A DNA stretch of 64,000 nucleotides from Pseudovibrio japonicus. GTDB lineage: Bacteria; Pseudomonadota; Alphaproteobacteria; Rhizobiales; Stappiaceae. Below the pieces are notes generated by a model. That model ran no database searches. It was not told the origin of the DNA and was given only the letters and a program-made list of their open reading frames with translations. Position numbers and translations under genes: made by a program. Every line of letters begins with the position of its first letter. Within the stretch, counting starts at the first letter, position 1. This document shows positions 1 to 64,000 of the stretch, in pieces. The stretch spans positions 930,001 to 994,000 of the forward strand of contig NZ_BMXE01000001.1 in NCBI RefSeq assembly GCF_014651595.1, read 5' to 3'.

Positions 1-1119
1 TACCTCTGACATGTATACCCATGGCAGAGGCCCCATAGAGAGGGAGTAGGAAACCGCATAAAGGCACAGACCGGCCACCGAAAGAGCGGTGCCAATTTCG
101 CTTTCCATTAAGAAACCACCGACAATCAGGAACTGGGAGAGCGCGCAGGCGGGCAAACCGTAGACCATCAGTGGGCGGCGGCCAACACGGTCAATCAGAA
201 ACAGGCTGGCAGCGGCGGCCAGTGCCAGTGCGGAGCCCAGACCAACGGTGGCGGAGAGCCTGCTTGCCTCCTCGGAAAAACCCAGATCGCCGAACAACTC
301 CGGCGCGTAGAGGATGACCGCATTGATGCCGCTCAGTTGCTGGAAAAGAAAGGTTATGACCGTAAAGCTTGTGATTGGGCGATTTCTAGAATTGATCAGG
401 TCCAGCCAGCCGCCTTTTTGGTCCGCCACTTCCGCGAGATCCTCTTCAATCCTTTTAACGTTGCCCTTGGCCCAGTCCTGCGGCTGTTTGGGTTCAATCT
501 TTTTAAAGACTGCTCTGGCTTCGTCCGAGCGGTTGGCCATGACGAGCCAACGGGGGCTTTCTGGTGCACTCCAGATGCCGTAGAGCAAGAGCGCGCCGGG
601 AATGGCAGAGAGCAGGAACATGAACTGCCAACGGTTGATGGTCTCAGCGCTATAACCAAGATCCAGCGTGATCAGGTTGGTCAGGTAGCCAATCAGAATG
701 CCGAAGGAAATCATGAACTGGAACGCCCCGAGCAAGCGTCCGCGGATTTTACGGGGTGCTATTTCTGAGACATATTGAGGGCCGGCCATTGAGGACAAGC
801 CAATTCCCATGCCGATGAGAGAGCGGGCGAACGTAAGCAGGTAAAGGTCATGCGCGATGCCAGATAATCCGGCTCCTGTGATGAACAGCAGGGCGGCGAT
901 GATGACGGTTACCCGCCTGCCATAGGCATCGCTGAGATAGGCGCTGAGGTACGCGCCGATCAATCCACCGATGGACAGGGAGGCAACCAGCAGGCCGCCC
1001 CAATAGGCAGAAAAGTGAAACTGCGCCTGAATTGGTTCATAAGCGCCAGCGATGACCCCCTCGTTGTAACCGTAGAGCATTCCGCATAGCACCGCGATGC
1101 CTGCCAGAAGGACAATCAT
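1..1119 (-). CDS. MFS sugar porter, partial (C-terminus beyond window)
   Basis: Membrane transporter of the sugar-porter branch of the major facilitator superfamily, probably a proton symporter for a hexose, pentose or polyol. The reading frame starts at an ATG at 1119 and is open to base 1, so 373 codons are present and the C-terminal helices are missing. Family marks visible: YGYNEGVIAGA in the first helix, AGRR in the loop after helix 2, PESPRWL near residue 186 at the end of helix 6, QQLSGINAVILYAP in helix 7 and DRVGRRP later. These are classic XylE/GalP/GLUT signatures. Substrate cannot be told. It is divergent from the GNAT gene at 1413, with a 293-base region between that must hold both promoters. 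Confidence 0.9.
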   Translation of the reverse strand, partial: MIVLLAGIAVLCGMLYGYNEGVIAGAYEPIQAQFHFSAYWGGLLVASLSIGGLIGAYLSAYLSDAYGRRVTVIIAALLFITGAGLSGIAHDLYLLTFARSLIGMGIGLSSMAGPQYVSEIAPRKIRGRLLGAFQFMISFGILIGYLTNLITLDLGYSAETINRWQFMFLLSAIPGALLLYGIWSAPESPRWLVMANRSDEARAVFKKIEPKQPQDWAKGNVKRIEEDLAEVADQKGGWLDLINSRNRPITSFTVITFLFQQLSGINAVILYAPELFGDLGFSEEASRLSATVGLGSALALAAAASLFLIDRVGRRPLMVYGLPACALSQFLIVGGFLMESEIGTALSVAGLCLYAVSYSLSMGPLPWVYMSEV

Positions 1120-1412
1120 GCGCAATCCTTTCTAGACCTGAAGAAAAGTATAGGCGCAGGGCTCTAACCAACCAGAGGACACACCACTTTGAATTGAAGT
1201 GTTTTTAAAAAGACCCCACTAACGGTTCGCCACCTTCCAGAAAGGTCTCATACCTGTTTCCAGTCATTTCAACGGGATGGGGGCCGTGCGCTATGCTTGT
1301 TGGAAATTACTGCTCTAAGCTTTGCGAGGGCTTATCCTTCAACTAAGCTTTCCAGCTATACTTATGCGCAGGGTATTTTGCAGCGCGCGCCCTTTATCAC
1401 TCAGGACTTACT

Positions 1413-1883
1413 ATGATTGTTCTTCAGGACTTCCCCGCAGACCGCTTTGACGAGTTTCAGGCAGTTTCCATCTCTGAATATGCTCTGGATCTGGTGGCAA
1501 ATCGCAGGATGGATGAGCAGGTTGCGCGCAGATTGGCCAGTGAGGGTTTGTCAAAGGCCTTTCCTGAGGGGAAAAGTACTGAACAGAACAAGCTGCTCAG
1601 CATCGTAAACAAGACTGAGGCTGGCGACATAGCTATCGGTTCTTTGTGGTACGCGCTTCACGATGACGGCTCCGCCTTCATCATGGACTTCATGGTGTAT
1701 GCGGACCATCGCGGAAAGGGATATGCGTCCAAGGCGCTTGAGGCGTTGAAAAGCACGCTCAAAGCAGAGGGACTGACGCGCGTTGGCCTTCGCGTTGCCC
1801 CTGACAATCACGCGGCCATCCGTGCCTACGACAAAGCTGGCTTTAACGTCACTGGCTGGAACATGTCTGCGGATCTGTTGTAG
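1413..1883 (+). CDS. GNAT family N-acetyltransferase
   Basis: Cytoplasmic acyl-CoA-dependent N-acetyltransferase of 156 residues. The C-terminal half carries the GNAT fold: beta strand 4 (FIMDFMVYADHRGKGYASKAL, about residues 88-108) includes the acetyl-CoA pyrophosphate-binding loop RGKGYA, followed by a helix, a strand (LTRVGLRVAPDN) and AIRAYDKAGF, the usual last helix. The N-terminal 60 residues are helical and variable. Substrate unknown. A second, unrelated GNAT gene follows 34 bases downstream on the same strand, so the two may be co-transcribed. Confidence 0.85.
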   Translation: MIVLQDFPADRFDEFQAVSISEYALDLVANRRMDEQVARRLASEGLSKAFPEGKSTEQNKLLSIVNKTEAGDIAIGSLWYALHDDGSAFIMDFMVYADHRGKGYASKALEALKSTLKAEGLTRVGLRVAPDNHAAIRAYDKAGFNVTGWNMSADLL

Positions 1884-1917
1884 GAGCGGACTAAAGCTTG
1901 ATACTAGGATATATTTA

Positions 1918-2397
1918 ATGAGTGTTACCCATCTACGCCCTGAGCGTTTTGCTATTTCAGAGCTGAGTGAGAAGCCCCAGTTTTTGGAGACTGCCGCTGA
2001 TTGTATTTGGCTGGAAGGGTGGCAAGCCAAGGGCGTTTCCCAGACGCATATCCTCAACAGGACGCGAGAGTCTCTTGACCATACTTCCGTACCATCAACT
2101 TTTATCGCTCATGAGGGCGAAGAGTTTTGGGGCTCTGTTGCGTTAATCTCGAATGACCTCGAATCTCGCCCACAATACACTCCATGGGTTGCCGCATTGC
2201 TGGTGCAACCAGAACAACGGAGCAAAGGGGTTGCGACACGTCTGGTTACTGAGTTGGAGACCTTTGCAAAAAACAGCGGCATCGATAGACTTTATCTTTG
2301 TGCGATACGCCCGCTAAGACAATTTTACGAGTCGAGAGGTTGGGTCTGCATAGAGGAAGATGTAGATGGATTGGATGTGTTCGATAAGCGGCTATAA
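1918..2397 (+). CDS. GNAT family N-acetyltransferase
   Basis: 159-residue GNAT protein. The frame is open further upstream, inside the preceding gene, but the ATG at 1918 is the first sensible start: it lies just after the stop of the previous gene and the protein begins MSVTHLRPERF. The CoA-binding segment is AALLVQPEQRSKGVATRLVT (about residues 91-110) with QRSKGVA as the pyrophosphate loop, then LYLCAIRPLRQFYESRGW near the end. Ligand unknown. It resembles small GNATs often listed as putative acetyltransferases. Confidence 0.82.
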   Translation: MSVTHLRPERFAISELSEKPQFLETAADCIWLEGWQAKGVSQTHILNRTRESLDHTSVPSTFIAHEGEEFWGSVALISNDLESRPQYTPWVAALLVQPEQRSKGVATRLVTELETFAKNSGIDRLYLCAIRPLRQFYESRGWVCIEEDVDGLDVFDKRL

Positions 2398-2504
2398 AGC
2401 TCGCGCGGTTTGACGTTTAGTTGAACTGACTTCATTTCGGCCCAGTGTCGATCCCTGTTAAATTTTAATCAGTTTCAACCCATTACCTGATTTAAGGATT
2501 TGAG

Positions 2505-3134
2505 ATGAGTGCACGTAGAGCTGCAAAGGCCCTTGCCATTCTGCCCTTGCTTTATGCTGTCAGCCAGCCTGCGCAAGCTGCTGAGACCGAGACTGCGGTT
2601 TTTGCAGGGGGATGCTTTTGGTGCATCGAATCCGACTTTGACAAGATTGATGGCGTACTTGAAACCACCTCTGGCTACACCGGAGGCCGGACCGAGAACC
2701 CGACCTACAAGCAGGTTTCGGCAGGCGGTACAGGGCATATAGAAGCGCTGGAAGTGACGTTTGATCCGGCAAAGGTTTCCTATGAAGAGCTACTGACGGC
2801 CTTTTGGCATTCAGTGGACCCGACCGACGCCGGTGGCCAGTTTTGCGATCGTGGTGAGAGCTACCAAACCACCATCTTTGCAACCACGCCGGAACAGTTG
2901 AAAGAAGCGAAGGCCTCGAAGGCGGCGCTTGCAAAGTCCGGTGAGCTTCGTGCGCAGATCGTGACACCAATTCGTGCTGCGAGCACGTTCTATGACGCTG
3001 AAGATTATCATCAGGACTATTATGAGAAGAACCCGCTGCGCTACAAGTACTACCGCTATCGCTGTGGCCGCGATCAGCGCGTGAAGCAGGTTTGGGGACC
3101 TAACGCTTACAAAGGTATTCCCGGCGAGCACTAA
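2505..3134 (+). CDS. msrA: peptide-methionine (S)-S-oxide reductase MsrA, exported
   Basis: Reduces methionine-S-sulfoxide in oxidised proteins. The catalytic motif GGCFWCIE lies at about residues 36-43, with the nucleophilic Cys first. The family core follows: GYTGG, NPTYKQVSAGGTGHIEALEVTFDP, the FWHSVDPTDAGGQFCDRGESYQT block, YHQDYYEKNP and a C-terminal CGRD supplying a candidate resolving Cys. The first 25 residues (RRAAKALAILPLLYAVSQPAQA) form a Sec signal peptide, so this copy acts in the periplasm, as exported MsrA proteins are known to do. It is a single gene with its own terminator downstream and no msrB fused or adjacent. Confidence 0.96.
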   Translation: MSARRAAKALAILPLLYAVSQPAQAAETETAVFAGGCFWCIESDFDKIDGVLETTSGYTGGRTENPTYKQVSAGGTGHIEALEVTFDPAKVSYEELLTAFWHSVDPTDAGGQFCDRGESYQTTIFATTPEQLKEAKASKAALAKSGELRAQIVTPIRAASTFYDAEDYHQDYYEKNPLRYKYYRYRCGRDQRVKQVWGPNAYKGIPGEH

Positions 3135-3153
3135 GGGCTTATGATAGAGTTTG

Positions 3154-3183
3154 AATAGACCAGAGGGTTTCCTCTGGTCTATT
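3154..3183. terminator. bidirectional terminator hairpin after msrA
   Basis: Perfect 13-bp inverted repeat (AATAGACCAGAGG at 3154-3166, complement at 3171-3183) with a 4-base loop GTTT. It sits between the convergent msrA and the PQQ dehydrogenase gene, and its A/T-ended arms let it work in both directions, though the U tract is short. Confidence 0.75.
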
Positions 3184-3236
3184 ACATTGCAGGTTAGTTA
3201 TTCCGGCATTGAGCTGGCGCCGCTCTTCGGGCCGCT

Positions 3237-4478
3237 CTAATCTTCATAGTACATACGGTAGATAGCGCCTGCGGAGTCGTCAGAGATCAGCAGCGAACCA
3301 TCTCCTAGTTCCACCACATCAACAGGACGGCCAAGGTAGGCCTCGTTGGCGTCAATCCAGCCGGTGGCAACAATGCTGGGCACCCCTGCTTCTTCCTGCT
3401 CATTGATGGGCACAAACACGACGCGCGCGCCGATTGGGACTGACCTGTCCCATGACCCATGCTGTGCGATGAAAATGCCGCCCTTGTACTCTTCAGGGAA
3501 CATATCGCCCTGATAGAACATCATACCAAGGCTGGCTGCGTGGGCGTCCAGTTCAACTTCCGGGTCTACGACGCCTTCTGGGATAGGCTCATCGATATAT
3601 TCGTGCGTGCGGACAGTTCCGCCGCCATACCATGGAAAGCCGTAGTTTTTGCCGGGCTCGGTGACTTTGTTGAGCTCTTCAGGCGGGATGTCATCTCCCA
3701 TGCCGTCTACCTGATTGTCCGTGAACCAGAGATTGCCGGAGTTTGGATTGAACTCCAGACCAACCGAGTTGCGGATGCCCGTGGCGTAGACCTGACGGTC
3801 CAGACCTTCTGTATCGATGGAAATGATGCCGCCAATGCCCAGACTGTCGTAGAGTTTCAGCTTCTCTTTTGGTGGCACATTGTACGGCTGACCAAGCGAA
3901 ATATAGATGCGGCCATCCGGGCCCTGATCACATACGCGGGAGGAGTGGTTGAAGCTTTCTTCAGAAGGCGGGATAAGCATCCCCTGCCCGACCAGTATTT
4001 TCACCTCTGGGTCGCCCTGCTCCTTGTTCTCCAGCGCATTGGGGAAACTGACAACGCGGTTCTGCTCTGCAACAACGAGTGAGCCATCATCTGTGAAACA
4101 CACGCCATTGGGGAGGATGAAAGACTGGCTTGGTGCGAACTCGCGAACTTCTGCAGCCTTCATGGTGTTTTCATCTTGCGTGATGACCCAGACCTGGTCC
4201 GTGGTGGTTCCAACAAAAACAGTTTTTCCATCGGCGGCAACGGCCATATGACGGGCATCTGGAACAAGGGCATACGGCTCGATGTGGAAGCCATCCGGCA
4301 TCACGATAATGTCAGCGACACTGCCAAGGGCGGCCATTCCATCTTCAGTTTGCTCCTCAAACTGAGTGGGCACCCCATCAACCGTTTCGGTGATTGTTGC
4401 GGCCAGCGATGTGGTGAGCAGCATGGCATAGGCGCACCCTGTCAGGACCCCGTAGAGCGCTGGTTTCGTGGAGCACAT
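3237..4478 (-). CDS. PQQ-dependent sugar dehydrogenase, sorbosone dehydrogenase family, exported
   Basis: 413-residue beta-propeller protein of the glucose/sorbosone dehydrogenase family, periplasmic, likely a PQQ-linked oxidase of an aldose or related aldehyde. Recognisable blocks: LPNGVCFTDDGSLVVAEQNRV, SRVCDQGPDGRIYISLGQPYN, TGIRNSVGLEFNPNSGNLWF with DNQVDGMGDDIPPEELN after it, KNYGFPWYGGG, and IFIAQHGSWDRSVPIGARV near the C-terminus. The frame is open to 4601, but the ATG at 4478 has GGAGGAAAG just upstream and starts a signal peptide (ALYGVLTGCAYAMLLTTSLA). PQQ dependence is family knowledge. No pqq genes or partner cytochrome lie next to it. Substrate unknown. Confidence 0.85.
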   Translation of the reverse strand: MCSTKPALYGVLTGCAYAMLLTTSLAATITETVDGVPTQFEEQTEDGMAALGSVADIIVMPDGFHIEPYALVPDARHMAVAADGKTVFVGTTTDQVWVITQDENTMKAAEVREFAPSQSFILPNGVCFTDDGSLVVAEQNRVVSFPNALENKEQGDPEVKILVGQGMLIPPSEESFNHSSRVCDQGPDGRIYISLGQPYNVPPKEKLKLYDSLGIGGIISIDTEGLDRQVYATGIRNSVGLEFNPNSGNLWFTDNQVDGMGDDIPPEELNKVTEPGKNYGFPWYGGGTVRTHEYIDEPIPEGVVDPEVELDAHAASLGMMFYQGDMFPEEYKGGIFIAQHGSWDRSVPIGARVVFVPINEQEEAGVPSIVATGWIDANEAYLGRPVDVVELGDGSLLISDDSAGAIYRMYYED

Positions 4479-5044
4479 GGACTTTCCTCCTTCACCGGCC
4501 GAGCCTCCCCTTGTTAGAAAGATATTCCGGGGCCGCTCAAGTCTTTCGCTTTTCCTGCATCTTTTTTCGGAAATCCAGCATTCACTTTTGCAAGAATGCA
4601 CGATGAAATTTGACTGAGAAAACGTATCAGATTATTCCGAATTATCTGCATGTGTGAGCCGCCATAATGCGCTCATTCAAAGTCTGAGGAGAATACCCAG
4701 ATATGACGGGAATTCGGTTTATACAACCACAAAAATTGAAGGTAATCACTTAGCGGAAGCTGCGTTTTGTGGTGCTAGAATACGTCACTATGGAAATTTG
4801 AAAGTGTGGACAAACAACTTTAGAAAGGTGCTCACTTGAAATTGCCTCATTTTCGTGCCACATCCTACGCATCATCAAGAGAAGGGCTGGCGCCCTCGCC
4901 AACCTGCCGAACCGGGCAAGGTGGTCTCCGCCAAAAGGGATGTGGTTTCGAAGTGAGGACATTGTCTTCATCGTTCGCAACAACCAAGCGGTAGTTTCTA
5001 TGGATTTTGCGCCAGTCCTCCTCGGGAAACCGATGGAGGATTTA
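4479..5044. other. 566-base intergenic region
   Basis: No convincing gene. It holds the promoter side of the dehydrogenase gene and the lead-in to the small gene at 5045. An open frame at 4654-4839 (61 codons) lacks a good ribosome site and any recognisable motif, so it was not called. The stretch around 4600-4840 is AT-rich. No tRNA, repeat or strong hairpin was seen. Confidence 0.5.
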
Positions 5045-5425
5045 ATGTTTGATCTTGCTAGTCAGCCACAGTCTGCATGGCAATCGTATGTATCTGAATA
5101 TGTGCCTCAATCTTTGAGGGAAGCCGTCGAACATCTGGCCGACGAGTTTAATGCTGCCTATTTGCTGGATTGTCTGATCTTAGAAAAAGGGCTGCGGAGC
5201 CGCCTGCTTTCCAACTGTACGCGCCAGGCTCATACACCCCTTTCCACTGACGAGCGCACTGACCGGTTTGCAACGCTGCTGCGGCTATGGGCGGAAGGCT
5301 GTCATACGGTTGTTGATGAGCGTCTGTTTGCGGATACCGTGCGCAGACGCCCTCAGGAGCTGGAAGCACTTCGTGACTACTTCAGGCAGAATGCCTTGCG
5401 CGCAAAGAAGCGCAGTCCAAGCTGA
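5045..5425 (+). CDS. hypothetical protein, 126 residues
   Basis: Not recognised. The frame is open from 4940, but the ATG at 5045 is preceded by GGAGGA at good spacing, so the protein probably starts MFDLASQPQSAW. It is mostly helical by composition, has one central Cys pair (CLILEKGL, SNCTRQ) not in a CxxC arrangement, and a basic C-terminus (RAKKRSPS). No membrane segment or signal peptide. It is convergent with the truncated haemoglobin gene, 25 bases apart, so there is no operon link to the globins. Confidence 0.5.
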   Translation: MFDLASQPQSAWQSYVSEYVPQSLREAVEHLADEFNAAYLLDCLILEKGLRSRLLSNCTRQAHTPLSTDERTDRFATLLRLWAEGCHTVVDERLFADTVRRRPQELEALRDYFRQNALRAKKRSPS

Positions 5426-5450
5426 GTGAGTTAGCTACTCAAGGCCGCGT

Positions 5451-5900
5451 TCAGGCTGCCTGATTGCCGAATTTGGCAGGAGGCTTGGCGAACGGGTCTG
5501 CAAACATTGCGAGCCAAAGGCTCTGAGCAATACGCTGCGCTGTTGCCATCAGGAGCGGAGCAGCCTCAGGAGCAAAGATCGAATTCACTTCGCCTTCAAA
5601 CAGGTCCATCCATTCATGGAAGTTCTCGGTGGTGACACCTTCAATCCGTGTGTGCGCTGGAACAGGCTTGCCCTTGTAACTTCCGGTCTTTAGCAATACA
5701 GATGCCCAGAAATGCTTCATCTTTTCCAGATGAGGTCCCCAATCGTCACCCATCTCTCTTAGAAAGATCGGCCCCAGCGTTTCGTGATGACGGATCTTGC
5801 CGTAAAAACTCTCCACCAGCTGGTTGATCTGAGCTGGTGTGATTGAGTGATCAAGTGGTGTTCGTTCGCGTGCTGGCATAACAGAAATTTTTGATGACAC
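5451..5900 (-). CDS. group III truncated haemoglobin
   Basis: 149-residue haem protein of the group III truncated globin family, whose members bind O2 or NO tightly (Campylobacter Ctb is the model). Family features seen: FYGKIRHHETLGPIF with the B10 Tyr, WGPHLEKMKHFWASVLL with a His at E7, then the TGSYKGKPVPAHTRI block whose His is the proximal haem ligand (F8), and FHEWMDLFEGEV. The frame is open to 6005 but would run into the thioesterase gene. The GTG at 5900 has AGAGGG 8 bases upstream and is the likely start; an ATG at 5879 has no ribosome site. A degenerate paralogue lies two genes upstream at 6420. Confidence 0.88.
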   Translation of the reverse strand: MSSKISVMPARERTPLDHSITPAQINQLVESFYGKIRHHETLGPIFLREMGDDWGPHLEKMKHFWASVLLKTGSYKGKPVPAHTRIEGVTTENFHEWMDLFEGEVNSIFAPEAAPLLMATAQRIAQSLWLAMFADPFAKPPAKFGNQAA

Positions 5901-5931
5901 AGCGTTTCCCTCTTTTTGTTCTGTGACACAG

Positions 5932-6360
5932 TTATGCGTTGTTGAGCTTCGCCCGCTGTTCCTCGGCAATTTCGATGGGTTTGCCATCATCATCAACAGC
6001 GACAAAGGTAAACTGAGCGTTTGTTACTTTTTCGCGGATGCCAAAGCGATGACGCAGTGCCCAGGCTTCAATGGCAAGCGTGACAGAGGTTCTGCCGATG
6101 CGAAGCACACGTGTGTACACGCACATCACATCGCCTACTTTTACGGGGCGGATAAAGGTCATGCTGTCTATCGCAACCGTTACAACACGCTCCATGGTGC
6201 ACTGACTGGCGGCGATGCCGGCAGCAATATCCATTTGAGAGACAACCCAGCCGCCGAAGATATCTCCGGAGGCATTTGTGTCTGCCGGCATGGCCATAGT
6301 GCGGGTGGTCAACTCGCCAGTCGGCTGCTCTTCTGCAGCAGCCTGCGGTGTATCAGTCAT
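5932..6360 (-). CDS. acyl-CoA thioesterase, YciA-type hotdog fold
   Basis: 142-residue hotdog-fold hydrolase that cleaves acyl-CoA to fatty acid and CoA. The YciA/Acot signature is clear: DTNASGDIFGGWVVSQMDIAAGIAA (about residues 29-53, with the N-x-x-GDIFGG-x-x-x-x-x-D catalytic helix), then VVTVAIDSMTFIRPVKVGDVMCVYTRV and TVALEAW-like strands. The C-terminus is FVAVDDDGKPI, also typical. It sits between two globin genes on the same strand, 31 bases upstream of the first. That proximity does not obviously tie it to gas sensing and may be chance. Confidence 0.88.
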   Translation of the reverse strand: MTDTPQAAAEEQPTGELTTRTMAMPADTNASGDIFGGWVVSQMDIAAGIAASQCTMERVVTVAIDSMTFIRPVKVGDVMCVYTRVLRIGRTSVTLAIEAWALRHRFGIREKVTNAQFTFVAVDDDGKPIEIAEEQRAKLNNA

Positions 6361-6419
6361 AACTTAAGTGCTCCGTCCATCCATCAAACCAAATGCTATG
6401 CATGGCGAAGCATAATCAC

Positions 6420-6836
6420 TCAAGCAGGGATCATCGCCATATGAAAGCAATCAACAACCTGAGTCGCACATTTCATCGTATTGGCCCTGGCGGTCTCAGC
6501 AACGCATTCTTCGACAGCACTTTCGAATAAATTCAGCCAACTGGCAATATCTTCGCTGCATACCTGCGTTGCAGCATCACGATATGCACTGATTGGACGG
6601 CCAGAATAGCTCATGTCCTTCATAAGCGCAGAACTCCAGAACCGAACTGCCTGAGCTTCGTAATCATCCCAATCGTAGTTCAGATTATTCTGGACGATGC
6701 CAGCAAGCTTTTCACTCTGACGCAGTTTTTCTGAATGACTGGCGATCAATGCACGAACTTGCGCATGTGTCAGGTCAGGATGAACTGGTGTGGCTTCATC
6801 CTGTGGGCGAATGTCAAAATGCTGATAGGTCATCAC
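6420..6836 (-). CDS. globin-like protein, group III truncated haemoglobin relative with altered haem pocket
   Basis: 138 residues. It aligns without gaps to the globin at 5451 over the region around helices B to E and again over FWSSALMKDMSYSGRPISAY versus FWASVLLKTGSYKGKPVPAH, and W-x-x-LFE is kept. Where the paralogue has the B10 Tyr this protein has Ser, where it has the E7 His this one has Tyr (DWDDY), and where it has the proximal F8 His this one has Tyr (PISAY). It either binds haem through Tyr or has lost haem and serves another role. No signal peptide. It is on the same strand as the thioesterase and the Crp/Fnr gene, with short gaps. Confidence 0.7.
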   Translation of the reverse strand: MMTYQHFDIRPQDEATPVHPDLTHAQVRALIASHSEKLRQSEKLAGIVQNNLNYDWDDYEAQAVRFWSSALMKDMSYSGRPISAYRDAATQVCSEDIASWLNLFESAVEECVAETARANTMKCATQVVDCFHMAMIPA

Positions 6837-6914
6837 AGTGTTTCAGGAGCCCTGCCGAAACAAGACCCATGCCCTTTTTTGTTGTTTTTGGTCGCTTGTG
6901 CTCAAAAACCGAAA

Positions 6915-7604
6915 CTAGAGCTCTGCAGCAGCGCGCAGCACCTCCGGCTTTTCGAGGCAGTAGTATCCAGAGAGGCGGCTGATTACGCCTTCCCGTTTCC
7001 AGACATTGAGGACGCGGCTGACGTTCTCACGTGCGCCACCAGCCATATTTGCGATCTCAGCCTGAGAAATTTTGTAGTGCACCAGGATCTTGTGGTTATC
7101 GACCTGTTTGCCAAAGGTTTCAGAGAGTTGCAGAAGCGTCTGGGCAACACGGCCATTGAGAGGCAAGAACGAACGCGCGGCGAGCGCATCGTTGGAGCGA
7201 CGCAGGCGGGTTGCTACGATCTGGAGCATGTGGCGGTAGACCGCCGGGTTTTCATCGGCATAGCGATAGAATGCAGCTTTGGAGATAAACGCGAGCTGGC
7301 TTGGCTTCAGTGCTGTAACAGTCGCAGAACGCTCACTGCCATCGAGCAGCGCAATTTCACCAACCAAGGACCCCTGCCCGAGTACGGCGAGCAGCTGCTC
7401 GCTGCCATCTACGGACACCACCGAGACCTTCATACTGCCTTCAATGATTGCATAACAACCGTTGCCTGGGTCTCCAGCTTTGAAAAGAACCGCGCCGGAT
7501 TTCAAGGACATGGGCTGTGCGATCTCTGAGAGACCATGCGCATGCTCCTCTGCCAAGCCAGACAGTGAGAAGCTGTTTTGAAGGAGTTCTTTGAACTTGG
7601 TCAT
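6915..7604 (-). CDS. Crp/Fnr family transcriptional regulator
   Basis: 229-residue regulator. Residues about 20-120 form the cyclic-nucleotide-binding beta roll (LFKAGDPGNGCYAIIEGSMKV, then GQGSLVGEIALLDGSERSATVTAL, whose GEIALLDG-x-x-RSATV matches the phosphate-binding cassette of cAMP-binding members). The C-terminal winged helix has the Crp-type recognition region (ISQAEIANMAGGARENVSRVLNVWKREGVI). There are no Fnr-style N-terminal cysteines, so it is more likely ligand-binding than oxygen-sensing through Fe-S. It heads the minus-strand group with two globins and a thioesterase. A perfect Crp-type palindrome at 7704-7719, about 100 bases upstream of the start, suggests autoregulation. Confidence 0.9.
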   Translation of the reverse strand: MTKFKELLQNSFSLSGLAEEHAHGLSEIAQPMSLKSGAVLFKAGDPGNGCYAIIEGSMKVSVVSVDGSEQLLAVLGQGSLVGEIALLDGSERSATVTALKPSQLAFISKAAFYRYADENPAVYRHMLQIVATRLRRSNDALAARSFLPLNGRVAQTLLQLSETFGKQVDNHKILVHYKISQAEIANMAGGARENVSRVLNVWKREGVISRLSGYYCLEKPEVLRAAAEL

Positions 7605-7703
7605 CTTGCCACTTGGTCCTGACGCACCGTTGATTGATGTTTTTTAGTTTAAGCTGCATCAATATAATTGAGGATTTTAATTAGATCTACGATGCGGCCA
7701 TTT

Positions 7704-7719
7704 TGTGACCGGGATCACA
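7704..7719. promoter_or_regulatory. Crp-type operator upstream of the Crp/Fnr gene
   Basis: TGTGA-N6-TCACA with both half-sites perfect (spacer CCGGGA). This is the consensus bound by Crp. It lies about 100 bases upstream of the minus-strand Crp/Fnr gene and beyond the end of the next gene, so the Crp/Fnr gene is the only plausible target. Confidence 0.65.
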
Positions 7720-7790
7720 GAGATATTCTTTGGTTTTAGGCAAATTATGGGTGATCATAAATACCCCAACGTTTATGGCAATTTCAATAG

Positions 7791-7824
7791 GAACGATCTC
7801 TTCAACCGCAGGAAGAGATCGTTC
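7791..7824 (-). terminator. hairpin directly after the YdjC-like gene
   Basis: Perfect 13-bp inverted repeat (GAACGATCTCTTC at 7791-7803, complement at 7812-7824) with an 8-base loop, abutting the stop codon of the gene at 7825. It is the likely end of the glycan-gene transcript, although the U tract is poor. Confidence 0.6.
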
Positions 7825-8622
7825 TTAGAATAAGAAGATATCTTTTTCCATCAAAAGAAACGGAAACTCCTCGCTAATGAGGAACTTTAGCTGGTTTTCC
7901 CGGGACGAACTTTGCCGCACGCTTTTCTTTTTCACTGGTTTGGCCTGCTCTTCAGGATAGGAGGGACGGCACAGGACCATTGCTGAATCCTGGGCCTCGT
8001 TGATTCCGTGCCAGAAAAAATCCCTCAGATCTGTATCTTCATCGGCCATGGGCAAGTCTGGTCCGCAGGCGATTGCTTTCAAGCCCGCTCTTGAGGCGCG
8101 TTTGGCAATGGAGTTGCTTGTACGGCTTCCCCCGGCAGGTAATACCAGTGCAGGCTCGCGCCCTTTCATCATGGTCAGGACGGTGATCAGTGCTGAATGG
8201 ACTGCAGGATGCTTCGCAAGGTTGCCCTGAATGGCGACAAAGGCTGGCGGACGGGCGTAGACCTCTTCAAACAAATCGACCTGTGCCGCGATCTCAGCGG
8301 CGATTGCTTCTTCCGGAAGCATCTTCATGGGACTGCGGATTGAGTACCACCACGAGGCCGGGAAAACGTCTCCGAATACGGTGCGGCCAAAATCTGTCAG
8401 CGGGCCTGCGGGTTTTGTGAGAGTCACAGTCAGGCCGACCATGGTTTCATGCTCTGCCCATGCCACCACGTCCCGCAGCTGATAGAACTCCCTTGACCAC
8501 ATCTCGCCGGTGACAACACAGCCGACGGCAGACAGCCGGCCTGCGATGATCAGATCGCAGATCGCACGGTCAACTCCGTAGCTTTGCCCAAATTCCAAGC
8601 TCGTCAAGAGGATGCGCTTCAT
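7825..8622 (-). CDS. YdjC/ChbG-HpnK-like protein lacking the usual metal-binding residues
   Basis: 265 residues, similar in layout to the YdjC/ChbG/HpnK carbohydrate deacetylase family: N-terminal strand and loop LTSLEFGQSYGVDRAI, the VGLTVTL block, an EIAAQVDLFEEVYARPPAFV segment and AIQGNLAKHPAV. In active members these positions read DDFG, GLHLxL and DGHQHxH, supplying the metal ligands; here DD is LE, the first His is Thr and the HQH motif is gone. The fold is probably kept without hydrolase activity. The start was set at the ATG at 8622 (MKRILLTS) rather than the longer frame to 8676, because the family begins there. It is in line with the GT39 and GT2 genes upstream and probably shares their transcript. 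Confidence 0.6.
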   Translation of the reverse strand: MKRILLTSLEFGQSYGVDRAICDLIIAGRLSAVGCVVTGEMWSREFYQLRDVVAWAEHETMVGLTVTLTKPAGPLTDFGRTVFGDVFPASWWYSIRSPMKMLPEEAIAAEIAAQVDLFEEVYARPPAFVAIQGNLAKHPAVHSALITVLTMMKGREPALVLPAGGSRTSNSIAKRASRAGLKAIACGPDLPMADEDTDLRDFFWHGINEAQDSAMVLCRPSYPEEQAKPVKKKSVRQSSSRENQLKFLISEEFPFLLMEKDIFLF

Positions 8623-8703
8623 CGCGCGTATCTCCCAATCCCAAAGGTTCAGGAGTACATTTAACAAAGCCTGCAAATTTAACGCAACGGAATCTCAGCT
8701 GTT

Positions 8704-10209
8704 TCAGTTGGATTTCAGGGGCTCTTTGGGCCCTGACAACCGATAGATCCGTATATTCTCAATGGTCGTTTTTCCGAATAATCCCTTATTCTCTCGGGGG
8801 ATAGTTTCCAGAAGTTCAACCTGATTGAAGTTCTCCGCCAGACTTTGTGAGCGATCTCTTCTTTCTTCCGCTACGTACAGCATATCGCTGTATTCAGGGT
8901 TTTGAAGATTATCGGGAATCATTGCGTAGCGCATTCGCTCCGGAATTCCGTAGACCATAAGGTCCGTATCTTTGAGCATGTTCGAGGCTCGACCGGTCAT
9001 CCCGTAGCTGGTTGTGGCAATCCAATCTATGTTATTTGCCTGCGCCAAACGGGCTACTTCATCGCCAATTTCCTGCCAGCCGCGCATCTGATGCGTCGGG
9101 TCTTTGCGGCCCAGCGAGGTGTTGAGCGGTGTGTATGCGTGGACATAGACCAAGCCAGTTATAACGAAGCCAAGCACAACAGCCGTTGGTGCAAGCGCTT
9201 TGAACCAGCGGCCAATATTCTCAGGAGGGTAAGCGGCAGCGACGGCTGCGTAGATGGCAAGCGTCGGGTAAATCGGTGCAGGCCAATTGCCCTGCACGCG
9301 TGAATGCAGGGAATGGAAGAACAGATAGATCAGGAACGGCACAATGGTTAGTATCAACAGGCTTGCGGTACTGTCCTGCTTGACCGTTTGCTTGAGAAGG
9401 CGCCAGAGGCCAACCATTGCAATGATAAAGACAAGTGGGTTTAGCAGGCCTGCAACTGCGCCGATGAACTCACCGACATATTTGACCGAATAGCTTTCTG
9501 GCACGGAGCGACCGAACTGCTTTACGAATGAAATCCACTCGTGCTGCTCGTTCCAGTACAGGACCGGCGAGAAGATCGCGATTGCCAATACACCGCCAAG
9601 CCACAACTGCCATGACAGGAGGTATCTGCGGTTTTCAGGCACCCACAGCAGCCAGAGGACAATTCCGGCGCCAAGAAACAGCACAGAATATTTGGCGAGC
9701 AGACCCAATCCAGCGAAGATGCCAACCAGTATCCACCAGTTTGCGTTTTTGGAAACCGACAGCTCAGCCATTCCCCAAAGCGCAAGGCCCCAGAAGAACA
9801 CCGAGGGCGCATCTGGTGTGGCGAGCAGTGAGCCGACGCCAATCAGCAAGCTGGCGTTGAGGAACAGGACTGCCCAGCCAGCAACGCGCATGTCAAAAAG
9901 GATTTTCGCTGTGCGCCAGAGAACGAGCGAGCCGATTGCAGAAGATAGGATGGAGATGAAACGCACACCCAGCGCGGTGTCGCCAAACAGAGCCTGTCCC
10001 AGCCAGATCCAGTAGGCAACCATTGGCGGGTGGTCGTAGTATCCCAACGCAGGATAAAGGCCCCACAAACGGTAATAGGCTTCATCCTCAACCAGATCGA
10101 TATTCATGCCTGTTGCCAGCCGTGCCAACGATAACACAGCCACAATCAGAATAAGGTTGGTTGGGCGCAGCCAGAAGCCCAGCTGCTTTCCCGCGGTAGT
10201 TCCCTGCAT
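8704..10209 (-). CDS. GT39/ArnT-like membrane glycosyltransferase
   Basis: 501-residue polytopic membrane protein of the dolichyl-phosphate-mannose/ArnT-like GT-C glycosyltransferase superfamily. After a short cytoplasmic lead, the first extracytoplasmic loop has DLVEDEAYYRLWGLYPALGYYDHPPMVAYW (about residues 35-64), with the acidic DE pair and the YxDHPP-x-x-AY motif diagnostic of ArnT/PMT enzymes. About ten more hydrophobic helices follow and the C-terminal 120 residues form a periplasmic domain. It likely moves a sugar from an undecaprenyl-phosphate carrier to an envelope glycan or lipid. The GT2-GtrA protein encoded just upstream would make that lipid-linked donor, a common pairing. Confidence 0.85.
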   Translation of the reverse strand: MQGTTAGKQLGFWLRPTNLILIVAVLSLARLATGMNIDLVEDEAYYRLWGLYPALGYYDHPPMVAYWIWLGQALFGDTALGVRFISILSSAIGSLVLWRTAKILFDMRVAGWAVLFLNASLLIGVGSLLATPDAPSVFFWGLALWGMAELSVSKNANWWILVGIFAGLGLLAKYSVLFLGAGIVLWLLWVPENRRYLLSWQLWLGGVLAIAIFSPVLYWNEQHEWISFVKQFGRSVPESYSVKYVGEFIGAVAGLLNPLVFIIAMVGLWRLLKQTVKQDSTASLLILTIVPFLIYLFFHSLHSRVQGNWPAPIYPTLAIYAAVAAAYPPENIGRWFKALAPTAVVLGFVITGLVYVHAYTPLNTSLGRKDPTHQMRGWQEIGDEVARLAQANNIDWIATTSYGMTGRASNMLKDTDLMVYGIPERMRYAMIPDNLQNPEYSDMLYVAEERRDRSQSLAENFNQVELLETIPRENKGLFGKTTIENIRIYRLSGPKEPLKSN

Positions 10210-10294
10210 TTAAGTTCTTTCCTCTGAGGGCTTTAACCTCGGTTTCCAGCCTAGTTCATCTGAAAACCAACTTCCACTTTTCCGGCGTTTTCCG

Positions 10295-11443
10295 CTAGTC
10301 TTTGCGCCAGGTCAGCGCGTTGGAAACAACATAGTTCCAAACTGCACCCATAACAGCACCTGCGGCCCCTGCAAACCACCAGATCGGCTGGTTTGTGTAG
10401 ATCAACTCGGCAACACCAACGTTTGCCAAGATACCAAAGCTACAGATTACATAGAAGCTGAACAAGCCTCTGACCCAGGCAAGGCCTTTCAGGCGGCGAT
10501 CACGGTAAGTCAGGCGGTTGTTGAGGAAAAAGTTGGAGGTCATCGCAACGAAGGTTGCGACCAACTGGGAAATGCCAAATGGCATTCCGACTATGGTCAG
10601 CAACATCTTAAGGGCAATGAGGTGCACAACGACCCCGGTTGCGCCTACCATGGAGTACATGAGAAAGCGGACAGAGATCTTGTCGTCAAAGATCTTGGAG
10701 ACCAGCAGACCAAGGTAGTCCATGGTTACCAAGGTATCGAGTTTGCTTTCACCGTGTTGGCGTTCGCGGAAGATGAAGGGGAGTTCGTTGATGCGCAGGG
10801 CGCCTTTTCCGCTGGCGACAATATCGAGCATAATTTTGAAGCCCTGCGCGGATAAGTGCGGGGCGAGTTCGACAAACCGGTCCCGGCGCAGCATGAAGAA
10901 GCCGCTCATCGGGTCGGACAGTTCCACCTTGAGGAACTTGCGTGCCAGGTTGTTTGCTAGGTTGGAGCCCCATGCACGGATGGAGGATAAGCCGGCTCCC
11001 ACGTCTCCGCCTTCCACATGGCGGGAGGCCACACAGATGTCGTAGTTCTCGGAACGCAGCGCTTCGAGCATCTTAGGGAGCAAGCTTTCATCGTGCTGAA
11101 GGTCAGCATCCATCACAGCCACGAATTTGGAACTGGAGGCCAGCATACCTTCGATACATGCACCGGACAGACCCCGGCGACCAATGCGCTGAATGATGCG
11201 CACGCGCGGGTCTCTTTGTGCGATGTCGGCAGTTACTTTCGAGGTTCCATCCGGAGAATTATCATCAACAACAATAACTTCCCAAGCGACGCCAGCGAGC
11301 GCTTTATCGAGCAGCTCAACCACGATAGGAACGTTTTCGCTCTCGTTATAAGTTGGCAATACAACTGTCAGTTCTGCCGGTCCGGTGACACGGCTATCGG
11401 ACTTACTGATTTCAGATTGTTCAGTATTGGTGTTTGACACCAT
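10295..11443 (-). CDS. GT2 polyprenol-phosphate glycosyltransferase fused to a GtrA-like membrane domain
   Basis: 382 residues from the ATG at 11443, which has GGAGA upstream; a longer start at 11479 is possible. The N-terminal half is a DPM1-like GT2 domain: LTVVLPTYNESENVPIVVELL, VVDDNSPDGT (the nucleotide-binding DD), AVMDADLQHDE (the metal-binding DxD) and DPMSGFFMLRRD. Around residue 235 it changes to four membrane helices of the GtrA/flippase-like type (FLMYSMVGATGVVVHLIALKM onward, ending WNYVVSNALTWRKD). It should charge undecaprenyl phosphate with a sugar and help flip it, feeding the GT39 enzyme encoded next. Confidence 0.88.
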   Translation of the reverse strand: MVSNTNTEQSEISKSDSRVTGPAELTVVLPTYNESENVPIVVELLDKALAGVAWEVIVVDDNSPDGTSKVTADIAQRDPRVRIIQRIGRRGLSGACIEGMLASSSKFVAVMDADLQHDESLLPKMLEALRSENYDICVASRHVEGGDVGAGLSSIRAWGSNLANNLARKFLKVELSDPMSGFFMLRRDRFVELAPHLSAQGFKIMLDIVASGKGALRINELPFIFRERQHGESKLDTLVTMDYLGLLVSKIFDDKISVRFLMYSMVGATGVVVHLIALKMLLTIVGMPFGISQLVATFVAMTSNFFLNNRLTYRDRRLKGLAWVRGLFSFYVICSFGILANVGVAELIYTNQPIWWFAGAAGAVMGAVWNYVVSNALTWRKD

Positions 11444-11703
11444 CATTTCTCCAGTGTTCAGACCTTCCTGCCCCTGCATATGGGAATGGTCCTTCCATTT
11501 TTTCGGGCGACCTTAGCCGCTCTTGACACTATTGCAAGTATTGATTGGGAAATTTGCGCCGGATTGCACCCGCTTCGCGCCTTGCTCTCCCCTGCTCAAT
11601 GGGCTAGGAGACTTGCAACAGCATGCTTCCCTTGCCGCGTTCTGGGGACCGACTGCGGGAAGCATTTGCAACAACCCTTTTATTTCATGGATGAGACGGC
11701 CTC

Positions 11704-13227
11704 ATGGCAAAAAAGAAAAGTGCCAAGCTCAAAGCTCGTTTACCGCGCGGATTTGTGGATCGCGGACCAGCTGAACTGCAGGCAATGGAGCAGATGCTCT
11801 CCGTTATCAGGCAGACCTATGAGCTGTATGGCTTTGAGCCCGTGGAAACTCCAATGTTCGAGTACACTGATGCACTTGGCAAATTTTTGCCGGATCAGGA
11901 TCGTCCGAACGCTGGCGTGTTTTCGCTTCAGGACGATGACGAGCAATGGATGAGCCTGCGGTATGACCTGACCGCGCCCCTCGCCCGTCATGTGGCCGAG
12001 AATTTCGAAAGTCTTCCAAAGCCTTACCGCAGCTACCGCGCTGGTTATGTGTTCCGCAACGAAAAGCCTGGACCAGGTCGTTTCCGTCAGTTCATGCAGT
12101 TTGATGCGGATACAATTGGTGCGCCTTCCGTTTCTTCCGATGCCGAGATCTGCATGATGGCCTCGGACACCATGGAGCGCCTTGGTATCTCTCGTGGTGA
12201 CTATGTGATCCGCGTGAATAACCGCAAGGTGCTGGACGGTGTGATGGAAGTGATCGGCCTTGCCGGTGACGAACACGCTGAAACACGCCTGACAGTGCTG
12301 CGTGCGGTGGATAAGCTGGACAGGCTTGGTGTTGAAGGCGTGAAAGCGCTGCTTGGTGAAGGCCGCAAGGATGCTTCCGGTGACTTTACAAAGGGCGCTG
12401 GCCTTGGTGATGCTGAAGCGGAAAAGGTTATTGCCTTCGTGGAAGCTGGTGGTGAAACCACCGACCAAACCATTGAGAACCTTCGCGGTTTGGTTGCAGA
12501 CAGCAAATCGGGCGCAGAGGGCGTTGAAGAGCTGGCGACCATGGGCAAGCTGTTTGATGCAGCTGGCTATACCGATGGCCGTGTTCTGATCGACCCATCG
12601 GTTGTGCGCGGGTTGGAATACTACACCGGCCCTGTTTATGAAGCCGAGCTGACCTTTGAAGTGAAAGACGAAAAAGGTCGCCCAGTGCGCTTTGGCTCAG
12701 TTGGTGGCGGTGGCCGTTATGACGGTCTTGTTTCCCGCTTCATGAGCCAGCCAGTGCCTTCTACCGGGTTTTCCGTTGGTGTTTCCCGCCTGATGGCAGC
12801 ACTGACCACGCTTGGTAAGCTGGGTCAGGACGAGATTGCTGGTCCTGTGGTTGTTTGTGTGATGGACAAGGATATCGACTCTATTGCACATTATCAGGCC
12901 ATGGTGCAGGAGCTGCGCACTGCAGGTATCCGTGCAGAAATGTATCAGGGTAATCCAAAACAGTTTGGCAAGCAGTTGCAGTATGCGGACCGACGCAACT
13001 CACCATGTGCCATTATTCAGGGCTCTCAGGAGCGTGAAGAAGGCGAAGTGCAAATCAAGGATCTCATTGAAGGTAAACGCCTTTCTGCCGAGATTGAGGA
13101 TAATAAAACCTGGCGTGAAAGTCGTCCTGCGCAGTTTGCGGTGAAGAGGGGTGATTTGGTAGCGGAAGTTGCAAAACTCCTCGCCGCGCAGGAAGATGAT
13201 CGCAAAAAGCAGAGCGAGAATAACTAA
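11704..13227 (+). CDS. hisS: histidyl-tRNA synthetase
   Basis: Class II aminoacyl-tRNA synthetase charging tRNA-His in the cytoplasm. Motif 2 region [23 protein letters not shown] and the histidine-binding block [13 protein letters not shown], plus [16 protein letters not shown] and the class II motif 3 [12 protein letters not shown], are all present. At 507 residues it is longer than the E. coli enzyme (about 424), with extra sequence in the middle, which is usual for alphaproteobacterial HisRS. The C-terminal anticodon-binding domain starts about residue 380 ([10 protein letters not shown]). It is followed after one base by hisZ and then hisG, probably one operon. Confidence 0.97.
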
Positions 13228-13228
13228 G

Positions 13229-14350
13229 ATGACCTTGGGGGATAACCGCAGTTTGGCATTGAGCCAGCTATTTCGGAATGCGGGTTATGAAGAGGCGACC
13301 CCGCCAATCTTGCAGCCAGCCGATATCTTTTTGGATCTGGCTGGTGAAGACCTACGGCGGCGTCTTTTTCTAACCACTGGGGAAGACGGGCAAGAGCTTT
13401 GCTTGCGTCCGGACTTTACCATTCCGATTGCCCGACATTATCTGGAGACAGGTGAGCCGGGTCGCACTGCGGCGTTCTCTTATGTTGGACAGATCTTCCG
13501 GCATCGTCCCGGACAGCTGGGTGAGACCATGCAGGCCGGTGTTGAATCCATTGGCCGCACGGATCAGGAACAGGCGGACGCCGATATGCTGGCGCTTGCT
13601 CTTGAGGCGTGTTCCAGCCTTAGCCTTTCCTCCCCGCGCATTCGTGTGGGGGATGAGGGCCTGTTCACCGCTGTTTTGCAAGCGCTTGAAATTCCTGCGG
13701 TCTGGCAGCGCCGTCTGCGTGATGTGTTCGGCGAGCGAGATCGGCTGGATCAGGTGATCGGGCGCATGGGCGGATCTGAAGCCAAACCGGATGCGAAGCT
13801 GGGCTTCCTTGCGGCGCTTGAGGGCCGTGATCCTGAAGCGGCTGTGGCAGCTGTTGAGGACATCCTGTCCCTTGCCGGCATCTCTGCTGTGGGCGGACGC
13901 ACCGCGCACGAGATTGCGGAGCGCTTTATGGAGCAGGCTGCGCTTTCTGCCGGGTCCGGCATCGACAAGGACGTGATTGCGCGGCTCACCGAGTATCTGA
14001 ACGTCTCCGGTCCTCCCCCTGCAAAAGCGGTTGAGACCTTGCACGGGTTTGCCAAGGAAACCGGCCTTGATCTGGATGCTTCCATTGAGCGTCTTGCCAA
14101 GCGCACCGACCTGATGGCGGAGCGTGGCATTGACATTTCAACGCTTGAGTACTCCGGTGATTTTGGTCGCCGTCTTGATTACTACACCGACTTTGTCTTT
14201 GAAATTCACCATGAATCCAGTGCACATCTGGGACAGGTGATCGGTGGTGGTCGCTACAACAAGCTGGTTGAACGCCTTGGCGCGCCAAAGTCCGTTCCTG
14301 CTGTTGGCTTTACTATCTGGCTGGACCGTGCTGGCGAGGGAGCAAACTGA
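13229..14350 (+). CDS. hisZ: ATP phosphoribosyltransferase regulatory subunit HisZ
   Basis: 373-residue paralogue of the HisRS catalytic core that has no synthetase activity but forms a hetero-octamer with HisG and gives it histidine feedback control. HisRS-like motifs: [27 protein letters not shown] with [15 protein letters not shown] after it, and [12 protein letters not shown] and [17 protein letters not shown] at the C-terminus. The ATG at 13229 was chosen; it lies one base after the hisS stop and gives the family N-terminus. Its stop overlaps the hisG start (TGATG), so the two are translationally coupled. Confidence 0.95.
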
Positions 14351-15315
14351 TGAGCTCTAATCTTATTCTTGCTATTCCTTCCAAGGGTCGCTTGCAGGAG
14401 ATGACCCACGCGTTCTTCGCGCGTGCTGGTTTGAAAGTGAAGCGTCCAGGTGGCGATCGGAACTATCGCGGCACTTTGAAGGGCGTGGACGGCGTTGAGA
14501 TCGCCTTCCTGTCTGCTTCCGAGATCGCCCGCGAGATTGCTGCTGGCAGCGTTCACTTCGGCATTACCGGAACGGATCTGGTCAACGAGAACATCGACCG
14601 CCCGGAGGAAAAGACGCATATCATCACCGCTCTTGGTTTTGGCCATGCGGATGTTGTGATTGCGGTGCCTACCGCGTGGATTGATGTGACCACCATGGCG
14701 GATCTTGCTGATGTTGCTTCCGATTTTCGGGCGCGGCACGGTCGCCGTCTGCGCATTGCAACCAAGTATGTGAACCATACGCGGCAGTTCTTTGCGGAAA
14801 AAGGCATTGCGGATTACCGCATCGTGGAGAGTGCTGGTGCAACAGAAGGGGCGCCTGCGGCTGGTTCTGCGGAGCTGGTGGTGGACATCACCTCAACCGG
14901 TTCCACGCTGAAGGCCAACAACCTGAAGATCCCCGAGGATGGTGTGATTGCCCGCTCTCAGGCTCACCTTGTGGCGTCTACGACGGCCAATTGGGATGAG
15001 AAAGCCTTGCAGGCTGCGCGCCTGATGCTGGACCGTATCACCGCACAGGACAACGCCCACAACTTCAAAGAAATGCGAACTGTGGTTGCCGATCCTGCCA
15101 GCGTGCTGGAGAAGGTTTCAGCGCTTGGATGCGTCGCCCCGTTTGGCGTGGAAGGCTCTTCTCTGGTACTGCACTGCCCGTCCTCAAGGGTTCCCGAATG
15201 TGCGGATAAGTTGCGCGCCGAAGGGGCACAAATGGTCACGGTCACTCCGCTGGACTACGTGTTCCACACCGCTAATCCCCTTTTTGAGCCTCTGGCCGCA
15301 AAAGTCGCCAAGTAA
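14350..15315 (+). CDS. hisG: ATP phosphoribosyltransferase catalytic subunit
   Basis: First enzyme of histidine synthesis: condenses ATP and PRPP. Begins [23 protein letters not shown]; has [11 protein letters not shown] (about residues 75-85), [14 protein letters not shown] and the PRPP-binding stretch [18 protein letters not shown]. It is 321 residues, about 90 longer than the classic short HisG that works with HisZ; the extra C-terminal part (from about residue 238) resembles the regulatory domain of long HisG, ending [19 protein letters not shown]. Having both this tail and HisZ is worth noting, though some alphaproteobacteria may share it. A strong terminator follows. Confidence 0.96.
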
Positions 15316-15340
15316 GACTTAAGTCACTGATAAAATACAC

Positions 15341-15373
15341 AAAAACGCACTCCACTCCAGAGTGCGTTTTTTA
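15341..15373 (+). terminator. rho-independent terminator of hisS-hisZ-hisG
   Basis: Inverted repeat AAAAACGCACTC (15341-15352) and its complement ending in a T run (15360-15372), with a 7-base loop. A classic strong terminator 26 bases after hisG. Confidence 0.9.
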
Positions 15374-15481
15374 TTGAGCTGGTTTGCGTTTTTTAGGTGA
15401 TTCTCTGCGTTGGTATGGGATTCTATCCACTCTAGCCTCATGAGAGACCTTGCGGATGCGCCCACCTAAACTCTTTTTTCA

Positions 15482-15508
15482 AAAAAGTTCGCTCATAGCG
15501 AACTTTTT
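15482..15508. terminator. strong bidirectional hairpin at the retron boundary
   Basis: Perfect 12-bp stem AAAAAGTTCGCT (15482-15493) with its complement at 15497-15508 and a 3-base loop. A/T-ended arms on both sides make it a likely insulating terminator just before the retron RNA region. Confidence 0.7.
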
Positions 15509-15545
15509 CCCTTGAAAGTACATGATCAATAACTATCTACTTATG

Positions 15546-15735
15546 GTGTTAAACGGAAGAAGGTCCTCATACCTAGCTTAAGATTGTTTGAGCGCGGAGA
15601 GTTATCTCTCTACCACTTCCAGCGCAGACGGACGGGAGCCCCCGATGGGACGACGGGACGGGAGCGTGGGAAGCAGACCTGTTAGGGAGGACCCTAACAG
15701 GTCTAGGCTTTAGGATAAGTCGTCGGATTCCGTTT
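15546..15735 (+). ncRNA. candidate retron msr-msd RNA
   Basis: Retrons transcribe a structured RNA upstream of their protein genes; part is copied into multicopy single-stranded DNA. Seen here: a weak promoter (TTGAAA at 15512, TATCTA at 15534), an inverted repeat AAACGGAA (15551-15558) / TTCCGTTT (15728-15735) that could be the a1/a2 pair, CCTAGCTTAAG near 15571-15581 offering a possible branch guanosine, a small hairpin GAGAG-TTAT-CTCTC at 15597-15610 and a perfect 13-bp hairpin AGACCTGTTAGGG / complement at 15675-15704. Size and order fit an msr-msd, but the a1/a2 repeat is only 8 bp and the real RNA may extend into the hairpin at 15733-15800. Ends are estimates. Confidence 0.5.
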
Positions 15736-15800
15736 TCTGTTGGGGAGGACCCTCGGCAAGTAATGCTCATTCCGAGTATTGCACCGAGGCCAGCAGAAAG
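15733..15800 (+). ncRNA. long bulged hairpin, alternative msd candidate
   Basis: Nested stems: TTTTCTGTTGG (15733-15743) with CCAGCAGAAAG (15790-15800), a 7-base bulge, CCTCGG (15751-15756) with CCGAGG (15784-15789), then GTAATGCTC (15760-15768) with GAGTATTGC (15774-15782) using G-T pairs. About 26 paired positions, the shape of a retron msd. It shares the motif GTTRGGGAGGACCCT with the hairpin at 15675-15704. It overlaps the a2 candidate, so the two foldings compete and only one may be the copied element. Confidence 0.45.
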
Positions 15801-15886
15801 GAGGGCTTATGGCCCTTTCAGATATTACACACCGGCGACAGCGGCAGAAGAGGTTTTGGAAGAAATTCCTCAATCCTCGTTTTTTG

Positions 15887-15913
15887 AAAGTCACATTTAA
15901 AGTGGCTTTTATT
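15887..15913 (+). terminator. hairpin with T tract before the retron HTH gene
   Basis: AAAGTCAC (15887-15894) pairs with GTGGCTTT (15902-15909; one G-T pair) around a 7-base loop and is followed by TTTTATTAT. It could end the retron RNA, partly separating it from the HTH-RT message. Confidence 0.5.
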
Positions 15914-15996
15914 ATCCATAAAATTGCCAGGTTTATAATCTGGTTGTCCGGGTAGCTGCCGCTCTCCTAACGTCTAAAACAAGATAGGACTTAGCC

Positions 15997-16302
15997 ATGA
16001 TCAACGAGGCATTGAGACTCATTCGAGTGTTTCATGATTTGAAACAAACCGAACTGGCTAATCGATTGGGTATCTCTAAATCACATATCTCTGAGATTGA
16101 GAATGGCAATAAAAAGCCATCTCTCGATTTGATTGAAAGATACGCTCAGACATTCAACTTACCAGTTTCTTCAATAATGTTCTTTGCGGAAGAACTGCCT
16201 AATGCCAAGAGCGGAGATAAAGCTCGATCAAAAATAGCAGGGAAAGTTATCAAGATTTTGCGGTTCGTTGAAAGGAGAGCTAATGAGAAAGACGCAGCTT
16301 AA
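15997..16302 (+). CDS. retron-associated XRE-family helix-turn-helix protein
   Basis: 101-residue DNA-binding protein. Residues 5-65 are a Cro/CI-type HTH (LRLIRVFHDLKQTELANRLGISKSHISEIENGNKKPSLDLIERYA), with KQTELANRLGISKSHISEIE as the two recognition helices. The tail is basic. It overlaps the reverse transcriptase gene by 20 bases, so they are co-translated, and lies just after the retron RNA candidate. The order RNA, HTH, RT matches a retron class whose accessory protein is a small HTH protein (type VI in the published scheme, from memory). In such systems the accessory protein is the presumed effector or the regulator of the defence response. AT-rich relative to neighbours. Confidence 0.85.
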   Translation: MINEALRLIRVFHDLKQTELANRLGISKSHISEIENGNKKPSLDLIERYAQTFNLPVSSIMFFAEELPNAKSGDKARSKIAGKVIKILRFVERRANEKDAA

Positions 16303-17212
16303 GGACGGCTATCAACTGAGAGATAGTCCCTTCTTTCGACTCGCAAATCGTAAAAAACTTAGTACCCTTCTTAGAGTTTCGGAGGAAACTTTAAAGGCGT
16401 TATCAACAAGCCAAGACCTTTACACCCGACGCTGGAAGCATAAGACAAAAAAAGATAAGGAGGTTGATGCTTGGAAAAACTATATTCCAGAGAATGCTGA
16501 TGAATATAGGCCGATTGATATTCCGATACCAAAACTGAAAGCAACGCAAAATCGGATTTCAGACCTACTTTCACGAGTCCAAGCTCCAGACTTTCTTTTT
16601 AGCCCAGTGAAGGGGCGATCCTACGTTGAAAACGCATCTCACCACGTTGAAGGAACCGCTTTTTGGTCGCTAGATGTTGCTGACTATTTCCCAAACTGCA
16701 AAGCCAATAATGTCGCGAGATTTTTTAGACGAGATCTCGAATGTTCAAGAGATGTAACTGCTATCTTGGTTGCTCTAACCACTCTTAACAAGTGTCTCCC
16801 ACAGGGGTCTCCGAGCAGTCCTATATTAGCCTACTATGGTAACAGTCATATGTGGCTCAAGGTCGCCGATTTGGTTGCCTCTTATTCGTGTAAGTTTAGC
16901 CTTTATGCCGATGACATAACCATATCTGGTCCGATCATAAAAAAAGAGCTCATTTGGAAGATCAAGAAGATCATTCATGCTAACGGTTTTCTCTTAAAGC
17001 CCTCAAAAGAGATCAGTCTGATTCATGCGCCTGCCGACATAACCGGCGTCATTGTGAAACAAGGAAAAACACACCTACCTAACCGTCAACTCAAGCGACT
17101 TGCAGAGTTAAAGAAGGAACGCGCCCACACCAAAAACCCGGCATCGCAAGCCGTTTTGGATAACCAAATATCAGGCAGACTTGGGCAACGGAGGCAGGTG
17201 GAACGAGTGTAG
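16283..17212 (+). CDS. retron reverse transcriptase
   Basis: 309-residue RNA-directed DNA polymerase that primes from an internal guanosine of the msr RNA and copies the msd. Motifs in order: IPIPKLKATQNRISDLLSRV, the retron-specific NAxxH motif as NASHH (about residue 118) leading into FWSLDVADYFPNC (palm Asp), CLPQGSPSSPILAYY, the catalytic YADD in FSLYADDITISGP (about residues 209-221), and ITGVIV, equivalent to the retron VTG motif near the C-terminus. There is no maturase or endonuclease domain, which excludes a group II intron. The ATG at 16283, with AAAGGAG upstream, was preferred to the TTG at 16268. Codon use and base composition differ from the flanking his genes, suggesting transfer. 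Confidence 0.93.
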   Translation: MRKTQLKDGYQLRDSPFFRLANRKKLSTLLRVSEETLKALSTSQDLYTRRWKHKTKKDKEVDAWKNYIPENADEYRPIDIPIPKLKATQNRISDLLSRVQAPDFLFSPVKGRSYVENASHHVEGTAFWSLDVADYFPNCKANNVARFFRRDLECSRDVTAILVALTTLNKCLPQGSPSSPILAYYGNSHMWLKVADLVASYSCKFSLYADDITISGPIIKKELIWKIKKIIHANGFLLKPSKEISLIHAPADITGVIVKQGKTHLPNRQLKRLAELKKERAHTKNPASQAVLDNQISGRLGQRRQVERV

Positions 17213-17439
17213 CGTTTGTAGCTGGCCTAATAAGCACCCAATGGCATTTTCAGGCATCTTGAGGATCAGATCGCGAACAGAATGCACATTACTTTGGGGC
17301 TAATTAGCAGACCTGCAACGCTTCATTGGCAGACGGTCCGTCCCTCATATTAAGTGGAGCGTGGATACCTTTTAAAAAGGAGAGCCTTTGCCCTTGGTGG
17401 GGGCTTGGATGCGGAGACTGAGAAGAGCCGTCGGCCTGT

Positions 17440-17697
17440 TTAATCATCAGGATCATCAGGGAAATCAACGCCGCAAACAGACATCTCTCCGGGTATTGTT
17501 GTCGTCCATTGGCCGTTCCAAGTACCTCCAGCCTCTGCCGCTACCTGCGGGCACTTTTCCTCGGCATCAAGTTGATTCCAAATTGGACCAGCCTCAACAT
17601 CTTCCGTATAGGCAAACGCCTGACCAGCATACAAAACGGCGGCGACACCAGCAGCAATGAACAGAGGTCTTTTCTTGTTGGCTTTTTGGTAGGTCGT
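17440..17697 (-). CDS. small secreted mannan-binding-lectin-like protein, apparent ACG start
   Basis: About 85 residues if read from the ACG at 17697. The mature part resembles the mannan-binding lectin (MVL) repeat: GPIWNQLDAEEKCPQVA, then WNGQWTTTIPGEMSVCGV. Such modules bind oligomannose. A signal peptide precedes it (basic KANKKR, a hydrophobic core and a cleavage-like GQAFA), but the signal has no ATG, GTG or TTG before it; the only in-frame start with a ribosome site is ACG, 6 bases after AGGAG (17704-17708), right after an in-frame stop. The TTG at 17634 would remove most of the signal. It is either a rare ACG start or an ATG lost by mutation. It lies 227 bases after the retron and reads towards it. 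Confidence 0.6.
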   Translation of the reverse strand, partial: TTYQKANKKRPLFIAAGVAAVLYAGQAFAYTEDVEAGPIWNQLDAEEKCPQVAAEAGGTWNGQWTTTIPGEMSVCGVDFPDDPDD

Positions 17698-18220
17698 TTA
17701 GAACTCCTAGGCACAGATACGCACCCAAATTAGATGTGCAATCAGAACTGAAGTTCAACTGAATGCAGGCACAAACGCGAACAAATGCAGGTTACATTTA
17801 TGTTATGAGCGCCCCCCATTAAAAGGCCCAGTTGAAAGGTAGCGCATGGTTGGTCTTGGGAGCTGGCGGTGGAGATTTCTGTTTCGTCCACTTGGCGGAG
17901 GATGGCGATCAGGTGTGACCGGAGTGCTATGGGCGTTCTAGCCGCGCTCGGTCTGGTGGCTGCTGTCTCTTGCTGGTTATTTGTCTGAGCCTTACCTGAA
18001 TCCTCAAAGATCCCCTAACCCTAATGGTTATCACTCATATATCTCGGATTCACTTATTGATATCTAGGGGTTTCTGGCAAATGGGCCGCTTGTTCAATCC
18101 TATGACGGGTCGTTAGAGGAACCCGGCAGAGGGGCAGCCATAAAAGGGTTTTGGTTGGCAGGGCAGCGGGCCAGTGTAATTCTGATTAAAGTGAGAGCCA
18201 CTTAGTGGCCGTGAGGGAAA
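17698..18220. other. 523-base intergenic region
   Basis: Non-coding between two divergently read secreted-protein genes, so it should hold both promoters. No strong hairpin, tRNA or repeat was found. A stretch at about 17863-17905 is loosely similar in DNA to part of tag at about 19218-19255 (minus strand would read LRQVDETEIS versus LRQLGKTEIS), possibly a decayed remnant or chance. Confidence 0.4.
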
Positions 18221-18964
18221 ATGAGAATGCAGAGGAATAGTTGGATCATCGGCAGCTTACTCGCCGTATCCATAGTCGGCACAGCCTATGCCGAGGACAT
18301 GAATCTCACCGACCAACAACTCGAAGCTGCAATCCAGAGCCGCCTGACAGATCAACTGGGAAGTGCAGAAGAGGCGACAAGACTGAGCGATTTCTTGATG
18401 CGCGAGGTTTTGACGTGGAAACCGGCAGTAACCAACATTGATGATGCAGACAGCATTATCGCATACGCCTTTGGAAACCGCCTTGATGCCCACGGCAATC
18501 GCTTACCGGGTCCGATGAACCAGCAACTGGCAGATGTTGTTGTCGATATTTATAATGAGATCCACAAGCCAGTATATGCACAGTGGGAGATTGCCGAGGA
18601 AATTGGTGACCGTATTCCAGCGGCAGATTTGGTCTCAATTGAGCCGCTGATCAACGATAATGGCGACGTGGTTTACCTGAGTACCAGAGGTGTTGCCGAA
18701 GAGGTCGTTCAGCATGTAGGCGGGGCGGATAATTTGGGAACCGCCGTTGTAGTCGGTTTTTACGAACATCATCTGCGTACTGTTGAAACCTCTCGCGCTT
18801 TGGGGATTAACGCCTTTGGCCCTGAAGGATACCCCATGCCCCATAATTACGACGCAGACTCCGGCCAACCATGGACACGCGATGCCGCCAATTTCATCTT
18901 GTACGAGGTGGCAGTTCGAGCCGGTGTAGAACGTGAGCAACTCACGAACGCTCAAGACAATTAG
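18221..18964 (+). CDS. exported protein of unknown function
   Basis: 247 residues. A signal peptide is clear: MRMQRNSW, a hydrophobic core IIGSLLAVSIVG and the cleavage site TAYA-ED at about residues 24-25. The mature protein is acidic, contains no Cys and has no repeat or membrane helix. Family not recognised. A GGG-rich ribosome site (GAGGG) precedes the ATG. It lies in the variable stretch between the retron and tag and is divergent from the lectin-like gene. Confidence 0.7.
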   Translation: MRMQRNSWIIGSLLAVSIVGTAYAEDMNLTDQQLEAAIQSRLTDQLGSAEEATRLSDFLMREVLTWKPAVTNIDDADSIIAYAFGNRLDAHGNRLPGPMNQQLADVVVDIYNEIHKPVYAQWEIAEEIGDRIPAADLVSIEPLINDNGDVVYLSTRGVAEEVVQHVGGADNLGTAVVVGFYEHHLRTVETSRALGINAFGPEGYPMPHNYDADSGQPWTRDAANFILYEVAVRAGVEREQLTNAQDN

Positions 18965-19067
18965 TCTTGATAGCCGCAAATTTGAAGGTATTTCCAAGGC
19001 AGGCAACGAGGTGGCAATGATACTGCCTCGTTGCTGTTGCAGCTTCGCAGCGCCCAAGCGTATCCCC

Positions 19068-19718
19068 CTATACAGGCCTCACCAATGCCTCTCGTTTTGC
19101 CTCTACCACTTCGCGGCAGCAGCAGCCTTCTACGTGGTCGTTGACCATTCCCATGGCTTGCATGAAGGCGTAGACGGTGGTTGGGCCGACGAAGGACCAG
19201 CCGCGTTTTTTCAGGTCTTTGGAGATGGCGGTGGAGATCTCTGTTTTGCCGAGCTGGCGCAGGCTTGCCCAGTCGCATACTTCCGGTCGCTGGTCCGGGG
19301 TTGGTTCCCACTTCCAGAAATAGGCTGCGAGGGAGCCGAACTCGTCGCGCATTTCCAGAGCGCGGTTGGCGTTGTTGATGGTGGAATTGATTTTGCCACG
19401 GTGGCGGATGATGCCAGCGTCCTGCACAAGGCGCTCGATATCGTCCTGCGTGAACTTGGCGACCTTCTCAAAGTCAAAGCCAGCAAAGGCGGCGCGGAAG
19501 TTTTCGCGTTTACGCAGGATGGTGAGCCATGACAGGCCAGACTGGAAGCCTTCGAGGCAAATTTTCTCGAAGAGGCGGATATCGTTGGTGACAGGGTGGC
19601 CCCACTCATTGTCGTGATAGGCTTGGTAGAACGGGTCTCCGCCATGCCAGTAGCAGCGGTCTTTTCCGTCTTCGCCGCGAATGAGTCCCTCAGCGATGGG
19701 TGGTGAACTTTGCTCCAT
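19068..19718 (-). CDS. tag: DNA-3-methyladenine glycosylase I
   Basis: Removes N3-methyladenine from alkylated DNA. The 216-residue protein shows Tag signatures: RCYWHGGDPFYQAYHDNEWGHPV (N-terminal zinc Cys and the YHDxEWG motif), LFEKICLEGFQSGLSWLTIL (KREN follows), the DAGIIRHRGKINSTINNA helix-hairpin region, and the C-terminal zinc ligands in FMQAMGMVNDHVEGCCC. The ATG at 19718 is preferred to a TTG at 19739. It faces the unknown exported gene; about 100 bases separate the stops. Confidence 0.95.
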   Translation of the reverse strand: MEQSSPPIAEGLIRGEDGKDRCYWHGGDPFYQAYHDNEWGHPVTNDIRLFEKICLEGFQSGLSWLTILRKRENFRAAFAGFDFEKVAKFTQDDIERLVQDAGIIRHRGKINSTINNANRALEMRDEFGSLAAYFWKWEPTPDQRPEVCDWASLRQLGKTEISTAISKDLKKRGWSFVGPTTVYAFMQAMGMVNDHVEGCCCREVVEAKREALVRPV

Positions 19719-19794
19719 TGCCCTGCCCTTTTCGATCAATCTGCTTTGCGGGTTGGTTCCGCTGAAAATGTTTACGTTATGTTCTCATGTAAAG

Positions 19795-19849
19795 CATTGG
19801 CTTGCCGAAATAGCAAGCCATTTGCAGGTCTGTTGGTTGAAAAAGATCA
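19795..19849. repeat. 55-bp direct repeat, copy 1 (after the GNAT gene)
   Basis: Matches 20536-20590 at 53 of 55 bases. On the minus strand each copy begins exactly at the stop codon (TGA) of the gene ahead of it, the GNAT here and cheZ in copy 2, and includes a hairpin (GGCTTGC / GCAAGCC, perfect in this copy). The repeat is thus a duplicated 3' untranslated end with terminator, bracketing the GNAT gene. Confidence 0.92.
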
Positions 19850-20395
19850 CCCGACATCCGATGACCTTTCCAGATGTTTGAGCTCGTGCTGACATGGCAA
19901 TAGCTCGTAGATGACATCATATTTGGAAGCTTGTGGAGATTTCCGTGAAATGGGAGCAAATCCTAGGGCACGCGCAACACGAACCGAAGGGTGGTTACGC
20001 GAATCTATTACTGCTACAACACGGCGCAGTCGCCAATCCTGTCTCAACAGCTCCAGCATCATTGCTACAGCGCGTTTGGCAATATTTTGGTTCCAGTATT
20101 TCCGAAAAACCACATAGGCAATTTCGGTTCTGTCATCTTCATGATCAATAGTCGCTTGGACATATCCTAGACACTGCCCGCTGATTTGAGATTTTATGAT
20201 CCAATTAAGCCAATGCTGTCTACCGTCGGGTGATATCCCACACTCCCGCCGCCTATATGTTTCGCGAAGGGCATCAACACTCTCGGGCGGACTGTCGTCT
20301 GTATATGTATACAAAGCTGGGTCACTCAAACCCTGAAACATCGACTGAGCATGATCAGAGTTTAGCGGCTCAAGTTCCAAATCAAGATTATCCAT
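19847..20395 (-). CDS. GNAT family N-acetyltransferase (RimJ/RimL type)
   Basis: 182 residues from the ATG at 20395; a start at 20413 is also possible. RimJ/RimL-like layout: LELEPLNSDHAQSMFQGLSDP at the N-terminus, EIAYVVFRKYWNQNIAKRAV for strand 4 and the CoA loop (the usual G-x-G is replaced by NQNIAK), then VIDSRNHPSVRVARALGF and YELLPCQHE near the end. The weak CoA loop may mean altered activity. It is bracketed by the two 55-bp repeats, so it appears to have been inserted after cheZ. Substrate unknown. Confidence 0.78.
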   Translation of the reverse strand: MDNLDLELEPLNSDHAQSMFQGLSDPALYTYTDDSPPESVDALRETYRRRECGISPDGRQHWLNWIIKSQISGQCLGYVQATIDHEDDRTEIAYVVFRKYWNQNIAKRAVAMMLELLRQDWRLRRVVAVIDSRNHPSVRVARALGFAPISRKSPQASKYDVIYELLPCQHELKHLERSSDVG

Positions 20396-20430
20396 AGCCT
20401 TATCCCGAAGCATCTGCGGCGGATACTAAC

Positions 20431-20538
20431 TCAACCAAGGTCAATTACACGAGCGGGGTTGTCGCTTCTTTCCTTTAAGCGATCCTCAAACTTTTCAAGA
20501 AGATCATCTAACGTAATTTCATTTGAGCCATGAATCAT
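20431..20538 (-). CDS. possible 35-residue peptide inside the inserted segment
   Basis: Short frame with an acidic, helical composition (ITLDDLLEKFEDRLKERS) and an ATG that lies at the edge of the 55-bp repeat. No clear ribosome site. It may be a fragment of a larger gene carried in with the GNAT, or an antitoxin-like partner; nothing in the sequence decides it. Confidence 0.25.
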   Translation of the reverse strand: MIHGSNEITLDDLLEKFEDRLKERSDNPARVIDLG

Positions 20539-20590
20539 TGGCTCGCCGGAATAGCAAGCCATTTGCAGGTCTGTTGGTTGAAAAAGATCA
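20536..20590. repeat. 55-bp direct repeat, copy 2 (after cheZ)
   Basis: See copy 1 at 19795-19849; the two differ at 2 of 55 bases. This copy starts with the cheZ stop codon, and its hairpin has one mismatch, whereas copy 1 is perfect. Confidence 0.92.
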
Positions 20591-21337
20591 GTCGAACAGT
20601 GCGTCGATGTCGTCCTGTGTGACGGTGCCCGCTTCCACGTCCAGCGCAGGGCCGTGAAGCAGAGCTGACGCATCATCGGCTCTTTCTGCTGCAACACGTT
20701 CGCTGATTTCCTTGAAGCTTTCGATACCGCCCCAGATCTCGATCATGCGGATGATGCGCTCTTCGACGAAGGACAGTGTGTTGACCACTTTGCTGATGCG
20801 CTGACCGGTCAGGTCCTGGAAGTTACAGGCTTCGAAGATGGAGACCACCTGTTCCTGAATGTCGCCCACCAGCCCTTCATGTTCAGTTGGGACCATGGGC
20901 ATCACAGTTGCCGCGTTCTGATCAATGAGCTCGGCTGCGGTCAGGATCTGCTCTGTCGCGCCTTCGGTGCCCGATACGATTGCGCCCAGCTCCATGGTCA
21001 CGCGGCCACGCTCGTCATTGTCAACGCTGGCTTTGCTGTGCAGGGCTGCGATTTCGGTTTTGGTTTCGGCGATGGCCTCATAAATGGCATCAAGCTCACG
21101 TTTAAGCTTGGCTGCCTCGCCGATTTCCTCACGCAGTTCCTCGGCAACACGTCTGGACAGTTCCTGCGGGTCGGTTCCCGGTGAGGAGAGCATCTCTTTC
21201 AGGCTGGCGATTTCTTCCATGACCTGTTGGTGACGCAACTCTCCGCCATTGTCCTGAATGGGAGCGCCTGCGTCGCCACGTGCGCCGCGCGCTCCGAACT
21301 GAGTCTCTGCACGAAAGGTTTTTCTTACAACTGACAT
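20588..21337 (-). CDS. cheZ: CheZ-type chemotaxis protein phosphatase
   Basis: 249 residues. CheZ dephosphorylates CheY-P. The catalytic helix is intact as CNFQDLTGQRISKVVNTL (about residues 180-197, with the Asp and Gln of the DLTGQ motif), and the C-terminal CheY-binding tail is QDDIDALFD. The middle is a long coiled helix, as in CheZ. The ATG at 21337 was used; the longer frame needs a TTG. No other chemotaxis gene is next to it. The stop codon begins a 55-bp repeat, see 20536. Confidence 0.85.
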   Translation of the reverse strand: MSVVRKTFRAETQFGARGARGDAGAPIQDNGGELRHQQVMEEIASLKEMLSSPGTDPQELSRRVAEELREEIGEAAKLKRELDAIYEAIAETKTEIAALHSKASVDNDERGRVTMELGAIVSGTEGATEQILTAAELIDQNAATVMPMVPTEHEGLVGDIQEQVVSIFEACNFQDLTGQRISKVVNTLSFVEERIIRMIEIWGGIESFKEISERVAAERADDASALLHGPALDVEAGTVTQDDIDALFD

Positions 21338-21786
21338 CCGAACCCCGAACCCTTGAAGCAAAACTGCTTCCTAATGAAGGACACACCGTCGTTTCTCCTG
21401 TCCGGCGATGTGCTCTTTTTTGTATTCCGCCGCTGCTTCGCAAACTGGCACGGGCTCACGAAAGCAGGCTTTAAATTGCAGATATAAAACGCAATTCCGG
21501 TGGCAAAAGACGCGTTCGCAGCCATCTTTTTGATGGTCACGATTCGCGGTTTTGCACGCCGACCAGTACTCACATACTTCCTAGAGTGTTAATTATTACC
21601 TTAGATTTCTTCTCATTGATTTTATTGGGAGTTCTGCGGATGTAGGCGCCCAACTCCGTAACAATTGATTAACCCTAGATCTGACTTGCATAAATTACAT
21701 TGATAATTTTAACTATTGCTAGAGCTGCAACTCCTAGTTTTTTCGGCAGGTATTGGGGGCGTTGGCAAGGTCCAAAGGAGCGTGGA
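21338..21786. other. 449-base intergenic region between cheZ and the L,D-transpeptidase
   Basis: Divergent promoters are expected here. The half near 21580-21730 is AT-rich. No gene, tRNA or strong hairpin seen. Confidence 0.5.
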
Positions 21787-22497
21787 ATGTTTGGGGCATC
21801 AGCAAAAAGCAGAGCGAACCGGCTTGTGACTTTATTGAGTGTGGGTGGGCTGGTTTGTACGTTCGGAACCGGTGCACAGGCGGAGTATAAGCCACGGGCG
21901 TCCGCACCGCCGCTTGTGCTTAGCCCTGACCTTTCCAATCCGTGGGTTATGAAGATCCCGCGCTCGCAGGCAAAGGCTGTTCAGAACATCAAGCGATCAG
22001 CCAAGAAGAAAAAGCGGTCGCGCACCACATCGAACCGCTACAGCCGGCGCATTCCAAATCAGTACTTACCGACCACGGTCCCCTACTCCACCTCTCATGC
22101 CCCCGGCACTGTGATCATTGATACCACGTCACGGTATCTCTATCTGGTGCAATCCAACGGTACAGCCCGGCGTTATGGCGTGGGTGTGGGGCGTCCGGGT
22201 TTTGAGTGGGCGGGCGTTCACAAAGTAACCCGCAAACGGGAATGGCCGGACTGGCGTCCGCCTGCAGAGATGCTGAAACGTCAGCCAAACCTGCCGCGCT
22301 ATATGCCCGGTGGACCGCGCAACCCGTTGGGCGCGCGTGCTCTATACCTCGGCTCCACGCTCTACCGCATTCACGGGTCCAACGAGCCATGGACCATCGG
22401 TCAGGCTGTCTCCTCCGGCTGCATTCGCATGCGCAACGAAGATGTGGCGGAGCTGTACAACATGGTTCCGGTGGGCGCGAAGGTTTATGTGCGCTAA
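21787..22497 (+). CDS. L,D-transpeptidase (YkuD domain), exported
   Basis: 236 residues; makes 3-3 peptidoglycan cross-links or attaches envelope proteins. The YkuD domain fills the second half: APGTVIIDTTSRYLYLVQ, YGVGVGRPGFEWAGVHKV, YRIHGSNEPWTIGQAVSSGCIRMRNEDV (about residues 195-222), where HGSNEP and SSGCIRM carry the catalytic His and Cys. A signal peptide (RLVTLLSVGGLVCTFGTGAQA) and a basic Lys/Arg-rich linker precede it. The ATG at 21787 has AAAGGAG 6 bases upstream, so the longer frame from 21700 was rejected. Confidence 0.93.
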   Translation: MFGASAKSRANRLVTLLSVGGLVCTFGTGAQAEYKPRASAPPLVLSPDLSNPWVMKIPRSQAKAVQNIKRSAKKKKRSRTTSNRYSRRIPNQYLPTTVPYSTSHAPGTVIIDTTSRYLYLVQSNGTARRYGVGVGRPGFEWAGVHKVTRKREWPDWRPPAEMLKRQPNLPRYMPGGPRNPLGARALYLGSTLYRIHGSNEPWTIGQAVSSGCIRMRNEDVAELYNMVPVGAKVYVR

Positions 22498-22738
22498 GTG
22501 TGCCTGTGAGGATGTGAGCCGGTCTGTGATTGACCGGCAAGATGGGCGGGCAACACTCTCTAGGGATTTTTGCCCCTAAAGTCGTCGTGTTAACTTCTTT
22601 ATTTTCAGTAATTGCCAGAGACTGCAAACAGCGCACAATCAATGTCACACATGCAGTGAGAGTTTGATTTGTAAGTATTGCATGCCCGCTACGATGCCGA
22701 GGGTATCGGTTCTGTTTGCAAAGGTGGGAATTATCGAG

Positions 22739-23239
22739 ATGAAGAATTTTTTCTTGATTGCATCGCTTCTTATCGCGGGCTTCATCCTTTCGGGATGCGG
22801 CAGTGTCACCAGAGGAACGAGCGAAACCGTTAAGGTCTATGCCTCACCGGAGGATGCACAGATCGCAACCAATATCGGCATGAGCTGCCCGTCCTCACCG
22901 TGCACCTTGAAGGTTCCGCGCAAAACGGAGTTTGCCGTGACCGTTTCCAAGGAAGGCTACAAAACCGAGAAGGTAAATGTGAGCACAGAGGTTGCCGGTA
23001 CCGGGGTTGCCTCGATGGCTGGCAACGTTCTGGTTGGCGGCATTATTGGCGCCGGTGTGGACGCATACACCGGTGCAATGCTCAATCACAACCCCAATCC
23101 GGTTCTCGTTGAGCTTAAGCCAGAAAACCCCGAAAATCCCGAAACACCGGTGGGCGATCTTTCGCAGGTCAAACAACGCTATGCGGACCTTCAGAAATCA
23201 CATCAGGACAACGTCATGGAGCGGGGTGGCGGTGTATGA
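22739..23239 (+). CDS. lipoprotein with PEGA-like region
   Basis: 166 residues. N-terminal lipoprotein signal MKNFFLIASLLIAGFILSGCG; the lipobox LSGC puts the modified Cys at about residue 20. Residues 30-80 resemble a PEGA-type beta module (ETVKVYASPEDAQIATN, CTLKVPRKTEFAVTVSKEGY), common in envelope lipoproteins. Then comes a Gly/Ala-rich hydrophobic stretch (GTGVASMAGNVLVGGIIGAG) and a hydrophilic tail. No RBS of note. The frame opens earlier at 22664 but the lipobox fixes this start. Function unknown. Confidence 0.8.
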   Translation: MKNFFLIASLLIAGFILSGCGSVTRGTSETVKVYASPEDAQIATNIGMSCPSSPCTLKVPRKTEFAVTVSKEGYKTEKVNVSTEVAGTGVASMAGNVLVGGIIGAGVDAYTGAMLNHNPNPVLVELKPENPENPETPVGDLSQVKQRYADLQKSHQDNVMERGGGV

Positions 23240-23321
23240 GGCCTGCCTTTCCCTCTCATGATGACTTGAGAGGGAAAGTTGCGGGTGGAGTGTTGTAGAT
23301 ATTGGCCGCAGACCTCAGTGA

Positions 23322-24239
23322 TCAAAGAGTGTATTGCCAAGGGACTGGGTAGAACCTGTAGCCTTTTCCTTCTTTTGCTACGTGGCCAAAACCCGGAAAA
23401 TCGAGGTGAGATCCGAGTACTGCTATGCGTTCTCTGGAGACTTTGTCGAGGATTTTATTACGTGTCTGACGGGACAGGTCCGGATCGGTATCAAACGCCA
23501 TTGACCAATCGGGATTGGCGAGTTGCAACACCGTGTGGTGGACGAGGTCTGCCCACATCAGGACTTCCTTCCCTTCAGATCGCAGCATGACGCCCATGTG
23601 GCCGGGGGTGTGCCCCGGCAGAAGGATTGTTTCAATACCCGGCAGGATTTCGCCATCCTGTTCCAGCAGCTCAGCCTGCTTTGTGTAGGGTGCTATGGCA
23701 CTGCGGGCTGCGTCAAAGTTGCTGCCATAGGGCGTGTCAGAGGCCTTTTCTTTTTCACTATCATCATGCCAGAAATCGTATTCCAGCCTGTGAAGCTTTA
23801 CAGTTGCATTCGGGAAACGTGCCTCACCGGTTTTGGTGGTCAATCCGCCAAAATGGTCTCCGTGCAGGTGCGTTAAAATGATGACGTCAATATCGTCCGC
23901 TTTAAATCCGGAGCGGTCCAAGTTGTCGTGCAATGAATAAGGTGAGGAAGAAAAGCCCTCGCCCCCACCTGTGTCAATCAAGACCAGTTTCTCACCGGTA
24001 TTAATCACAAAGCAGTGTACGGGAATAACGAAGCCATCGGTGGGAAGTGGTCTAAATAATTTCCCGAGCGCTTCTTGCGCTTGCTTCCCATCATAGCTGA
24101 TTAAAGTTTCGCGTTTTAGGGTCGTATGCGCGTCAAGTATCGCTGTGATCTGGAAATTGCCCAAATTAAAGCGATGCATACCCGGAACTTGATGTTCAAA
24201 GCGGGCGATTGGCCCATGTGGTTTGTTTGGTGAGGACAC
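23322..24239 (-). CDS. MBL-fold metallo-hydrolase
   Basis: 305-residue metallo-beta-lactamase-fold enzyme. The metal motif HxHxDH is present as LTHLHGDHFGG (about residue 107), with DTGGGEG upstream, LPGHTPGHMGV (second His set), WADLVHHT and SHLDFPGFGHV as later ligands. The general layout matches the AHL-lactonase/quorum-quenching and alkylphosphonate-type subgroup, but the substrate cannot be deduced. The GTG at 24239 with GGAG 6 bases upstream is the likely start; the ATG-free longer frame is less likely. It stands alone. Confidence 0.88.
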   Translation of the reverse strand: MSSPNKPHGPIARFEHQVPGMHRFNLGNFQITAILDAHTTLKRETLISYDGKQAQEALGKLFRPLPTDGFVIPVHCFVINTGEKLVLIDTGGGEGFSSSPYSLHDNLDRSGFKADDIDVIILTHLHGDHFGGLTTKTGEARFPNATVKLHRLEYDFWHDDSEKEKASDTPYGSNFDAARSAIAPYTKQAELLEQDGEILPGIETILLPGHTPGHMGVMLRSEGKEVLMWADLVHHTVLQLANPDWSMAFDTDPDLSRQTRNKILDKVSRERIAVLGSHLDFPGFGHVAKEGKGYRFYPVPWQYTL

Positions 24240-24399
24240 GAGATACTCCAAATAATCTTATATAAACCAATCATCAGACCAGATGATACATAGGGATCCA
24301 ATAAGGATCTTTAATGTCAGTATTAACACGCACACCAGCGAACCGCGAAGACTGAGGCGGTGAGGCGTGCGGGGGCTTCGGATCTGGAAACCGCTCTTG

Positions 24400-24794
24400 C
24401 TTTGTCCAAAACCTGCGGTCAGATAAAACTTCCAAGGCACTCGGGAGCATTGAACCTGTGAGCCACCCTATCTCTTGTTCCGATGGGATGAGTAGAGCCG
24501 GTCAGGTCATTCTCGACTGAAGCACTCGACAAGCTCAGAAACCACTTCTAACTGACGCATAATTGCCCTGATATTCATCAATTCAGGCTCAAAAGATAGC
24601 GCATTTCCGCCACTTTAGCCCCCTTTACTGATCCTGTTGCCGTGTTTGGCTCAATCAGGCGCTACCTTCATCATATGGTGTTGATTTACGCCAAACTGTG
24701 TCGACATTTCTTTGACTGTGCAAAGTCTTTCCTCATGCGTGGTGAGAGTTATCAGAGTGCATAGTGAGTAATCTGTGAATGTTGTTAGACGCAT
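24400..24794 (-). pseudogene. nsrR: decayed nsrR (Rrf2-family NO-sensing repressor)
   Basis: NsrR is an Fe-S repressor of NO-detoxification genes. From the ATG at 24794 the frame reads MRLTTFTDYSLCTLITLTTHEERLCTVKEMSTQFGVNQHHMMKVA, the NsrR N-terminus, then hits a stop after about 47 residues. In the same frame downstream the homology continues through more stops: KGG-stop-SGG, ELVECFSRE-stop (the last near 24507), and then in another frame ECLGSFI. So the gene is broken by several stops and at least one shift, and the length matches a full NsrR. It is divergent from hmp (24868), the normal NsrR target. The exact left end is an estimate. Confidence 0.85.
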
Positions 24795-24824
24795 ATTTTC
24801 CTCCCTGACCTCTGAGTAATTTAA

Positions 24825-24847
24825 ATCATGCATATGACCTACATCTT
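24825..24847. promoter_or_regulatory. NsrR-like operator upstream of hmp
   Basis: Two 11-base halves, ATCATGCATAT and ACCTACATCTT, separated by one base, each match the NsrR half-site consensus at 8 of 11 positions. It is located 20 bases before the hmp start and between hmp and the broken nsrR. With nsrR dead, it may be a relic or be read by another NsrR elsewhere. Confidence 0.45.
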
Positions 24848-24867
24848 ATAGCAGCCAGGACATCATA

Positions 24868-26118
24868 ATGGTCAGCGAGAAAACCATAGCTACGATAAAA
24901 GCAACCGTTCCCCTTCTGCAAACTGGTGGCGAAGCATTAACACAGCACTTCTATAAACGGATGTTCTCGCACAATCCTGAGGTTCTAACCCTGTTCAACC
25001 CAGCGCATCAGGCGACAGGACACCAACAGAAAGCTTTGGCTGGTGCGATTTGTGCTTATGCAGCAAACATCGACAATCTCGAAGCTCTGGGCAGTGCTGT
25101 CGAACTCATCGCACAAAAGCATGTGTCATTGCGTATTAAGCCGGAACACTATCCTATAGTTGGCGAGAATCTTCTGGCCTCGATTAAGGAAGTCCTGGGC
25201 GATGTGGCGACGCCTGAGGTTCTAGACGCTTGGGGGCAAGCCTATGATTTTCTTGCAGATATCCTCATAAAGCGTGAAGCTACAATCTATAGTGAGCAAT
25301 TAAATGCAGAAGGTGGTTGGGAAGACTTCAAAAAATTCAAAGTCATCAAAAAAGAAAAAGAAAGTGACGTCATAACGTCTTTCTATTTCAAGCCAGAGGA
25401 TGGTGGTAGCGTCCCGACCTTTAAGCCAGGTCAATACATTACTGTTCGCGTTCCTACCGCCAATGGCAGCACCACTATGCGCAATTACAGTCTTTCTAAT
25501 AAACCCGGCAGCGATTACTTTCGAATTAGCGTAAAGCGTGAGGATGGCTCTGTCGAAGGCACACCTAGCGGCTACGTATCGAACCTGCTCCATAATTCTA
25601 TCGATGTGGGGGATGTGGTAGAGCTTGCGCCCCCATGCGGTGAGTTTTTTATTGATCCCGCTGAGAAATCCGAGCGCCCACTTGTATTGCTCGCCGCAGG
25701 TGTTGGCATAACCCCAATTCTCAGCATGTTGCTTGCAGTGACGGAAGCGAATCCGGATCGCAAAACTTACTTCATCCATGCCAATTTGCATGAGTTACGC
25801 CACGCATTTGGAAAAACTATAGATGAATTAGCCAAGGCCACTCCTAACCTAAAAGTGCACTATTGCTATAGCGACCCTGTACCTGATGGCGTGGAACGGA
25901 TTCTTTCAAAAGAAATAAGCACTGGCTTCGTAGACGGACCGCTGCTTGAATCTGTGGTTGGGGGTTTTGATGCGGACTACTACTTCTGCGGTCCGAGCCC
26001 CTTTATGACAGAGATCATTCGGGAGTTGCACAACCGCCGTGTCCCGGAAAGTCAAATCCACTTTGAGTTCTTTGGTCCTCGCGAGGAACTTGAAGCAATA
26101 AAACAAGCAGCTCAGTAG
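24868..26118 (+). CDS. hmp: flavohaemoglobin (nitric oxide dioxygenase)
   Basis: Detoxifies NO to nitrate using O2 and NAD(P)H, in the cytoplasm. The N-terminal globin (residues 1-140) has TQHFYKRMFSHNPEV with the B10 Tyr and IAQKHVSLRIKPEHYPIVGE with the proximal His. A ferredoxin-reductase-like FAD domain follows (FKPGQYITVRVP, MRNYSLSN), then the NAD domain (LLAAGVGITPILSML and YYFCGPSPFM). Length 416 is slightly above the usual 395-400. Its regulator nsrR is a pseudogene next door. Base use is AT-richer than in distant neighbours. Confidence 0.96.
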   Translation: MVSEKTIATIKATVPLLQTGGEALTQHFYKRMFSHNPEVLTLFNPAHQATGHQQKALAGAICAYAANIDNLEALGSAVELIAQKHVSLRIKPEHYPIVGENLLASIKEVLGDVATPEVLDAWGQAYDFLADILIKREATIYSEQLNAEGGWEDFKKFKVIKKEKESDVITSFYFKPEDGGSVPTFKPGQYITVRVPTANGSTTMRNYSLSNKPGSDYFRISVKREDGSVEGTPSGYVSNLLHNSIDVGDVVELAPPCGEFFIDPAEKSERPLVLLAAGVGITPILSMLLAVTEANPDRKTYFIHANLHELRHAFGKTIDELAKATPNLKVHYCYSDPVPDGVERILSKEISTGFVDGPLLESVVGGFDADYYFCGPSPFMTEIIRELHNRRVPESQIHFEFFGPREELEAIKQAAQ

Positions 26119-26177
26119 CCTGCTAAAACACCAAGTTGGCCTCCGGGGTTACTGCAGTGATACCTCGGGGGCATCGC

Positions 26178-26573
26178 TCAGACGGCTTCAACCGCCTTCG
26201 CTTTGTAAGGTTCAGCAGGGGGAACATCTGCAATCATCAGGAGGTTGTGATCCGGGTCTTTGAAGGTGACGAACCCACCTTCTTGTATCTGCGAGGTGTC
26301 CTTTGCACCGATGGCCAACAGATGGGCATGCGCTGTCTCTATGCTGTCGGAGTTAAAATGGAAAAGTGGCTTACTGTTCTGTGGGCCAGTAAAGTTCTTG
26401 CTATCCAGAACCAACGCGGGCCCGGACTGCATCGGGATTACAAAAAGGTGCCCGAACAAGATTTCTCCATGTACGGGTTGGTTCAACAGCCGACAGTACC
26501 AATCCCGTGACGCTTCGATGTCACTCACCGGAATGAATACCGCACCAATTTCGCTTTTAATGACTTCATTCAT
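26178..26573 (-). CDS. VOC-family (glyoxalase/bleomycin-resistance fold) protein
   Basis: 131 residues with the vicinal-oxygen-chelate beta-alpha-beta-beta-beta fold: GAVFIPVSDIEASRDWYCRLL (about residues 9-29), an inner LFHFNSDSIETAHAHLLAIGA, and FVTFKDPDHNLLMIADV at the end, where the DPDHN turn carries the typical metal-binding or substrate Glu/Asp position. Likely a lyase or dioxygenase relative of unknown substrate. It converges on hmp with about 60 bases between the stops. Confidence 0.85.
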   Translation of the reverse strand: MNEVIKSEIGAVFIPVSDIEASRDWYCRLLNQPVHGEILFGHLFVIPMQSGPALVLDSKNFTGPQNSKPLFHFNSDSIETAHAHLLAIGAKDTSQIQEGGFVTFKDPDHNLLMIADVPPAEPYKAKAVEAV

Positions 26574-26627
26574 GCAAACGCTCCTTTTGAGGACTCTCTT
26601 ATGAAACGCCTGACTGAAGTTGCTAAA

Positions 26628-27581
26628 TCACCCCAGCTCACGACCAATGTCTAAGAAACGATTACGCTTTTCAGCATGTATCTGGTCCGGTGAAAGATTA
26701 GACATTTCTCGTAGGCCTGCCTCAATGATGTCACCCACGGACGCAATTGCTTCTTTGGGATGTCGGTGCGCGCCGCCGAGAGATTCAGGAATTATTTGAT
26801 CGATCACTTTGAGCTTCAATAGTGAGTCCGCAGTAAATTGCATTGCCTCTGCCGCATCCTGCGCTTTTGTTGAGTCGCGCCATAAGATCGATGCAGCGCC
26901 TTCCGGCGAAATCACATTGTAGACTGCATATTGCAACATATAGACGCGGCTCATCGCGGCAACTGCCATGGCTCCTCCCGACATCGCCTCGCCAATTATC
27001 ACTGCGATGCTAGGTACCTTCAGATCCAAGCAAGCAGAAATTGAAGATGCGATCGCCTGAGCCTGACCTCTGGCTTCTGCTTCTACACCTGGAAATGCTC
27101 CGGCGGTATCAATAAAACTTATAACCGGCAATCCAAAACGATCAGCAAGCTCCATTATTCTGATAGCTTTGCGATACCCTTCTGGCATCGGCATTCCAAA
27201 ATTGTGAAGCAATCTCGTTTCCGTATCAGCCCCCTTCTCCTGCCCTAAGATTGCAACCGATGATCCGCGAAAACGACCAAGTCCTGCAATTACAGCTCGA
27301 TCGTCTCCATATCCGCGATCACCAGCCAGTAGGGTAAAGTCATCAAAAAGAGAATTGATATATTCAAGCGCGTGAGGTCTTTGCGGATGCCTAGCCACTT
27401 GGATAATTTGCGCAGGTGTTAGGTTCGAATAGAGCTGATCCGTTGTTTCCTTAATCTCGCGCTCCAACTGCGCAACAGCCTCGGATGAAACTGGTGCGAG
27501 TTCCTGATCCAGAACTCGGGTTAGCTCTGTCAAGCGCCCTTCCAGACTAGCAATCTTTTGTTCAAAATCGAGGTAAAACAT
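26628..27581 (-). CDS. accA: acetyl-CoA carboxylase carboxyltransferase subunit alpha
   Basis: 317 residues. Together with AccD it transfers the carboxyl group from biotin to acetyl-CoA, forming malonyl-CoA. N-terminus MFYLDFEQKIASLEGRL is typical, followed by ARHPQRPHALEYINSLFDDF, GDRGYGDDRAVIAG, GQEKGADTETRL, the RKAIRIMELADRFGLPVISF block and VISPEGAASILWRDSTKA (about residues 230-247). The segment IGEAMSGGAMAVAAMSRVYM differs from the usual IGEGGSGGAxAI. The ATG at 27581 was used; the longer frame adds only MPLRRVI. accD is not adjacent. The lower GC and the odd signature leave open a second, acquired copy. Confidence 0.9.
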   Translation of the reverse strand: MFYLDFEQKIASLEGRLTELTRVLDQELAPVSSEAVAQLEREIKETTDQLYSNLTPAQIIQVARHPQRPHALEYINSLFDDFTLLAGDRGYGDDRAVIAGLGRFRGSSVAILGQEKGADTETRLLHNFGMPMPEGYRKAIRIMELADRFGLPVISFIDTAGAFPGVEAEARGQAQAIASSISACLDLKVPSIAVIIGEAMSGGAMAVAAMSRVYMLQYAVYNVISPEGAASILWRDSTKAQDAAEAMQFTADSLLKLKVIDQIIPESLGGAHRHPKEAIASVGDIIEAGLREMSNLSPDQIHAEKRNRFLDIGRELG

Positions 27582-27681
27582 TATGACCCTACGTAGCGGC
27601 AATAGTCACTTCGATAACAGATCAACTATGCATCTGCAATCTAAACGAGCACTAAGGATATAGGGGATGTGTCGTGAATCT

Positions 27682-29001
27682 CTACGTCTTGCGGGACTCA
27701 TTCAGCTGCGTTGGCCTTGGGCCGCCGTAGGCCCAGTCGAGGAGTTCGATGCTGTGGATGATCGGGAGTTGGGTGCCGCCCGAGATTTGGGTGATGCACC
27801 CGATGTTGCCGGTGGCGACGAGGTCAGGTTTTGTGGCTTCCAGATTGCCGACTTTGCGGTCGCGTAGAGCTGTTGCGATTTTGGGCTGCAGGATGTTGTA
27901 GGTGCCTGCCGAGCCGCAACAGAGGTGGCCTTCCAGCGGCTCTTTGACAGTGAAGCCTGCGTTCTGCAGCAGTTTCTTGGGCTGCCATGTGATCTGCTGG
28001 CCGTGCTGCATGGAGCAAGCCGAGTGGTAGGCGACGGTGAGTTCTTCCGCAAGCTGGGGTTCGCCAAGGTCCTGCTCAATCAGGAACTCGGTAATGTCTT
28101 TGGCCATCTCCGAGATTTTCTGAGCTTTTTCAGCGTAGTTCGGGTCTTCACGCAGCATGAAGCCGTAGTCTTTGATAGTGGTGCCGCAGCCGGATGTGGT
28201 GATGATGACGGCATCGAGCCCCTCACCTTCCATCTCCTTGGTCCACACATCGATATTGGTTTTGGCCTGCTGGTTGGAGGCTTCCTCTTTTCCCATGTGG
28301 TGGACGAGCGCGCCGCAACAGCCCTCCCCTTTTGGGAAGACGACCTCATAGCCGAGGCGGGTGAGTAAGCGGGTGGTGGCATCGTTGATGGAGGGGGCGA
28401 GCACGCTTTGGGCGCAGCCTTTGAGGATGGCGACGCGGCCCTTCCGTTGCGTTTCTGGGGCGACGGTTGTCTGATCAGCGAACTGAGACGGCAGTGCTGC
28501 CTTTGTTGGGGCGAGTGCGAGCATGGTGCCCAGTCGGGCAAGCGTTCCGCCGCATTTCTTCATGAGGCCAGCCAGCGGGCGACCGTAGAACGCGGCAGCA
28601 ATGGCGAAGCGGAAGCGGCCAGGATTGGGCAGGACTGCCTCTAGCACGGATCTGAGCAGGCGATCATGCAACGGGCGTTTGTAAGTGCGTTCGATATGGA
28701 CGCGGGCATGGTCAACCAGATGCATGTAATTTACACCAGACGGACAGGTGGTCATGCAGGACAGGCACGACAGGCAGCGGTCGATGTGCTTGACGGTTTT
28801 GGCATCCGCAGGCCTGTCGTTTTCCAGCATGTCCTTGATAAGATAGATGCGGCCACGGGGGCTGTCGAGCTCATCTCCCAGAAGTACGAAGGTTGGGCAG
28901 GTTGCGGTACAAAACCCGCAATGCACACATTTGCGCAGGATCTGTTCGGAAACCGCAGTGGCGCTGTCTTTGAGTTGGTCTGGCGTAAAGTTGGTTTGCA
29001 T
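27682..29001 (-). CDS. glcF: glycolate oxidase iron-sulfur subunit GlcF
   Basis: 439 residues; carries electrons from glycolate oxidation. Two 4Fe-4S ferredoxin sites at the N-terminus: CVHCGFCTATCPTF (about residues 26-39) and CLSCLSCMTTCPSGVNY (about residues 79-95). Two CCG-type domains follow, with GEGCCGALVHHMG (about residue 240) and GHLCCGSAGTYN (about residue 357). Third gene of the glcD-glcE-glcF operon; its ATG lies 3 bases after the glcE stop. Confidence 0.97.
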   Translation of the reverse strand: MQTNFTPDQLKDSATAVSEQILRKCVHCGFCTATCPTFVLLGDELDSPRGRIYLIKDMLENDRPADAKTVKHIDRCLSCLSCMTTCPSGVNYMHLVDHARVHIERTYKRPLHDRLLRSVLEAVLPNPGRFRFAIAAAFYGRPLAGLMKKCGGTLARLGTMLALAPTKAALPSQFADQTTVAPETQRKGRVAILKGCAQSVLAPSINDATTRLLTRLGYEVVFPKGEGCCGALVHHMGKEEASNQQAKTNIDVWTKEMEGEGLDAVIITTSGCGTTIKDYGFMLREDPNYAEKAQKISEMAKDITEFLIEQDLGEPQLAEELTVAYHSACSMQHGQQITWQPKKLLQNAGFTVKEPLEGHLCCGSAGTYNILQPKIATALRDRKVGNLEATKPDLVATGNIGCITQISGGTQLPIIHSIELLDWAYGGPRPTQLNESRKT

Positions 29002-29004
29002 GAG

Positions 29005-30204
29005 CTAGATCCCCACGTACATGCGGCCGGGGTTGAGGATGTTATGCGGATCAAACTGGGCTTTCAAGCGTTTGGAAAGGCCCATCAAGGTCTCCGCCTG
29101 AGGCTGGAAGACATCGATGCTCGCACGCATCTCCCCGCTGGCTCTTAAGAGCGTGGCATGGCCGCCGCCGTTTTCGGAAATGATCTGGCGCAGTGGAACG
29201 TCGTGCGGTTCTCCGCCTTGCATTTCCACCCAGACGAGGCCACCGGCCCAATCCATCATCCAACGGATGGCAAACTGTTTTTCCAACTCGGCAATGACCT
29301 GATGTCCGGCTGTTGGGCTAACCGAGACTTTCCAGAGTGGTTTGTCGCTGCCTGCAAATCCGATGAGGTCGCGCACGTCGCCCCACGTTTTGCGGGAGGC
29401 CTCACCTTCGATGAGTTCCTGCGATGGGAAGCGCTTCAGGATGCTGCGCAGTTTTTCCAATCGGTACTCGATGGAAACGGGGATGCCTTCCAGTCTGAGC
29501 AGGGTCATGGCGTGTTCTTGCGAAAGAGAGCAGAAGCCTTGAGGCAGGTGGGCTGCGGAGGAGACTTCTGCGGATGATCCCATGGCCTCTGTCATAGCCT
29601 CGGATGCTTGTTGCGCAGTCAGCCCAAGCAGGACAAAGTTGCATTCCTTGGCAGCTCGTGGGAGGACCTTGATGGAAAAGGCCGTTGCAATGGCTAGTGT
29701 ACCCCACGAAGAACAGAAGCCGCGGGCGAGGTCGTAGCCAGTTACGTTTTTGACCACGCGCCCACCTGCCTTGAAGATCTCGCCTCTGCCGGAGACAGCT
29801 TCCAGTCCAAGCACATGGTCACGCGCTGCGCCTGCCTTCAGGCGGCGGGGGCCGGAGAGGTTTGTTGCCAGAACACCGCCGATGGTGCCTGCCTGAGCGG
29901 TGGCCCCTAGAACACTGCCAAGGTTGGCTGGCTCAAACGGCAGTTCCTGATTGTGGTCTTTCAGCAGGTTCTCAACCTCTTGCAGGGGTGTGCCTGCTTT
30001 TACCGTGAGGACCAGTTCTGCCGGTTCATAGTCGATGATGCCAGTGATGCCATCGGTGCGCAGGGTATGCGCGGACTGCACCGCCCTGCCCCAGTTACGC
30101 TTGGAGCCGCTGCCGATCACTTCCAGCGGGGTGCGCTCGGCGGCGGCCCATTTGACGACCGCCTCCAGCTCCTCAGCTGATGTTGGGTGGAAACCCTCTC
30201 CCAT
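29005..30204 (-). CDS. glcE: glycolate oxidase FAD-binding subunit GlcE
   Basis: 399 residues, FAD-binding PCMH domain in the first half: WAAAERTPLEVIGSGSKRNWG, VLTVKAGTPLQEVENLLK, GATAQAGTIGGVLATNLSGP and AGGRVVKNVTGYDLARGFC. It ends FDPHNILNPGRMYVGI, typical of GlcE. It works with GlcD (FAD subunit with the same fold) and GlcF. Downstream of glcD by 29 bases and directly upstream of glcF. Confidence 0.96.
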   Translation of the reverse strand: MGEGFHPTSAEELEAVVKWAAAERTPLEVIGSGSKRNWGRAVQSAHTLRTDGITGIIDYEPAELVLTVKAGTPLQEVENLLKDHNQELPFEPANLGSVLGATAQAGTIGGVLATNLSGPRRLKAGAARDHVLGLEAVSGRGEIFKAGGRVVKNVTGYDLARGFCSSWGTLAIATAFSIKVLPRAAKECNFVLLGLTAQQASEAMTEAMGSSAEVSSAAHLPQGFCSLSQEHAMTLLRLEGIPVSIEYRLEKLRSILKRFPSQELIEGEASRKTWGDVRDLIGFAGSDKPLWKVSVSPTAGHQVIAELEKQFAIRWMMDWAGGLVWVEMQGGEPHDVPLRQIISENGGGHATLLRASGEMRASIDVFQPQAETLMGLSKRLKAQFDPHNILNPGRMYVGI

Positions 30205-30233
30205 GGTTTCGTCCTGTTCTTCTGGCGCACAAA

Positions 30234-31730
30234 TTAAAAGCGCGGAATATCGGGGAATGGCAATTGGCCGCGATGCACGTGCATGAAACCGAGCTCTGCA
30301 CAGCGGTGCAGGACCGGGAACATCTTGCCCGGATTGAGAAGCTGCTTCTCATCGAACGCGCATTTGATGCGCTGCTGCTGTTTCAGATCATCCTCTGAGA
30401 ACATTTCCGGCATGAGATCGCGTTTCTCGATGCCGACGCCATGTTCTCCGGTAAGAACACCGCCCACTTTAACGCAGAGGCGCAGGATGTCTGCGCCAAA
30501 CTCTTCTGCTGCGGCCAGTTCTCCCGGCTGGTTTGCATCGTAGAGGATGAGCGGGTGCAGGTTTCCATCGCCTGCGTGGAACACGTTAGCCACGCGTAAT
30601 CCGTGCTTCTCGCTCAGCTTTTGCATCTCCTGCAAAACTTGCGGGAGTGCTGCGCGCGGGATGGTGCCATCCATGCACAAATAGTCCGGCGAGATACGGC
30701 CCACTGCAGGGAATGCAGCCTTGCGCCCGGCCCAGAAAGTATTGCGCTCTTCCTCTGACTGCGAGACGCGCAGATAGGACGAGCCGTTGTCTTCTGCAAT
30801 GGCGCTGACACGTTTGAGCAGGTCGTCAACTTCCGCTTCCGGGCCGTCTAGCTCTACGATCATCAGGGCTTCCACATCCAGCGGGTAGCCAGCGTGAACG
30901 AAGTCTTCGGCGGCATCAATGGCGAGCTTGTCCATGAGTTCCATGCCACCGGGAATGATGCCAGCGCCAATGATATCGGCGACGCACTTGCCTGCTGTCT
31001 CCGAGGTTGGAAAACCAATCAGTGCGGCGCGGGCGGTCTCCGGTTTTTGCAGAATGCGGACGGTGACTTCCGTGACAACTGCCAGCAGACCTTCGGAACC
31101 GGTGAGCAGGGCCAGCAAATCGTAGGCCTCCGAATCAAGGTGTTTGCCGCCAAGGCGGATGACCTCCCCGGTGATGAGAACGATCTCTAATCCGAGCAGA
31201 TTGTTGGTGGTCAAACCGTATTTGAGTGAGTGCACTCCACCTGAATTTTCTGCGATGTTACCACCGATGGAACAGGCGATCTGGGAGGATGGATCGGGGG
31301 CATAATAGAAGCCGTCGGCCTGCACGGCGGTGGTAATCCCCAGGTTAGTCACGCCCGGCTGTGTCACAACTGCGCGGTTTTGCAGGTCAATTTCCAAAAT
31401 GCGATTAAACTTCATCATAGACAGCAAAACGCCATCTTCCAGCGGCAACGCACCTCCGGACAGAGAGGTTCCGGCACCGCGCGGCACCACCTTCACATCA
31501 TTGTCGTAGCAGTATTTGAGGACCTTTGATACCTGATCAACGGTTTCCGGAAGGACCACCACAAGAGGCAGTTGGCGGTACGCTGTAAAGGCATCCGTCT
31601 CATAGGGGCGCATTTCTATCTGGTCACAAATAACACCTTCTCCGGGCACGATTTTTTGCAAATCGGCCACGATCTTCGAGCGCTTCTCGAGTGTCTCCTG
31701 TGACGGTTTTGGCATCGCAATCGCTGCCAT
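30234..31730 (-). CDS. glcD: glycolate oxidase subunit GlcD, FAD-linked
   Basis: 498-residue catalytic subunit: oxidises glycolate to glyoxylate with FAD. PCMH motifs: PLVVVLPETVDQVSKVLKYC, VPRGAGTSLSGGALPL, QIACSIGGNIAENSGGVHSLK and YGLTTNNLLGLEIVL. C-terminal FAD-oxidase domain with NVFHAGDGNLHPLILYD, TGEHGVGIEKRDLM and LLNPGKMFP. The ATG at 31730 has GGAGG upstream and gives MAAIAMPKPS, preferred over 31748. First gene of glcDEF. Confidence 0.97.
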   Translation of the reverse strand: MAAIAMPKPSQETLEKRSKIVADLQKIVPGEGVICDQIEMRPYETDAFTAYRQLPLVVVLPETVDQVSKVLKYCYDNDVKVVPRGAGTSLSGGALPLEDGVLLSMMKFNRILEIDLQNRAVVTQPGVTNLGITTAVQADGFYYAPDPSSQIACSIGGNIAENSGGVHSLKYGLTTNNLLGLEIVLITGEVIRLGGKHLDSEAYDLLALLTGSEGLLAVVTEVTVRILQKPETARAALIGFPTSETAGKCVADIIGAGIIPGGMELMDKLAIDAAEDFVHAGYPLDVEALMIVELDGPEAEVDDLLKRVSAIAEDNGSSYLRVSQSEEERNTFWAGRKAAFPAVGRISPDYLCMDGTIPRAALPQVLQEMQKLSEKHGLRVANVFHAGDGNLHPLILYDANQPGELAAAEEFGADILRLCVKVGGVLTGEHGVGIEKRDLMPEMFSEDDLKQQQRIKCAFDEKQLLNPGKMFPVLHRCAELGFMHVHRGQLPFPDIPRF

Positions 31731-32073
31731 CAGGCCTCCCTCCTGCATCGTGTTTCGGAGTGCTATCTCCGGGCCGCGAACTTAACCGTTTTTACCGAAT
31801 ACGTGAAGAAAGCCTCTCATACTTCAGTGAGTGAGGAAAGCCGCATATAGTCTATTGCAGCCAGGAAAAAGGGCAGATTCAGTTTCTTCTGGAGTTTGAC
31901 TCAAAACAAATTATTTTCAGTCGTTTATCGTTATCATCGTTCATATCCGCGACAATATGCCATAACAATATCTACGAAGGTGACTTCGAATCTGGGGGAA
32001 CTCCCCCAAGAGATATACTATGTTGTTCTCTTAATCGCGGTTATCTGTGTGAGTTAGTGGGAAGGATAATAAT
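31731..32073. other. 343-base intergenic region, glcD / cytochrome c divergent promoters
   Basis: The two genes are read apart, so both promoters lie here. No hairpin, repeat or known operator was recognised. AT-rich around 31900-32000. Confidence 0.5.
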
Positions 32074-32472
32074 ATGAAGCAGTTTGGCGTCGTTGCAGCG
32101 CTTGCATTGCTGGTGAGTTCAGGTGTGGCATACGCTCAAGGCGATGTTGCTAAGGGCGAAAAGATTTTTAAAAAATGTAAGGCTTGCCATGCTGTAGGCG
32201 AGAACGCAAAGAACAAGGTGGGCCCTACTCTGAACGGCGTCGTTGATGCTGGCTGGGGCGAAGTTGCGGGCTACAAGTACTCTAAGCCTCTTCTGGCAGG
32301 TAAAGAAGAAGGCAAGTCCTGGGATGCAGCAACTCTTGATGCTTACCTGACAAAGCCAAAGAATGTTATCCCTAAAGGTAAGATGGCTTTTGCAGGTCTT
32401 AGAAAAGAAGATCAGCGTCAGGACGTAATTGCGTACCTTGCTCAGTTCAACAAAGACGGCTCCACGAAATAA
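32074..32472 (+). CDS. class I c-type cytochrome (cytochrome c2/c550-like), periplasmic
   Basis: 132 residues: signal peptide (VVAALALLVSSGVAYAQG), then a single haem site CKACH (about residues 36-40) and a distal Met ligand in KGKMAFAGL (about residue 106). The 112-residue mature protein, ending QDVIAYLAQFNKDGSTK, is a small soluble electron carrier of the c2 type. It may pass electrons to an oxidase or PQQ enzyme; no partner gene is beside it. Confidence 0.93.
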   Translation: MKQFGVVAALALLVSSGVAYAQGDVAKGEKIFKKCKACHAVGENAKNKVGPTLNGVVDAGWGEVAGYKYSKPLLAGKEEGKSWDAATLDAYLTKPKNVIPKGKMAFAGLRKEDQRQDVIAYLAQFNKDGSTK

Positions 32473-32527
32473 TTGGAACCATGCAGATCAGGGTCGCAAT
32501 TTTGCGGCCCTTATTGCTGCGCGATGT

Positions 32528-32974
32528 CTATTTTGGGAGCTTGCGCAGCATCTCGTTTGCCTGAACCGGTGTGCCGTTATAATCGGTCGTGAACTCCCCG
32601 GTCACCGCAAACCCGTGACGCTCATAGAGCCGTTTCGCCGGGTGGTTTGATTTGGCAACATAAAGCACGACCTCCCCTTCAATCCTGTCCAGCATGTCTC
32701 GTAGCAGCGTTTGGCCGATGCCCGCGCCGCGCCCGTTTGGGTGCACGAACAGGGCTGTTATCTCTGATCCATCGTAGGCGGCATAGCCAAGGATCTGGTC
32801 CTGTTCATAGATCAGCACTGTAGAAGTGCGAAAGCCCGTTAAGCGCCTTGGGTCCTGATCAAGCGGCAGCAACTGGAAGCTGCTTTCCTCATAGCGCAGC
32901 TCATCCAATTTGCATGCTGCGTAGATATCTAGAATTACGGGGAAGTCTTTATCGCAGTAGGGTCTGATGGTCAT
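32528..32974 (-). CDS. GNAT family N-acetyltransferase
   Basis: 148 residues, typical small GNAT: MTIRPYCDKDFPVILDIY at the start, EITALFVHPNGRGAGIGQTLL (about residues 70-90) as the CoA-binding strand and loop (GRGAGIG), then VLYVAKSNHPAKRLYERHGF. Ends NEMLRKLPK, a usual C-terminal strand. Substrate unknown. Confidence 0.88.
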   Translation of the reverse strand: MTIRPYCDKDFPVILDIYAACKLDELRYEESSFQLLPLDQDPRRLTGFRTSTVLIYEQDQILGYAAYDGSEITALFVHPNGRGAGIGQTLLRDMLDRIEGEVVLYVAKSNHPAKRLYERHGFAVTGEFTTDYNGTPVQANEMLRKLPK

Positions 32975-33048
32975 TTTGTCTCGTTGGAAAAAGTATTGGT
33001 CAGTCTGGGCGAATCATATTCAACCGCAGGATGCATTGCATTTTAGGC

Positions 33049-33080
33049 AAAAAAGGGGACGCATTATGCATCCCCTTTTG
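33049..33080 (-). terminator. terminator of nfsB
   Basis: Inverted repeat with stem AAAAGGGGA (33051-33059) and complement at 33071-33079 and an inner GCAT/ATGC; read on the minus strand it ends in a T run. It follows the nfsB stop at 33100. Confidence 0.8.
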
Positions 33081-33099
33081 GCATTTCGTTTCAAGCAGC

Positions 33100-33756
33100 T
33101 TAAGCCAGTTCGGTGAAGAGCTCGGCTTCTGGCAGACGGGATTTTGGAAGGGCGGCGTTGAAGTCGTTTTCGTCACGGTGGCCGAGTGCGATCAGCGTAA
33201 CTGCACGGTAGCCTTTTTCAGTCAGGCCGAACTCTTCGTTCAGCGCCTGCGCGTCCACACCTTCAATCGGCACAGCGTCAATGCCCATTGCGCCCGCACC
33301 CAGAAGAACGGTGCCCATGTTCAGGTAGACCTGCTTTTCCATCCAGTGGTCAGCATCTTTCAGCTGGTCGCGGTGCATGCCTACAAAGGTTGCTCGACCG
33401 TTTCTGACGGTTTCTTTGACGGCCGGATCAGCGAAGCGTTTGTCTTCTTCTTCGGCTTCCAGAACACGGTCCAGATATTTGTCGGAGATATCAGTCTTAA
33501 CGCAGAATACGATGACGTGGGAGGAGTTGAGAACCTTCTCGTTGTTGAAGGAGAACATGCCCTGTGTACCCTTGGAAACACGCTCACGTCCTTCAGCGGT
33601 GTCTGCAATGATAAAGTGCCATGGCTGCGTATTTACGCTTGATGGACTAAAGCGCAGCAGAGATTTAATATGATCAAACTGTTCTGCGGTGACCTTTTTT
33701 GAAGGGTCAAAGGCTTTGGTGGAGTAGCGGCTCAGTGCAACGTTCTTCAAGTTCAT
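33100..33756 (-). CDS. nfsB: oxygen-insensitive NAD(P)H nitroreductase NfsB type
   Basis: 218-residue FMN flavoprotein reducing nitroaromatics, quinones and dihydropteridines with NAD(P)H. It aligns with E. coli NfsB throughout: ALSRYSTKAFDPSKKVTAEQF, SPSSVNTQPWHFI, VYLNMGTVLLGAGAMGIDAVPIEG, FGLTEKGYRAVTLIALGH, and DFNAALPKSRLP at the C-terminus. The ATG at 33756, with AAGGA upstream, gives MNLKNVALSRYSTKAF; the longer start adds MLKTRTRTYK and is unlikely. Confidence 0.94.
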   Translation of the reverse strand: MNLKNVALSRYSTKAFDPSKKVTAEQFDHIKSLLRFSPSSVNTQPWHFIIADTAEGRERVSKGTQGMFSFNNEKVLNSSHVIVFCVKTDISDKYLDRVLEAEEEDKRFADPAVKETVRNGRATFVGMHRDQLKDADHWMEKQVYLNMGTVLLGAGAMGIDAVPIEGVDAQALNEEFGLTEKGYRAVTLIALGHRDENDFNAALPKSRLPEAELFTELA

Positions 33757-33980
33757 TTTATATGTCCTTGTTCTTGTTTTAAGCATTATTTAAGCGAAAC
33801 ATAGCGAATAGTTTTTCTTTGGCAAGTACGCACATTAATTACCCATAGGCACAAAAATGATACTATGAACGCTGCGACCCTTGCCCAATAGAGTGCATTG
33901 AAGTCCCCCTCAAATTGTGGCACGCAGAATTTAGTGATTTGTTTTACGCATTGCTCACAACCTGCAGGACCGCACTTTTC

Positions 33981-34796
33981 ATGGCCCGACAACGACGCCC
34001 CAGATACAAAAAACATGCGCGGGTCGGCCTGTTTGTTTCCTGCACCACAAATCTCTTCCGCCCTTCCCTCATCAAAGCTGCTGTTCATCTGCTGGAAAAG
34101 GCGGGCTATGACGTTGAAGCACCGACCATTCAAAGTTGTTGCGGGCTTTTGTCACTGCGCTCCAACGAGCCAGAGGATGCGCGGGATCTGGCCAAGCAGG
34201 TGATTTCGCAGTTTGGTCATTATGATTTTGTGGCGGTGCTGTCGCCGTTTTGCGCCAAGGTGTTTGAGAACGCCTACACACCATTGCTTTGCGAGCAGTC
34301 CGAGGAGCTGGCGAAGATCACCCAAAACTTCTCACGTAGATGTTTTGAGGTTTCCGAATTGCTGCTTGCCGCGCCTGAGTTGCCGCAGACCCTTCCGGGA
34401 TTTGCGGGCAAGGTTGCATTTCTTGATGTTGCTGATGCGCCGAACCTGTTTGGCAGTCAGGCTGCCTCACGGGTCCTGCTTGGGCAACTGGAGCATGTAA
34501 GCGTTGTGGACCTGCCACAGATCTGTGCTTTTCAGGTGAAAGGTGCGCCGGAGGGGACGATCTCTCCGGAACTGGGACGGGGCGATCTGAGCAGTCTGTT
34601 GCATGCAGTTCGCTCTTGCGGTGCCGGTACATTGGTTTCCACGGATCTGGCACTTTTGATGGAGCTTTCAACGCAGCTGCGCAGATACGGTTCTGCCATG
34701 GAGCTGCGGCCTGTGCTTGAGGTGCTGGCGGGAGATGTGCAGTCCATGCCGATTGGCCTGAGCGCCCGTGCGATGGCGGGGCACTCGGTTCTGTGA
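33981..34796 (+). CDS. LutA/YkgE-like Fe-S protein with degenerate C-terminal CCG domain
   Basis: 271 residues. LutA-type proteins bear two CCG-type cysteine-rich domains binding Fe-S clusters in lactate oxidation. The first is intact here (VGLFVSCTTNLFRPSLIKAA, PTIQSCCGLLSLRSN). In the second the usual D-S-C-x-G segment reads LDVADAPNLFG and the second CCG reads QICAFQVKGA, so cluster ligands are missing; LVSTDLALLMELSTQL is kept. The ATG at 33981 is used; an earlier frame from 33915 has no support. No lutB or lutC is adjacent, so the original pathway is not present. Confidence 0.65.
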   Translation: MARQRRPRYKKHARVGLFVSCTTNLFRPSLIKAAVHLLEKAGYDVEAPTIQSCCGLLSLRSNEPEDARDLAKQVISQFGHYDFVAVLSPFCAKVFENAYTPLLCEQSEELAKITQNFSRRCFEVSELLLAAPELPQTLPGFAGKVAFLDVADAPNLFGSQAASRVLLGQLEHVSVVDLPQICAFQVKGAPEGTISPELGRGDLSSLLHAVRSCGAGTLVSTDLALLMELSTQLRRYGSAMELRPVLEVLAGDVQSMPIGLSARAMAGHSVL

Positions 34797-34839
34797 TTCC
34801 CGTGTCTTGTGATTCCCTAGGGCCTGCGATTCCCTAGGG
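34791..34839. repeat. three short direct repeats GATTCCC-type
   Basis: TGATTCCC at 34794, GATTCCCTAGGG at 34811-34822 and GATTCCCTAGGG at 34828-34839, 17 bases apart, starting in the stop codon of the previous gene. Role unknown; a small tandem repeat or operator cluster before fba. Confidence 0.5.
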
Positions 34840-35170
34840 TCGTGCTGAACCATGAGTTGAGCTTGTGCCTAGGGAGCCAGCTTGTGAAAAAACCGAATTT
34901 CGCAGGAACGGATTTTTGGCGAAACGCCAGCTATTTACCGCTTTAATCCATTTAATTCCTCAGAATGCCCTTAGAAATGTTGTAGTTCGGCTTATAGCTG
35001 AGTAGTGTGCGCGGCAACTGGGCAAGGCCACGGTCCGGCTTTGTTGCCAGTTCACAGAGAGAGGTGCTTAACCTCCCTTCAAGCGTTTTGATTTGCGTAT
35101 TCTTGACCGCGAACCGGTGTCCACTTTTCGGGAATGCGCAGTATCTGCTGTTAAACAGGAGCCTATAAAC
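34840..35170. other. intergenic region before fba
   Basis: About 330 bases before fba. No gene seen; it should hold the fba promoter. A long minus-strand frame covers part of it but is an antisense shadow of fba. Confidence 0.4.
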
Positions 35171-36241
35171 ATGGGAAAGCTCAAGCCGGGCGTCATCTTT
35201 GGTGAAGACTACAAAACCCTGATTGAAGCATGCCGGACAGGCAAGTACGCATTGCCTGCGGTAAACGTTGTTGGAACGGACTCCATCAACGCAGTTCTTG
35301 AAGCAGCAGCTGTTAATAAGACAGATATTATCGTTCAGCTCTCCAACGGTGGTGCGCAGTTCTATGCCGGTAAAGGCATCAAGGACAGCTTTAAGGCAAA
35401 AGTGCTTGGCGCAGTTGCCGCTGCTAAGCACGTGCACCTTCTGGCAGAGCATTATGGTGTTGGCGTTGTGCTGCACACCGACCACGCAGACAAGAGCCTG
35501 ATCCCGTGGCTGGAAGAGCTCATCAAGCACGGCGAAGAGTTCTACAAGGCGACTGGCAAGCCGTTGTTCTCCTCTCACATGCTGGACCTTTCTGCAGAAG
35601 ACATCGAGTTCAACCTGTCTGAAAGCGAGCGCCTGTTGAAGTTGATGGCTCCGCTGGAAATGAGCCTTGAGATTGAACTGGGCGTGACCGGTGGTGAAGA
35701 AGACGGTATCGGTTCTGATGAAGACATCGGCGCGGACAATCCTAAGCTTTACACCCAGCCAGAAGACGTTCTGCAGGCCTATGACCGCCTGAACCCACTC
35801 GGCCACTTCTCCGTGGCGGCATCCTTCGGTAACGTTCACGGCGTTTACAAGCCGGGCAACGTGAAGCTTCGCCCTGAGATTCTGCGCGAAAGCCAGAAGC
35901 TGGTGAGCGAAACTCACGGTCTGGGTGAAAACCCACTGGCACTGGTATTCCATGGTGGTTCTGGTTCTGAGAAATCCAAGATCACAGAAAGCCTGAACTA
36001 TGGTGTGTTCAAAATGAACATCGACACCGACACACAGTTCGCGTTCTCCGAAAAAGTTGGTGCGTATGTGGAAGCGAACGCAAATGCGTTCAAATACCAG
36101 ATCGACCCAGAAACCGGTGCGCCAACCAAGAAGCAGTACGACCCACGCAAGTGGCTGCGTGAGGGCGAGCTGGGCATTGTTGAGCGCCTGAAGGAAGCTT
36201 GCGAAGACCTTCAGTGCGTTGGCAAGAGCCTGTGCCAGTAA
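35171..36241 (+). CDS. fbaA: fructose-bisphosphate aldolase, class II
   Basis: 356-residue zinc enzyme of glycolysis and gluconeogenesis. It starts MGKLKPGVIFGEDYKTLIEA; the zinc and substrate regions are VVLHTDHADKSLIPW (first His), the DLSAEDIEFNLSESERLL block, LEIELGVTGGEEDG, SVAASFGNVHGVYKPGNV (zinc His) and FHGGSGSEKSKI, NMNIDTDTQFAF-like region GVFKMNIDTDTQ. The E. coli FbaA pattern. A strong terminator follows and is itself repeated downstream (see 38637-38754). Confidence 0.96.
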   Translation: MGKLKPGVIFGEDYKTLIEACRTGKYALPAVNVVGTDSINAVLEAAAVNKTDIIVQLSNGGAQFYAGKGIKDSFKAKVLGAVAAAKHVHLLAEHYGVGVVLHTDHADKSLIPWLEELIKHGEEFYKATGKPLFSSHMLDLSAEDIEFNLSESERLLKLMAPLEMSLEIELGVTGGEEDGIGSDEDIGADNPKLYTQPEDVLQAYDRLNPLGHFSVAASFGNVHGVYKPGNVKLRPEILRESQKLVSETHGLGENPLALVFHGGSGSEKSKITESLNYGVFKMNIDTDTQFAFSEKVGAYVEANANAFKYQIDPETGAPTKKQYDPRKWLREGELGIVERLKEACEDLQCVGKSLCQ

Positions 36242-36250
36242 GCTGAATAG

Positions 36251-36368
36251 CTACTATGAGATTGAAGAGCCCGGTACTGGTGTGCCGGGCTTTTTTGTGC
36301 GCTTAAGAGCCGGAGTGTAACCTCAGTCGATCGCCTCTATCGCCTGACCGTGCCCCCCCTGCTCAGGC
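36251..36368. repeat. 118-bp imperfect direct repeat, copy 1 (after fba)
   Basis: About 80 percent identical to 38637-38754 by hand alignment. Each copy contains the hairpin terminator and, on the minus strand, the last codons of a gene: HGQAIEAID-stop in this copy (end of the acyltransferase) and HGQSIEWID-stop in the other (end of DUF2332). The two copies flank the AT-rich acyltransferase gene, so the terminator and the tail of the next gene were duplicated on its arrival. Confidence 0.85.
36268..36296 (+). terminator. terminator of fba
   Basis: AGCCCGG (36268-36274) and CCGGGCT (36285-36291), loop of 10 bases, T run to 36296. Strong rho-independent terminator 27 bases after the fba stop. 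Confidence 0.9.
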
Positions 36369-38437
36369 TCCATTTCTCTGATGAACGATCCCGCCCCAAC
36401 ATCAGAGAAACTGGCTGCTGTCTGTATGTCACGAAACGAAGTTCGGACCACATATTCAGATCCTGCAAGGTTCAAATGATTGTCGTCAGCATAATATAGC
36501 GTTTTCTTATTCGTAGCCCTACAAGCAGTCTCAATACATAATGCGAGCTTAAGATTGATTACGTCTACCGCTTCATAGTGGTCGGATATAGCTCTGAGCT
36601 TATTATCTGTCTCAAGTTGTTTCGAGAAATCTATGCGGCATTTTCGGTTTTGCCCTCGCAATCCAAGTATAAAGCTCTTTCGACATTCAAAATACGCACG
36701 GTAATTAGGGAAAATTGGAACCTCTGTTACGAGAACTATATCTTTTTGGAGGTCTTCTATTTTTTTAATTGTAGAGGCTAGTTGCGCAAAAACACTCAGG
36801 TCGTTGCCTGAAGTGCCAGAAGCATCGTCCATACCTTTAGTTAATCGAAATCCGTCAGCCGAAGAATAGTAGTCCCATCTTGCAGCCAGAATCACAGTCT
36901 TAAACTTTGGGGAATTCTCAAAGTATGTAAGTGCTAGGTTATTACTTTGGCGACACTCAAAAGGAGTTCTATTGTGGACAATAACATCTATCAGCGGTGC
37001 GCAGCCCGCGCTGGAAATAAGAAGTGCGCCTACACCTTCTTCTTTAAACTTTTTGTCCAAACCATATACTAAATGACGAGCATGCGAATCTCCCCAAAGG
37101 ATGACTGTTGGAGATTTGGATTTCACCCCAAAATGACACGGTTCAGTATCGGCATTGTCGCATATCTTATTTAGGGTCGCTTTATACTCCTTGTCCATTT
37201 GACTAGCGGCGGCGAGCTTTTCAGGGATAATCAGTGTGATTAGCTTATCGTTTGAAATCACATAGGAAAATACGAATATAACAACGTGGCTTCCTATGGG
37301 AATAGCTGGTCTCCATCGAGAAAAATCATTTTTACCAATTGCTCTAAACGGCTTCTCAATCATGAGATAAAACAAGCATGCAAACGCCACCGAGATTGCA
37401 ACACCAGCGGTGCGTACTAAATGGCTAGTTTCGAAATCTTCAAACAGCGTATTGCCATAAACAACGACCGGCCAATGCACCAGATACAGACTGTATGAGA
37501 CAACGCCGAGAAATCGAACTGGGCCTCTATTTAGCAAATTCCCCGAAAATGTAACTGGTTGCTTCCCAACTACTAAAAGAACTGCACACGCAAGCGTTGG
37601 TATTATTGCATACAATCCGGGCCATGGCAGTGATGATGGAGCAAGCCATGCAAAACCTCCAATAATCGCAAGAGAACCAAGTTGTATTGCAGATGAAGAG
37701 AATGACGTTACATCGAGGCGTATTCTTGTAGCTACAATTGCAGCGAGAGCACCAAATCCAAACTGCCAAAGGCGTGTTGGGAATGAGTAGTAAGCGACAT
37801 CCGGGTCTTTGATAATTAATATCTGCGCTATGATGAATGATATGAACACCACGGCAACAACGGTTAGAATTTTTATTATACTTGGCTGATTGCGCACAAG
37901 AAAAATAATAATCGGCCACGTTATGTAATATTGAATTTCCACTCCTAATGACCAAAGATGAAGGAACGGATTAAAGATAGCTTCTGTTCCAAAGTAACCA
38001 GTGTCTGATGGAGCATAAATATTGTAGGAAAATAGGGAAGCAAAAATTAGTCTCGTGGATATTTTTTCGAAATCCAGTTCCGTAGGAAGAGCAATTATCA
38101 GGCCTAGAATGCATATTAGTACGACGTAGTATGTGGGCGCTATTCTCCAAAACCTCCTCGTATAGAAGGCGAAAATCCCAGTAGGTAACCAAACGAAATT
38201 TGGATTTGTCAGTATCTGCATCATTAAGAAGCCGGAAATAACGAAGAAGATATCGACGCCAATGAAGCCAGACTGCAATCCTAATAAATCAAAATGAAAT
38301 AGAACGACCAGAAGTACGGCAATTCCTCTCAATCCTTCAATATCGGCTCTAAAGGCGGTCGACTTTTGATCTAACATTTCGGCAGATGTACCCGCAGAAG
38401 TTTGAGTTTCGTGCGGATATTTTGTTCCCTCAGACAC
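36323..38437 (-). CDS. O-acyltransferase, acyltransferase-3 domain fused to SGNH hydrolase-like domain
   Basis: 704 residues, OafA/YrhL-like. The N-terminal ten-helix acyltransferase-3 domain begins RADIEGLRGIAVLLVVLFHF, includes GFIGVDIFFVISGFLM and the FNPFLHLWSLGVEIQYY motif, and spans about residues 28-380. The C-terminal soluble part (from about 430) is SGNH: ILWGDSHARHLVYG (GDSH catalytic Ser) and YYADDNHLNLAGSEYVV (catalytic Asp-His). Such proteins acetylate O-antigen, peptidoglycan or exopolysaccharide. The extreme C-terminus (HGQAIEAID) matches the tail of DUF2332 and lies in the 118-bp repeat. AT-richer than its neighbours; probably acquired. Confidence 0.9.
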   Translation of the reverse strand: MSEGTKYPHETQTSAGTSAEMLDQKSTAFRADIEGLRGIAVLLVVLFHFDLLGLQSGFIGVDIFFVISGFLMMQILTNPNFVWLPTGIFAFYTRRFWRIAPTYYVVLICILGLIIALPTELDFEKISTRLIFASLFSYNIYAPSDTGYFGTEAIFNPFLHLWSLGVEIQYYITWPIIIFLVRNQPSIIKILTVVAVVFISFIIAQILIIKDPDVAYYSFPTRLWQFGFGALAAIVATRIRLDVTSFSSSAIQLGSLAIIGGFAWLAPSSLPWPGLYAIIPTLACAVLLVVGKQPVTFSGNLLNRGPVRFLGVVSYSLYLVHWPVVVYGNTLFEDFETSHLVRTAGVAISVAFACLFYLMIEKPFRAIGKNDFSRWRPAIPIGSHVVIFVFSYVISNDKLITLIIPEKLAAASQMDKEYKATLNKICDNADTEPCHFGVKSKSPTVILWGDSHARHLVYGLDKKFKEEGVGALLISSAGCAPLIDVIVHNRTPFECRQSNNLALTYFENSPKFKTVILAARWDYYSSADGFRLTKGMDDASGTSGNDLSVFAQLASTIKKIEDLQKDIVLVTEVPIFPNYRAYFECRKSFILGLRGQNRKCRIDFSKQLETDNKLRAISDHYEAVDVINLKLALCIETACRATNKKTLYYADDNHLNLAGSEYVVRTSFRDIQTAASFSDVGAGSFIREMEPEQGGHGQAIEAID

Positions 38438-38636
38438 AAACTTTAAACCCTAAGTAATGACTGGGAACTGGGTAGTCAGAGCCTGCTCGCCCGCCGATCA
38501 TGGAAGGGTTTTGGCGCAACGGCATGCCGCTACTGTTATTTGAGATTTCGGAAGGAAGTGGGGTATCTTGTGCCATGATACCTAGGCCGGTTGATGTTTT
38601 TGCGTCATCCGGAGCCTATACCAATAAGCCGACCAG

Positions 38637-38754
38637 CTTCTATGAGATAAAAGAGCCCGATACATGTGTGCCGGGCTTTTTTTGTGCGCTCATGAGCTGG
38701 AATGTATCCTCAGTCGATCCACTCGATGGACTGACCGTGGGGGCCTGTCCAGGC
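38637..38754. repeat. 118-bp imperfect direct repeat, copy 2 (before DUF2332 stop)
   Basis: See 36251-36368. This copy contains AGAGCCCG...CCGGGCT with a T run as a second terminator (about 38651-38682) and the last 15 or so codons of DUF2332. Since that gene is core-like here, this is probably the original junction and the other copy the duplicate. Confidence 0.85.
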
Positions 38755-39690
38755 GCGGGGCTCGCCGTTTTCGCAGAGGAGGAAGCGGCCTGCGGGGTGG
38801 GGTTCGTTGACCTTTGCGGCGAAGCGGGGAAAAACGCTGCGAGCTTCGTTGGAGATCCAATGGGCGTTTGATTCCAGCATCATGTTGGCGAAGGCGTCGC
38901 GTTTGTCGGTGTCGGCGACATAGACGAGGACGGCGCTATGGAAGACGACGGGCGTGGCACCGGTGGGAACTTGCTCCAGCAAGGCTGGTAGGTCGTCGAG
39001 CAAATCGCCTCTGATGAGCTGGGGTGAGTGTTGCTTGGCGACCCCGATTGCTTTTTGCAAGCGGTTCAGGCGCGCCTCCTGCCCCGGCCAGACGAGCGTT
39101 TGTAGCCATTGGACAGTGTCGTCATCCTGAACGTCTAATGGGTTTAGTTCCAGCCCGGCACGCCAGACCACATCTGGTCGCTGTGTTGGCAAAGGCGCGT
39201 TTCCGGACACAGCGCAGTGCAACACTGGCGTATCAGGCATCGCAGGGTCCTGGCCGAGCCGATGGGCGCCACTGTTGTAGTCATATGCGTAATGATCGGG
39301 ATAAAGGCAAAGACCGGCAGAGGCGCCAACTTCGATCAGGGCAATCGGTTGTGGCAGACGAGCGAGCAGTGGCAGAAGGATCGCACAGCGACCAGCTTCG
39401 TTGGTCTGCGTGCTGCGGTTCATCATTTCCTGCCGGATTGCAGGGGCATGATTGCGCAGGATCTCCTCTAGCTCGCCTGTATCAGGAACGCGGCCTGTCA
39501 CCCATCTGATTGCGGCGAAGAGCAAGTTGGGTTGTTGCTTGGATTGCGGCAAGGCTTCGAGGAATTCGTGATACTCTGGAGACGCGGCGACACGGTGTGC
39601 CCATCGTTCATAGGTTGGTGAATTGTCTTTGGCCTCATAGGAAGCAAAACCCAGATAACGATCTTCAAGTCTCTCAGATAATACAGTCAT
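38710..39690 (-). CDS. DUF2332 family protein
   Basis: 326 residues; conserved bacterial family of unknown function. Family marks: NLLFAAIRWVTGRVP, NEAGRCAILLPLLA, IALIEVGASAGLCLYPDHYAYDYNSG (glycine-rich SAM-binding-like motif) and VFHSAVLVYVADTDKRDAF. The layout suggests a methyltransferase-like Rossmann fold, but this is inference. Its 3' end is part of the 118-bp repeat. Confidence 0.85.
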   Translation of the reverse strand: MTVLSERLEDRYLGFASYEAKDNSPTYERWAHRVAASPEYHEFLEALPQSKQQPNLLFAAIRWVTGRVPDTGELEEILRNHAPAIRQEMMNRSTQTNEAGRCAILLPLLARLPQPIALIEVGASAGLCLYPDHYAYDYNSGAHRLGQDPAMPDTPVLHCAVSGNAPLPTQRPDVVWRAGLELNPLDVQDDDTVQWLQTLVWPGQEARLNRLQKAIGVAKQHSPQLIRGDLLDDLPALLEQVPTGATPVVFHSAVLVYVADTDKRDAFANMMLESNAHWISNEARSVFPRFAAKVNEPHPAGRFLLCENGEPRAWTGPHGQSIEWID

Positions 39691-39887
39691 TCAATTCCCT
39701 CAGTTAAATATAAGGGAAGCTTACCTCAGGTTGTTTGTAATTTACAAATACAACTAATTACCAGCTTTTCTTCGTCCTGCTCCTGCCCCTACCCCAACAG
39801 TTCAAAGGACGGAAGTATAAGTCGTACTTGTAGGTCAATGTGCTTGGATTTCGGCCTGATACAGGCGGGTGTGGCTTCAAACGGGTG

Positions 39888-40586
39888 TCAGAGGAGAGCG
39901 ATCCAGCGACGGGAGATTTCTAAGCCAAGGGCATCAGCTTTGGGGCCGTGTTGGGAACCTTGCTCGTTGATAATCTCTTGCCAGTTTGGCACCAAATCAC
40001 TGATTTCATCATTGAAACGGTCATCCCAATGCTTGACCAAATCAACAGAGGCCTCGAAGTGAAACTGCATTGCATAGGTGGCCCGGCCCATTTTGAAGGC
40101 CTGATTGGGTGTCATCTCGCTGGAAGCCAGATGGACTGCCCCTTCTGGGAGGGTGAAGGTGTCGGTATGCAGGCTGAAAATGCGATCATTTTCGCCAAGG
40201 GCTGAGAGGACCGGGTCTTGCCTGCCTTGGTCTGTAAGATGCAGCGGTAACCAACCTGCTTCGACTGGATTGCCCAGAATATTGTCACCACCAAAGGCTC
40301 TGGCGATCAGCTGGCTGCCGAGGCAGATGCCCATCACAGGCTTGTCGGCGTCTTCGAATGCAATAATTGTATCGCAGACATTCTTCAGGAATGGGAGTTC
40401 CTCATCCGCTCTGGCATGTTGAATGCCGCCCAGCACAACAAGGCCTTTGAACTTTGAGATGTCCGATGGCAGCGCATGGCCGTCTGCCATGACCCGCAGA
40501 TCGGTCGGCATTTTCGCCTCGCTAAGAGCTTCTCCCAAGAGCCCGAGCGTTACGCCTTCGCAGTTTTCAACGACGAGAACTGTCAT
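39888..40586 (-). CDS. class I glutamine amidotransferase
   Basis: 232 residues, GMP synthase-like GATase1 domain: nucleophile Cys in GICLGSQLIARAFGG (about residues 91-105) and the catalytic His in AMQFHFEASVDL (about residue 175). No synthetase domain is fused, so it is a free amidotransferase or a hydrolase of gamma-glutamyl compounds. The substrate is unknown. It begins with MTVLVVENCEGVTLG. Confidence 0.88.
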   Translation of the reverse strand: MTVLVVENCEGVTLGLLGEALSEAKMPTDLRVMADGHALPSDISKFKGLVVLGGIQHARADEELPFLKNVCDTIIAFEDADKPVMGICLGSQLIARAFGGDNILGNPVEAGWLPLHLTDQGRQDPVLSALGENDRIFSLHTDTFTLPEGAVHLASSEMTPNQAFKMGRATYAMQFHFEASVDLVKHWDDRFNDEISDLVPNWQEIINEQGSQHGPKADALGLEISRRWIALL

Positions 40587-40738
40587 TCCAGTTTCCTGTT
40601 ATGTGCAGCTGCCTGCTGCGCTTGGCTTTGGTTCCGAGAGCACTGATTGGATATTATTTCGACTTTTTCGCGACCGACCCAGTAACTGCTTCTACTGTAT
40701 TTCTTCAGACACCTGTGAGTGCTGCTCAAAGATGCGCG

Positions 40739-41563
40739 CTAAGCTTCGTTCTCATAGCCTCGTTTCATCCGGCGTTCCAGACCGCGGACCACCAGAGACA
40801 GCGAAACTGTCATGATCAGATAGAGGTAGGCTACCACGTTATAGGTTTCGAAAAACTGGAAGGTGGAGGCCGAATAAATCTTGCCGAGCTGGGTGATGTC
40901 CTGCACGCCAAGCACGGAGACCAGCGCACTTTCCTTGATGAGCGCGATGAAGTCATTGCCCAGTGGCGGCAGGATGTTCTTGAAGGCTTGCGGCCAGATG
41001 ATGAAACGGAAGGTGTGCCAGCGGGAAAGCCCCAGCGCACGGCCTGCTTCCAACTGGCCGTCATCCACGCTTTCAATGCCCGCGCGAAATATCTCTGCGA
41101 TGAAGGCTGAGTAGCCGAGGGACAACGCGATGATCGCGCGCCACATCATGGAAAGGTCCCGCACGCGCAGCTTGTCGATGATCTCCCAGTCGATCAGCGG
41201 GCTCATAATCCAGTTGTAGGCCGCCACCATTTGCGGGGCGCCGACAAAGGCGATGTAAAACAGCAGCACCAGCATGGGAACGCCGCGCATGATCTCCGTA
41301 TAGAACGAACTCATCTCACGGATCACGCGGTGCTTGGAGCCGCGGCCCAGGGCGATGATGAGCCCGAATATGCTGGCGATGAAGAAGGAAACGAATGTGA
41401 CGAAAAGGGTAATGCCGACGCCTCTGAAGAGGGTCTCAAAAATCTGGCGGTAGTCACCGTCGGCAGCAATGAGCCAGAGAAAGAAAACCGCAAGAACAAA
41501 TGCTGCGAGCAACCACCATGGAAGCTTGTCCATTCTGGACTTTGTGGCAGACCGCTTGCCCAT
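40739..41563 (-). CDS. amino acid ABC transporter permease (His/Glu/Gln/Arg/opine type)
   Basis: 274 residues with five or so membrane helices and the EAA loop ESVDDGQLEAGRALGLSRWHTFRFIIWPQAF (about residues 174-204) of polar amino acid permeases. It starts MGKRSATKSRMDKLPW from the ATG at 41563, with AAAGGA upstream. It follows the periplasmic binding protein gene and is likely in one operon with it; the ATPase subunit is not in this position. Confidence 0.92.
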   Translation of the reverse strand: MGKRSATKSRMDKLPWWLLAAFVLAVFFLWLIAADGDYRQIFETLFRGVGITLFVTFVSFFIASIFGLIIALGRGSKHRVIREMSSFYTEIMRGVPMLVLLFYIAFVGAPQMVAAYNWIMSPLIDWEIIDKLRVRDLSMMWRAIIALSLGYSAFIAEIFRAGIESVDDGQLEAGRALGLSRWHTFRFIIWPQAFKNILPPLGNDFIALIKESALVSVLGVQDITQLGKIYSASTFQFFETYNVVAYLYLIMTVSLSLVVRGLERRMKRGYENEA

Positions 41564-41739
41564 CGCGTTTCCTTTAAATCTCGTTTTGGGGTTTCCGGGT
41601 GAGATGTGGAAACCCGTCGTCATGCCAGAGGCTGTGTGTGTGGCTGGCTTCTTATTACTGCAAAGCCGGAGAACGCCTGCCACCTGCCTGAAAGAAAATA
41701 GCGGACACAGGGTGCCCGCCAGGATCAATCGACCGTCTC

Positions 41740-42540
41740 TTAGTGCTGGGACTTATAGTCGAAGAACCATTTTTGGTTCAAGGCATCAATGGTGCCGTCT
41801 TCGCGCATGGAGTTAAGGGCAGCGTTGATTGGTTCGCGCAGCTCCGAGCCCGGTGTCAGGATGAAGCCAAAGTCTTCTGAACCAATTGGTCCACCAACAA
41901 TTTTGAAGCTGTCCGGAGAAGCACCCATGTAGCCAGCTGCGGCGGTTGCATCCATCAGCACCATGTCTACATCTTCAGCCCGCAGCGCCTGAACGGAGGC
42001 ACCGAAGGTTTCAAACAGCTGGATACGCTGGTTGTTTTCGTCTCCATCAAGAACCGAGTAAACGGCTGTGTAGAAGTTTGTGGTGCCCGGCTGTGCGCCA
42101 ACTAGCAGGTCCGGATCATCCGCGAACGCTTTTGGATCTTCAAAACGGTCTTCATCAGCACGCACCAGCATGAACATTTCGGAGGTCATGTAGGGATCGC
42201 TGAAATCAATCTGCTTTTCGCGTTCATCGTTGATGGTGATGCCGTCCATCCCCACATCAAACTGCCCCTGACGCACGGCTTCGATCATGCTGTCCCATGA
42301 CGCCAGACGCCAGTCGACTTTGATATTGAGCCGTTTTGCGATTTCGTTAAACGCGTCATATTCCCAGCCGATGCCCTCACCGGTTTTCGGGTCTGCAAAG
42401 TTCAAAGGTGCGTATGCATTTTCGGTCACAGCAACAACAGTGCGGCCTTGCAGATCAGGCAGTTCTGCTGCTGAAGCTGCTGCCCCAAAGCCGACAGAAA
42501 CTGCAAGAGTTGCTATTGCTAGTTTAAATTTCTTCATCAT
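41740..42540 (-). CDS. amino acid ABC transporter periplasmic binding protein
   Basis: 266 residues, family 3 solute-binding protein: signal peptide [19 protein letters not shown], then [62 protein letters not shown], showing the ExFD-like ligand pocket; [19 protein letters not shown] is the family box. Start at 42540 with GGAGGGG upstream. It is encoded 177 bases upstream of the permease gene. Confidence 0.92.
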
Positions 42541-42796
42541 CGAGCCTGTCCCCTCCAAGCAAAATTTGGTCACCGCGCAGAAAATTATGGCAGAATCACA
42601 CACGACGGATGTTGACAGCAAGCCGATCTGTGAGCAATAGGATGCGGGTGTTTGACCTGTAAAATGCCGGTGTTGGCGGGGTTATTTACTCTGCAAAGGC
42701 AGTCGTGGTCAACGAAAGCCTTGGTACTTTCCTAGGCTGAATGACCTGATACCAGAAGATACGGCGAAATGTCGTGGTGAACTTTTATAGACGGAT

Positions 42797-43981
42797 ATGT
42801 CGGTGCAAAAAGATCCCCTGAACAACGACGAGCCTTATCTTGAGGATGAGCAGCACATGCCTTTGGGCATCAGTTTGCTCAACTGGATCTCCGTCGGATT
42901 CCTGATTTATTTTCTTCTTTGCGCCGTTGGCCTGATTGAAGCGGGCTTTATTGCGGTTGGTCATCAGACTGCCGAGCGGATTTTCTCTTATGCCACCAAT
43001 CCGATTGCGGGGGTGCTTGTTGGCATTCTCACCACATCGCTGGTGCAGAGTTCCTCGGTGACGACTTCTATCGTGGTTGGTTTGGTTGCAGCGGGCATGC
43101 CGATCTCTATTGCCATTCCCATAGTGATTGGCGCCAACTTTGGCACCACGCTCACCAATACCTTCGTCAGCCTTGGGTATGCGCGGGACCGGAGTGATTT
43201 CAAACGAGCCTTTAGTGCAGCCACGGTGCATGATGCGTTTAACCTGATTTGCCTTCTGATCTTCCTTCCCCTGGAGCTAGCATTTGGTTTCTTGCAGAAG
43301 ACCGCAACAGCGGTTGGTGATCTGTTCATGGACGTAGATCCAGCTGACAATCTGTTGACTGCTGACTTCAACTTCATCAACTACCTGACAGAGCCTCTCA
43401 TTGACGAGATCCGCGAGCTGGCCTTTGGGTTGGCTCAGCCATGGAATGGGCTTGCTATTGCAGCAATCGGGTTTGTGATGCTCCTTGTCAGCATCACATT
43501 TGTAAGCCAGCTGCTCAAGCTACTGCTTGCTGGTCATGCGCGGCGGTTGGCTGAGAAGGTGTCGTCGGCTGCTCCCTCCTCCGGCATCTTCACCGGATTG
43601 GTTGCGACGTTGTTGTTGCAATCCTCCTCTACCACCACAAGCCTGATTGTGCCCTTGGCGGGGTCCGGCGTTCTGACGACCAAGCAGGTTTATCCGTTTA
43701 CGCTTGGCGCGAATATCGGCACCTGTCTGACTGCTATTCTTGCGGCGTTTGCGGTGACTGGGCAGCGGGAACTGGCCTTAGAGATTGCGATCGTACACCT
43801 TGTTTATAACGTGCTGGGTGTGGTTTTGATCTATTCCATCCCGTTCACGCGGTATCTACCTGTGCGCCTAGCAGAATATGTAGGAGACTTGGGTGCACGC
43901 CGGTTTGTTGTAGCGACAAGCTATGTGGTGAGCATCTTCTTTCTGATCCCCGCTCTTGGCATCTTCCTGCTCAGCAGATAG
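42797..43981 (+). CDS. Na/Pi cotransporter family protein (NptA type)
   Basis: 394 residues, eight or more membrane helices, with the inverted QSSS repeats of sodium-phosphate cotransporters: LVQSSSVTTSIVVGLVAAG with ANFGTTLTNTFVSLG (about residues 77-130) and LLQSSSTTTSLIVPLAGSG with GANIGTCLTAILAA (about residues 273-320). Probably imports phosphate with Na+. No PhoU domain is fused. Monocistronic. Confidence 0.92.
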   Translation: MSVQKDPLNNDEPYLEDEQHMPLGISLLNWISVGFLIYFLLCAVGLIEAGFIAVGHQTAERIFSYATNPIAGVLVGILTTSLVQSSSVTTSIVVGLVAAGMPISIAIPIVIGANFGTTLTNTFVSLGYARDRSDFKRAFSAATVHDAFNLICLLIFLPLELAFGFLQKTATAVGDLFMDVDPADNLLTADFNFINYLTEPLIDEIRELAFGLAQPWNGLAIAAIGFVMLLVSITFVSQLLKLLLAGHARRLAEKVSSAAPSSGIFTGLVATLLLQSSSTTTSLIVPLAGSGVLTTKQVYPFTLGANIGTCLTAILAAFAVTGQRELALEIAIVHLVYNVLGVVLIYSIPFTRYLPVRLAEYVGDLGARRFVVATSYVVSIFFLIPALGIFLLSR

Positions 43982-44066
43982 TCTGGCTTAAAACTTCATT
44001 CCTCTTGCAGTCCTGTATTTTTGGGGTGGCTGCAGCTGATATTTCTTTGCCAGATTGTGTGTTGCT

Positions 44067-44696
44067 ATGCCTTTGCAAAACCGTGTTGCTCCCAATGGTG
44101 AACTGTGTGCTGTTCCTGCCCGTGGCATGTTCATGGGCAATCGGGGCGGGCGTATTCATGATCCAGAAACGCAAAAGCTGACTGGGCGAACACATGCCTC
44201 TCGCAGATGGATATGCTGCACCACCACCTATAAGGACTGGCACCGGGATGTTTGGGGCAAGTCTTATACGGAGTTGTTCTTCTTTGACGAGGTCACTGCA
44301 CTAGCAGCTGGTCATCGGCCTTGCTTTTTGTGCCGCAGAGATGATGCACGGCGTTTTGCCGAACACTGGAAGACCTGCGAGGGATTGGAGCGGGCCCCGA
44401 GTTCTGATGAAATGGATCTCGTGTTGCACGGGCAGCGCTGCGGTCACAAATCATCGCCCTGCCCGCTTCCGCTGATTGATCCGCGTGATGACTGGCCCGA
44501 GGGCACACTGGTGCAAGATGGAGAGCGGTTCATCGCACTCAAAGACCAGCGCTGGTGGTCCTGGAGTTTTGACGGGTATACGCCTGCGGCCACTGCCCTG
44601 CCCGAGCGCGTGAGTCTGGTTACGCCGGTGCAGATTATCGCGATTTTGCGGGATGGTTATCGCCCGCGCTGGGGTCCCTTTCACTCATCACGCTGA
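44067..44696 (+). CDS. conserved protein of unknown function with Cys motif
   Basis: 209 residues. I recognise the layout QNRVxPxGELxAxPARGxFMGNRGG at the N-terminus and YTELFFFDEVTALAAGHRPCFLCRRDDARRF, which recur in a widespread uncharacterised bacterial family. CFLC is a CxxC that could bind metal; other Cys residues lie nearby (WICCTTT, HGQRCGHKSSPC). The start is set at 44067, MPLQNRVAP; a longer frame from 44055 adds four residues. No signal peptide. Function unknown. Confidence 0.75.
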   Translation: MPLQNRVAPNGELCAVPARGMFMGNRGGRIHDPETQKLTGRTHASRRWICCTTTYKDWHRDVWGKSYTELFFFDEVTALAAGHRPCFLCRRDDARRFAEHWKTCEGLERAPSSDEMDLVLHGQRCGHKSSPCPLPLIDPRDDWPEGTLVQDGERFIALKDQRWWSWSFDGYTPAATALPERVSLVTPVQIIAILRDGYRPRWGPFHSSR

Positions 44697-44815
44697 CATA
44701 TGAGCGGTCAATTCATTCGTTTTTTAAATGAATTGATGACGTTTATTCATTTGTTTGAACTTCAGATTTCATGCAGGACGTAACTTAGATAATTTTTAAA
44801 TAATAGGACGTTTTC

Positions 44816-45754
44816 ATGGCGAGTGCGAGCGATATTGATGCAGGCACGGCGATCTCTCAGCGGCCCCAGGCACTTAGTTTGTTTGATTTGGTGCTGTACG
44901 GCGTCACCGTGCTTGCCTGGGGGTTTAGTTGGTACGCATTGAAGTTACAGGCAGTGATCACGCCTGAGATTGCGCTGTTCTGGCGCTTCCTGTTTGCCAC
45001 CGTGCTAATGTGGGGATGGGCAATCCTTCGCGGTCACAAGATGAACTTCCCACTGCGCGCCCATGCAAGCTTTGCAGCGCTTGGCTTGTTGTTGTTCTCC
45101 ACCAACTTCCTGCTGTTTTACCACGGGTCACGGGAGATACCTTCCGGGCTGCTGTCCGTGGTGTTCTCCCTTGCCTCAGTGTTTAACATTGTGCTTGGGT
45201 TTGTGCTGTTTGGCCAAAAGGTGAGCCGGACGCTTGCGGTGGGCGCCGTTCTTGGCTTCTCCGGAATCTGCCTGATGTTCTATCCGGAAATCTCGGGCAG
45301 CACTTGGAATCTGGCAGCATTGGCCGGACTGGGTCTTTGTGCCTTGGGCACGCTGAGCTTTTGTTTTGGTAACATTGTCTCGGCCAAGGCGAGCGCACAG
45401 AAGATCTCTGTTATTTCCGCCAGTGCGTGGGGCATGGTGTATGGCACGCTGTTGCTTGGTGCAAATGGTCTGGCGCAAGGCGTGAGCTTTCAGATTCCGT
45501 ACACGCCGGAGTTCATCTGGAGCTTGCTCTATATGGTTGTCATCGGGTCTATCGTGGCGTTTGGCGCCTATCTGACCTTGCTGGGCCGGATCGGGTCAGC
45601 GCGGGCGGGCTACGCAACTGTGATGTTCCCGGTTGTAGCGCTTGGCGTTTCCACGGTGATGGAAGGCTACACATGGACTGTGACCTCCATCCTTGGCCTA
45701 ATGTTTGCACTGGGTGGCAACTGGATTGTGCTTAGCCGCTCTGCGAAAAAATAG
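44816..45754 (+). CDS. DMT/EamA family transporter
   Basis: 312 residues, ten membrane helices in two EamA repeats. First repeat starts about residue 22 (LVLYGVTVLAWGFSWYAL); LLLFSTNFLLFYHGSREIPSGLLSVVFSL lies in the middle, and the second runs from about residue 165. Family members export metabolites or amino acids. It is next to a LysR gene read towards it, ending about 50 bases away, a common regulator-exporter pair. Confidence 0.9.
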   Translation: MASASDIDAGTAISQRPQALSLFDLVLYGVTVLAWGFSWYALKLQAVITPEIALFWRFLFATVLMWGWAILRGHKMNFPLRAHASFAALGLLLFSTNFLLFYHGSREIPSGLLSVVFSLASVFNIVLGFVLFGQKVSRTLAVGAVLGFSGICLMFYPEISGSTWNLAALAGLGLCALGTLSFCFGNIVSAKASAQKISVISASAWGMVYGTLLLGANGLAQGVSFQIPYTPEFIWSLLYMVVIGSIVAFGAYLTLLGRIGSARAGYATVMFPVVALGVSTVMEGYTWTVTSILGLMFALGGNWIVLSRSAKK

Positions 45755-45779
45755 GTCCGGCGTTTTAAAGCACCGGACC
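45754..45779 (+). terminator. terminator after the EamA gene
   Basis: GGTCCGG (45754-45760) and CCGGACC (45773-45779) around a 12-base loop. Convergent genes meet here. Confidence 0.7.
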
Positions 45780-45797
45780 TTATAACGAAGCCATGTA

Positions 45798-45822
45798 GGA
45801 AGCCGCTTATTCAGCGGCTTCC
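45798..45822 (-). terminator. terminator overlapping the end of the LysR gene
   Basis: GGAAGCCGC (45798-45806) and GCGGCTTCC (45814-45822), with the LysR stop codon in the 7-base loop. Perfect 9-bp stem. Confidence 0.65.
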
Positions 45823-46706
45823 GCTTCCATATCGTTATATTCCATCGTGACATTGCCAATAGACGCCATGATGTGGTGGCAGAGTGCGTCATGAACCGGC
45901 TCGATTGCCACTTGCGACCGGATGATGGTGATGTCGCACGGCGGTAAAGGCGGAAGCCCTTCCTTTTCACCCAGAATGCGCTGGCCCTGTCGCAAGGCAC
46001 TGGTCGGCAGGATCGCGATTGCCAATCCGGCATTAACGGCGCCTGCAAGGGCTGCTGCGCTGGAGCTGGTGTAAACGACCTGATGGGAAATATTCAGGTG
46101 ATCCAGCGCGGCGACGGCCTGCTGCCTCCACGAACACGTTACGGGCCCAAGGGCAAGCCGCAGCGGACGCTGGTCATGCACGATATGCTCCAAAGAACCT
46201 ATCCACTGGAGGGGTTCCCGGCGCACGATCTGGCCGGGAACGGTGGTACAATCACCGCTCGTGACGATCCCCACATCCAGTTCGCCTTTCTGGATTCGCC
46301 GACCAATTTCGTTGGAGCTGGAGCATTCCACATCCAGATTGATGCAAGGGTTCAGCCGGTTAAACGCTGCCAGAACCTGCGGCAAGAGCCGCTCGGCGTA
46401 GTCGTCCGGCAGTCCCAGCCGGATGCGTCCGGCGATCTCCGGCTCGTGGAAGGCAGAAAGGGTTTCGTCGTTTAAGGCCACCATACGCCTTGCGTATTCA
46501 ACGAGGCGTCTGCCGTGCTCGGTGATTCTGGAGTTGCGGCCATCTTTGACAAAGATCGGCTGGCCGATCCGTTCCTCAAGTTTCTTCATCTGCATGGAAA
46601 CGGCGGACTGGGTTTTGTGAACTGCATCTCCGGCCTTGGTGAAGCTCCCAAGCTCCGCTACGGCCAGAAATGTTCTTAGCTGATCCACATCAATCGAATA
46701 TGGCAT
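45807..46706 (-). CDS. LysR-family transcriptional regulator
   Basis: 299 residues: HTH at the N-terminus (LRTFLAVAELGSFTKAGDAV with HKTQSAVSMQMKKLEERIG), then a periplasmic-binding-like effector domain. Paralogous to the LysR at 47359: KTQSAVSMQM versus KTQSAISMQM and LNDETLSAF versus LNDETLAMF. It is convergent with the EamA gene, its likely target. Confidence 0.93.
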   Translation of the reverse strand: MPYSIDVDQLRTFLAVAELGSFTKAGDAVHKTQSAVSMQMKKLEERIGQPIFVKDGRNSRITEHGRRLVEYARRMVALNDETLSAFHEPEIAGRIRLGLPDDYAERLLPQVLAAFNRLNPCINLDVECSSSNEIGRRIQKGELDVGIVTSGDCTTVPGQIVRREPLQWIGSLEHIVHDQRPLRLALGPVTCSWRQQAVAALDHLNISHQVVYTSSSAAALAGAVNAGLAIAILPTSALRQGQRILGEKEGLPPLPPCDITIIRSQVAIEPVHDALCHHIMASIGNVTMEYNDMEAEAAE

Positions 46707-46899
46707 GGGCCCCCTCCCATTTGACTGCGATCAATCAATCACGATCTTGAATGTATTTCAATCGCAAACATTCGTTTGTCTGGATGCAACTTTTGGGTGA
46801 TATTCGTTTTACCGAACGAAACAGTTCCTTTTTTAACAACCCATTATAGCAATTCCACCGGATGGCCAGAGCCGCTTATCCTGACGGGAGAGTAGTACC

Positions 46900-47223
46900 A
46901 TGACGCTTGCATTCCCTACCCCATCTGAATACCGAAACCCAAACCGCGCTAATGCAGGCACCTTTGCACCGCTGACACTGGCGCACACCCTTCATGTACT
47001 GACCGCATTACCGCTGAAGCTATGGAAGCACTACCGGGACCGCCGCGCTATGCTTGAGCTGGTACGCCTTGAAGACCGCATGCTGGACGACATCGGCATT
47101 ACCCGCGATGACGTTCACAGTGCACTTTCTGTTGGTGATGGCAAAGACCCTAGCTGGCATCTGCGTATGCGTGCCAGTGAACGCCGCTGCGCTGAAATCG
47201 AGAAGCGCCGCCAAAGCGCTTAG
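46900..47223 (+). CDS. DUF1127 domain protein
   Basis: 107 residues with the DUF1127 signature LKLWKHYRDRRAMLELVRLEDRMLDDIGITRDDVHSAL (about residues 45-85, start lead basic). Small Arg-rich proteins of this family affect RNA turnover and phosphate or nitrogen metabolism in alphaproteobacteria. This one has an extra N-terminal 40 and C-terminal 20 residues (RERRCAEIEKRRQSA-like basic tail), longer than the usual 45-70. Confidence 0.85.
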   Translation: MTLAFPTPSEYRNPNRANAGTFAPLTLAHTLHVLTALPLKLWKHYRDRRAMLELVRLEDRMLDDIGITRDDVHSALSVGDGKDPSWHLRMRASERRCAEIEKRRQSA

Positions 47224-47243
47224 TTTTTTTCCGGACGCCTCTG

Positions 47244-47274
47244 CTGGCGGTTCACCCCCTAATTGAGCCGCCAG
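47244..47274 (+). terminator. hairpin after the DUF1127 gene
   Basis: CTGGCGG (47244-47250) and CCGCCAG (47268-47274), 17-base loop, followed by ATTATTTT. Confidence 0.55.
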
Positions 47275-47297
47275 ATTATTTTCATCATCCGGTACGG

Positions 47298-47328
47298 AAA
47301 AGGGCTCGCGTTTTGCGGGCCCTTTTTT
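47298..47328 (+). terminator. strong terminator after the DUF1127 gene
   Basis: AAAAGGGCTCGC (47298-47309) and GCGGGCCCTTTT (47315-47326; one G-T pair), 5-base loop, T run. It serves the plus-strand DUF1127 gene and faces the converging LysR. Confidence 0.85.
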
Positions 47329-47358
47329 CTTTGCAAGCAAACGTTCAATGGTTTTGCC

Positions 47359-48237
47359 TTAAGCAGAAACCGCGTTCTTTTCAAAAGACTTTGCCAGATG
47401 ATCACTCAGCGCATTTGCTGCTTTGAAGTGACTTTCCTTGGCGCGCACCAGCTTCACGACATAATCCGGCAGATTTGGCAGGCCGTCCAGTTCGGTCAGC
47501 CCTGCATCTGATGCGCCCAGTGACGAGCGTGGCTGGATTGTAATGGCCATCCCGCTTGCTGCTGTCATTTCGACAAGGCTCGGATTGCTTGAGCTGTACT
47601 GGATGCGGAAGGCACGATCGTCATCCTTCAGCGCTTCAACAGCGGCTTTTCGAATCCGGCATTGCTCCAGACCAACAGCCAATGGCAGTTCATTTTCGCT
47701 GGCAAGTTTGAAGCTGCTTCCCGCTGCCCAGACAAGGCGTTCGCTGGACAGCACGCTGCCCTCACCTTCTTCGGCATCATCAGCAAGGCTGCCAATGATC
47801 GCAAGATCAAGCTCGCCTGCATCCAGAGCTTTGCGAAGGTCTGCTGCTGGCGCGCAAATGATGGACGCCTCGGCCTTCGGGTTGTTTCTGGAAAACTCGA
47901 AGATGATTTTTGCGGTTCTAGTTTCGTCAAGGCCTTCCGCAAGACCAAGACGCACTTTACCGGTTACTTCACGCTCCGAGAACATAGCTAATGTCTCGTC
48001 ATTGAGACGGAGCATCTGACGTGCGTGGCGCAGCAACAGCTCACCATCTTCTGTCAGTTTTGAATGCCGCCCCTCACGCCGAAAGACCGTGCGTTCGAGC
48101 TTATCTTCCATGCGTCGCATTTGCATGGAAATTGCAGATTGCGTTTTATCGAGTTCTTCTGCGGCTCTTGTGAAACTCCCAGTGTCCGCAATCATCACAA
48201 GAGTTCGCAAGGAATCTAAATCAAGTAGTGCTGTCAT
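47359..48237 (-). CDS. LysR-family transcriptional regulator
   Basis: 292 residues: HTH LDSLRTLVMIADTGSFTRAA with EELDKTQSAISMQMRRME, effector domain after residue 90. Close in pattern to the LysR at 45807. The ATG at 48237 is the first credible start; the longer frame needs TTG. Target unknown. Confidence 0.93.
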   Translation of the reverse strand: MTALLDLDSLRTLVMIADTGSFTRAAEELDKTQSAISMQMRRMEDKLERTVFRREGRHSKLTEDGELLLRHARQMLRLNDETLAMFSEREVTGKVRLGLAEGLDETRTAKIIFEFSRNNPKAEASIICAPAADLRKALDAGELDLAIIGSLADDAEEGEGSVLSSERLVWAAGSSFKLASENELPLAVGLEQCRIRKAAVEALKDDDRAFRIQYSSSNPSLVEMTAASGMAITIQPRSSLGASDAGLTELDGLPNLPDYVVKLVRAKESHFKAANALSDHLAKSFEKNAVSA

Positions 48238-48665
48238 GTCCCCAATCCATAACAATTTGATATGAATATACAGCAAAGCTGAGGAAAGGAAACCGGGAGC
48301 GTGATTACAATACTTTATTGTCGCAGTTATTGGTCAGTTTACTCGTGTCCCCGTCAATTCATCACAATAATTAATGCAATTTATCCAAGTGAATTTTTCG
48401 CTTTGACTCTGCAAAACCGTTATAGCGCAAATAAAAATCCTGCTGAAACGCCGTACTTGGAGGTACGGGCTAAAGCAATTCCAGTATTTCTCTTCTTAAA
48501 AGGGAAGTTTACTCCACGAACACACGTGATTTTGCCGCACCGTGGACAATCAGGCTAGTCCTGACATGCCCACGGAAATGGAGACAGAGAAATTTCAGAG
48601 GAACAACTTCCTCAATTCGTGATTTACATCACAAAAAGTTATCCTCAAATATCTGTGAAGAACCC
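48238..48665. other. 428-base intergenic region with a Crp-like palindrome
   Basis: No gene found. Contains a hairpin CCGTAC / GTACGG at 48451-48468 and the palindrome at 48619. It lies between the LysR start and the Met-rich gene stop, so only the LysR promoter is needed here. Confidence 0.45.
48619..48632. promoter_or_regulatory. Crp-type palindrome GTGAT-N4-ATCAC
   Basis: The central 14 bases match the Crp core; the outer base is imperfect on the left. It is 34 bases after the Met-rich gene (minus strand) and about 380 bases upstream of the LysR start, so its target is unclear. It may be a terminator-like element or chance. Confidence 0.3.
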
Positions 48666-49511
48666 TTACCTATGGGAGAGGGTTGGCCAGAAAACGTTGC
48701 AATATTGCTGCCACGCTTCTCCCTGTGCCTGCTGCATCGCTGCCAGCCCCTCGGTCAATGTAGGCATGTGTGGTTCGCTCTTTGTCGACTGGGTAGAGCG
48801 TTGGCTGGCTCGTTTTGCGGCAGCAGCTTGCTCTGACTTCTGGCTTCTGTTTCTTTGAACGCGTGACTTATCGGAGTTCCCGTTCGTAGCTGCGGACGGC
48901 GTACCTGTTTCCTTCATGGCGTTGGTCCAGAAGTCAAGCATGGGGTTTGTGGCGGACATCATTGGATTTGAAGCAGCCATCATCTGAGACCAGAAGGCTT
49001 CTTGCGCATCCAGAATCGGATTGCGGGCCTCTTCAGTGTCGCGATGCAGTTCCGGACTGCCCTTGGCAAATCCTTCCAGAAAAGCGTCCAACATGGTGCG
49101 CTGCGGACCGACGAGATAGTTCTTTAGCATGTTGCCCTGAGCCAACAGCATGAGAACCGGCATGAGCTCCATCCAGCTTTCCATGTTCATCATGTTCTTG
49201 CGACTAAAGTGACGCTGCATGGCCGTGTTCATGTTTGGATCATTTGGGAAGGCATTCATAAACTGCGAGAACATAGCTTGTTGCGGCATGCCGGGCATCT
49301 GCTTCCATATGGAGGGATCAGCCCAGTTCATGTATGGAAATGCCATATCATCTGCCCCGTCTTCCTGGGATTTTCTCGCGGAACTGCCACTCTTCTGCAT
49401 GAACGGCATAAACCCATGGGTGGCTTCGCAATAGTCCCTGTAGGCCTTTGCATAGTTCTGACTGAGCGTTTCCATAAGGGAAAACATATTGCTATTTGAC
49501 TGTTGGAACAT
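48666..49511 (-). CDS. methionine-rich protein of unknown function
   Basis: 281 residues, 29 of them Met (about 10 percent), concentrated in residues 1-180. The C-terminal third is polar and Lys/Arg/Gln/Ser-rich (a linker with KSRVQRNRSQKSEQAAAAKR), then ends in EAWQQYCNVFWPTLSHR. No signal peptide or obvious membrane segment, though LMPVLMLLAQGNMLKNYLVG is hydrophobic. The layout (hydrophobic helices, low-complexity linker, FW-containing tail) loosely recalls PHA-granule or phasin-like proteins; this is a guess. GAGGGGA precedes the ATG. Confidence 0.7.
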   Translation of the reverse strand: MFQQSNSNMFSLMETLSQNYAKAYRDYCEATHGFMPFMQKSGSSARKSQEDGADDMAFPYMNWADPSIWKQMPGMPQQAMFSQFMNAFPNDPNMNTAMQRHFSRKNMMNMESWMELMPVLMLLAQGNMLKNYLVGPQRTMLDAFLEGFAKGSPELHRDTEEARNPILDAQEAFWSQMMAASNPMMSATNPMLDFWTNAMKETGTPSAATNGNSDKSRVQRNRSQKSEQAAAAKRASQRSTQSTKSEPHMPTLTEGLAAMQQAQGEAWQQYCNVFWPTLSHR

Positions 49512-49656
49512 GAGGGTTCCCCTCGCAAGCTTCTGGCGGCTGTTACATTATTCAGTAGACGTAACGTCAGTTCCCTAATTTTGCATGTAGGATTCCGCAG
49601 GCATTAAGCCTAAGCGGAGACTTTTGTTTGAACAGAGTTCAATACTGCGGGCAAAC

Positions 49657-51492
49657 CTAAACAATCCGGTAGACATCGACGGCCTCGTCACGCCCGCGCA
49701 AATGGTACTCACCAAGGTGCTGAGGCTTGGAGTTGTCGGTCATCTTCATCACGGTTGTGCCACTGGCAAGGGCGATCACTCTGGCCTCCGGGTCCACTTT
49801 TTTGCCAAGTGCCTCCAGGCGGGCAGCCACGTTGACCGCATCGCCGATGACTGTGTAGTTCATGCGTTCGGTTGCACCAATGTTACCGACAACAACGGTT
49901 CCGGTATGAACTCCAATGCGTAGCCGGGGTTTGTCTGTGCCCCCACCCTCTTTCTCAAGCTCCTCTCCCAGGCTCTTGGCGATGAGGTGCACGGCATCAA
50001 TGGCGGCCTGCGCATGGTTTTCCATGGTCTCTGGAGCGCCCCAGAATGCCATGCAGCCATCACCGATGTATTTGTCGATGGTGCCCTGCGTCTGACCTAT
50101 ACAGTCGGCGAGCTCCTGAAAGTGGGTGTTAAGTAGAGAGGTGGTTTCTTCTGCCGTCAACTTGGAGGCAACCCCTGTGAACCCTGCGATATCGGAGAAC
50201 AGGATCGTCATCTCGCGCAGTTCAGTGCTGTTCAGACCTTCAAATTCGCTTTCCAGCAGAACCCTTACAAGATCTCTTGGCACATATCTGGAGAAGGCAC
50301 TGAGCGCGACGCCTGCAGAGTTAAACGCCTGATTGGCCTCATCCACCTCTTTCAGGCGAGACCTTGGCAGGGCCGTCAGCCCCTCCATGTGCAAGTTCCG
50401 AATGGCATTGGCCTGCGTGCCGAGCGCGATGAACGGGCCGGCCAGCTTTCTGCCAATCAGGAACATCAGTAGCACGCCACCCGCCAAAAAGGCGGTCGCT
50501 GCGATATAGATTCGATGGAGATTGTCGAAGGGCTCGCTAAACTCGGAGGCCAGCACGTAACTACCGACAACGATGGGCGGATGGCTGCCGTTTCTCAGAG
50601 AATCGTAGAGATACAGGTAGGTGCCATACGGTGTTGCATCAATGTGTGCGCTGTAATTGGTGCTCAAAGACCTGCGTTGGACATCCTCCTCCCAAATCAT
50701 GCTGAGGGGGGTGTCCGAAAGATCCGAGATCGTGGGAACGGGTTTGGCGACACTTGGTTCAAAATCACTGAACGCGTCTTCCGAGCTGGCAAGCACCAGG
50801 TTCTGCCCGTACAGGATAAAGGGAACCTGCGACTCGCGCCATTTAATCCGCGAGATCAACTGGCCCAGCAGTGCGGTGGGATAATCCAGTGTGAGCTTGG
50901 AGATGGTGTTGTCGATCGGATTTCTGATGTAGATGGCGAAATTCATGAATGTTTCGCCGATCTCCTCATCATAATAGGGGGCACCCCAGCGAAGGTCGCC
51001 TGCTTCCATATCCCGTTCATTGGGCGGGGTGACAAAGTCTTCTTTGGTGGGCTGATCTGCCTGACTAAGCTGCACGGAAATCTCGCGCCCGGTTGGGAAC
51101 GTATAAGAGATCCGCTTGATGTTGGTCTGCCGCGACAGGATGGAAATCAACTGCTCATGCAGCGTTGCAGGGGCCGCGTAGACCACTGGGTTGGACAGCA
51201 TGTCAGCCACCAGCAACCCCATACGCTCTTCATTGCGAAAGAAGTCTCCGACGACTTCCAGGCCGCGCTCGACAATAAGAGCCCCGGTTTCTCCCATCAG
51301 GGCGGTGGCCTGACGGTTGGTGGCGTCAGAGACAAAAAGCAGCATGGTTCCGCCAATCAGGGCCAGCAGCATGGCAGCGCCAATGCTGAAGACAGCCGAG
51401 ATCTTCAAGCGCCATCTTTTCTGGTCCACGTTTGCTGCGGTCTCATCCTGGGGCTGCTTTTTCAAGTCAGCAGTCTCGTTCTTTGGGTCCAT
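49657..51492 (-). CDS. membrane class III adenylate/guanylate cyclase
   Basis: 611 residues: N-terminal helix at about 28-53 (FSIGAAMLLALIGGTMLLFV), a periplasmic sensor of about 260 residues (Cache-like, TFPTGREISVQL), a second helix (IYIAATAFLAGGVLLMFLIG, about 330-349), a HAMP-like linker, and a C-terminal catalytic domain with the metal site FSDIAGFTG (about residue 428-436) and GDGCMAFWGAP; the ATP-binding region VIGDAVNVAARLEALGK is near 560. Produces cAMP or cGMP in response to an extracellular signal. A Crp-family regulator is encoded at 6915 in the same window. Confidence 0.93.
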   Translation of the reverse strand: MDPKNETADLKKQPQDETAANVDQKRWRLKISAVFSIGAAMLLALIGGTMLLFVSDATNRQATALMGETGALIVERGLEVVGDFFRNEERMGLLVADMLSNPVVYAAPATLHEQLISILSRQTNIKRISYTFPTGREISVQLSQADQPTKEDFVTPPNERDMEAGDLRWGAPYYDEEIGETFMNFAIYIRNPIDNTISKLTLDYPTALLGQLISRIKWRESQVPFILYGQNLVLASSEDAFSDFEPSVAKPVPTISDLSDTPLSMIWEEDVQRRSLSTNYSAHIDATPYGTYLYLYDSLRNGSHPPIVVGSYVLASEFSEPFDNLHRIYIAATAFLAGGVLLMFLIGRKLAGPFIALGTQANAIRNLHMEGLTALPRSRLKEVDEANQAFNSAGVALSAFSRYVPRDLVRVLLESEFEGLNSTELREMTILFSDIAGFTGVASKLTAEETTSLLNTHFQELADCIGQTQGTIDKYIGDGCMAFWGAPETMENHAQAAIDAVHLIAKSLGEELEKEGGGTDKPRLRIGVHTGTVVVGNIGATERMNYTVIGDAVNVAARLEALGKKVDPEARVIALASGTTVMKMTDNSKPQHLGEYHLRGRDEAVDVYRIV

Positions 51493-51515
51493 TCAGGCCT
51501 CCATCTGGAGATACT

Positions 51516-52265
51516 TTAGAACCAATCTCCCAATTTTGCCTGAACAACTGCTAAAGCTGCAACTGCGGCGGTATCTGCTCTCAAAATTCGGGGGCCTAGC
51601 GGGATGTCATGCACGAATGGTTTGCTGTGCAAGAGCGCACGTTCTTCTTCAGAAAAACCACCTTCGGGGCCGATGAGTACAGCAAGCGGGGCTTTTGGCA
51701 CATCTTTGAGTGCATCGAGCGGGTTATGGGAGCCGTGCCCCTCATCACAATAGATGATCTGGCGATCGTCTTCTTCCTGCTCCCATGTAGAAAGTAGTTT
51801 CTTGAGCGGGGCCGGTTCCATCACAGACGGTATGGAGAGCACGCCACACTGCTCGCAGGCTTCCAGCGTGTTGGCTTCCACACGCTCAAGCTTGATCTTC
51901 GGGTTCTGGGTGAACTGGGTGATCACCGGACGCAGGCGCCCTGCTCCCATCTCCACGGCCTTTTGAACCATGTAATCAAGCCGCGCGAGTTTCAACGGGG
52001 CAAATAGGTAGTCCAGATCCGGCATGGGTGTTTGCTCACGCACCTGCTCTGTGACGATCAGCTCACAGGACTTGCGGCCCGTTGGCAGGATTTGCGCGCG
52101 CCATTCGCCATGTTTGCCGTTGAAGACGAGTACCTCGCCGCCCTCCTTCATGCGAAGAACATTGAGGAGATAGTTGGCCTGTGCGCGATCTGCCTCCAGA
52201 TGGAGGCCAGCGCGGAGATCTGGGTGGACAAATAAACGTTGCATGCGAAACTCATAGCGTGACAT
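51516..52265 (-). CDS. rsmE: 16S rRNA (uracil1498-N3)-methyltransferase
   Basis: 249-residue SPOUT methyltransferase: N-terminal PUA-like start [17 protein letters not shown] (typical of alphaproteobacterial RsmE), [15 protein letters not shown], then the knot region [33 protein letters not shown] and [12 protein letters not shown] (the SAM-binding loop), ending [20 protein letters not shown]. The ATG at 52265 was chosen on the family start. Confidence 0.95.
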
Positions 52266-52439
52266 GGGCGCACCATATGCCAAGCACGGGGCAGATGCCA
52301 CTTTGCGCTTAAAGATTTGCTGGTGAGAACTCAATGTCTCAACAAGTGGAAGCAGTTCTCACGGTTCCCCTTTGCAAATGTCGTGGGCTACATTAAGAGA
52401 TAATGGTTTGAGTTTGCCGCATATGAAAGAAGCCTGACC

Positions 52440-53972
52440 TTGTCTGAACGCTCCAACATTGCTGAATATACCGTCTCCGAGATTTCCGGTGAGATCAAAC
52501 GCACCGTTGAAGACAAGTTTGACTATATCCGCGTGCGGGGCGAGCTGGGCCGTGTGAGCAAACCTGCCTCCGGGCACATCTATCTGGATATAAAAGACGA
52601 TAAATCCGTGCTTTCCGGCATTATCTGGCGTGGCAACGCAGCCCGCCTGAAAATACAGCCTGAGCAGGGTCTTGAAGTCATCGCAACGGGAAAGATCACG
52701 ACCTTCCCCGGCCAGTCCAAATACCAGATGGTGATTGATAGCCTTGAGCCAGCAGGTGCTGGTGCGTTGATGGCTCTGTTGGAAGAGCGCAAACGCAAGC
52801 TGGCCGCGGAAGGATTGTTTGCCGAAGAGCGCAAAGTAGCCATTCCGCGTATGCCGCAGGTAATTGGCGTTGTCACTTCCCCAACCGGGGCTGTTATTCG
52901 TGACATTTTGCACCGCATCAGCGACCGCTTTCCGTTGCATGTGCTGGTATGGCCGGTTCGTGTTCAAGGGGAAAGCTGCGGCGCTGAAGTTGCTGCCGGT
53001 ATTCGCGGTTTCAACGCACTTGAGGCCGATGGGGCTATTCCACGCCCGGACGTTTTGATTGTGGCACGCGGTGGTGGTTCTATCGAAGACCTTTGGGGCT
53101 TTAATGATGAAGCGGTGGTGTGGGCAGCTGCAGAGTCACAGATTCCTCTGATTTCTGCGGTTGGCCACGAGACCGACTGGACGCTGATTGATCTGGCTGC
53201 TGATGTAAGAGCACCAACGCCAACCGGTGCGGCGGAGTTTGCTGTCCCAGTAAAGGCGGAGATGACCGCGCAGGTGGATGATCTATCTCGCCGTCTTTCC
53301 ACCGGCCTATTGCGGTTGGTGCAATCGCGCCGGACCGAGCTGCGCGCGGCAAGTGCAGCGCTGCCAGCTCCGCGTGATCTGCTTGCCTTGCCACGTCAGC
53401 GGTTCGATATGGTAGCTGGCCGTCTTGAGCATGGCTTGCGGATGAACACGCAGATACACCGGAACTCGTTGAGAGCCGTGGCCTCGGGATTACGTCCAAT
53501 CACGCTGGCACGGCAAGTTGCGCAGGGACGTGAGCGTCTTCAGGCCTTGCAGGGCCGCGCAGTGGCTGCATTTTCCAATCAGGTGCAACAGCAACGTTTG
53601 CGTCTTTCCAACTCAGCGGGGCTCTTGAGTTCGCTAAGCTATGAGCGCGTGATTGAGCGCGGGTATGCGGTGGTGCGTGATGAGAACGGCATTCCGCTGG
53701 CAAGTGCACAGGCGGTTCAGGCAGGACAGGCTTTACGGCTTGAGATGAAGGGCGGAACCGTTGGCGCTGTTGCAGATGGCGGTGGGGTTACACCAACGCC
53801 TCCCCGCGTGGTGAAAGCGGTAGCAGAGCCTGCGACTGAGACCGTTGCAGCGGCTCCTTTGGCGTCAACACTGGAAGAGCATGTGGCGCAGACGAAGGCA
53901 AAGCAGGCCAAGAAACCAGCACGCAAGAAAAAGAGCGATATTGATCCAGGCACACAGGGCAGCTTGTTCTAG
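52440..53972 (+). CDS. xseA: exodeoxyribonuclease VII large subunit
   Basis: 510 residues. OB-fold N-terminus [20 protein letters not shown], the [22 protein letters not shown] nucleic-acid-binding region, then catalytic core [52 protein letters not shown], and [22 protein letters not shown]. The start is TTG at 52440: no ATG gives the family N-terminus. The C-terminal linker is Lys/Ala-rich ([21 protein letters not shown]). xseB is not adjacent. Confidence 0.96.
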
Positions 53973-54046
53973 GATGCGTTGCGGAGGTTTACCCTCTTAA
54001 TCCCAGTTATTGCGTGATTAACGGATCACGATTATATTGAGGGAGA

Positions 54047-54070
54047 GAAAGGGAGCAAACGCCCCCTTTC
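54047..54070. terminator. terminator after xseA
   Basis: GAAAGGG (54047-54053) and CCCTTTC (54064-54070) with a 10-base loop. It could also stop transcripts from the minus side. Confidence 0.65.
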
Positions 54071-54077
54071 CCGATGG

Positions 54078-54155
54078 TTATTTTAGAATGGCGCGGAACC
54101 AGAGGACCAGTCTGTTCCGTGCCTTTTCTATTTTGAACCTGAGTTCAAGTTTCAT
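54078..54155 (-). CDS. possible 25-residue cationic peptide
   Basis: Short frame from the ATG at 54155 reads KLELRFKIEKARNRLVLWF, amphipathic and basic. A very strong ribosome site (AAGGAGGTGG at about 54162-54171) lies 10 bases upstream of this ATG and 6 bases upstream of an overlapping ATG in another frame (which would give MDET only). A terminator-like hairpin follows the stop. May be a small membrane-active peptide or a leader; no homology known. Confidence 0.35.
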   Translation of the reverse strand: MKLELRFKIEKARNRLVLWFRAILK

Positions 54156-54339
54156 CCATCTACCACCTCCTTCACCAGGCTTTGCTACGATCGGAGTGCC
54201 TAATCCCTCCGATTGCGTGGACTGGCGCACGCTGCTGCTTTGCAAAGAAGGTGGGTTATAGAATGCTAGCGACCCTCGGCAGAAATCACTATCCGAGAGA
54301 GTTGGGGGTTTTCGCCCCAACCACACGTCGGTGCAGTGT

Positions 54340-55230
54340 TCAGACCGAGGCTGTGGCGGTGAGCTCGATAGGCTCCTTGAGCAAAGCAAGGTGGAAACTG
54401 CCGTTTTGCTTAAAGCCGATGGCCTCATACGCTTTGGCTGCTGCAGGGTTGTCTGTGAACAGGACTGACTTTTGCACCCCACGTTGCTGTGCGGCCTGCA
54501 AAGTAAGCGCCACAATCACGCGCGCATATCCGTTGTTGCGGTGCTCTGGCGGAGTCCAGACAGGGCCGACCTGTACGATCTCAGGAAGTGTGGCGTTGAA
54601 CCCACTCAAGGAAACCGGCTGGTCACGATCCAAAAGGACCCATGAACTGTCGCTTTTCTGCATTTGCGCAACACGGTTGAGAATATGCTCGTCGTGCGCA
54701 TCGCTAGGCGCACGCCCAAAGGCTTCCAGTTCATATTCCTTTAGCCAGTCAAACAGCAGGGAACTGTCCGCTTCGCTGGAACCAATCAACTTGAACCGGT
54801 CACTTAGTGCATTGATTGGCAGCTGGAGATCATTCAGCACAAGTTGATAGAGGCCTTCGCACCGGTTGGTATTATAGGCATCGGCAGGGAGGTTGAGTTT
54901 ACTCAGGACATAATCTGCCTGCTCGCTCTCGCCAACCAAACCAGCAACCGGACGCTCGACGGTTTGCAGGAGGTGGGAAGTCAGCGCCTCAAGGGCGATT
55001 GGATCCGGCGCTTGTGTCATGAGGTTTCCATTCCAGAACTGTGCCAGAATGCCCGTTAGTTCGCCGGCTTCATCGAAAGCGCCCCAGTACTCTCCCGAGA
55101 AGGGCTCTCCAGTGGACTCAAGGCCCGCCTTTTCGATATTACTCAGCAAAAACATGGAGCTGTAGGGATGGTTCATCAAGAACTGGCAGGCAGCCTGTTT
55201 GTGTTGGCTGGATAATCTTTCAATTTTCAT
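54340..55230 (-). CDS. GNAT family N-acetyltransferase, two-domain
   Basis: 296 residues. N-terminal half (AACQFLMNHPYSSMFLLSNIE onward) is a GNAT-like lid; the C-terminal half has the CoA motif EIVQVGPVWTPPEHRNNGYARVIVAL (about residues 215-240; HRNNGYA in place of R-x-x-G-x-G/A) and SVLFTDNPAAAKAYEAIGF. Substrate unknown. Looks like the DUF4081-type acetyltransferases in outline. Confidence 0.88.
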   Translation of the reverse strand: MKIERLSSQHKQAACQFLMNHPYSSMFLLSNIEKAGLESTGEPFSGEYWGAFDEAGELTGILAQFWNGNLMTQAPDPIALEALTSHLLQTVERPVAGLVGESEQADYVLSKLNLPADAYNTNRCEGLYQLVLNDLQLPINALSDRFKLIGSSEADSSLLFDWLKEYELEAFGRAPSDAHDEHILNRVAQMQKSDSSWVLLDRDQPVSLSGFNATLPEIVQVGPVWTPPEHRNNGYARVIVALTLQAAQQRGVQKSVLFTDNPAAAKAYEAIGFKQNGSFHLALLKEPIELTATASV

Positions 55231-55271
55231 GGCAATGCTCTTTGTTGAAATGACTTAGTATGACGCAGTAA

Positions 55272-55299
55272 AAAACCCCGGTCTACCGACCGGGGTTTT
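55272..55299. terminator. terminator between the TRAP operon and the GNAT gene
   Basis: Perfect 12-bp stem AAAACCCCGGTC (55272-55283) / GACCGGGGTTTT (55288-55299), 4-base loop. It ends the dctM message. Confidence 0.85.
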
Positions 55300-55324
55300 C
55301 CAATCTCTCAACTGATCCCCGGTT

Positions 55325-56692
55325 TTACATCAAGGATGGCAGGAAGGTGATGATTGCCGGGAAAGCCACCAACACTGCTACCGTCAGCACATCCGCCACA
55401 AAGAACGGGGTCGCACCGCGGAAGACTTCCTGTACCGGAATATCAGGACGCACACCGGAGACCACGAAGCAGTTCAGTCCTATGGGCGGTGTTATCAGAC
55501 AGAGCTCTGCCATCTTTACCACGATGATACCAAACCAGATCGCACAGGCTGCACCAGACATGCCGAGTGTGCTGTCTGCAGCGCTGACATCCAGACCACC
55601 ATTGAGTGCCATGATTGCCGGGAAGACAACTGGCAGGGTCAGGACCAGCATGCCGATTGCATCCATGAACATGCCGAGCACGGCATAACCAAGCAGGATG
55701 CAGACGATAATCATCATTGGCGGGTAGTCCAGCGCGACGATAAACTCACGGAAGGCATCGGGCAGGCCAGCGAATCCGAGGAAACGCACGTAAACCAGCA
55801 CGCCCCAAATGAGCGTAAAGATCATCACCGTCAGCTTCGCCGTCTCGTGAAGAGCAAGGAAAAGCTGCTTAGTGCGCATGCCTTTATAGAACGCCGTCAG
55901 CAGCACCACAAACGCGCCACAGGCACCTGCTTCGGTTGGTGTTGCAAAGCCGAAGTAGAGGCTGCAGAAGATAATCAGTATCACACCGATGATCGGGAAT
56001 GTACCGGGGACAGACTCAAAGCGCTGTTTCCAGCTGTAGGTTCCGATTGCGGGTGCCCCACCCTGCCATGCAGCGATGAAATAGATAATCGCGGCGTAGA
56101 TGATGACGGAAACGACGCCTGGCAGGAAGCCTGCCATGAGCAGCTTGCCGACGCTCTCTTCCACCAAAATCGCGTAGATCACGAGGATCGCGCTTGGCGG
56201 GATCAGCGAGGCCAGCGTGCCGCCAGCCGCCACCACTGCTGCTGCGAGGCGTTTGGAGTATCCAGCTTCCAGCATTTCCGGAATAGCCACACGGGCGAAT
56301 ACGGCGGAGGTTGCGGTTGAAGCGCCGGATACGGCTGCAAACCCTGCGGTTGCGAAGACTGTTCCGATTGCCAGTCCGCCTGGAAGCCAGCCGAGCCAGC
56401 GTTTGGAGGCTTCAAACAACTGCTTTGTCAGGCCTGCGTAGTAGGCCAGAAAGCCGATCAGAATGAAGGTTGGCAGAACGGAAAGCGCATAGGTCACCGA
56501 CTTGGAATGGGGGATGGTGCCCGCCATTTTTGCGGCGGTGAGAAAACCACGTTCAAACCCGAGGCGCATGGAGAAGATGGCGATCATGCCCACAATGCCG
56601 ACGAACGCAGCGGCGAAGGCGACGCGGACGCCAATGATGACGAGGAGCAGGAGCACCCCGGTCATGATGAGGCCAATGTCAAACGGCGTCAT
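55325..56692 (-). CDS. dctM: TRAP transporter large permease DctM
   Basis: 455 residues, 12 or so membrane helices of the DctM type: FERGFLTAAKMAGTIPHSKSVTYALSVLPTF, KRLAAAVVAAGGTLASLIPPSAILVIYA, GFATPTEAGACGAFVV (about residue 235), VLGMFMDAIGMLVLTLPVVFP, and ITPPIGLNCFVVSGVRPDIP near the end. With DctQ it forms the Na+-driven import channel for an organic anion carried by DctP. Overlaps dctQ by 4 bases. Confidence 0.95.
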   Translation of the reverse strand: MTPFDIGLIMTGVLLLLVIIGVRVAFAAAFVGIVGMIAIFSMRLGFERGFLTAAKMAGTIPHSKSVTYALSVLPTFILIGFLAYYAGLTKQLFEASKRWLGWLPGGLAIGTVFATAGFAAVSGASTATSAVFARVAIPEMLEAGYSKRLAAAVVAAGGTLASLIPPSAILVIYAILVEESVGKLLMAGFLPGVVSVIIYAAIIYFIAAWQGGAPAIGTYSWKQRFESVPGTFPIIGVILIIFCSLYFGFATPTEAGACGAFVVLLTAFYKGMRTKQLFLALHETAKLTVMIFTLIWGVLVYVRFLGFAGLPDAFREFIVALDYPPMMIIVCILLGYAVLGMFMDAIGMLVLTLPVVFPAIMALNGGLDVSAADSTLGMSGAACAIWFGIIVVKMAELCLITPPIGLNCFVVSGVRPDIPVQEVFRGATPFFVADVLTVAVLVAFPAIITFLPSLM

Positions 56693-57360
56693 GATGCACC
56701 TCCATGAGCAGGTGTGTTCAAGTCAGGTCCCTCGTCTCCGTTTTCAGCGGAATGGAATGTTTCCTCGATCTCGGCTTGCGCGTGGGACGCAGCGTCCATC
56801 ACGTGTGGCAGGTCGAGAACTGATGCGGACGTGTTGATGACCAGGCGAGCGTAGCCAAAGAGCTGCAAGACAAGGCGCAGCCAGAGCAGTGACAGAGCTG
56901 CTGGCACAACAAACTTAGAAGGCCACGTGGGGATCGCGATATCCATGGTGCTGTCGCCGAAGGTCCATGCGCGGTCGAAGTGCAGATAGGAGCCGTAGAT
57001 CAGCACGGATACTACAAGCAGGATTGCCAATACTCCGAGGAACTCGGCGATCCATTGGGTACGCCCCCTGAACACGCCGACCACTAGTTCCATGCGGATG
57101 TGGCCACCAACACGCTGACAATAGGCGATGCCCATGAACGCGAACACGGCCATAGCCTGTTCTGTAATATCAATGAAGCCGGGCACGGGCTGGTTGAACA
57201 GATTGCGTCCAACGACCTGAACCACGGCCAGCAACATCAACACAAGGATGGAGGTAGCTGCGATGAGGTTGAACAGGTTCTCGATTTTTCCCAGTGCACC
57301 ATTAAAGCGGAGATAGGCCATATCCGACTTGGGATACGTGGAGCCGTTTGGTTTGGACAT
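56689..57360 (-). CDS. dctQ: TRAP transporter small permease DctQ
   Basis: 223 residues, four membrane helices (SILVLMLLAVVQVVGRNLF, DITEQAMAVFAFMGIAYC region, FLGVLAILLVVSVLIYGSYL, FVVPAALSLLWLRLVLQLFGYA) with a hydrophilic tail longer than usual (residues 170-223). Its stop overlaps the dctM start (ATGA), coupling translation. The start may be 57360 or an internal Met (MAYLRFNGAL). Confidence 0.92.
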   Translation of the reverse strand: MSKPNGSTYPKSDMAYLRFNGALGKIENLFNLIAATSILVLMLLAVVQVVGRNLFNQPVPGFIDITEQAMAVFAFMGIAYCQRVGGHIRMELVVGVFRGRTQWIAEFLGVLAILLVVSVLIYGSYLHFDRAWTFGDSTMDIAIPTWPSKFVVPAALSLLWLRLVLQLFGYARLVINTSASVLDLPHVMDAASHAQAEIEETFHSAENGDEGPDLNTPAHGGAS

Positions 57361-57466
57361 GTTATCAGCCCGATTTTTAAGAGAAACATTGTACCCCGCC
57401 CATGCAGATCACTGTGGAGCAGGCTCTTAAACTTTTCTTCCAGTGGGCATTGGTCACCGGAAAAGG

Positions 57467-57498
57467 CGAAGGCGCGCCCCTTTTTGGATGCGCCTTCG
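57467..57498 (-). terminator. hairpin between dctP and dctQ
   Basis: CGAAGGCGC (57467-57475) and GCGCCTTCG (57490-57498) with a 14-base loop, just after the dctP stop. It may attenuate dctQM relative to the binding protein, as TRAP operons often show. Few T residues follow. Confidence 0.55.
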
Positions 57499-57507
57499 CT
57501 AAAGCAA

Positions 57508-58527
57508 TTACTTGCCAGCGATTGTGTTTTGGACCAGCGCGAGCAGGTCTGCAGCAGGAAGGCCCTTTGCAGACATGTCTTCGACCCACTTGTCCCAGAT
57601 TGGCTTACCTGCAGCAGCCTTGAAGCTTGCAAGCTCTTCGTCAGAGAAGGTGATTTGCGCGACGCCGTTTTCTTCCAGCGACGGGTAGAACTTGTCGTAG
57701 ACCTTTGCGTAGGTGTCCAGATAGTGCTGGATGGCAGGGTCGACACTTTCATCCAGTGCCTTTTGGAAATCAGGTGACAGCATGTCGTAGGCGTCTTTGC
57801 TGACAACAACCGGGCAGCTCACGGTGCCTGGGTTCAGGTTGTTGGTCCACCAGTTACCTGCTTCAATCGTTTTGAAGGACAGGTGGGCGTGAGGCGCGAA
57901 CGCCACGGCCTGAACGGTGCCGGAGTCGATAGCCTGATAGGCTTCAGAAGCTGTCACGGTGGTTGGAACAGCGCCGATAGTCTTCATCGCGTTGCCAACA
58001 CCGCCGAGCGCGCGTACACGCATGCCTTTAAAGTCAGAGAGTTTGGTCGGTGCTTCGCCTTTGCCCAGCAGGTTGTACTGAGGCATTGGAGATGGCATGA
58101 GCAGCTTTGCATTCCAGCGGCCCAGATCCTTTTGAACAGCCGGGTGATCATAGAGTGCAAAATCCACCTTCACCTGAGTTGCCAGATCCGGCACGCCGAG
58201 GAATGGCAGGTCGGTGGTGGTCAGAGTCGGGTTTTTGTCTGCATGGTAGGACGCGCAGAACTGAGCCATCTCAAACGCGCCGATGGAGATGCCATCGAGG
58301 TTTTCGCGGGACTTGGACAGCGCACCACCGTAATGCAGTTTGATTTCGAACTTGCCGTTTGTGCGTGCAGCCACCTCTTCGGAGAGCTTTTCGACGTGCT
58401 CGGTAAATGCACGGCGTTTCCCCCACAACGAGACATTCCAGGTCACATCAGCGGCCAGAGCTTCGCCTACGAACGCAGAGCCCATCGTTGCCGCGAGTGC
58501 AGCGGTCGCTACCTTAATATTTTTCAT
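57508..58527 (-). CDS. dctP: TRAP transporter periplasmic binding protein DctP
   Basis: 339 residues with signal peptide (VATAALAATMGSAFVGEALA) and DctP fold: WNVSLWGKRRAFTEHVEKLSEEV, GKFEIKLHYGGALSK, then RVRALGGVGNAMKTIGAVPTTVTASEAYQAIDSGTVQAVAF, whose Arg and G-x-x-A positions fit the carboxylate-binding Arg. Ligand likely an organic acid, not identifiable. First gene of dctPQM. Confidence 0.94.
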   Translation of the reverse strand: MKNIKVATAALAATMGSAFVGEALAADVTWNVSLWGKRRAFTEHVEKLSEEVAARTNGKFEIKLHYGGALSKSRENLDGISIGAFEMAQFCASYHADKNPTLTTTDLPFLGVPDLATQVKVDFALYDHPAVQKDLGRWNAKLLMPSPMPQYNLLGKGEAPTKLSDFKGMRVRALGGVGNAMKTIGAVPTTVTASEAYQAIDSGTVQAVAFAPHAHLSFKTIEAGNWWTNNLNPGTVSCPVVVSKDAYDMLSPDFQKALDESVDPAIQHYLDTYAKVYDKFYPSLEENGVAQITFSDEELASFKAAAGKPIWDKWVEDMSAKGLPAADLLALVQNTIAGK

Positions 58528-58975
58528 TTATTTACTCCCGATAATATGTAGCTGTCCCTGCAATGCGCACGAAAACAGCTCCTCCCTAAGTTCTATTAGT
58601 TTATAGAAATAACATAAAATTATCAGTAATAAACCTTAGTTATCCGAGAGTATAAAGAATATTCACATGCCCCCAGGTTCGTAGTCCAAATGTTCTTTAC
58701 AATACGAAAGTCTATGAAATACCTGCCCTTTGCGAAACCATTCCGTTCTTCTTTGCCTAAAGTATAAAGACTACAAGTATACCTATTGGAAGCGAAACTG
58801 CGGTACCTTACACTCAAGAACATACAATAATAGTGAAACTACATTATTTTTCAAAACCTTATCCCAATGTTTAAGGTTGACAAGGATCAAAGCAGTAACT
58901 GCAATACCGACCTAATATTTCTGCGAGGGACACCCTCCCATACCGCTAATAATTAGAGGGCAAGGAGACAGGCAC
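58528..58975. other. 448-base divergent intergenic region
   Basis: AT-rich between dctP (minus) and uspA (plus), holding both promoters. No strong hairpin, tRNA, IS end or gene found; several short frames look random. Confidence 0.5.
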
Positions 58976-59806
58976 ATGGCAATCAAGGACATTCTCACTA
59001 TTACTGATCTGAACGGCGATCAAACAGCATCTCAGGTTGCTGTGGAATTTGCCCGTCAGGCAGGAGCACATGCCACTGGTCTTGCATTGGCATTTGAGCC
59101 AATCGTACCGGGGTTTCTGGCGGCGCCGATGCCAACCGATTATCTGCAAGTGGCAAAGACTCAGGCCATCGACGCGGCAAAAGCCTCTATCGATAAGTTT
59201 GCAAGTTACGCCAATATGGCGGGTATTTCTTCTGAAACCCGTATAGAAGAAATCGTCACTGGCGGAAGCCTAGAATCCATTATGGCGCATTGCCGTTTGA
59301 GCGACATGGTTGTGATTGGGCAGGAAAATCCTGAAGCGCCAGAACCGATGCGCGAAATGCTGATCGAAGGTTTGCTGTTTGAATCCGGCGTCCCTACTCT
59401 GGTAGTTCCTTTCATTTCCAAAGGAAACTTCCAGGCCAAGAAGGTGACCGTCGCTTGGGATGGCAGCGCAACAGCTGCCCGTGCCGTCCATGCAGCACTT
59501 CCAATTCTGGAAATGGCCGAGCAGGTCACCATCGTGATTGTGAACAAGGGCCAGCCAACAGAAGGCGAGCCTGGGACCGATATTGCAACCTACCTTGCTC
59601 GCCATAATCTGGAGATCAATGTTGACGTGATCAACAACCCACCAATCGGTGTCAGTGATTCACTCCTCAACTACGTCTCAGAAAATGCAGTGGATCTGCT
59701 GGTGATGGGTGGTTACGGCCACAGTCGTATGCGTGAGTACCTCATTGGGGGAGCAACCCGCGACATTCTGCACTCCATGACCATCCCGGTTCTGATGGCT
59801 CACTGA
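58976..59806 (+). CDS. universal stress protein, tandem UspA domains
   Basis: 276 residues: two UspA folds. The C-terminal one carries the ATP-binding signature LLVMGGYGHSRMREYLIGGATRDIL (about residues 240-264; G-x-x-G-x-x-x-x-x-x-x-x-G-S/G) and VTVAWDGSATAARAV (about residue 157). The N-terminal one is weaker. GAGGG-like AAGGAGA precedes the ATG. It sits directly upstream of the CoA-ligase/GNAT fusion, with its own terminator between. Confidence 0.92.
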   Translation: MAIKDILTITDLNGDQTASQVAVEFARQAGAHATGLALAFEPIVPGFLAAPMPTDYLQVAKTQAIDAAKASIDKFASYANMAGISSETRIEEIVTGGSLESIMAHCRLSDMVVIGQENPEAPEPMREMLIEGLLFESGVPTLVVPFISKGNFQAKKVTVAWDGSATAARAVHAALPILEMAEQVTIVIVNKGQPTEGEPGTDIATYLARHNLEINVDVINNPPIGVSDSLLNYVSENAVDLLVMGGYGHSRMREYLIGGATRDILHSMTIPVLMAH

Positions 59807-59860
59807 TCCAATCGGCGGGCGCCCCATTTTGCCTCCCGATCCTTGCCCACGTAGAAACGG

Positions 59861-59903
59861 AGAGAGGTGTCGCTTTACTGCTGCACCTCTCTTCTATTTT
59901 TTC
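59861..59903 (+). terminator. terminator after uspA
   Basis: AGAGAGGTG (59861-59869) and CACCTCTCT (59884-59892), 14-base loop, then TTCTATTTTTT. Good rho-independent terminator. Confidence 0.85.
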
Positions 59904-60003
59904 AGACCACTTGTCCATCAGCTCTGGTATGCGGGCATTGGTCTCAGTTGAACATCGTTTTATACAGACCTAAAACTCAAATGAGTTTGACGGGGAATGT
60001 GCC

Positions 60004-62724
60004 ATGACAATCTGCAATCTAGAGGGCCTGACCTCTCCACGTTCTGTTGCCATTGTTGGTCCGAACAGCAAACAGGAAATGATCCTGCAGCGTCTTATCG
60101 GCAGCCTTGTGAACAGCGGGTTTTCGGGCCCCAAAAGCTTTGTCAACTTGCCGGGTACCACAGCTGACGGGTTCAGGACCGTCGCCTCTATTAAAGAGCT
60201 GGATGGCACTGCAGATCTTGGCATCTTGCTGGGGGACCATACAACGGCCGCCCGCGATATTCACCTGCTGGGCGAACAAGGCACGCGCGCGGTGGTCATT
60301 CCCGCGAGCGGTTTTGACAGCTGGAGTGATGAGCACCTTGATGCGCTCTTGAAAGCGGCGCATCCCTACAACATTCGAATTCTTGGTCCGGGCAGTCTGG
60401 GGATTGCCTCTCCCCATTCCAAGCTCTCGACCCTTTTGACCAGCGAGCAAGCGCTGAAAGGCGAACTTGCGCTGATTTCCCGTTCAGGCACCATCTTCAA
60501 CACCACGCTGTCCTGGGCCAAAGCGAACTCCATCGGGTTTTCCGGTGTGGTCTCATTAGGTCGCCGACTGGATGTGGATGTCTCGGATCTGCTGGACTGG
60601 TATGCGATGGATTATCGGACCAAAGCGATCCTTGTTCACCTTGAGACGATTGCCAACCCGCGCAAGTTCATGTCTGCTGCACGCGCTGCGGCCCGCTCCA
60701 AGCCGGTTATCGTAATTCGCAGTGGTGCCAGCCGTGACCAACATCATATTTCCGGTACGGCTCATTCCAGCCGTCTTGCAACGCGCGATTCTGTTTATGA
60801 CGCCGCCTTGCAGCGTGCCGGTGTGCTTCGTGTTTATGATCTTGACGAGATGTTTGAAGCCGCGGAGACGATTACCCGCGTAGCTCCATCCGCAGGTCGC
60901 CGCCTGTCCATTATCGCGAATGGCCGTAGTTTGGCGACTCTGGCCGCTGACCGTCTTGCCAAAGTGGGCGGCAAGCTGTCGCCCATCAGTGAGAAGACCA
61001 AAGAAAAGCTGGTCTCACTAACCCGTACTGATGCGCGTGCCGACAACCCGCTTGTTCTTTCTGAAGCAGCAAGTCCGGCGGAGTTTAAAGAAGGCATCAG
61101 TGCATTATTGCAGGATCCGAACTCCGATGGTGTTCTGGCGATTGCAGCGCCCACTGCGTTTGAAGACTTTTCGCTGGTTGCCAAAGCGCTTGCCGAGGCT
61201 GCCAAGGAAGACCGCAAACGGCTTGGCAGGCATCAGGCGTTTGTGACCACGCTGGCGGGCGGTTCTAATATTCCGCGACAGGTTCTGGATGAGGCGCGGG
61301 TGCCCTGTTATCCAAGCCCATCCGGTGCGATCCGATCCTTTATGCATTTGGTGCGCTACAAGGAAGCCAAGGACCATCTATCCGCGGTGCCAGACAGTCT
61401 GCCCAGCGATTACAAGCCGAACCTGCGCTTGGCGCAAGAGACAATCCGCGGGGCGCTGGCGAACGGGCAGAAGTGGCTTACTCCTTTACAGACAAAAGAG
61501 TTGCTGCGCGCTTATGCGATTAATCAGGTGGAGCTGCATCTGGTTAAAACCGCTGAAGAGGCTGCCAAAGTGGCGGAGGTGCTTTTCGACAAACACGACC
61601 AGCTTGTTCTGAAGGTGAGCAGCCCTGATCTGACGTTCAAGTCAGATGTAGGCGGCGTGCATCTTGGCGTGGACAGCGTGGAGGGTGTGAAGGCGACCTT
61701 TGAGAAGATCATGGGCAATGTGCAGCACTCTTACCCTGATGCGGAGATTACGGGCGTTGAGATCCAGCCCATGGTGACACGCCGGTTTGGTCTTGAGACG
61801 TATGCCGGTCTTGCAGATGATCCGGTGTTTGGTCCTGTGGTTGTCTTCGGCAAAGGCGGTACATCGGTTGAGGTGATTGGCGACCGGGCTATTGATCTGG
61901 TGCCCATCGACCTGAACCTTGCCAAGGCGATGGTGGCGCGCACGAGCACATCCAAATTGCTCAAGGGCTTCCGCAACCGACCATCGGCCAATGTTTCTGA
62001 AGTGGAGCAGCTGCTGGTGAAGCTCTCTCAGATTGCGGTTGATTTTCCCGAGGTGCGCGAGCTGGACCTCAATCCGGTTGTGGTGGATGAAGATGGTATT
62101 GTGGTGCTTGATGCGCGCGTTGCAATCAGCGCTCCGGACAAACGTCCGGGACGGCAGGGAGCCTCACGCCTGTCTATCGTGCCCTACCCTGTTGAGTGGG
62201 AGCACACCCATCAACTGAAGGATGGCAAGACGATTTTGATCCGGCCAATCCGGCCTGAAGATCAAGGCATCCTGAAGAAGTTCTTCGAGAAGGTCTCCAT
62301 TGAAGACCTGCGGCTGCGCTTCTTTGCACCGGTCAAAGAGTTTTCGCATACGTTCCTTGCCCGCCTTGTGCAACTTGACTACGCGCGAGCCATGGCGTTT
62401 GCGGCTATTGATCCGGAGACCGGCGATATACTGGGTGTTGTGCGACTTCACTCAAACCCGGATCACACCGAGGGTGAGTATGCGGTGATGGTGCAGTCTG
62501 GTCTGAAGGGGATGGGACTTGGCTGGGTGCTGATGAAGCTGATTATTCGCTACGCCAAGGTGGATGGCATTCGGACTGTCAAAGGCGAGGTTTTGCGTGA
62601 GAACACCACCATGCTGGACATGTGCCGCAATCTGGGCTTCCGCGTGAAACGCTCACCGGATGATGATGCGCTTGCGGATGTGTCTTTGGATGTGACGACC
62701 CTTGATCGGGAGACGATGAGTTAG
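60004..62724 (+). CDS. CoA-ligase (ADP-forming type) fused to a C-terminal GNAT domain
   Basis: 906 residues. Order: CoA-binding Rossmann (SPRSVAIVGPNSKQEM, about residue 13), succinyl-CoA-ligase-like domains (RSGASRDQHHISGTAHSSRLATRDSVYDAALQRAG about residue 240-275, with the AHS position of the phosphohistidine segment), an ATP-grasp part (LVLKVSSPDLTFKSDVGGVHLGV, about residue 535-560; TGVEIQPMVTRRFGLE), then a GNAT domain from about residue 740 (TILIRPIRPEDQGILKKFF, with GEYAVMVQSGLKGMGLGWVL as the CoA loop). This layout is known for protein lysine acetyltransferases (Pat/YfiQ). It acetylates proteins or makes acyl-CoA. The fusion is widespread, so not itself new. Confidence 0.93.
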   Translation: MTICNLEGLTSPRSVAIVGPNSKQEMILQRLIGSLVNSGFSGPKSFVNLPGTTADGFRTVASIKELDGTADLGILLGDHTTAARDIHLLGEQGTRAVVIPASGFDSWSDEHLDALLKAAHPYNIRILGPGSLGIASPHSKLSTLLTSEQALKGELALISRSGTIFNTTLSWAKANSIGFSGVVSLGRRLDVDVSDLLDWYAMDYRTKAILVHLETIANPRKFMSAARAAARSKPVIVIRSGASRDQHHISGTAHSSRLATRDSVYDAALQRAGVLRVYDLDEMFEAAETITRVAPSAGRRLSIIANGRSLATLAADRLAKVGGKLSPISEKTKEKLVSLTRTDARADNPLVLSEAASPAEFKEGISALLQDPNSDGVLAIAAPTAFEDFSLVAKALAEAAKEDRKRLGRHQAFVTTLAGGSNIPRQVLDEARVPCYPSPSGAIRSFMHLVRYKEAKDHLSAVPDSLPSDYKPNLRLAQETIRGALANGQKWLTPLQTKELLRAYAINQVELHLVKTAEEAAKVAEVLFDKHDQLVLKVSSPDLTFKSDVGGVHLGVDSVEGVKATFEKIMGNVQHSYPDAEITGVEIQPMVTRRFGLETYAGLADDPVFGPVVVFGKGGTSVEVIGDRAIDLVPIDLNLAKAMVARTSTSKLLKGFRNRPSANVSEVEQLLVKLSQIAVDFPEVRELDLNPVVVDEDGIVVLDARVAISAPDKRPGRQGASRLSIVPYPVEWEHTHQLKDGKTILIRPIRPEDQGILKKFFEKVSIEDLRLRFFAPVKEFSHTFLARLVQLDYARAMAFAAIDPETGDILGVVRLHSNPDHTEGEYAVMVQSGLKGMGLGWVLMKLIIRYAKVDGIRTVKGEVLRENTTMLDMCRNLGFRVKRSPDDDALADVSLDVTTLDRETMS

Positions 62725-62747
62725 CTCATCGCCTCCAACATATTCGT

Positions 62748-64000
62748 TTAACTTGCAGCCATTGACGCTTCACGGATCTCCGTCAGCGAGCGGACTGGTG
62801 TGATCGCTTCAGGGTCCAGATGCAGATGCAGCAGGGCTGGTTTGCCGCTGGCTTTTGCAGCTTCAAAGGCCGGACCGAACTGATCAGCTGTTTTCACCGT
62901 GCTTGAATGGAAGCCATAGGCCTTGGCCACATCGGCAAAATTTGGGTTTTGCAGGGTGGTTGCGCTGATACGGCCCGGATATTCACGCTCCTGATGCATA
63001 CGGATGGTGCCGTAAATGCCGTTGTCGACGACCACCACAATGATGTTGGCGCCACTCTGCACAGCGGTTCCCAGTTCCTGAATAGTCATCTGCAAGCAGC
63101 CGTCGCCAGCAAAACAAACCACATCACGCTCCGGGAACTTCAGTTTTGCCGCAACAGCTGCTGGCAGGCCGTAGCCCATGGAGCCGCAGGTTGGGGCCAG
63201 CTGTGTGTTGTATTTGCGGAAGCGGTGGAAGCGGTGCACCCATGTTGCGTAGTTACCTGCACCGTTGGCGAAGATGGTGGTGTCATCGAGATTGTTCTCG
63301 ATCCACTCCATGACCTCTGACATTTGCAGATCACCCGCCACTGTTGGGCGGGCACCAGACCATGCCAGATAGTCAGCATGAGCTTCGTCAACCTGTGCCT
63401 TCCAGCCAGCTTGCTGCTTTACCTCAAGTGCGGCCAATGCTTCACAGAAGCCTGCGGGGCTTGCGTTGATGCCCAGCGTTGGCACGTACATGCGGCCAAG
63501 TTCTTCGCTGCCGGGATGAATGTGCACGACCTTTTGGGACGGGACCGGGATGTTCAGCATGGAATAGGACTGGCTTGGCATCTCGGAGAGGATGTCACCG
63601 AGGAGAACGATAAGATCCGAGTTCTCGATGCGGGCCTTGAGCTTTGGGTTGATGCCGATGCCGACATCACCTGCGTAGCAGGCGTGGCCATTGTCAAAGA
63701 GCATCTGGCGACGGAAGGAAGCACCGACCGGTAGATTGTTCTTTTCTGCAATGGCTTTGAAGGTGTCGCAGGTTTCTTCTGACCAGCGGGAGCCGCCAAG
63801 AATGAAGAACGGGCGTTCTGCGGCTTCCAGAAGCTCGCCGAACTCTTCCATCTGACGGGGGGACGGATAGGTTTCAACCGGACGCATGGCCGGAACCCGC
63901 TGTGCGTCTGCCAGCTCGATCAGCATGTCTTCCGGTAGGGCCAGAACGACGGGACCTGGACGACCAGATGTGGCGACGTGGTAGGCACGGGAGACCATTT
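62748..64000 (-). CDS. thiamine pyrophosphate-dependent enzyme (acetolactate-synthase family), partial
   Basis: 417 codons in the window, open to the right edge, so the N-terminal PYR domain (about 150 residues) lies outside. The central domain starts at SGRPGPVVLALPEDML; the TPP-binding C-terminal domain has GYGLPAAVAAKLKFPERDVV, GDGCLQMTIQELGTAVQSGA with VDNGIYGTI, the metal-binding GDG-x(24-27)-N motif. Known family: ALS, benzoylformate decarboxylase, sulfoacetaldehyde acetyltransferase and others. It is convergent with the CoA-ligase fusion. Exact reaction cannot be told without the N-terminus. Confidence 0.88.
   Translation of the reverse strand, partial: MVSRAYHVATSGRPGPVVLALPEDMLIELADAQRVPAMRPVETYPSPRQMEEFGELLEAAERPFFILGGSRWSEETCDTFKAIAEKNNLPVGASFRRQMLFDNGHACYAGDVGIGINPKLKARIENSDLIVLLGDILSEMPSQSYSMLNIPVPSQKVVHIHPGSEELGRMYVPTLGINASPAGFCEALAALEVKQQAGWKAQVDEAHADYLAWSGARPTVAGDLQMSEVMEWIENNLDDTTIFANGAGNYATWVHRFHRFRKYNTQLAPTCGSMGYGLPAAVAAKLKFPERDVVCFAGDGCLQMTIQELGTAVQSGANIIVVVVDNGIYGTIRMHQEREYPGRISATTLQNPNFADVAKAYGFHSSTVKTADQFGPAFEAAKASGKPALLHLHLDPEAITPVRSLTEIREASMAAS

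Follow-up and report, generated by a model that had tools for sequence, protein, structure and literature searches.

A 64,000-nucleotide stretch of the Pseudovibrio japonicus genome, hereafter the window, carries a retron, a bacterial element of a class with anti-phage function, whose effector we propose to be a 48-residue peptide. With a probability of roughly 0.55, the mRNA of this putative toxin is caged by the retron's own template and gated by reverse transcription. We identified the parts of the system, their pairings and the conservation of the open reading frame (ORF) by comparison with relatives, and computed the cost of opening the ORF start.

Retron type and genomic setting

The element is ordered as RNA, small ORF, HTH gene and reverse transcriptase (RT) gene. 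The initial annotation had described a 20-base overlap between the HTH ORF (15997-16302, + strand, 101 aa) and the RT ORF (16283-17212, + strand, ATG at 16283, 309 aa) and had listed the RT motifs NASHH, YADD and ITG; the overlap was borne out and all three motifs are present. An alignment of 21 sequences shows no variation at RT residues N117, A118, H121, D210, D211, T254 and G255. Among the classified retron RT models of PADLOC, RT_VI matched best (296.6 bits, 3.9e-89) and RT_III-A was next (138.5 bits), and the HTH protein, which has a Cro/CI-type fold, matched HTH_VI (123.3 bits, 8.5e-37). The retron assignment also held against group II intron RTs (21.3 bits, cut-off 300) and Drt2 (12.2 bits, cut-off 390). 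By sequence, the closest solved RT was that of retron Ec86 (7v9u, 1.3e-17), and the solved-structure matches listed were other retrons. Taken as sequence matches, these results support membership of retron type VI, a class said to stem from the retron typing by Mestre et al. 2020. Retron-Kva2 is type IX according to the searchable part of its source (PMC13405049).

The element is AT-richer than the his genes, as had been noted (GC of 0.40-0.48 in 500-base windows vs 0.52-0.63), and its presumed insertion behind hisG agrees with the gene order in relatives. Full hisG is present in 14 loci of the same genus; in 5 of them (L078, L080, L081, L083 and L084), the tag glycosylase gene follows 70-120 bases after hisG, whereas 3.75 kb separates the two genes in the window, and the retron element lies inside this stretch. 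The tag gene was not found within the ~1.5 kb examined in the remaining 9 loci. Comparison with the five relatives thus supports acquisition via insertion after hisG. Elsewhere in the same genome (L090, C8:244000-258000, at 4300-9500), other genes, judged by eye to be LysR-, class II aldolase- and GntP-like, are flanked by fragments from the 3' ends of hisG and tag and by a copy (94%) of window 17379-17800. Because these fragments bracket other genes, the hisG-tag gap may be a duplicated cargo site. Window 17440-17634 (- strand) holds a 64-residue ORF that shares 98% identity with a segment of a longer L090 ORF with a signal-like start; in the window, the start region looks altered.

A small ORF encoding a candidate toxin

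The initial annotation saw no obvious toxin in the element and regarded it as an HTH-only retron. The former statement is probably wrong: a 48-aa ORF (15809..15955, + strand), cationic then hydrophobic with a net charge of +11, had been overlooked between the RNA and the HTH gene, with a Shine-Dalgarno sequence just upstream. Nor is a retron without effector supported, as this toxin-like ORF belongs to the system and the HTH protein looks like an autorepressor.

Relatives were gathered from whole genomes, genome contigs (best 80 of 217), viral contigs (41 loci), and plasmids and phages, the last two sampled as 12 regions out of 171 matching plasmid records and 24 matching phage records. Among the resulting 211 loci, 138 had an HTH match of at least 75 bits; L070, a second copy of the window, was excluded and other near-copies were kept. 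A candidate small ORF ended just before the HTH gene in 135 of the 138 loci (near-copies included), and the other three (L129, L133 and L141) are contig ends whose sequence starts close to the gene. Under strict criteria, the ORF was present in 66 of 69 non-redundant loci, compared with a mean of 1.4 and a maximum of 4 in 20 dinucleotide shuffles. The family is diverse, since a profile built from 13 members recovered 32 of 56 held-out loci at E<1e-3. The small ORF occurred at loci in alpha-, beta-, gamma- and zetaproteobacteria, cyanobacteria, a staphylococcal plasmid and P2-like prophages, and close matches to the system occurred in 99 of 5426 complete E. coli genomes.

Judged by codon comparison, the protein sequence of the small ORF is conserved, with differences favouring synonymous sites. 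The window ORF gave dN/dS values of 0.31-0.36 against four relatives, and 29 chosen, partly overlapping ORF pairs gave a pooled pS of 0.25 and pN of 0.11 (dN/dS range over the pairs 0.04-0.91, with 0.9 in two and undefined values in three). The peptides have a median charge of +8 and a basic first half, and the C-terminal half is the more hydrophobic in 68 of 69. AlphaFold modelled the 48-aa peptide as two helices (mean pLDDT 71.9), the second mostly at 88-92 and the first at about 55. Neither PADLOC, Pfam nor NCBIfam contained a family match for the small ORF. Its E. coli form is PHROG 15287, of unknown function, and the small ORF of the E. coli P2-prophage system is WP_001754918.1; the window ORF matched PHROGs weakly (E 0.074) and the small ORF of L091 had no match there. 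The make-up and setting of the ORF suggest that it encodes a toxin.

Several type VI loci carry additional genes. A TIR-domain gene lies directly 3' of the RT in three alphaproteobacterial plasmids (L054, L056 and L057); in some type VI retrons it might serve as a second effector. An FRG-domain gene (L212, 5716-7080) adjoins an E. coli type VI retron in a P2-like prophage, between the replication endonuclease and portal genes. Close behind the retron we also observed an Fst-type toxin gene in the staphylococcal plasmid (L065, 4030-4125) and a Hok-type toxin gene in an Aeromonas plasmid (L217, 2871-3023).

Predicted operator and promoter

The palindrome TTCGCTCATAGCGAA (15488..15502), just 5' of a presumed -35 box, is the predicted HTH binding site. 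Operators with at least 10 of 12 matching positions were found in the searched region of 101 of 135 loci and in 0 of 135 after one shuffle each, and a TTGAC-like box adjoins the operator in many loci. The likely promoter of the window (TTGAAA, 16 nt, TATCTA; 15512..15539, + strand) was read by eye and would start the transcript at about 15546; this box pair was not reported by a consensus promoter scan. The region had initially been described as hairpin-rich RNA. That description stands for 15570-15990, which folds far beyond its shuffles (-176.5 vs a mean of -130.2 kcal/mol; z -6.6; 0 of 100 shuffles as low), and fails for the first hairpin (15482-15508, or about 15481-15508). We rejected this hairpin as RNA: most relatives repeat TTCGCTnnnAGCGAA ahead of their promoter region, which makes a DNA operator the better reading. 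Given this recurrent position of the operator, the HTH protein is a likely autorepressor, probably repressing its own promoter through TTCGCTnnnAGCGAA. A search of the same genome revealed two more TTCGCTGCCAGCGAA sites, spaced 219 bp apart and close to a photolyase-like gene (L216, 2586-2819; C2:189085 and 189304), where the local ORF list contains no retron RT.

Architecture of the retron RNA

An Rfam search returned no match for the RNA. Its parts were delineated by comparison. The msr-msd RNA (15551..15735, + strand, as are all parts below) extends from a1 (15551-15558) to a2 (15728-15735), as placed by the cognate test of leader against a2. The stretch directly after PL2-5' corresponds to the a2 position of a classical retron. 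Adjoining a1 is the leader segment L (GGTCCTC, 15562..15568), near which we expect the branching G from the retron rule. The msr stem-loops SL1 (15576-15593) and SL2 (15596-15611) are placed by covariation: in 12 sequences, 94.8% and 95.7% of cells were paired, with double changes in 4 of 7 and 2 of 6 pairs respectively. H2, a 13-bp hairpin presumed to be that of the msd (15675..15704), had 88.4% of cells paired and double changes in 10 of 13 pairs, and carries motif copy 1 (GAGGACC, 15687-15693) in its loop. Next come PL1-5' (15705-15715) and PL2-5' (15719-15726), the presumed template strands with which copying should begin. Behind a2, the H3 hairpin (15736..15797) precedes the Shine-Dalgarno sequence and carries motif copy 2 (GAGGACC, 15745-15751) in a bulge; the two copies lie in a 17-nt direct repeat of 94% identity (15679-15695 and 15737-15753). 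L is complementary to both and can pair with either one.

Three long-range helices connect this RNA with the ORF and its surroundings. In the window, PL1 pairs 15705-15715 with 15965-15975, PL2 pairs 15719-15726 with 15832-15839 in the early ORF, and PL3 pairs 15841-15847, also within the ORF, with 15956-15962; PL3-3' and PL1-3' thus lie just after the stop codon. Applied separately to clades A, B, C and D, RNAalifold recovered SL1, SL2, H2, PL1 and PL2 every time. A start-codon hairpin was left off the parts list, since it was paired in 100% of cells in clade B and in only 54-83% in clade A.

Specificity and covariation of the pairings

Each segment was scored for its fit to the partner from its own locus against partners from other loci (cognate test). 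By a fixed rule, 12 of the 69 loci were set aside for lack of H2 (n = 57), and a further 10 of 57 for PL2 out of register (n = 47). Cognate partners were favoured for PL1 (z 5.7), PL2 (z 9.2) and PL3 (z 4.2; all n = 57), and the motifs of the H2 loop and H3 bulge were identical within a locus (z 13.1, n = 57); complementarity between H2 loop and H3 was null. The a1/a2 pairing of a retron msr-msd was found in the leader and a2 (z 5.9, n = 47, a set chosen for PL2 in register), and the leader scored z 0.8 or less against PL2-5', PL1-5', the stretch behind a2 and that behind the stop. An a2 behind the ORF, which would place the ORF inside the msd, was rejected on the null result behind the stop and the support for a2 before H3. 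L matched the H2 loop (z 7.6) and H3 (z 7.0; both n = 42), and the highest of six control tests for L reached z 2.0 (p 0.02). Between loci, however, 5-bp matches of L are not rare: both partners matched in 33 of 42 cognate cases but also in 44% of non-cognate ones.

Restricting the test to 20 dissimilar loci left PL1 (z 5.5), PL2 (5.0), a1/a2 (3.8), L with H2 (5.2), L with H3 (4.9) and motif identity (8.1) well above three controls (z -0.6 to 0.4), and PL3 dropped to z 1.9. Among the other comparisons, leader against ORF start gave z -4.4 in wide-window duplex energies, a noisy measure in which the sign denotes lower energy, and z 3.5 in the cognate test; leader against the SL region gave z 2.2. 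The comparison of the H2 loop with R (z 11.4) is not a control, because R reaches into H3.

Covariation was assessed within clades. Clade A, which includes the window, had 91.6% of cells paired and 44 double-change pairs vs 19.6 in shuffles; the corresponding counts were 25 vs 13.0 in clade B and 13 vs 7.2 in clade D, where one of five measures (further pair types) was not above shuffles. Sliding the partners abolished the excess of double changes in clades A, B and D. The within-clade counts for a1/a2 are weak, with double changes in 1 of 8 pairs (clade A), 0 of 4 (B) and 1 of 4 (D), and only 69% of clade A cells paired.

Six fresh loci (L217-L222) were fetched after these tests as a check. 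All six had a small ORF with a Shine-Dalgarno sequence, and five had an operator with at least 10 of 12 matches. Four kept PL2 in register, but between 2 and 8 of the 57 non-cognate partners equalled or bettered it there; for PL1, no more than 2 of 57 came level in four loci, and a shared motif of at least 6 nt was present in three. The Enterococcus locus L220 failed the RNA tests. Altogether, the comparative data support the a1/a2 helix, the long-range template-to-ORF helices and the complementarity of L.

Cost of opening the ORF start

In folding computations, the presumed template strands cage the ORF start. Shuffling only these strands (two shuffles each) lowered the cost of opening positions -18 to +36 in 40 of 47 loci, by a mean of 2.7 kcal/mol, and from 32.2 to 27.9 in the window. 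Removal of the whole msd lowered this cost in 37 of 47 loci, a comparison without shuffle control; in the window, the cost from Shine-Dalgarno to start codon alone did not fall (12.9 to 14.5).

Proposed mechanism and alternatives

We propose that one transcript would comprise the retron RNA, the peptide ORF, the HTH gene and the RT gene, from a promoter turned down by the HTH protein through its operator. As long as the RNA is uncopied, the msd segment that should be copied first (15705-15726) would pair with early ORF codons and with sequence after the stop, so that the ORF start would be caged. Retron RTs begin copying at the a2 border, and PL2-5' and PL1-5' would therefore serve as the first template, ahead of H2. 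The leader, beside the priming site, could take either of two partners, the loop of the msd hairpin or the bulge near the ribosome site. Once the RT copies the msd and RNase H acts, the caging strands and the leader's first partner would be lost at the same time, and the state of the msd would thereby decide on peptide synthesis. Since a1:a2 crosses PL1 and PL2, not all helices can form at once; as L, moreover, holds only one motif copy, the RNA looks like a two-state switch, one state being a caged mRNA and the other a retron form. After copying, the ORF might be freed, or an msDNA particle might then lock it a second time by docking through a1:a2 and L:H3. We infer that the peptide is toxic at the membrane, that RT copying is the gate, that phage is the trigger and that the HTH protein is a repressor. 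One consideration counts against this best explanation: if copying frees the ORF, uninfected cells making msDNA need another brake. For type VI retrons as a whole we hold, tentatively and at somewhat less than even odds, that reverse transcription is a translational switch: msd copying would destroy the ORF-caging strands and let the leader exchange the msd loop for the toxin leader, and RT activity would thereby be reported by release, or re-locking, of a membrane toxin.

The docking step could also be the whole of the antitoxin: a particle of RT, msr and msDNA would sit on the toxin mRNA via a1:a2 and L:H3 and block the ribosome until phage damage frees the peptide. Both helices could outlast copying and lie shortly before the Shine-Dalgarno sequence, and in known retrons a complex of RT, ncRNA and RT-DNA silences the effector until infection, according to the searchable part of PMC12548924. 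Yet such docking leaves unexplained why the caging strands are located in RNA that is to be copied, and we consider it rather unlikely. The shared motif of H2 loop and H3 bulge, identical within a locus, could instead mark a template-jump site as proposed for DRT2, where conserved ACA trinucleotides flank the template (searchable part of PMC12039810), and the RT would then make longer or repeated cDNA rather than simple msDNA; the complementary leader, however, accounts for the motif identity through RNA pairing alone, which makes this the least probable reading. Scarcely more probable is that, as the initial annotation implies, the HTH protein is the effector and the small ORF only a leader peptide or antitoxin. 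PADLOC does include models called RT_VI and HTH_VI, and the small ORF matched none of its models, but a Cro/CI fold and an operator before the promoter fit a repressor, and the small ORF is conserved in protein sequence and toxin-like.

Relation to known systems

Template-gated caging of a peptide toxin, our preferred reading, builds on a known class: type VI retrons share the RT and HTH models and the order RNA-HTH-RT, and membership of this class is not new. PADLOC has no small-ORF model for the type, and what we propose as new, for the whole type, is the small ORF as effector together with its template-strand cage. We found neither a type VI retron toxin nor a template-strand cage in the searchable literature, mostly without subscription journals, including the searchable parts of PMC12548924, PMC8934634, PMC9252829, PMC12039810, PMC13405049 and PMC8989520. 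As far as the available part of PMC12039810 describes it, DRT2 likewise couples reverse transcription of a pseudoknotted RNA to a hidden toxic ORF; that ORF arises in concatemeric cDNA, whereas here an intact ORF lies on the transcript and the RT is of retron type.

Our candidate also resembles type I toxin-antitoxin systems in its predicted short cationic-hydrophobic peptide, long-range mRNA lock and hidden start. In hok/sok, a structured mRNA with a long-range lock and a hidden start site encodes a short peptide. The lock proposed here differs in that a reverse transcriptase would use this strand as its template. In retron Ec86 the effector is a separate protein; here, by contrast, the candidate effector is a 48-aa peptide ORF on the retron transcript. 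HTH-only retrons thereby gain a candidate effector and a mechanism. If true, the retron would target the translation of its toxin rather than a finished protein, and it would link retrons with RNA-locked toxins.
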